DNA from: Antedon mediterranea
Taxonomy: Eukaryota; Echinodermata; Crinoidea; Comatulida; Antedonidae
Direction of reading: 5' to 3'
Length of the DNA stretch: 64,000 nt
Assembly (NCBI RefSeq): GCF_964355755.1
Contig: NC_092678.1
Span: 8,900,922-8,964,921, forward strand
The notes below the pieces were generated by a model that saw only the letters and a program-made list of their open reading frames with translations, was not told the DNA's origin and ran no database searches. Positions 1 to 64,000 of this stretch are shown piece by piece (positions within the stretch are counted from its first letter, which is position 1; the number at the start of each line of letters is the position of its first letter). The translations under genes were made by a program, and so were the position numbers.

Positions 1-1020
1 AACACTTTTTTTATTTGGACACTGACACTCATTGTAATGTTGGGGTTATTAATGAATATGCCGTGCTTGTATTTTTTCTTCTGTCTGAATTCATGTTCTG
101 TCTTTGACTGAAGAAGGTGTCATGTGTAATGAACATGCTGTCTTGCCATAAATAAAATGAATTACATAATTCTTATTTTTCGTGAATAATAGAGATTATC
201 CACCACCTACAGTATACCTAGTCAAAGTCAATTTTGAAGGTTTATATCAACGTCACTATTAACAAGGTCATATACATGGCTGCAGTCGCGTGCTGAAGTT
301 AGTGTTTACCGACCAACCGACCGACATAGTAAGCTGTAGAGTCGCGTTGCCCGCAACTAATCCCCATAAATAAATCGAATTGCATAATTCTTATATTTCG
401 TGAATAATAGTGATTATCCACCACCTACTATATACCTAGTCAAAGTCAATTTTGAAGGTTTATATCAACGTCACTATCAACAAGGTCATATACATGGCCA
501 CAGTCACGTGCTCAAGTGTTTACCGACCTCAAATCGGATTAGCTTTTTGCAGCATATGTGCTCACTCAGTTTTGTTTTTATTTATTTCCAAAATATAGTA
601 TAATTTACTGGCTGAAATTCAAATAACAGCGAACAATTATGGCTATGCAGAGCCCATGTGTTGCGATTTTAATAATAAAACTCTCTTCAAAATACACAAA
701 GTAAAACTGAGTATTATATATTATTAGAATTGACAGTAGGAAGGTCCCCTGAATAGGATGTCCTTGTCCAAATATCAATTTGACGTAATATAGTTCGCAT
801 ATTTGACATACAGTACATGTGTCATTTATGAAAAATGTTCTGTATCAAAATGTAATTTTCAGGTCCGAGAAATAAAAAAATATTATCAGGTAATACGTCA
901 TCTGATTTCATTTTATTTGTCTTGTTAAAAGGGTAGAACGCATTTTTTTTATATTAAATTTGTATTTTTTCAAAAATTATAATTCATAATTTTGGACATT
1001 GACATTTTGGTAGCTAAAAG
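1..1020. other. Intergenic sequence at left edge
   Basis: No gene is seen here. An ATAAATAAAA stretch near 149-158 could be a polyadenylation signal of a gene or element outside the window. Apart from the duplication listed at 160-525 the rest is AT-rich sequence without recognisable coding content; the 67-codon open frame at 400-603 lies inside a repeat and is not credible. Confidence 0.5.
160..525. repeat. Direct duplication of about 215 bp, with dispersed-repeat core
   Basis: The stretch from about 160 to 300 recurs at about 378 to 518 with few changes: both read ttcgtgaataatag, then gattatccaccacctac, then ctagtcaaagtcaatttt. The right part of each copy (caaggtcatatacatggc followed by cgcgtgctgaag or similar) belongs to a dispersed family also seen at about 7575-8275 and 28725-28825, characterised by runs of cggtcggt next to gcgactctac. 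Confidence 0.75.
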
Positions 1021-1021
1021 A

Positions 1022-1530
1022 ATTATTGTTATTTATTTGGCAAAAGTTCATAAAAGTACATTTCACAATTCATCTTGCCAGGAGCAAGTAGGCCTAATAG
1101 GCATGAGCCCAAACAGAAAACTGCTCTTACTCCATCATTACTTATAAAATACAAAAGTAAGTAAGCACAAATTAAGTAAAAACAAAACAAAGTTATAATG
1201 ATACACCAATTAAAAATAAGGTGCATTGAATAAACAATTACAACTTAATATTTTGAGATCAAATGTTTGGAGTTGGGCTTTAACGTCTGAAATTGTGGCA
1301 CATTGTTTAATTTCATTGGGAAGTTGCTCCCATAATCTAGGGAAAATAACAAACGATGAATTTAAAAATGTATTGGTCTTAGCCTTCCAATGTATTAACC
1401 GCCCTTCACACCTCTTACTTGATTTCACAAACTCATTAAAGGATGAGGGACAGAGGCCATGTATTATTTTAAAACCAAATGTGAGTCTAAACACTTTAAA
1501 TATATCTTCAAAAGTTAAAATATTCTGACG
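1022..1530 (-). mobile_element. LINE fragment, C-terminal end of reverse-transcriptase protein
   Basis: The minus strand from 1494 to 1210 reads a protein of the kind found at the end of CR1/L2-like LINE ORF2, including FGFKIIHGLCPSSF and, further on, SFVIFPRLWEQLPNEI. In these elements this region follows the reverse-transcriptase domain. A second open stretch down to about 1029 continues in another frame, so the copy is frameshifted. Nothing of the catalytic core or endonuclease remains, so it is a dead 5'-truncated copy. The clade is inferred from motif style only. Confidence 0.7.
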
Positions 1531-1845
1531 TTCTTAATAATAATAAATAATTATAAGATTATCCTAAAACATAATTATACTTCTTCCAATTACTAAACAG
1601 CGGAGGTGAAAGCTGGTTTTATTGATTATTCGTTTACACAAATATTTAATGCAAACTAGTAATAGATGTATTGTGGTCAGGTAGAAAATTACTGTCAAAT
1701 TGTCACGTATGCTTTGCTTACCGTCACGGGGGCTTAGTAACTTAGGTTGAGATAGCTTCCTGGAATCGGAAGCTGTTCTGACGTTTTTAAGAAACGGATA
1801 TTTAAATACAAGTTTTGAGAAGAATACAAAACAAACATCTCTTAA

Positions 1846-2244
1846 ACTTGAATCAGTAGACCTACTAAGAAATCAACAATCATCGACTTGAATCAGTAGA
1901 CCTACTAAGAAATCAACAATCATCGACTTGAATCAGTAGACCTACTAAGAAATCAACAATCATCGACTTGAATCAGTAGACCTACTAAGAAATCAACAAT
2001 CATCGACTTGAATCAGTAGACCAACTAAGAAATCAACAAACATCGACTTGAATCAGTAGACCTACTAAGAAATCAACAATCATCGACTTGAATCAGTAGA
2101 CCTACTAAGAAATCAACAATCATCGACTTGAATCAGTAGACCTACTAAGAAATCAACAATCATCGACTTGAATCAGTAAACCTACTAAGAAATCAACAAT
2201 CATCGACTTGAATCAGTAAACCTACTAAGAAATCAACAATCATC
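1846..2244. repeat. 40-bp minisatellite, about 10 copies
   Basis: A 40-bp unit (start of unit: acttgaatcagtagacctac) repeats head to tail about ten times with only a few substitutions (gta to gaa type changes in the last units and one cctac to ccaac change). The unit length is not a multiple of three and no frame stays open through it. It ends only 18 bases before the proposed start codon of the first secreted-protein gene, so it lies in its promoter or 5' untranslated region. Confidence 0.95.
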
Positions 2245-2262
2245 AGGTAGCACGCAGTACTA

Positions 2263-5200
2263 ATGAAGAAGACATCTACGAAAATGAGATCTTTGAGTAT
2301 TATATTATCTTTATCTATTCAGGTGCACATCGCTATTGGACAAGGTGGGTGATTGGACATCAATTATTATTAATACTTTCAGACAACTTATTGTACTGTA
2401 TGTCATTCAATAGGCCTACTACTAAATTTTAACAGTAAAATACAAAAATGTTGTTTCTTTCTAAACCATCCGTAAACATATATTTGGGAAAAATTAAACG
2501 ACGGTTCGTTTTTATTGTTATGTTATGCATAGGTTCTTTGATCTGATACAAAAGTGTAGCCTTACACACATTTAACTGTGGATATTTGCTTTCCAAAACC
2601 ATCCGTAAAAGTATGATGGAGCTTTTATTTTATGTGATGTATTGCTACGGTTGTCTAATTTGTAAATCGTACTATTATTCACCATATGGAAATAAGCTAC
2701 CAAGCTTCTATAAATGTATTTCTCTGTGTAATCTATATATAAATTTTAGATAATTAGTTATTGATGATTTAAATGAATTTAGGTTCAACGGTTTTCCGAT
2801 CGTGGTATACACTGTCTATAATGGATGTCGATGCTGAAAAATACAAGGATGCTTCGCATTTACCTATCTCCTTCTACGATAATTGTTTTATTAGCTGGAA
2901 ACCGGTTAAACAGCTCGAGATCAGCTGCATCAAAATGTTGAAGACAAGCCGATTTTCTTTAAAAACTACTATTTTGATAGATTTAATAATACGTTTATAA
3001 AAAAGGATTGCTTGGCGATGAATGGATCTATCGGTTCCCCAGTATAAGTATTTGGTATAACGCACGTAGGTACATTTATGAGCCCTTGGGGGATAAACTT
3101 AAAACCTTTGACAATAAATACACATAAACCCTTTTTTTTTTGGCTATTTTAAGCGCAAATTTCTTGTGTGGGGGTACAAATAAACTTTATTACTAGCAGC
3201 TGTATTAAATCGCAAATATTTTACTGTGTTTAGTGCAGTATATTATTTATACAACACAAAAGCGAATATTTCGTTACGGATAAAGGATATATTAAAACTT
3301 TTCCTATTTTCCAAATAAATTCAAATTAAATCAAAATGTTATTTCTACAGATTTCAATGCGTGTGGTAACCCTAATCCTTGTCAAAATGGAGCAGAATGT
3401 ATAGGTATTGTCACAGGCGATTACACATGCCAATGTCTCTATGGATGGGCCGGGAAGGACTGTGAAGTGGCCACAAGTAAGTATTTACATTTATTTCTAG
3501 AAATCTCTCATGCTATTATATATATTTGAATAAGTAATTTTAAGAATTGTTTGTGACGTCACTTTATCGGACTAGGATGAAAGAATGTCTAAATTCCTTA
3601 ACATGTGAATTTATGGTCATTGTTTATCTTGCGCAGTAAAAATTGGCCTCAAAATATCTCGAATTTCTTTCAAAACGCACTATAGACTTCTATCTAATTT
3701 GATAAATAATAAAATACTGATATTATAACATTAAACACATCGGCGGTAATATAAACTTCTATGTCGGGTGCATCAAAACTAATTAAAAGCTTTATTTAAT
3801 TATGTATTTATAATTAAAAATTAGAAGAAGCATGGAGTTTGCACTCTTTCTTCATGTTCGAAAACGGAACTGTCGCGAGAGGGCGTGCGAACTAGGAAAT
3901 CTATAAACGAAAAAAAAATAATTTTCTAATACATTTCCTACTATGGGACTTTGCTTAACTCACTACAGTATCTTGATAGAAACCATGGCAAATAGTTATT
4001 TTTTAGAAGATAATGAAACATGTATTAACGAAAGTTGAATCCAAGTTACTTAGGCCAACATAAGAATTTTGAACGAGTGCTGGATATTCCAATCATCATA
4101 TTCTCATGATTGGCCAGGTTCTCAAAAAGCGCGATTACGGAAATAACTGAACATGACATTCGGGGAAATATTCTATACTATAACTGTACCGACCCTACGA
4201 TTTTAAGTCAGCAGCACATATTAGGTCTACAATAAAAAATAATTTTAAATATTATTTTTTTTTTTGTCTTGTGTGAGTTCATCTCACGTTTATTTAAATT
4301 CTCATTGGTGAATATATTATATACATATAAGTACATTTGTGACAATTAAAAGTAAGTGTTTAAAGTAGTTAAAATACAGCTATATTTACATAATAAGATA
4401 CTTGAATTCAGTATTAACCATATTTGTTTTCATTAAAATTTTAGATACGATGTTAATTAAAATGTAAAAATGAAAAATGGTGGTAAAATACATTATCAAA
4501 ATTTTCTTGTTAAACTATCTTATTTGTGATCTTATTTGTGTTCGAGTAGAGAGGCTATAAACTCAGGGGAGGAAAATGTAGTATCCTCCCTTTTCACCAA
4601 GATAAAAAGGATGAAATGAAAAAAGAGGAATGCAAAAGTTTGAAAGTTAGATATTTAGAATGATAGCATGCAATGATATATTTAATGAAAACCTTAAGGT
4701 TAGAGTCCATACACTGTGCAAGTCCAAGATGCGATTTTGGCTCTGTGCGTATGTGAGACGCTTCATACCCGATGTCACCTTGGTACAACTACTACTTACA
4801 ATTTGTATTTACGATATAAAATATTGAAAATATAAAAAAAATATATATATTGGACAAATACAAATACATGCAGATAACATTGACATGTATACAATATGAA
4901 TATTGCAAATATAGAAAAATATATATATATTAAAAAATAAATACCAATAATTACAGATTTCATATAAGTTATTAAAATTGTCTAAAAACATAATCAAGAG
5001 TTACATTTAAAATCACTTGAAATAAAAAAGGGCTACACATTTATATTAAACTTATACAGCATATGTCACACTAATATAAAATACAATTGTAGATAGAGAT
5101 CTCCAGCACATATATATTTTAATTATTCAATAGGTCAAATATCCTGTCTTTACTATTTTTCCATTTCTGATCAGCAGTATAAAAGTTATGCGAATACTCA

Positions 5201-8200
5201 TTATTTATGAGGTTTATAATTTCATTTTTAAATAGCCCCCAAATATTTGCAGATTCTTTTTTTTTCTGTCGTTTCTAGTTCTTTATATATTATGGAGGAT
5301 TTATATATACAAAAAGTAAAAACTGAAATTAATTCGTTTACAAGTTTGTTTGTTGTTCCCAAAATTACATTACCCACTTTGGAATGTCTTGCTGTACTGT
5401 AATCTCATTTGGAAGACACTGAACAACCAGCATATCTTTAAACTTTTTCCAGACTGGTTGAATAGTTTTACATGCCATTAATAAGTGTTTTTCATTTTCT
5501 ATATGATTCTTATACACTTATTACATTTGTCTGTTGTGGATAATTTCCATCTTTTAAACAGAGCGGATTAATTGAATACTTTGCAACAATAAATGCAATA
5601 CCTGATATATGGAAAGAACAAATAAGGTTGGAAAATGCACGCATAGATATACAATTAAGAGAACATAATATATTTCATAATAGGATAAGATCGTCTTACT
5701 ATTATAAGCAGTTTATAAATGATATATGCATTATTCCAAATCCTCAAATGAAATGGGAAGTAGAATTTAGAGATGAAATCATTGACTGGAATGAAATATG
5801 GAATAGAAAAGTATGTAGAATGAAACACATGGAAAGTAGCTCAATTTAATTTTAAGTTGTTACATCGAATCCTTATAATTATGTAATTTTAAATATTAAA
5901 TGAATAAAATCAATTATACTCATGGAGTATAAAATCTGTTTGTATTAGGCCTAAATTAATCAATAAAAGAAATAGTTTTATCTGTAATATCAAATATATA
6001 CAATCAGCCAAAAGCCAAATATCCAAGTTTAACATACTGCTAAACTATTTTCTCAATGACATGGTTTACTGAAGGGGGACAGTTAAGGATAACATTTTAA
6101 TATACACATTTATCTTGGCATAATAATTGATAATTGTTTATGTCTTAAGTTGTTAAGTTAATTTACTTTTGCTTAACCTTTAGATCAAAATTGCGGTTAT
6201 AATTTATTCGCAAGAAGTGGAAATCTAACAAGCCCTAACTATCCGGGTAACTATAGTAACAGTGATGAATGTCATTACTATGTACGTGTCCATGGTGCTA
6301 AGCAACTAACATTCACTGTAGAGATGTTTGACACAGAGGTACGTAAAATCGAATTCAAACATTTTAAATATGCAATGGCTTAAAAGTAATAGTAGGCCTA
6401 ATAGCGCAACAATAAAAATAATAATGAAACTTGTCAATAAATCCTTCTCCTAAACGTTCCTTAACTAACAAATGAAAAGAGCCATACCCTACTACATATT
6501 GTGCTCAGTCAAGGCGAACTCTTGTCTGGACATGGAAATGTGCACATTTTTGATGGCACTAAAGTTTATTAAATTGATGGTGAGATGCTGAATAGGAAAG
6601 TTTGCTTGTCCAAAATTGCCCTCTTACACTAAAAATCTCTATACGACACCAGAAAACTCATAATAGGAACTATAAAACTGATGTTAGTGTTCCAATTTAA
6701 AATTAAAACCAGCCATAGCATTATTTTAGGTGTGAAAATTAATAACGTTAATATGCAGTACTTGCATGGAGATTGCATCCATCCTTACACTAAAAATGTG
6801 TAAAAAAAACACCACTCAATAAAACAGGATCAAAATACTAACTAAACTGAAGGCCATTGTACATTTTGAAACTGTAAAAATTTAAAACCTGAGCTGCAAT
6901 ATGTTAACACAACATAAAGGTCTGTTTGAATTTTTGTACACAGATTTTACTACTATTATTAAACTTAATATTATTCATATTTTCTAATTGTAGTTTTCAA
7001 AAGATGTGTTACAGTACGCCCCTGGTGTTCGATGGAATTTTAGTGCAAATACTGCACTGGACGGAAACTTGACAACAGTTCCAGGGCAGTTTACAGTTGA
7101 AGGAAGCGACGTGTGGTTCGTTTTTGAATCCGATAGAAATATTGTAAGACCAGGATTTTTAATATCTTACGTAGAGAGTAAGTACACACCAGAATAATGT
7201 TATTATACATGAATTAACGTCATTTTTAAACGATAAATTTAACTATATTAGCCTCCATGAATGCACAGCCAATAACAAATCATTTCATATCCTTGCTGCC
7301 TATCATTGGTTGATATCTTATTACGTTTATTACTAAGTTTGTTAATTAAACAGTAAAGGTACTTTTATATGGTTGCATTAACAACCAGCTCACTTTTATT
7401 TTTTCTGTAACGCCGTCTATAAATTGTAAAAATATAAACAGATTGCAGATTTATTTTATTATTTTTTTAATGTGATTGAAAAATTGTTTAACATAAAAAG
7501 TAGTCTTTCAGACAATGATTTTTTTCTTTCTATTCTGTTTTTTTTTATAAGGGAAAGAATTATTTTTGCTCGTCTTTTTAGTGGACGCGACTCTATAGTT
7601 CACTATGTCGGTCGGTCTGTCGGTCTGTCTGTCGGTCCGGTATCACTATGCGTTTTATCGCTTTCTGACCTTATCTTGATATCAGTCAATTTTTCACAGT
7701 ATATTCCTTATGGCTAGGAATCGATGTGGTTATGTTTTCACGGTGCGCAATAAAAAATTACGCGGTCTACTCACGATTTAACGAAATCACGTTTGTAATC
7801 ATATCTTCACAACCATGAATCACAATTAAATAAAATTTGGTACTCATAAATTTCAGGGCATAAATCATCATATGGCAATACAATTACGTGCGTAGCGCAT
7901 GTAACGCATTCGTACGCGCGCTTAAAATTTTCAAAATTTATTTTCGATGAAATAAGGGTACGTTTCAGGCAATTTTAAGCGTTTACAAAATTGCCATGAG
8001 TACAGGTTTTTGCGTGCGCGTCAAATGTTATCTCACACTCTTTTTGCCCGATTTCTGTTTTCTTGACTTACTTTTCAACTCGAAATTACCTTATACGAGC
8101 ACGTCAAAAGTGACAGGCTACTCACGTGTAAATTAAAAAAATATAAATGATTTTAAACATTTCAACATTTTTAAACATGTTCAGTAATTTCGGTCAGTTG

Positions 8201-11200
8201 GTAGGTTGGTCGGTCGGTCGGTAAACACTAATGAGCACGCGACTGCAGCCATCTATATGGCCTTGTTTTTGCTACAGAAGTGAATAACAGTAATCAAACT
8301 GTAAAATGGCCTATTCAAAGTATGATTTTATTAAAACAATATTGTAATTTACTGATTTCTATAGTTACAAAAATAAATATTTTAACAGTCAATATTTTAT
8401 TTTGATTAGCTAATCCAAGTAACTGTGCATCAAGTTTGTGTCAAAATGGTGCAGTTTGCACTGATCTTACAAACGGATACTATTGTGACTGCCCAGCAGG
8501 ATATGAAGGATCGAATTGCGAGATTGGTAAGTTTGTTCTTTTACATTGAAACGCACTTGAATTAATATCAATCAACATTTCAACTCTTCTCATACTACTC
8601 GTTTTCTTCACTCTAGTCTACCTCACTCACACTCTCACTCGCTCAATCTTTTCATCTTAACGTGTCTTCCTCTTCTGTGCTTGACATTAAAACTGCCCTT
8701 AAGATGTAGGCCTAACCTATAATTTATTACACTTTTATTAATTATTATAATAACAATAACAATAATCATAATAACAATAATTACAATAATTTAAAAAATA
8801 AGAGTAATGACTATAATTTTTATATGTTTTAAATGTAAATATGTTTGTATGATGTAGTATGTTTAAGCGGATATTGCCCTTGATGGTATTTGCAGCAATA
8901 AAGAAATTGAATTGAATTGAATTGAATTTTAAAACAATCTACATAGAGCATTACTGTGTATGTTCAAAGTGTATAATTAAATTTAGTGAATTATTGTTCT
9001 TCTTTCAGACACTAATGAATGTGAAGGTGTTGTGTGCACAAATGGTGAAGTGTGTGTAGATCGTGTAAATGGTTACGTATGTCAATGTCCATCAGGATTT
9101 ACCGGTCCAAATTGTGCTGATTGTAAGTTATTTTTAATGTTCGATGAAAAAAAAATAAAATACAAATATTATAAAATACCAGCTAGTGTATTTGATTGGT
9201 TTGATTTTGTGTAATATATAGTGGTATTGGTCATTTTGTCCCATTACGGCAACAGTTTTGTCCAACAGCCGGCTAATTGCCATATTTCAAGATTTTTGTA
9301 TAAATGACAAATACATAATATAATAAATAATATAAATGATGCGACATCGAAAAGAACTTATTTTAATGAAGTAGTTTGTATTTAATTACAGCATGTATGA
9401 ATACAAATTGTCCAATTCGTCTTCGTCCAAAATGTGGCAGCGATGGACAAACTTACCGCAACAGATGTTACCTACTAAACGCTAGATGTATGGACCCAAG
9501 TTTAACTATGGTTTCAAGAGGTGCATGTCCTGGAAGAGGTACTAATGACATTGATTTGTTTATGAATCAACGGTCATTCATTCATTTATTTTTATTCACA
9601 AAATACTCAGTTTTTAATCCTGGATTATTAACATTTACTTTGCTTTTAGTATAATCTCTTTTGTAGATTAACTTTATAATTTCAGGAGTTATCCAGGGAG
9701 AGAATCTATTTTTTATTCTTGAATTTTTTATAGGCCCATGTTTATTACTTAAATTTAGAAAGCAATTTTTAAACGTACCCCATGCATTGTCAACGTTATT
9801 AATATTGTGAATATTTTGTAATTTCTGAGAATGGGAAATATCATGTAAAAATGCACCTTCATCAAAGTTGTTATAATCTCTATAATATATTGTTTTATGT
9901 TTAGCTTCTTTTTCCTTAAATTTTAAACAGCTGTAAACCATAAAATGGTCGCTTAAAGCTATTTTAGCAACACCACTTAAATAGTACTGATCTGGAATTG
10001 TTGTTAGTATCAAATCAATACAACTTGATGAGTATGACGTAACTCTTGTTTAATCATGAATCAACTGGGTCATTACAAACATGTTTTCGATCATATTGAT
10101 AGGATTTTTCGAGAGGTTCTCATTTAAGACATAATCAATATTAAAATCGCCGAGTAGTACAATTTCAGTGTTTTCCATACTAACTTTTTCAAGTAAATCA
10201 ATAATTAAGTTAAAATATTCATAATTTGCCTTTGGAGGGCGGTATAAACAGCATATTAAAATATTTTGAATTTTTGTCCTAATAGCTCCAGCCCTACAGC
10301 CTCCAGATCATTTACATATAAATCAGATCTTTCTTTATAAGATATGGTATTCTTAATATTTAGGGGATACCCATATTAAAGAATACATACCTGTGAAACG
10401 AAAAGAAGAACCCGGACACACATCGCGTCGGTCTTAGATATATTTCATAGACACACACACATAAATTATTTAGCATCATAATACAATAGATTTTAATGAT
10501 GCAATAATATTAGTTAAAATGGCAATACAATGTGCGTATACACATGCATTTCGCAATTGTCACGGTGCATTTATTTATTTTTGTTGTTAAAGGACCTATC
10601 GCAATCATTGGTGGAAACCAGCGCACGTGTATTACAGGTGGGGATAGTGACAGTAGTGATTCAAGCATCGAATTTACTCAATGCCCTGCAGGTATGTAGA
10701 TCACAAATAACTTATTCTATCAGTTATTCTATCTTTCAACTTACACTTAAACCCAGTTACATTTAGTACCAGTTTCCGTTTCCAGTTAATCGAATTATTG
10801 ATATGGTGATGATATAATCACTTCTCTTTTTTTTTCTTTGTTATATGTATTAATTATTCTTGTGAGAGTACTGGAACCTCTGTGCAAAAACCTTTTTAAA
10901 GTAATGTTTTGGTTATGTACTAGAATATCTATGTCACACCATCGCCTGTGATAATGATATTTCAGCACTCCACTTCCAATGTGTAGATTATCTGCTGTAT
11001 GCAATGTTTTGCTGAAACGAAGAAATAAAAAAGTCTTTTATTTACTATTATAGTAGTAAAAGGTGTAAGTATTAAAATAAACAAAAATAAAATAAATATA
11101 TTTCTCAGCAACGACCCACATTTCACCATTTAAAAAATATAGAAGTCGATTCCTCCTAACTAGTAGTAACATTCTGAATAAATAGTTTTTCCTTCTTTTT

Positions 11201-11448
11201 TTGTAGAAATTACTACTGCACTACCAAATCCGATTGTGACGAATACTCCAACTCCAGAACAGTGTATTGATAACTGTCCTTTAATTTATGAACCTGTATG
11301 CGGTAGTGACGGACAGACCTATCCAAACCTTTGCAAATTAGACGTCGTGAGATGCTTAAATGACCCAGCACTAATTGCACTTTATGTCGGAGAATGTGTT
11401 GTTATGACAACTCCTTGCCGTGGAGATTGCTCGGCAAATGCCCCATGA
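2263..11448 (+). CDS. Gene A: secreted EGF-CUB-EGF-EGF-Kazal-linker-Kazal protein
   Basis: Nine coding exons: 2263-2344, 3351-3476, 6184-6338, 6994-7177, 8410-8526, 9009-9122, 9392-9538, 10593-10691, 11207-11448 (421 codons plus stop). All junctions have GT-AG ends and are phase 1 except the phase 0 junction inside CUB. Exon 1 gives a Lys-rich start (MKKTSTKMRS) and hydrophobic stretch, so a signal peptide; an in-frame TAG at 2248 supports this start, and ATG 2284 is an alternative. Exon 2 is a six-Cys EGF; exons 3-4 a CUB domain (LTSPNYPGNYS) that keeps only the first Cys pair; exons 5 and 6 are EGFs, the second opening DTNEC as in calcium-binding EGFs. Exon 7 is an agrin-type Kazal (CGSDGQTY, C4-x6-C5), exon 8 a two-Cys linker with SDSSDSS, exon 9 the second Kazal plus a short Cys-containing tail. 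Likely extracellular protease inhibitor or matrix protein; the exact function is not known. Introns 2, 5 and 7 contain LINE debris. Confidence 0.88.
2745..3300 (+). repeat. Dispersed repeat, copy 1 of 3
   Basis: This stretch in intron 1 of gene A shares long blocks with 55310-56150 (same strand) and 26830-27030 (opposite strand). Shared words include gaatttaggttcaacg, cgatcgtggtatacactgtc, aatggatgtc and ctattttgatagattta; a more distal block (ttttactgtgtttagtg, then atatttcgttac) is shared only with the 55-56 kb copy. No open frame is conserved among the copies, which suggests a non-autonomous element. Confidence 0.75.
4253..5890 (-). mobile_element. LINE copy with inverted 5' part (twin-priming structure)
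   Basis: Lies in intron 2 of gene A. From about 5540 down to 5160 the minus strand encodes the tail of a Tx1/L1-like ORF2: STTDKCNKC, a frameshift, then HIENEKHLLMACKTIQPVW and later LGTTNKLVNELISVFTF. From about 5560 to 5890 the plus strand encodes the segment that normally lies just before it (IPDIWKEQIRLENA, then WEVEFRDEIIDW and KLLHRILIIM). The two pieces are thus in opposite orientation and meet near 5545. A T-run at 4253-4266 could be the poly(A) tail of the minus-strand element; that left end is the least certain part. Frameshifts and stops show it is inactive. Confidence 0.65.
7575..8275. repeat. Dispersed repeat with CGGTCGGT termini
   Basis: Intron 4 of gene A. The left end reads gcgactctatagttcactatg followed by cggtcggtctgtcggtc-type runs near 7585-7640; the right end near 8195-8275 reads tcggtcggtcggtaaacact then gcacgcgactgcagccat. 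The same left and right words sit next to each other, without the roughly 550 bp between them, at 28725-28825, and in reverse orientation at about 240-340. This is the pattern of a longer element and its internally deleted relatives. Confidence 0.6.
8840..8930 (+). mobile_element. 3' end of a CR1/L2-like LINE with GAATT microsatellite tail
   Basis: The text gatattgcccttgatggtat, then cagcaataaagaaattgaat, ends in four to five copies of the 5-mer gaatt. CR1/L2-type LINEs characteristically end in short tandem oligomers instead of poly(A). Only the 3' untranslated end is recognisable; an AAT/AAC-rich simple repeat lies just upstream (about 8735-8800). Compare the matching 5-mer tail at 29227-29248. 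Confidence 0.5.
9560..10400 (-). mobile_element. LINE endonuclease-domain fragment
   Basis: The minus strand encodes the C-terminal half of an apurinic-like endonuclease/exonuclease/phosphatase domain and the linker to reverse transcriptase: CCLYRPPKANYEYF near 10250, VLLGDFNID near 10150, SSSCIDLILTTIP near 10010, LSDHFMVY near 9950 (the SDH catalytic motif) and FSPWITPEIIK near 9680. A stop near 10050 and further breaks upstream interrupt the frame. GDFN and SDH are family signatures of CR1/jockey/L2-type LINE endonucleases. The fragment lies inside intron 7 of gene A on the opposite strand. Confidence 0.85.
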
Positions 11449-11818
11449 ACTCTATAAGTTTATAAACAAAGCAAGTATGTAAATTATAACAATTATTATA
11501 ATGCTATGCTATTAAATTTAACATTGATGTAACATTTTTTTCGTTTAGGCCTAAATCTGTATTTTCTAAATTGTAAATTATATCAAAAGTATAAAAAAGT
11601 AATATGTTTTGCAGACCCTTTAGTATAATAAAATTAGATAAGCGTGTAAACTAAACAAAGTTTTTATACAGTAGAAAACGAACCAAGGGTACCGCGCATC
11701 AAAAACACATATATAACACATCTTTCCTATTATTATTATTATTATTATATTAATACTGCATAAGATCTCAATCATTCATAATTATAATGTTTCTGTATGG
11801 TTTATCTTTAAATGCAAT

Positions 11819-11824
11819 AATAAA
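11819..11824 (+). promoter_or_regulatory. Candidate polyadenylation signal of gene A
   Basis: AATAAA about 370 bases past the stop codon of gene A, followed by a T-rich stretch. It is the first clear canonical hexamer with a U-rich context after the stop; the site is inferred without transcript data. Confidence 0.4.
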
Positions 11825-11829
11825 GTTCA

Positions 11830-13130
11830 ACTTAAATCAACTTCTTGTTTCATGTTTATTTATGTATACAAACTTCAGATGGTTACTCAACAATTATAGT
11901 ACGTATTCAACATTATTATAACATTTGGACACATTTCTTTCTGTGATTTACATACGTACTTTACTTTAGTTGTACAAACGCCTGGGATTTATAAATAGTA
12001 TTGTCTGCCCTCCCTGAAAGCCCAGGTCGTCAACAGTAATGTGACAACACATTATTAATAATTTTATAGATTGTATGTGTGAAAAAAAATGTGGGGTTCG
12101 ATAACCATGCAATTATGAATTTCCCATCGGAGTTAATTCCCAGAGTGACAATAACTTTTGACAAATTTAAATTTATCAGGTGGCTTTAAATTAATTATAC
12201 ATTTTGCACTTTCCAGTTATTTACACCAATGTTTAGCCTACAAGTTAAAATATACGCCCTACCCTCACAAACAATAACACGGTAGTTTTAAGAAACGTAG
12301 CGTTTTGTTAGCACGAAAATAATGTCTCAAACAGCTTTCCTGAAAATCAGCAAACTCACTCATGAAGACAGTGACATTTATTTACTTTAATACTAAAAAC
12401 TAGGTATCAACTAACATTTGGGTAAGTATGATATCAAGGTAATATCCAGGGTATAACATTAGGCTACATTGGGTCGAACTGTGAGCGATGCCTGGCCTTC
12501 TAAAAAAACGATTACGTCAAACCTCGCCTATATAAGAATGAGGTAGGGGGGTATTTGTAAACGATACGGGAATAAAACCAAAAGCTGAACAACCTATATA
12601 ACCCTGAACAGAATTCGTTGGTGGAGGCTTGGTTAAACCTATTTTACTGTTGACGTTGAGTTCCGTTTAGATTTCAAATCATAAAGCCTGTTTTACTGTC
12701 GAAGTCGTTGAGTTGCGGCGAGTTACGCTGCATTGCGTTGAGGGTTGTAGTTGAGCTGTACGTTTTTTTTCTCAAAAATTATGAATTTGAGTTGATTGTT
12801 CCCCCTTCTCTAAACAAAAAAAACAAAATCTTTCTTGAAATATACGCTTGTAATAGTGTTTGACTCAAATATACGCTACTGCTGAGTGCTATTGAACAGA
12901 GTTATAGGCCTACAGCGTTTTAATTAATATTAATACACCATAATTTAATGATTTATCAAACGACAAATGTTGACTGAGTCATTGTGTTGTTACGTAGAAT
13001 GAGTGGAACCGCGTATTCCTAAAATGGATAGACAATAAAAAGAATTGTGATTGCAGCAATTGTGCACACACCAGCAGTATAACCAACCCACCAACACACC
13101 ATATCGTACAATTATTAGCTACAGACTAGG
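11830..13130. other. Intergenic region between genes A and B
   Basis: No coding content recognised. A TATATAA word at about 12529-12536 (ctatataagaatgag) and another near 12595 are possible TATA elements, about 600 and 530 bases before the start of gene B. This is weak in such AT-rich DNA; if used, a long 5' untranslated region would result. Confidence 0.3.
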
Positions 13131-16100
13131 ATGATGGCAGTCATAAGGATGAACATTTTATTTTATGTTTTGACGTTTTTGATGTTGTCCGATGCTCATA
13201 ATTATAAAGGTATGATCTCTCTTTAAAAATCCTGTTTATGTCTTCAAAACATTAATACTGTATGTTATACTTCTGTTCATGTTTCTTGAATTAATTTGTC
13301 TCTAAACTGAAATGTAAAAAAACGAGGCCTGCATAACGAATATATTAATGTATTTAATACACCAATATCTTGTATTGGTGAAACTGTTTTCTTCCGTTAG
13401 AAATGTATGTATTATTTTGAACTGTATCAAATATATAATATTATATACAAATTTGTGGCTTTATTTTGTATTGTTTTCACGGCATGATTTACCAAACTTA
13501 AATTAGTTCTCTAGAAAATTGAAATTATTCTATCTGGCCTTCCAAAAAAAGTATTATTTAATTATTATTATTATTTTAAATTATAATGGTATATTTAGGT
13601 ATTTAACATTTCATACACTAATTTTAATTTCTCTTAGTAACCGATCCTAGATATTCAACTATCGCTACCTCATTCTCGAGGTACGGTAGTTTTTAACATG
13701 CACGATTGTACTTCATGCTTATATTTAATCAATACAAAGAAATGACAATTAACAATTATTTTAACATAAACTGGTTATAACATATGCAATAACATGATGT
13801 ACATGATTAATGTATTGACAGGTTGTAGGAAGAACTGTCACAGCAGAAGTTCTCCAAAATGTGGAAGTAACGGTGTGACGTATCTAAACAGATGCTATTA
13901 CATGAATGCAAGATGTGATGACCCTTCGATTTATATTGTTAGTAAAGGAGAATGCCAACAGTCAAGTAAGAGCAACTTGTATTTATTTAAATGTTATTTT
14001 GATTGATATATAATATTACCCGTGATTAATTATTCACGTTGCGCAATATAATATTTTAGTAATCCGTTTGATAGGCCCATATAGAATTATTTTAAGCTCC
14101 ATGAGTATTACATTCTATAAACTGTAAATATGGTATTCTATATACTGACATTGTTTGCTAGCCGACAGGCAATAATAATATCATGAATGATTCCTGATTT
14201 CTGCATTAACCTGATCGGAGGAAAAAATAATACAGCCGTCTTCTCTTGGCCAAGAAAAACAAATAGACAAATTATTAATACAACAAAATAATACAAATAT
14301 TTTGGGGAAAAAAAACAATTACAATATCGAAAGAAGTTACAAATTTGCTGAATTTTTAGAGTGAAATATTCGAATAGTTTAAATGGTCTATATCTATAAT
14401 AATGGTGACGGGAATGGAGATCCGTAAATTAAAGTATACAGTACAAATCAATAATATTGTTAAATTGAGTAGTTTGATAAGATTTGTACTTAATTTTGGC
14501 CAACTTAAAGTTCACATTTTTAAAATTATGTTACATGTGGTGGTGTAGACCTCTCACAACCCTACCCTTGAAATCGGCTTGGCCCATTGAAAATTTAAGA
14601 TTCAAATATCTTTTTAATTTGACACAACAGCAATTATAGAAAATAATAATAATTTGATTGTCAGAAGCAAACTAAAACACTGTATGACGACTATTTTATT
14701 TTTTAACATAAATACAAATAAATTAAAAATATAATTTTTAATAATTTAAAAGAAAAATAAGAGAGAAAAGAAAAAGAGAATTTAGGTATAAACAATTCTC
14801 GAAACTTACAAAAAGAACAAGGTCCCTTAAATCTGAGGGAAGACCATCCCAACGTTTACAGCATCTATGAAAGAGTGAGGATTGGAAACAGTCCGAGCAA
14901 AGGGTTGCCTGAAAAGAAGATCAAATGTGTGACGTAATATAGGAAAAAAGAAGGAAGAAACATCATAATCAATAAAACTTAATGTTTATGTTATTCAATT
15001 GATTCCAAATTGGAACTTTGATACCATTTTTACTTTTCTATCTATATCGGGTCTATATTCTAAAAATATTCTTTTCTCGGCCCCAACCAACACCCTCTCA
15101 GTCACTACCATTTCCACTGAAAACCAGCATCCACCAGGTCCAGGTGTATTCCACATTAGTCTCTCAAACTTTTATACAATTAACGTAATTAATTGGACCA
15201 TCAAATGTATGGTTACCAAATTCGACACCTTCCATTAAACTAGTTACATACCTGGAGTACCGTAGTATTCCACGTGCAACACATTTCAGTTTGACATATC
15301 CCAGAAAACAATATCTTTTCCTAAATCTATACTTTAGCCAAATGTATATATGCAAAAGAAGTTAACATGTTTAGCATTACAAAATAAGATTGGTGGAAAT
15401 AATTACAAGAAAAATTTATTACAAAAAAACGCCGCTCACTAAGGTCGTCGACACGCCGTTTAGAGGAAAGAATGTTTTGACAATTATTCAATGATAAATT
15501 GATGGTATTTTTTATATCCGGCTTCCTTCGACAGCTAGCCTACAACAGACAGACTATACTATAGCTGTCAGTGTCAGTCTGGTGCACACATTTTACACTA
15601 TACATATAGACTTTCTGTTACCTGACGTGCTTTGGGTCGTAGTATAGACCTATAAATTAGTCGAGTTTACACATTTTTCAGTTCTGTCAACTGTAGTACT
15701 AAAGCTTCGCGTGTGATAACTAACTTCTTCCTAATACTCTGGGAATATAACTGCCTAAAGGCCCGGCACGAAAACTTGTTTGGGTAAAGAAAAATAAGAG
15801 CCTTGAAAATGACAAAGATTATCCGTATGAATTCGGATAACAAATTATTATAAAAATATTTCGAGTATTTTATATTTTTGTCATGGTAAAACACTAGGTA
15901 TCTTGATGACTGTCACTCAAGCCCAGTAATGTATGATTGTTGGTGATTTTATTGCCAACTTTCCTTGTATCGCCAACCGTAAAACTATTTCCTATAATGA
16001 TATTGTAAATATCAACCAATTATATGGCAACATTTCATTATTGGTGTGTTAGAATCTAGTACACTATGATCTGAAGGGAAGCGTGTTAACCAAAAAGCTA

Positions 16101-17377
16101 CAGACCCCGTGTATCGGATTGGTAATGTACGTTTTATTAATTTTCACTAGAAATTGAAGAAGAGCATTCGAGAGTCAGACTGTGTTTAAATGTTGGGGGA
16201 AGTGATAGTGGCAGTGATAGTGGGGAAGCAATGTTTGTTGACTGCACACGTAAGTATCAATTAAATATTCGATTTTATTAGATTGATTATTTATGCACAC
16301 TGGTATGACTGTATGAGATAATAATGATGTTTGGTTTCACAGTCAGTCTTTCCGAACAACATATAATGTGAGGGTAATGCTAATTGTTAATTTGACTCGG
16401 AAAGCAGGAAAAAGACATGACCAATACTATTTGTCCAGCGATTCTAGATTATCATAATTCGCTACATTTCGTGATGGTTATATGAAGCCATGAAGAATTC
16501 AATTCTATAGTACTGAATTAATAAATCTTAATGGTTATGTTATATAAGCATAAATAATTGTAATTCATTTTCAACTCAACTCAAATTTAAATGCTTATTA
16601 TGATGTAAATCAACCATTCAAAATAGGTGCACATCTTTATTTGTTAATTGTTTTCTGATGGCTATGGTGTGTTGTCAATTTGTATTTCTTTCTTCCTCTT
16701 AAGATGTTAGCGGTAATAACCGAGATAGAAAAACAGGTAACTTGGGCAATACAGGGGCTGGTGGTGGTGGTGACGGCACAACCAACAACGGTGGTGACGG
16801 TACTTTCATCAACAACAATAATGGTGGTAATGGTGGAAATGGCAACAATGGTGGTAACCAACCTGACGGTGGTGATGGCGCTAACGGTGGTGATGGTGCT
16901 AACGGTGGTGATGGTGCTACCGGTGGTGATGGTGCTACCGGTGGTGATGGTGCTAATGGTGGTGATGGTGCTACCGGTGGTGGTGGTACTAACGGCGTTA
17001 ATACTGGCGGTGAAAAAGGAAATGGGGAAGAGAATAATATAAATGACGTTACTCCGTCCAACGGTCTAGGTGGTAATGGTCGTGGAGACGTTGTAACTGA
17101 CCCCAACAGTTATCCTAATGGTAACGGTGGCGTTACGGCAGATCCAGCCGGTACATTATCTTATCAGCGTGGTGAAACCACTAACATTAATTCAAAAGCG
17201 TTAACTGAAAGTGTTTGCCCTGATAACTGTTTAGCATTTGGCATCGCTTGGGTTTGTGGTAGTGATGGGATTGATTACAGCAACGAATGTCAATTGAACT
17301 CTATAAAATGCTCAGTTAAGCCTTACCTATACAAGGTTAGAGATGGCAGGTGTCCACCACCTCGTGGAGATATTTAG
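13131..17377 (+). CDS. Gene B: secreted Kazal protein with Gly/Asp/Asn-rich repeats and RGD motifs
   Basis: Exons 13131-13209, 13822-13965, 16151-16249 and 16704-17377 close in frame (331 residues), all phase 1. A possible extra 48-bp exon at 13638-13685 (encoding DPRYSTIATSFSR) also fits the phase but has a weak donor. Exon 1: signal peptide (MNILFYVLTFLMLS). Exon 2: agrin-type Kazal (CGSNGVTYLNRC). Exon 3: 33-codon linker with two Cys around GGSDSGSDSGE. Exon 4: about 150 residues rich in Gly, Asp and Asn, with GGDGAN/GGDGAT units, then GRGD at 17078-17089, a second Kazal (CGSDGIDYSNEC) and a C-terminal PPPRGDI. Paralogue of genes A and C in the same order and phases. RGD and Gly repeats suggest extracellular-matrix or cell-adhesion roles; this is inference. 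The second Kazal has Ala at the predicted P1 site, so inhibition is uncertain. Confidence 0.87.
14740..15120 (-). mobile_element. LINE fragment, C-terminal reverse-transcriptase tail
   Basis: In intron 2 of gene B. The minus strand reads RHTFDLLFRQPFARTV then SNPHSF and, after a frameshift, HRCCKRWDGLPSDLRDL, which matches the usual end of LINE ORF2 proteins (an S-F-x-R...W-N-x-L-P-x-x-L-R pattern). The part from about 14888 to 15115 recurs almost word for word at 17995-18200 (gaaaagaagatcaaatgtgt, ttgattccaaattggaac, ctcggccccaaccaacaccc). Confidence 0.65.
15635..15790 (+). repeat. Dispersed repeat, inverted relative to 27345-27490
   Basis: Shares gacctataaattagtcgag, gtttacacatt, gtactaaagctt and ataactgcctaaaggc with the reverse complement of 27345-27490. 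The two copies are about 11.7 kb apart, one inside gene B's second intron and one intergenic. No coding potential is seen, so it is probably a MITE-like or other non-autonomous element. Confidence 0.65.
16868..16993 (+). repeat. Coding 18-bp minisatellite (Gly-Gly-Asp-Gly-Ala-Asn/Thr)
   Basis: Six to seven tandem 18-bp units of the form ggtggtgatggtgctaac lie inside the last exon of gene B and give GGDGAN or GGDGAT. Every third residue is Gly, so the stretch reads as proline-free Gly-X-Y triplets. The units differ at the last codon (Asn or Thr) and by silent changes. Confidence 0.9.
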
Positions 17378-17705
17378 TATACTATGGTATACTGGATACA
17401 TATACATACTTTCTGCGTTTGTTATTTGATGTGGATTTTTTATTATTAGATTAAGAAAGTGATGGTATGGCTTATATTTTGTTATAAAATGTCGTATTCA
17501 GCAGCATTGTTTTTTTATAGTGCATTATTCTGTTACATAAAAAAAAACCTGTTTTGCAACCCGACCGAAAGTGTTGTTTTTTTTATATTATTATTTATTT
17601 ATCTGGTGCGCGTGTGTACAATTGACGGACTAGTGCTGTTGCGACGTACCACGCCGAGAATGTTAAAGAGTCGCTATTCAATCGAGTTTGAACAATACCA
17701 TGAAA
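17378..17705. other. 3' flank of gene B
   Basis: AT-rich sequence after the stop codon. No canonical AATAAA is seen close to the stop; the transcript end is unclear. Nothing else is recognised. Confidence 0.4.
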
Positions 17706-17779
17706 GCCCCCAAGTTGTCTAATGGTTAGGACAGCTGCATATCAAGCAGAAGATCCGGGTTCGAGTCTCGGCTGGGGCG
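17706..17779 (+). tRNA. tRNA-like sequence (probable pseudogene or SINE head)
   Basis: A 74-base stretch has a TGTC/GACA D-stem around taatggttag, a CTGC/GCAG stem around the 7-base loop atatcaa, and a strong T-arm (ccgggttcgagtctcgg, B-box ggttcgagtc), then ggggc pairing with the 5' gcccc, and a TTTTT pol III terminator at 17782-17786. The acceptor stem pairs only about five of seven bases and the anticodon stem only four; the loop would give anticodon AUC, which is not a normal eukaryotic tRNA. A decayed tRNA or tRNA-derived SINE is therefore more likely than a working gene. Confidence 0.5.
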
Positions 17780-17839
17780 ACTTTTTCTCATTCTCACAGA
17801 TTTCCTCATCTTATTAATTAATTAATTAAACTTCAGTAT

Positions 17840-18000
17840 ATCACCGGGCGGTTTAGAATTAATGTTCTTTGCTTTGTATCAGTGGCTGGATCTCATTGGA
17901 GATACAAAAAAAAAGCGAAAAACTAAATGAAAACGATAAAGTCAAATAGCCAGAAAAGTTAGCATAGCTTTCGGTCAACACTAGCCCTTCATCAGTCCGA
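17840..18000 (-). mobile_element. Repeat with hammerhead-like hairpin, copy 1
   Basis: Shares aacgataaagt, agccagaaaa, gctttcgg and ctagcccttcatc with 32729-32990. Read on the minus strand the right end gives CUGAUGA (complement of 17989-17995), a GC-rich hairpin, then GAAA (complement of 17969-17972), the two invariant strands of a hammerhead ribozyme core. An extra A after CUGAUGA and a mismatch in the hairpin make it imperfect. Penelope-like elements are known to carry such motifs, which suggests that origin. Confidence 0.5.
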
Positions 18001-18200
18001 GCAAAGGCTGGACTGAAAAGAAGATCAAATGTGTGACGTAATATAGGAAAAAAGAAGAAAGAAACCTAATGTTTATGTTATTCAATTGATTCCAAGTTGG
18101 AACTTTGATACATTTTTTACTTTTCAGCTTAATATTGGGACTATATTCTCAAAATATTCTTTTCTCGGCCCCAACCAACACCCTCAGTCACTACCATTTC
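17995..18200 (-). mobile_element. LINE-derived dispersed repeat, second copy
   Basis: A near-duplicate of 14888-15115: cagtccgagcaaagg, gaaaagaagatcaaatgtgt, gacgtaatataggaaaaaag, ttcaattgattccaa and ctcggccccaaccaacaccc appear in the same order, with a 14-base deletion. It abuts the hammerhead-like repeat directly. Confidence 0.7.
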
Positions 18201-20560
18201 CGAGTTTTGTCTCTCCATTATATTTGACATCGTGGTCTAAGTATCTCTTATGAGATCCCGCTTCATGAATAAAATACTGAAAGATGAGGGCAAGTAACGT
18301 AGAACTAATGAGTGATAATGATTGGATTTTTCTGATGATGGCCACATTGGGAATTAGACAATTATCATGTAATCACTACTGTAATAATTATTTCTCTCAC
18401 TATTGTAGTATTAAAATTATTGTTGTGAATAAGTATACACCACTTTACAACTAATTGTGAGAAATCTTAGGAGACGATTCTTGCAGGGGAGGAATGTGGG
18501 ATGACGCTATTCGTTACTCATCGTATGCATGAGTAATTTATAGAATTATGACGTAACGTTTTATAGTAAGAGGGCATCGTTATTAATACATTACAGATGT
18601 TGTTGTTAAAATGTATTTTCGTCCATAATATTATTGAATGACATAACAATTCTATATCGAATAAATAGTAGGTTAATCTATGTTTTATTGATATTTCTGT
18701 GAGCCGTTATTCAGACACCATTCTTTCTGAGATTTTCTCTAACCTTTATGTGGCAAAACTCATCTCATTCCTTTATAAGAATTTTCAAATATTTCGCTGT
18801 GCTTACTAAACAACTGATCAAATTACAATCAGGTTGATCTTGCAAATGTTGATATAATTTAAGTTAAATATTTTGCCTTGTTTGTCCAATATAACCTCAC
18901 TCAGTACTACCATCCAATCAAGTAAGCGTGTGTCTCTAGTCAGTATGGTGAAATATAACTATCCATTGTACACAAGCCTAATAAAGATAAATGTATACGT
19001 CCTCTTATACGTATAATAATTCACAGGGCGGGATATTTTGACATGTAGATAGAAAACAATACCACCTAGTGATATATTGGAAATTAATTTTATTGATTTG
19101 TGAAGATAAGAAAAAACTGTGAGCGTGGGAATAAAATCATTACTCTCCAATACAGTAGACCAATATCATTATTTATATCACAATTTCTTCAAGTTAAATG
19201 ATGCACTATATTAATAATAGTCTTAAATTGCCCCTTATACACGTTAATAGAATCAGTTGTTAATTTAATTTCCGTCGTTCGCGTGTTCAAGTGGATAATA
19301 CGACTAACAACCAATCCGTGTGTATCCTGATCGTTTCCGTTAAACTTGAATTTAAGAAGCAGCTTTAAAGAATGTTTAAAACTTCTGTAATCATATTACT
19401 AGAAACCACTTGGACGCTAACACAGTTACATTAAAGCATAGTAAAGGTAAGTGTCACTGTTTTGTTGTCGATATGTTTTAACTTTCATGTTATTATAGAT
19501 GACACCGAGTCAATGTATTTAATGTGTTAAATTAAAGAAGATAGAGATTATAATATCACAACGCTTTCCTGATTAAACATGAAATATGTTTTTAATGTAT
19601 TACAAAACTACGACATGCAGTTTCATAATACTGTAAAAATATGCAATATAAAGATAAAGTCCATCACGGTTTGTTTTGTTTTTCTATGATTATTATAATA
19701 CAATTAACATGTTATTAGGTGCGTGTGTTTTTAAATACTAATGTATCACAATGCTTCAACAGCAGATACGATCCAGACAACTTTTAGAAATATAAAAGTA
19801 GTAGTTGTTTAGATCAGCAAATCGTAATACAAAATGCTGATTAGGCTTGAACTGATATTTCCAAATATGAAACTAAAATTACGGAAAAAGTCTAAACTTT
19901 ACACTCGATTTCCAAATCAATAATAATATTTTTATTTTCTATTTTAATATATGTATAATCTTATAATTGTAAATAAAAATAAATATACAAAGACATTTAT
20001 ATAGTTCTACAAAACAAAATTTCAATTGCAAAGAAAGCGGTTTTTATTATTAAAATCAAATAATAAAAATCAATAATAATATTTGTATGTTATATTTTAA
20101 TATAGGCCTATTATATGATATCTTATAATTGTAAATACAAATAAAAATGAATATAAAATACATTTATATATATAGTCTTACAAAAACAAAATAAGAAACA
20201 AAAACAACAATTTCGGTTGCAAAGAAAGAGGTTTTATTATTAAAATGATATGTAACAAAACTGAAATGGATATAAAGGTGAGGAAAAGTCTCAGTGCAAT
20301 GAGTAAAACATGTAGACTTTAATAACAAACCATCCTGCCCAAAACAGAACAATATGAAAACAAATCGTGGAAAGCGTAATGTCGGAATGACGGAAAGGTT
20401 TCAAGAGAGAGAGAGATGATAAACAAATAGTTACAAAATATTTTAGATATAAAATAACTATATAATACTACTTACTATACTAAAATAATTGATGATTGTT
20501 ACTACATATTTGCATGTTTTATTTTTAAGCAATATATTATAGTTTGTATTCAGAATTATG
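18201..20560. other. Intergenic region before gene C, with possible noncoding first exon
   Basis: No coding exon is recognised. The text agtaaag/gtaagtgtc at 19440-19452 is a strong splice-donor match, and gene C's first coding exon opens right after an acceptor (ttttgttctag at 21992-22002). A noncoding first exon ending at 19446 would therefore place the 53-bp minisatellite inside a 5' intron of gene C. This is inference. AT-rich imperfect duplications occur at 19910-20240. Confidence 0.35.
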
Positions 20561-20563
20561 ATA

Positions 20564-21722
20564 GGTACGTGACATTATATTGACCACATCCCCAATAACA
20601 AGTATGTGGCGCTGTAGGTACGTGACATTATATTGACCACATACCCAATAACAAGTATGTGGCGCTGTAGGTACGTGACATTATATTGACCACATACCCA
20701 ATAACAGGTATGTGGCGCTGTAGGTACGTGACATTATATTGACCACATACCCAATAACAGGTATGTGGCGCTGTAGGTACGTGACATTATATTGACCACA
20801 TACCCAATAACAAGTATGTGGCGCTGTAGGTACGTGACATTATATTGACCACATACCCAATAACAAGTATGTGGCGCTGTAGGTACGTGACATTATATTG
20901 ACCATATACCCAATAACAAGTATGTGGCGCTGTAGGTACGTTACATTATATTGACAACATACCCAATAACAGGTATGTGGCGCTGTAGGTACGTGACATT
21001 ATATTGACCACATACCCAATAACAAGTATGTGGCGCTGTAGGTACGTGACATTATATTGACCACATACCCAATAACAAGTATGTGGCGCTGTAGGTACGT
21101 GACATTATATTGACCACATACCCAATAACAAGTATGTGGCGCTGTAGGTATGTGACATTATATTGACCACATACCCAATAACAAGTATGTGGCGCTGTAG
21201 GTACGTGACATTATATTGACCACATACCCAATAACAAGTATGTGGCGCTGTAGGTACGTGACATTATATTGACCACATACCCAATAACAAGTATGTGGCG
21301 CTGTAGGTACGTGACATTATATTGACCACATACCCAATAACAAGTATGTGGCGCTGTAGGTATGTGACATTATATTGACCACATACCCAATAACAAGTAT
21401 GTGGCGCTGTAGGTACGTGACATTATATTGACCACATACCCAATAACAAGTATGTGGCGCTGTAGGTACGTGACATTATATTGACCACATACCCAATAAC
21501 AAGTATGTGGCGCTGTAGGTACGTGACATTATATTGACCACATACCCAATAACAAGTATGTGGCGCTGTAGGTACGTGACATTATATTGACCACATACCC
21601 AATAACAAGTATGTGGCGCTGTAGGTACGTGATATTATATTGACCACATACCCAATAACAAGTGGCGCTGTAGGAACGTGACATTATATTGACCACATAC
21701 ACAATAACAAGTATGTGGCGCA
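20564..21722. repeat. 53-bp hairpin-forming minisatellite, about 22 copies
   Basis: A 53-bp unit (gctgtaggtacgtgacatta... ) repeats about 22 times with few changes. Each unit contains CCACATAC, the ten bases ccaataacaa, then GTATGTGG, a perfect 8-bp inverted repeat able to form a hairpin. Most substitutions are outside the arms; the last units carry a 4-base deletion and several changes. The array lies about 280 bases before gene C's start codon. Confidence 0.95.
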
Positions 21723-22002
21723 GCTGTATCACAGAACTATCAAAAGAAAAATTAACAAGAATCACAGATCACAGTATCTCGGAATCAGGTGGTTCAAATA
21801 CACCAAATGAATACTATTTAAAATTCCTTGCATATTTTAAATATTACTATTTAAGTTAACAACGCGTTGTACGTATGAATATGTATATATTATGAATATT
21901 ATATTTATTTATCATTTATTATTTATCATTGTCTGCAATTATTACCATTTCCTTGTCGTTTTGTCATTTTATTAAATAAACACATGTCTATTTTTGTTCT
22001 AG

Positions 22003-23518
22003 ATGGGAAAATTACTGGCAATAACAGTATCACTATGCATCATCGTCGTAGTAGAATCAATATGTAAGTCGTCTATTATTAGGGTCAGGGGATGTTGATG
22101 TATTATAAGCAAAGTAGTATTATTCAATAACCAGAACAAGTTTCGTGGGAACAGGATACGATGACGCATTTAAGGGATTTAAAAGTGTCGTTACTAGTAA
22201 AACACAATCACTGTAAGTCTATTAAAAGATTTTCCAGAAGAAACTTCTTTCTACCTCTAACTCTTACACGTCAGTATCTAAATAGATTTTGCAAAATGCA
22301 GAGTCCAAAAATATTTAAATTCACACTACTTCATCTACCAATATCATGATAGACCGTCATATAGTGCATGTATCTGGCTCGATAGGCCCTACAGGTCATA
22401 TGTGACAATGATACACATGTAGCACACTGGACAAATTGTGCTGCATGTCGTGACGTAGTTTGGCTGTACCTGAAAACCAGCCATAATAATAATCTTAAAA
22501 TTGTATGCTATTTTGTTATCTAGTTACATGTGACAAAATCTGCCCAAGACGAAGAGTTAGAGTTTGTGACCAGAACGGTGTTCGATATCGAAATCTCTGC
22601 GAATTTCAGAAGGCAAAGAAGTGTTTTGGGGGAGATCCACGACTAATCAAGAACAATTGCAATAAATTTGGTAAACTTGCTTTTATGTATCTAAATTAAC
22701 ATTATCACTATCATAATCCTCATCATTATCATAGCATCGGATTATCAAATAGCAATCTCTATTATACTACTTTTTCTGATTATAGAACAAAATCAGCAAG
22801 TTAACGTAGCAAACTGTGCTTTGTCATCAAGTGAAGAAATGCCAGCAGGATGCCGAAGGAAACATGGCAATAAAAAGATACCATGTAAGACACTGTCTGT
22901 TATTAATAACAATTATTTCTATCTGTTTTAAATGTTTGAAGGTGACATATTAATCTACAAACAGTACCATGTAATATGTTTTATGTGGAGCCAAAAACGT
23001 ATTATTGTTTTAAATAGATATTTCCTGTATTTTGCATGATTCTGAAACAGTAATCTGTTTTATAATTCTTATAATCTTTTCAATGTTTGTTTTTCTTGTT
23101 GCTAAATTGTCTCTTTGGCACTAATAGGTTTCAGGTGTCTATAGATAATGTTAACACTTATTTATAGAGATATGAAAATGATAGCAAACAAATATTCTTA
23201 TCTTTTTTATTTAAAACAGAATATATGATGTTATCTATTTCCATTCATTCTTATTTAGTTGTGACTAAAGTACCAGTGATTCCAACAACCGAAGCAACCG
23301 CAGGTGTGTACTGTGAAGAAAACTGCCCTCTAGTATTCGAACCCGTTTGTGGAAGTGACGGAATTACTTATCCATCGAGATGTGTTCTGGATGCTCTGTC
23401 ATGTTCAAGAGAAAGGGAAGCCATCCTAAGTGGACAGACCAATCACATCAAACTAATACCTGTATCCGTCGGTCAATGTCCAATTCCTTCTGCTAATCCA
23501 ACACCGATAATAGGCTAA
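22003..23518 (+). CDS. Gene C: small secreted Kazal-linker-Kazal protein
   Basis: Four coding exons, 22003-22063, 22524-22670, 22786-22884 and 23259-23518, all phase 1, give 188 residues. Exon 1 is a signal peptide (MGKLLAITVSLCIIVVVES). Exon 2 is a divergent agrin-type Kazal: Cys spacing is kept but the usual CGSDG is replaced by CDQNG, and Arg occupies the predicted P1 site. Exon 3 is the family's 33-codon linker with two Cys around SSSEE. Exon 4 carries a short Thr/Pro-containing spacer, a second Kazal (CPLVFEPVCGSDGITYPSRC) with an unusually long C5-C6 loop, and a short Pro-rich tail. It is the minimal member of the tandem family with genes A and B. A secreted serine-protease inhibitor is plausible; targets are unknown. 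Confidence 0.88.
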
Positions 23519-23557
23519 CTAAAGTTAACATGAAAATGCAGCTACTGGATAGTTGCT

Positions 23558-23563
23558 AATAAA
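23558..23563 (+). promoter_or_regulatory. Candidate polyadenylation signal of gene C
   Basis: AATAAA 40 bases after the stop codon of gene C, followed by a T-rich stretch; another AATAAA-like word lies near 23627. Inferred from position only. Confidence 0.45.
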
Positions 23564-24214
23564 ATTGAATGGTTTTCTTTGTAAAAAAACTATAAATCTA
23601 GACTGATTGTTATCCTAGATTCATTTAAATAAAATAGGCTAAAAGCCCATTCATACTATGACTATAACAATCGACGATAAATAGATAAACGTATATTTTA
23701 CATGCATAAAAGAAAAAAGGAAATTTAAAAAGATTTCTTCATTCTTCATTTCTTTTGTTTTAAGTAGGGAAATGTATATTTATCTAGTAAGTAATCGTTG
23801 ATTGTTACCGTCCTAGTATAAATGGCCTTAAGTTGCACAGTAATTGTAAAGTGTTGAACTTCTGTCTTCAGTACTACCGTATTAATTGATTTACTTGCCT
23901 TCAGCATGAATGTTTTCAGCTGCTGACAAGGCATTACGAGCCCATTGAAAAAGTAGCCACTATCCCTCTAGTGGGACATCTATTTCGGTAATGCATGGAT
24001 GGACATAAATACAAGGGAAAATTGGTAATTAAATAATGTTATTCTTAAATATTAAAATATCGGTTAATTAATATATGTTTGAAGTTGAAGTTAGGTTGAC
24101 AGTTGGACGCAACACAATATGGTAGACGCACAACGTATCAAAGCAAAGCTCAGTAAGAAAATACCCTTGCGTGTCACAAGTGAAAACCGCAAAAAGGCTG
24201 CAAAATATTTCAGG

Positions 24215-24670
24215 AGGGTAATCCACGGAGTGTTGACAAAGTGCGAAGCAGCGAGGCAAGTGCGGTATGCGAGGCAAGCGCGGTATGCGAGGCACGCCAA
24301 ATATTTGTGTGAGGCATCATTTTATCTAGTTTACAATTTCAAATTATATTATGCTATATTATAGGCCTAATAATCAATTATTCAATAATTAATTATTTTT
24401 ATAATAGGCCTAGCGTATCTAAATAGATTCGTGTATACACTCATCATGTTGTTTATTTTTATGTAATGATTGTTTTTTTTTTCATTCAAGTCATATCGTT
24501 TGAAATTTGTCTGTCAATGTCGGTGATTTCCTGACTCGCACTTTTAGGAAATGATAAAATGCCTCGCATTTTTTGATGATGGTAAAACGATGCCTCGCAT
24601 AAATGTCTTACTTGCCTCGCTTGCCTTGCCTGCCTCGCGTGCCTCGTTGCCTCGCACTTTGTTACTACCC
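24215..24670. repeat. Imperfect inverted repeat built on GCGAGGCA
   Basis: The left arm (about 24218-24300) has gggtaatccacg, acaaagtgcga and several gcgaggca words; the right arm (about 24595-24685) is its rough reverse complement (tgcctcgc words, tcgcactttgt, taccctaatccacg). The sequence between also contains scattered tgcctcgcat. It resembles a fold-back element or a degenerate palindrome. An 81-codon open frame at 24119-24364 with repeated RYARQ-type residues is a by-product of the repeat. Confidence 0.7.
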
Positions 24671-25034
24671 TAATCCACGTGGTATTTCAGCAACATTGTA
24701 CCTACTTTCTGTAATTCGTTCCTTTGCTTTTGTAAATTAAATTCATAATGCCAAATAAAAAATCTCCTCATAACATTTCTCTAGAAAAAATTAAAAGGTA
24801 TATATAGGATTTATTTGTCATGATATTGAACGATTTAGCACCTAAATTATGTTCATATACATGGTCTAAAATTGGATTTACCAATCATGTTCCAAAATAG
24901 GCGCCATTTTGAAATTCAATATATTGACCGCCGCCAAAAAAAAATGTAGTATAGTACCTGTGCTCTTCAGTCCGAATCCTGTATTTTACTACTAAATATA
25001 TAATACTGTAGTAGTACGAGGTACAAATTGTGTC

Positions 25035-25215
25035 ATGACGGACATCCACTCAGACACCAGAAAAGTTTTAAGCTCGATATTTGGAAAAAGGGACGATCAC
25101 TCTAGCGGTAGACCAAGTCCACTAGCAGGAGTCTCTCTGGGAACATCGTCATCAGCAGTAAAGCTAAAGAAACATAGAGTGGCGGGAAAGATACAAACCA
25201 AAGACATCCACTGGA
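25035..25215 (+). other. Orphan open frame, possible isolated exon
   Basis: An ATG-started frame of 61 codons (MTDIHSDTRKVLSSIFGKRD...) with ordinary amino-acid composition ends near a donor-like gag/gtaagc at 25213-25221. No partner exon was found downstream. It is not recognisable as any family I know. It could be a chance frame, a first exon of a gene I failed to assemble, or a fragment of a mobile-element protein. Confidence 0.2.
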
Positions 25216-26374
25216 GGTAAGCGGAAGGTAAGACCAAAATGTAACCATGTAGTCAAAATGAACGACTTAACAATTAATTTAAGAAACGGAAAAGATTATT
25301 GAGGCCACCTCAATTCATAGTCTAATGACCTGTCACCAAGCAAACTATGAGGATGGTTAATATGTCTTAATATTACTTATTACAGACAGGCTATAAAGGC
25401 TCAGGCTAAAAGCTAAAAAAAATGTACGTACTGTTATTGTGAATTGAGCAAGCGTGACGAACATTACCTTGTTTGGTATTCTACGCGTAAAGTTCGCCCT
25501 CAATGTGTTACTATACCCGGTCCGACTGTGACTAAGAAATGGTCTAACAGGGGTGGCTTTAGTAAGACCAACCATCTGATAAAGCCGGCTTTAATCTGGG
25601 AGTTCAGACTATCTGTTTTATATAGTAATTTTTCATTTAATTTACGCCACACAGAATATATCTCCTTCAGACATGCACAGACTGTTGCTCTCCAATACAC
25701 TGTATTTCACTAGTTCCCGGTCCTCAGGAATTACAGATTTATAGTGGCCTGGCTAGGTCGCTTATTGTTTTTTCTGACCTTTTTTTATTGTTGTTTGGCC
25801 AAATAAATAAATGAAAATGAAATTAAACTTATAGCGGCAAAGTTAGCGTCACCTGTAAATGTAGGTTCGCCAATGGAAACGGTGATTGCAAATACTGATA
25901 AAAGTAAACTTGAGGAGAAAATTGTAGAATGAAAACTACCACTTGAGTGAACACTAATAATTGATTGTTAAATGATGACGCCCTCTATTTGATTGTATTA
26001 TTATAGGCCTAATTACAAGCCTAATATTAGATTTATTGCATAACCTAGAATTGATTATGATAGAATACTATATTTTACTTTATACGCCTTTTTCAACGAC
26101 AAGGAGGACATCTTCGATCGAATACAATCCATGCTGTTCAATGAAGCAAAAAGGACAATTTACACAGACGAACCGGTATGCGAAAAAACGCGCAGCTTGT
26201 TCTCTGTATCTATCGTGAGCTATCAACCACCCGCCGTCCGCTCCGTGTTTTTTGTAAACTAGATGGTACGCGACCATAATAAAGTTTGAACGGGCTCTGT
26301 GATGTTATCTAACTTCTAGAAAACCAAGAATAATGTATTTATGCACTGATTGATTACGGCAGAAAAGCTTGGAA

Positions 26375-26770
26375 GAGAGACGGGAATGTTCCATCAACTC
26401 ATTTGAATAAGAGAGACGGGAATGTTCCATCAACTCATTGGAATAAGAGAGACGGGAATGTTCCATCAACTCATTTGAATAAGAGAGACGGGAATGTTCC
26501 ATCAACTCATTTGAATAAGAGAGACGGGAATGTTCCATCAACTCATTTGAATAAGAGAGGCGGGAATGTTCCATCAACTCATTTGAATAAGAGAGACGGG
26601 AATGTTCCATCAACTCATTTGAATAAGAGAGACGGGAATGTTCCATCAACTCATTTGAATAAGAGAGACGGGAATGTTCCATCAACTCATTTGAATAAGA
26701 GAGACGGGAATGTTCCATCAACTCATTTGAATAAGAGAGACGGGAATGTTCCATCAACTCATTTGAATAA
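26375..26770. repeat. 36-bp minisatellite, 11 copies
   Basis: Eleven head-to-tail 36-bp units (gagagacgggaatgttccat, then caactcatttgaataa) are almost identical; one unit has ggcggg instead of gacggg and one has ttggaat instead of ttgaat. Because 36 is divisible by three, frames stay open on both strands (NKRDGNVPSTHL on plus, MEHSRLSYSNEL on minus). No start context, splice signals or conserved coding pattern suggest that either is translated. Confidence 0.95.
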
Positions 26771-26829
26771 GCGCATATTCTAGCTATTAAAATATTTATA
26801 ATTTCTGTATTTTGTTCAACATTATGATG

Positions 26830-27030
26830 TTCTACTCGAGCTGTTTAACCGGATTTCAGCTATTGAAAACAATTATTGTAAAGGGACGTGTTATTCTGTG
26901 CGGGTATCTTTCAGCATCGACATCCATTAGATAGTGTATACCACGATCGAAAAACACCCCTATTCGAGGAAAATCGTTGAACCTAAATTCATGTTAATCG
27001 TCAATAACTAATTATCAAACTCAATGAGTA
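26830..27030 (-). repeat. Dispersed repeat, copy 2 of 3
   Basis: Reverse-orientation relative of 2745-3000 and 55310-55510: gctgtttaaccgg, gacatccatta, gtgtataccacgatcg, aaaacacccctattcg, cgttgaacctaaattc. It shares the reverse complement of ccccaaataggggtg with the 55-kb copy only, so these two are closer to each other. Confidence 0.7.
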
Positions 27031-27344
27031 AACAGGTTTACATTAGTTGATTAAATCAGTAACGAAAGTACGAACCAACTTTATATACTATAGAGTAAAC
27101 ATTCTACAATTTTGCCATTACATATATTTGTATAAATGTAGGCCAAGATGATCATAACATAGATTCTATATTGTTTGTTTTTCGCTTACCGTTACAGCTT
27201 CTTTTTATTTCTCTCTTTCGTAGCGTAAACCACCACTTTCTTAATATCATAATCAATACATTCAACATTAATCAGTAATATTTTTCTTTTAGTTACACAT
27301 CTTCATATATGTTATTTCTTTATATTCTATTATTTTCCTCCATT

Positions 27345-27490
27345 TTTTAGTTTTTGCGCCGCGCCTTTAGGCAGTTATATTCAAGAGAATGGAATCATTA
27401 GGAAACTGTATCACATGCAAAGCTTTAGTACTGCGACTTGACCGTTTTGTGAATGTGTAAACTCGACTAATTTATAGGTCTATGCTCGAC
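27345..27490 (-). repeat. Dispersed repeat, partner of 15635-15790
   Basis: Reverse complement of the repeat at 15635-15790 (gcctttaggcagttatatt, aagctttagtac, aatgtgtaaactcgac, taatttataggtc). The identity is interrupted by small differences, so the copies are old. Confidence 0.65.
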
Positions 27491-28724
27491 TCAAAAGCAA
27501 GTCTGAGAAATCTAAAATCAAAATACCTATACTTGAAGATACGGTATTAATATTTATCCAGATAGTAATGAGAATAATATAATATAACATTTTTGCAAAT
27601 CCCCTTTTAAATTTAAAATATGTATTTAATGTTTTAAACAGTGTGATAACTCCCCTTTGATGTTTCCATTTCCAGCAGAATACCCATGAAATGCCCCATG
27701 CCCTATAAACTGTATTCTTCATTTGTTTTAATAATGTGTTTAGTAGTTTTTAATTCTTTAGTACAGTATTGTGTAGGCCCTATAGGGGGTACGCATAATA
27801 GGTGCCTGTTATATATTATATATTGTGTGCTATTGAAATAAACATTTGCTCAAAATATAAGAAAACCCGCTCGAAAAAGAAACACCAATTCTTCAAATCA
27901 TAAAGGTAATGTATTTTATGAAATTTCAACTTTAAATTCGTAACAACACTAAAATCATCGTAAACGCGCTTCATGTTAAAACTCAAAATGTTAACTTTCG
28001 GGGGCCTGGAGCGGCTCTAAACAGTTTTCGTGCGGCCCAAAACGAACTTTACAAACGTCATATTTGTTTCAACTTTGCATAAGAATCGTATGAAACGTTG
28101 AAAATTATTCAAAAACCAGCCTTAAACGTCAAACAATGACACGTGTATGTTTTTAAAACTATTTTTATCTGCAACAATTGTTACTATACTATAATATTAA
28201 TATACACACTTTAAAAACATTTCTCAAAAACAATCACTTAAATGCAATACTCGGCAAATAATTCGCATTTAAGTAACGTGGACAGCGTGTCTATGCAATA
28301 TATTTTGCTTATCATCTTTTTTCGGTAGATTTTAAAAGATCAAACAATAATTTTTTCAATTTTTTATTTTTTAATCATAGAGTGATGTAGGCTAATCATT
28401 TTATTGCGCAAATTATGTCCATATGACTTTCCGTTAAATAACTTTTTCTTTTTGAAATCACGACTACAATCTTAAACAATCCACAACAATAGACACGACA
28501 TCTCTTAATATTGACAATACTGTATGCTAATAACTGAAACGCTGTAGTGTTTCTATTGATTGATTGGTGATCTATTGATTGAAGCATATAGACCTGTCAG
28601 CATGTAATAGTAATAATATTATCGAACAAATTACCAAGTATGATAAAAGTACTGAGAGTGATGTATTTAGAAAATTAGTTTTAAACAATCTCGCATCGAA
28701 ACGACATAGCATCTAAATTTAATT

Positions 28725-28825
28725 TGTAGTCGCGTGCAACGCGACTCTACAGCTCACTATGTCGGTCAGTCGGTAAACACTAACTTGAGCACGCGACTGC
28801 AGCCATGTATATGGCCTTGTCTTCT
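28725..28825 (+). repeat. Short copy of the CGGTCGGT-type dispersed repeat
   Basis: Reads gcgactctacagctcactat, cggtcagtcggtaaacact, then gcacgcgactgcagccat and atggccttgt. It joins directly the two end blocks that are about 550 bp apart at 7575-8275, so it looks like an internally deleted copy. Confidence 0.65.
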
Positions 28826-29221
28826 TTATTTAAACTTTGTTTTAGCTCAATCAAGGACTCCAATGTGAGTTAATGGTTTTGAACGATCCAGAATCACTTT
28901 GTCCCCCTTTTATTTATCTTTTTATGAATTTTTAACAGTTTTTGAATATTTTAGAAATATTTTAAACATAGTTTTTACGGTTTTAAATGTTTGTGTTGTG
29001 TTCATTCATGCATGAAATGTGCCAATAGAGGGAAGTTGTCAATACTATACTAGCATGAAACATGGAATACACACCAGTGTGATGAATGGCGTGCACGATG
29101 GAGTTTCCATGATTAATACACATAATGAATGAAAGTACAATGGTACAAATCATTTCATGAGGTGAAAGATGAATGCCTATTTTTCTCGAGGGGAAGAAAA
29201 GATCTTCTTTAAAGAGTCATG

Positions 29222-30150
29222 AGAAATCAAATCAAATCAAATCAAATCTTTATTCGTTCCATATAAAATAAATTGTACATGGAAAAATTGTTTTCCTCGA
29301 CAGAAAAATATGGTAAAACATTCATAATTACATCATACATAGAACAAATTTACAATTTAAAAACATTAATTAAAACATCCATCAACAGTAAAACTTTAAA
29401 ATATATATTGCATGTGCGCTATTATGATCTAACAATCTTTGAGTTAAACATATGAGTTGAATTTGGTACAAAAGACAGTCGGTTTCTTGACGTATCAGCT
29501 CTAGGAACCCGTAACCGGCCTGACTTGTTCTTAAAATATCTCATATGTAATGGATGTTTCTTATCTTCTAAAATTTTACTTAATTTACTTAGGACCTGTT
29601 TTTCATAAAGATATTTTAAATCATTAACCGTACAACCAATTATATTTGATGCTATCTTAGTAATTCTAATGAGACCTTTCTTGTGTGTTTCATTTAAATT
29701 ACCGAACCAAGCAATAAAAGAGATAACTAGTACTGATTGAATAACTGTTTCATAGAATAATTTTAAAGTACCACAGCTAACATTAAATTTATTTAGCTTT
29801 CTTAGGAAAAATAACCTTTGGTGACCTTTCTTAATTATCTCGGCCGTATTTTTTTCAAAACTAAGTTGATCATCAATATGTGTACCAAGATATTTGGTTT
29901 CATGAACACGTTCAATTGTCTGATCATTAACTATCAGATAATTTTTTTCTTTTTTCTTTTTCCTAAAATCCCATATAATTTCTTTAGTTTATTAAAATTA
30001 ATCTTAAGGTAATTGTCATTGCATCATGACATTAATTTAACATATTCAGCCTTATACACATGATCGTCAGCATTTTTCAATAGACCAATCAGTACCATGT
30101 CATCTGCGTATTTGATTATATGACTATAGTGTTCCAGAGAAAAGTGTTGT
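29222..30150 (-). mobile_element. CR1/L2/Rex-like LINE, 3' part of reverse transcriptase with microsatellite tail
   Basis: The minus strand carries KYADDMVLIGLLKNAD near 30110, containing the YADD catalytic motif of reverse transcriptase, then after frameshifts LIVNDQTIERVHETKYLGTH, KLFYETVIQSVL, AWFGNLNETHKKGL and RYFKNKSGRLRVP down to about 29460. The 3' end at 29227-29248 is a tandem of aaatc (gattt on the element's strand), the usual ending of CR1/L2-type LINEs. The copy is 5'-truncated just above the YADD motif and frameshifted, so inactive. Confidence 0.88.
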
Positions 30151-31109
30151 GATTGGTATAACGGCAGTCATACAAGCATCACAAACAAATTTGAAATCAT
30201 AACACTCAAGATTGCTCCAAACTATTGATTATCAGATTTTAACTATAATTATTATTCATAGTTTTTAACTATTTCATAATAGATCATCTTTTTTCCATCA
30301 AGGGGAGCGTACTGATCGTCAATGACAGATAACATGTTCTATTTGCCTTTATGACAACCTTTCTCATCATTTAGCAAACAATATACCTAGATAAAAAGAG
30401 CAAGGGTCATTAACACACCCTAATCATTGATAAATTGATGAAATCAATCTTCAAACAATAACTTGAAGTTAAGTGACAATGTGTAGCAATGGCGTCGAGA
30501 TATTCGATTAAGATATTGAAATGAAATAGTAAAATAGTTTTTCTTCTTCTGGCGTTTCTCGCGCTTTCTTCTTCTCCTGCTAGATTGTGCTACAAGTAAA
30601 TACGATTCTCTATTTATTTATTTGTATTCATTTACTGGCATTATCAATGTTGATTATGATTATGTCTTTGAAAAAAAGTTTCCGGTCCGTTTTTGTTGAT
30701 CCTATGTTTAAAACTGTAACAATTAATCCAAGCAAGCGTGCTGGGTTAGTGTTTGCTCCTGAAAATTGTATACCAACCAGTATATGTTTTGTTTTGTATC
30801 CAAATTCTGGCTAGAGAAATCAAATAATTCTGAAGTATAATGCATGACGCTCATGTGTGAGTTATGGGTACGCGTCTATCTGCTCTATGTGTTATTAATA
30901 ATAAAATATTATTGTTATTTAATATTAATACTTTTTATTGATAAGATTTTCTTATAATAAAACCACGATGTTTTTAAATTGACTGATTCATATGAATGTA
31001 ACAATGGGTCTTTCGTCACACTGACCGAATTGTCGCACTTTGTAATAACTGCACTCTTGTTTTTAAACAAGGATTCAAAACAGCCCTGCTAGTCTCCTAT
31101 AATTTTTTA

Positions 31110-31440
31110 ATATTCATTTTTTTTTTATATTATGTCTTTAGGCAATGTGACCAAAGATTACCAATAGTGAATTGATCACTGTCCTATCAGATATGTGGTA
31201 AATCCTCTGATACAGGGGTTATTTTGTGAATCAGTTCACCGGGGTAACCCCCTACTTCTTTCGAATAATGAACTGGGTTCTTTAAAGTGCATACAGGCTA
31301 TAACTGTGTAGACTGGACCTACAGTTTATAGTCCTATCCGAAAAGACTGTTCCACAACCAGAACTAGGAGCGAGTCGGCCTTGAATGCAAATGTTGTTGG
31401 CTCTTATAGGTAGGGTAAACGGCGCCTCTACCTTAACCGC
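31110..31440 (-). mobile_element. tRNA-type SINE, copy 1
   Basis: On the plus strand a T-run is followed by atgtctttaggca, accaatagtgaattgatcac, cagttcaccggggtaacccc, cgaataatgaactgggttct and gaactaggagcgagtcggcc. The same order occurs at 53954-54250, also after a T-run. A T-run at the left implies a minus-strand element with a poly(A) tail. In the second copy the minus strand shows ggttcgaggcc, a good B-box, suggesting a tRNA-derived head. Confidence 0.7.
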
Positions 31441-32728
31441 TCGGTCATATGACCCGTTTGAATAAAATAAAATACATGTTTCCTGAAATACCACCCGATT
31501 CTCACTGTTGCATCCTTTTTATTAACAAATTGAAATCATTTTCGTTTTGAAAACTTTCTTTTAAATGAAAGACTTAGCATACATATTATGTATAACAAAC
31601 ATTGGTATCAAAGGTAACAACGTTAGGTTAATGTCATTGCACAGACAACAACAAAACAAACATTTGATAATGTCTTTATTATCATAGCATAAACCAGGTG
31701 CACCGACACTGATGTTTTACACTGCAGTACGTATAATATATGTACATAAATATTTTGCTTTTGTTTACTGACCAGGAGTAGATCCAAGTGGGGGCCCATC
31801 CGGGCCGTTCCCCCTAAATTTCGCAAATTGTAATGCAAAAGATAGGATATCAAATTACGCTCAGCCCTTCAATTCACCCTTAGGCCTTGGCGCGTCACCG
31901 TACCATAGAGATTTCAAAATTCTGCATCCGCCACTGTTAACACTAAAAAAATACCATTTATCGTTTAATTAGTTATCAAACCATTGCGTGGTTTAGAATT
32001 TATTCTGTGCCTGTCAATTTATACTATAAAATGGAATGAGATATGAGTAACACTACATAGAAATAAGATGAAGTAGTTTAAGATTACCATAATATCAAGG
32101 AAGAGTGAGATTAACAAATTGTAATATATCAAATAAAGGGAGCAATACCTTTATATACCGTAGTATAGGTAAAATATAATTGTTTTAAATGTACATAATG
32201 AAATTGTATGTACAATTTAAAATAAAGGAAATATAAATGAAAACATTACAAGTTATTTAGACACTCTGTGCATGGCGGTATGTGCATTGAGGTATGTTCA
32301 TCTCTGTGTTAACTATGTTATTGTGTGACACGCTCAAAATAGAAAAACAGGTACTTTGTTTTGTTGTCATGCGGACATTGATGATTATTAACATCCACAA
32401 AACTAGACTAATATTAATAGTCGTCAAAGACAATTCCTTCTTCCGATATATTATATTTTTATAAAATGTATTCAAGTGGAAGAAATATCACTATGAACTT
32501 CAATGTGCCAAACGTAAACGGCACATAAATACTACTGTTCTTTCTATTTAATTAGTAAATTAGAGCTAAAGCGGACAACTTCCACAGTCACCCGACAATT
32601 GTTTTACAATTAACATAACTTATATAAAATACTGAAATTCTTTTTAATGACTGAATATATGATTTTCAAATAATATACATAATAAATTATATAACTTCAA
32701 AGGCAAATTACTGGAAAATGACAATGGG

Positions 32729-32990
32729 TCTCAGTGGATGGATCTCAGTGAAGATACAAGATAATAAACAAAATGCTAAATCAAAACGATAAAGTAAAAC
32801 AGCCAGAAAATTGGCAGAGCTTTCGGGTAACACTGGCTGGGTTCCAGACGATGTTTTGACTTAATTATTAGAAAAAAATCGACACGCCCACCGGACTAAC
32901 AAAAAAAGACAACATACAGACTTGTGGCAAGTCTAGGGTAACTAGCTCTAACTAGCCCTTCATCGGTGCAAGTGAGATTACTTGATAATT
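32729..32990 (-). mobile_element. Repeat with hammerhead-like motif, copy 2 (enlarged loop)
   Basis: Related to 17840-18000. Read on the minus strand: CCGAUGA (complement of 32960-32966; one U to C change from the consensus), ggguag..., about 135 bases later uuaccc and GAAA (complement of 32821-32824). The loop of the central hairpin is therefore enlarged by an insertion of roughly 120 bases, and the core is mutated, so this copy should be inactive as a ribozyme. Confidence 0.5.
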
Positions 32991-33724
32991 GAGAATATAA
33001 AGCATTCTCATTGACTGTTTAAAACATGTCTTTAAAATGCTGACTGACTCCGCTCTGCACACGTGGATTTGTAAGTAATTGTTTATGTATGTTTACTCCA
33101 GTGATACGACTTGTAACGTTGAGGGCGCATGACTTAATTCGTATGTTTGAAACAGCTGTGAAGCGCTGCCTGAGTGGACTGGAATAAAAGAAATAAAATA
33201 AAGGAGGCTTAAATTTATGTTGTCACTTGAATAATTGTACCGATCTTGGATTGTGTTTTAATGTCCTAATGTTAAGTTATAAATAATTTTAATACATAGG
33301 AAAGTATAAGGCTCACTTAGTATAGAACGCGAACACGAAATATTGTTCATGTGTGCTAGAGAAAGTTTGTACTTTAATTCATTGGCCGAAACTGTCATAA
33401 GCAGCCATCTCCTTTAAGTCTGATGGTAAAATTACGTCATAAATGATTATTAAGAAGTTATAAGGACGTCCTCTATATGATATTATGGTTTACGTAATGT
33501 TCAACGCAGTCACAGGTAATTGTACAAAGGAAGCGTGATAGATAATAATAGGCATATCTGTAGGTGAGGAAAATAAAGTCCAAAGTTCAAGACACCCTTA
33601 TATCAGAATTTTGTGACATATTACAGTGATATAAACGATTTACCAATCATACCGTAAACATCGTTCATTGAAGACAGAACTATCTTGAGAACGCAAATCG
33701 ATTCTGTTGTTGTTATTAGTAAGC

Positions 33725-64000: not shown

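Follow-up and report, generated by a model that had tools for sequence, protein, structure and literature searches.

The window, which here means the whole stretch of DNA analysed (C9:8900922-8964921; 64,000 nucleotides), carries three plus-strand genes, A (2263-11448), B (13131-17377) and C (22003-23518). Every exon was re-derived for length, splice sites and phase, and the coordinates given in an earlier note on this DNA were correct for all three genes. Introns ended in GT..AG throughout, and all junctions were in phase 1, with the sole exception of the intron inside the CUB domain of A (phase 0). Searches beyond the window covered a genome of 354 Mb in 18 contigs.

Pfam placed two Kazal domains in every one of the three genes, accompanied in A by EGF and CUB matches. 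With the Kazal profiles PF00050 and PF07648, each of the three genes passed the Pfam cut-off, with two matched stretches apiece. The features of the locus are collected in Table 1, in which K1 and K2 denote the first and the last Kazal domain.

Table 1. Exons of genes A, B and C and neighbouring Kazal genes (window coordinates unless prefixed with C9).
Feature	Position	Strand	Length (bp)	Basis and remarks
A exon 1: start codon and signal peptide	2263..2344	+	82	donor GTGGGT, phase 1; start codon inferred
A exon 2: EGF	3351..3476	+	126	Pfam; phase 1-1
A exon 3: CUB, first half	6184..6338	+	155	Pfam; ends in ...FDTE
A exon 4: CUB, second half	6994..7177	+	184	Pfam; phase 0-1
A exon 5: EGF	8410..8526	+	117	Pfam; phase 1-1
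A exon 6: EGF	9009..9122	+	114	Pfam; phase 1-1
A exon 7: K1	9392..9538	+	147	Pfam; groups in tree with K1 of B and D
A exon 8: linker (C..GGDSDSSDSS...C)	10593..10691	+	99	splice sites, frame
A exon 9: Thr/Pro stretch, K2 (P1 Leu), stop	11207..11448	+	242	Pfam
B exon 1: signal peptide	13131..13209	+	79	splice sites, frame
B exon 2: K1	13822..13965	+	144	splice sites, frame; tree
B exon 3: linker	16151..16249	+	99	similarity to A linker
B exon 4: Gly/Asn/Asp-rich block, K2, stop	16704..17377	+	674	Pfam, composition
18-bp tandem repeat within B exon 4	16866..16995	+		7.2 copies, 91% match; encodes much of the Gly-rich block
C exon 1: signal peptide	22003..22063	+	61	start codon inferred
C exon 2: K1, the most divergent	22524..22670	+	147	Pfam, tree, z-scores
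C exon 3: linker	22786..22884	+	99	no sequence similarity to A, B, D linkers
C exon 4: K2 (P1 Leu, with insertion), stop	23259..23518	+		Pfam
Gene D	-7408 to -2396	+		just upstream of window; all phases fit
Gene E, upstream of D	C9:8887811-8889740	-
Gene H, upstream of D		+
Gene G, upstream of D		-
Gene F, upstream of D		-

Several other features were observed around and within these genes. The start codon of A lies 19 bp beyond the end of a 40-bp minisatellite (window 1846-2244; 10 copies, 98% match), and the K1-linker intron of A holds a minus-strand reading frame (9582-10049) that looks like a piece of a retroelement and had no Pfam match. Just downstream of B, a tRNA-Asp-like gene with anticodon atc was found at 17707-17779 (+) by ARAGORN under the bacterial code. 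Between B and C lies a 53-bp minisatellite (20562-21721; 22 copies, 97% match), ending about 280 bp 5' of the start of C. Elsewhere in the window, a minus-strand frame at 29422-29988 also has the look of a retroelement piece, with ALKBH8_N as its sole Pfam match, and an uninterrupted minus-strand frame of 1420 amino acids (57618-61880), which had no Pfam match, repeats in its middle a 19-residue unit (HGNQQQMGGDPRNQPCVPM-like) about 26 times.

The earlier note described a tandem family of three genes. This description is real for A, B and C, but incomplete: gene D and at least four further Kazal genes lie nearby, within about 68 kb; eight Kazal genes were found in C9:8.856-8.925 Mb, with D, A, B and C arranged head to tail. 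Gene D consists, in order, of a signal exon, an EGF exon, a CUB domain in two exons, an EGF exon, a Kazal exon of 147 bp, a linker exon of 99 bp and a last Kazal exon. Genes E, H, G and F each carry Kazal domains together with low-complexity stretches of their own; these four models rest on open reading frames with splice-like ends and carry less certainty than those of D, A, B and C.

In gene E, two Kazal-like exons with missing cysteines and an acidic Ser/Glu stretch precede an intact last Kazal domain; its front domains look as though they are decaying. Across the genome, 83 Kazal_1 matches were recorded in several clusters. A second large array on the same chromosome (C9:3.485-3.565 Mb) has acidic or Pro/Thr-rich stretches after its Kazal exons, a style nearer to that of the Kazal proteins of the sea urchin tooth matrix.

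The common core of the three genes agreed with its earlier description, with K1 exons of 147, 144 and 147 bp and linker exons of 99 bp in A, B and C, respectively, all in phase 1-1. Sequence similarity was compared with that of shuffled sequences. For K1, the values among A, B and D were high (z = 19-24, with A-B and A-D at 23-24), and C was weaker (z = 4-7). For the linker, z was 7.1 for A-D, 4.2 for A-B and a weak 2.9 for B-D. The linker of C gave z values of about 0 against those of A, B and D; it did resemble one exon from gene E (z = 5.6). Homology of the C linker with the other three could thus not be demonstrated, and the claim of a linker shared by three genes holds by sequence for A and B, and for C in length, phase and position only.

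A tree of 33 Kazal domains, a check that had been proposed earlier, placed K1 of A, B and D in one group (79/83; 95% of bootstrap trees), and pairing of K1 of A with K2 of the same gene was rejected (p = 0.045). Both results indicate that the core was copied in one piece, as an entire gene, and was not rebuilt each time. Tandem duplication of the Kazal-linker-Kazal core and its phase 1-1 modularity are thus supported by structure, phases and tree together. The duplicated unit would comprise the signal exon, a Kazal exon, the 99-bp linker exon and a second Kazal exon, and the locus would be part of an ancient tandem array of genes for secreted Kazal proteins. Since the copies are only about 35-55% identical, they are old, and the portrayal of the locus as a small factory for domain gain is too strong.

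The EGF-CUB block had been regarded as particular to A. This novelty of a single gene was given up once D was found with nearly the same architecture, EGF-CUB-EGF-Kazal147-linker99-Kazal. The gene models of A and D were drawn from splice sites and frames, and the intron between the EGF and Kazal exons of A contains a putative AATAAA. Both points would suit a reading in which two adjacent genes, one with the EGF-CUB exons and one with the Kazal core, were wrongly joined on paper; the signal would also allow a truncated EGF-CUB product of A. However, the same juxtaposition across a short intron (269 bp in A, 362 bp in D) occurs in two diverged copies, every phase fits, and between the EGF and Kazal exons neither gene has a signal exon that could serve the Kazal part. 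We therefore regard wrong joining as very improbable and treat A and D as single genes.

The likely source of the head was sought by a genome search with D and with the CUB domain of A, which returned genes of the order EGF-CUB-EGFn on C1 and C2. In A and D, the CUB intron occupies the same place and phase 0 (after ...TE and before xxKD...) as in two genes near C1:19.662 and 19.989 Mb, both of which have an EGF before the CUB domain and EGFs after it. This intron is absent from the genes near C1:16.720 Mb (f16720) and C2:740 kb (f740). In the gene at C1:19.66 Mb, a long series of EGF exons leads to an avidin exon on the same strand near 19.650-19.651 Mb, and the gene at 19.989 Mb likewise has avidin exons downstream on the same strand. 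This EGF-CUB-EGFn-avidin order is the layout of fibropellin, a matrix protein. Genes of this order suit an echinoderm genome without being proof of one, and a COX1 search turned up no mitochondrial contig. Avidin matches in the genome were confined to C1, C3 and C8, with none on C9.

Identities followed the same division. Over EGF-CUB-EGF, A was 51% and 49% identical to the two C1 fibropellins and 36% to the two genes with an unsplit CUB domain, and D gave 47% and 47% compared with 39% and 35%. Exons 3 and 4 of A were 53% and 48% identical to the first and second CUB exons, respectively, of the fibropellin at 19.989 Mb. A and D thus share with fibropellin the N-terminal EGF-CUB-EGF order at about 50% identity, as well as the position and phase of the CUB intron. 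In contrast to fibropellin, they lack the long EGF array and avidin and end in Kazal-linker-Kazal. On this comparison, A and D are predicted to be a fibropellin-type head on a Kazal core: the N-terminal module (EGF, split CUB, one or two EGFs) would have been joined to the 5' end of the D/A branch through phase-1 introns.

How often, and in which direction, the head changed hands was considered next to this evidence. In the EGF-CUB tree, where the CUB and EGF-CUB alignments were short, p-AU was 0.50 for A and D together and 0.42 for A with fibropellin. Given the neighbouring positions of the two genes, a single origin is the simpler reading. Separate capture of the heads of D and A, each from another fibropellin gene, with the array as a repeated landing site, is in our view improbable; if true, it would be genuine recurrent exon shuffling into a Kazal array.

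The full EGF-CUB-EGF-Kazal-linker-Kazal architecture might alternatively be ancestral, with B and C as shortened copies that lost the head and no gain at this locus. The best tree does nest K1 of B among those of A and D (B with D, 77/75), a placement that calls for loss in B, but this branching is weak, and no EGF-CUB exons were seen in the upstream genes examined (E, G and F). The similarity of the head to fibropellin also still demands one transfer at some point. An ancestral head is rated as rather unlikely, and a gain on the D/A branch may be the better reading.

The low-complexity material had a different origin. The Gly-rich block of B (33% Gly, 18% Asn, 8% Asp and only 3% Pro) had been listed among the material around the core; it in fact lies inside the last exon, together with K2. 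As a shuffled exon it was rejected, the 18-bp tandem repeat being internal to that exon. At the corresponding place in its last exon, gene D carries an exact 42-bp duplication. Repeat expansion, and not exon shuffling, accounts for the Gly-rich block of B and for the Thr repeat of D; among the variable material only the EGF-CUB block is exon-shuffled. The view that exon shuffling shapes the locus therefore stands for the EGF-CUB head, with its fibropellin layout and shared intron, and falls for the Gly-rich block.

Concerning function, the signal-like first exons, read by eye, suggest that the products of A-D are secreted. The K2 loops read CPLIYEPVC in A, CPLVFEPVC in C and CPLSFEPLC in D, and their Leu occupies the P1 position by the numbering of ovomucoid third domain. 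A reactive loop with intact cysteines and a plausible P1 residue was found in K2 of A, C and D and in none of the K1 domains. In K2 of B, one additional loop residue and the lack of a P1 Leu make such a loop doubtful. In K1 the loop has diverged, the residue at the P1 position being I (A), S (B), N (D) and R (C). The P1 Leu loop was also present in genes E, F (first Kazal) and G (first Kazal of the last exon).

Relatives of these Kazal domains with solved structures include rhodniin, infestin and the anemone elastase inhibitor. These non-classical Kazal inhibitors have in common with the present genes a short first loop and the hydrophobic-P1 loop seen in K2. These three are free Kazal inhibitors and are not known to carry an EGF/CUB head or an acidic linker. 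Agrin and follistatin Kazal modules were also among the best sequence matches with solved structures. The architecture of agrin and follistatin differs from that of A-C, in which the follistatin module (FOLN hairpin plus Kazal), laminin G and SEA domains gave no Pfam match at E values up to 1.

The closest described group to A-D is that of the Kazal proteins of the sea urchin tooth matrix (PMC2614417). These are secreted proteins with one or two Kazal domains and variable low-complexity blocks of acidic or Gly-rich character, and their consecutive gene numbers suggest a tandem group. Secretion and one or two Kazal domains are shared with A-D, the signal peptides of the latter being assigned by reading. 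The sea urchin proteins have Ala/Pro-rich blocks that are absent from the A-D translations as read. EGF, CUB and a 99-bp linker are not mentioned in the section of PMC2614417 on these proteins. Two members of the group are phosphorylated (PMC2830187).

A rival reading takes A-D as structural matrix proteins whose Kazal folds serve as stable cysteine knots without protease inhibition, as may be the case for skeletal Kazal proteins. In its favour are the K1 loops, which lack a usual inhibitory P1, and the similar secreted Kazal proteins with acidic, Gly-rich low-complexity blocks in the sea urchin tooth matrix, a group with two phosphorylated members. Against this, the P1 Leu loop persists in K2 of A, C and D as well as in genes E, F and G, and a purely structural role is considered possible at best, with the odds against it. 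The A-D proteins are instead likely to be secreted, matrix-associated Kazal inhibitors, as judged from their sequences. For K2 of A, C and D, possible targets are serine proteases of the elastase, chymotrypsin or subtilisin type. K1, having lost the inhibitory loop consensus, may be structural or of altered specificity. Anchoring of the inhibitor in the extracellular matrix, or contact with mineral or calcium, may be the task of the EGF-CUB head together with the acidic Ser linker.

The earlier note knew of no described family with this layout. No description of EGF-CUB-EGF-Kazal-linker-Kazal was found in the one open-access collection of literature searched, to the extent that its texts were consulted, so the statement holds for the exact architecture; it does not hold more broadly, as similar Kazal families with variable blocks have been described (PMC2614417). 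Agrin/Kazal-type proteins are reported from brittle star and sea urchin skeletons in PMC4336488 and PMC5460417, and domain shuffling with duplication in skeletal proteins was proposed earlier in the latter. The locus is a case of known domain shuffling on a Kazal core and not a new kind of system, and no new mechanism is opened by these genes.

The account as a whole, in which an old tandem Kazal array received a fibropellin head on D/A, grew repeats within exons and gave rise to matrix-tethered inhibitors, is considered probable, with appreciable room for doubt. The donor family, the shared intron and the recipient core can all be named in one genome, for an inhibitor family acquiring a matrix-binding head. 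If the architecture is conserved in other echinoderms, it would provide a dated case of exon shuffling and a set of candidate matrix-anchored inhibitors.
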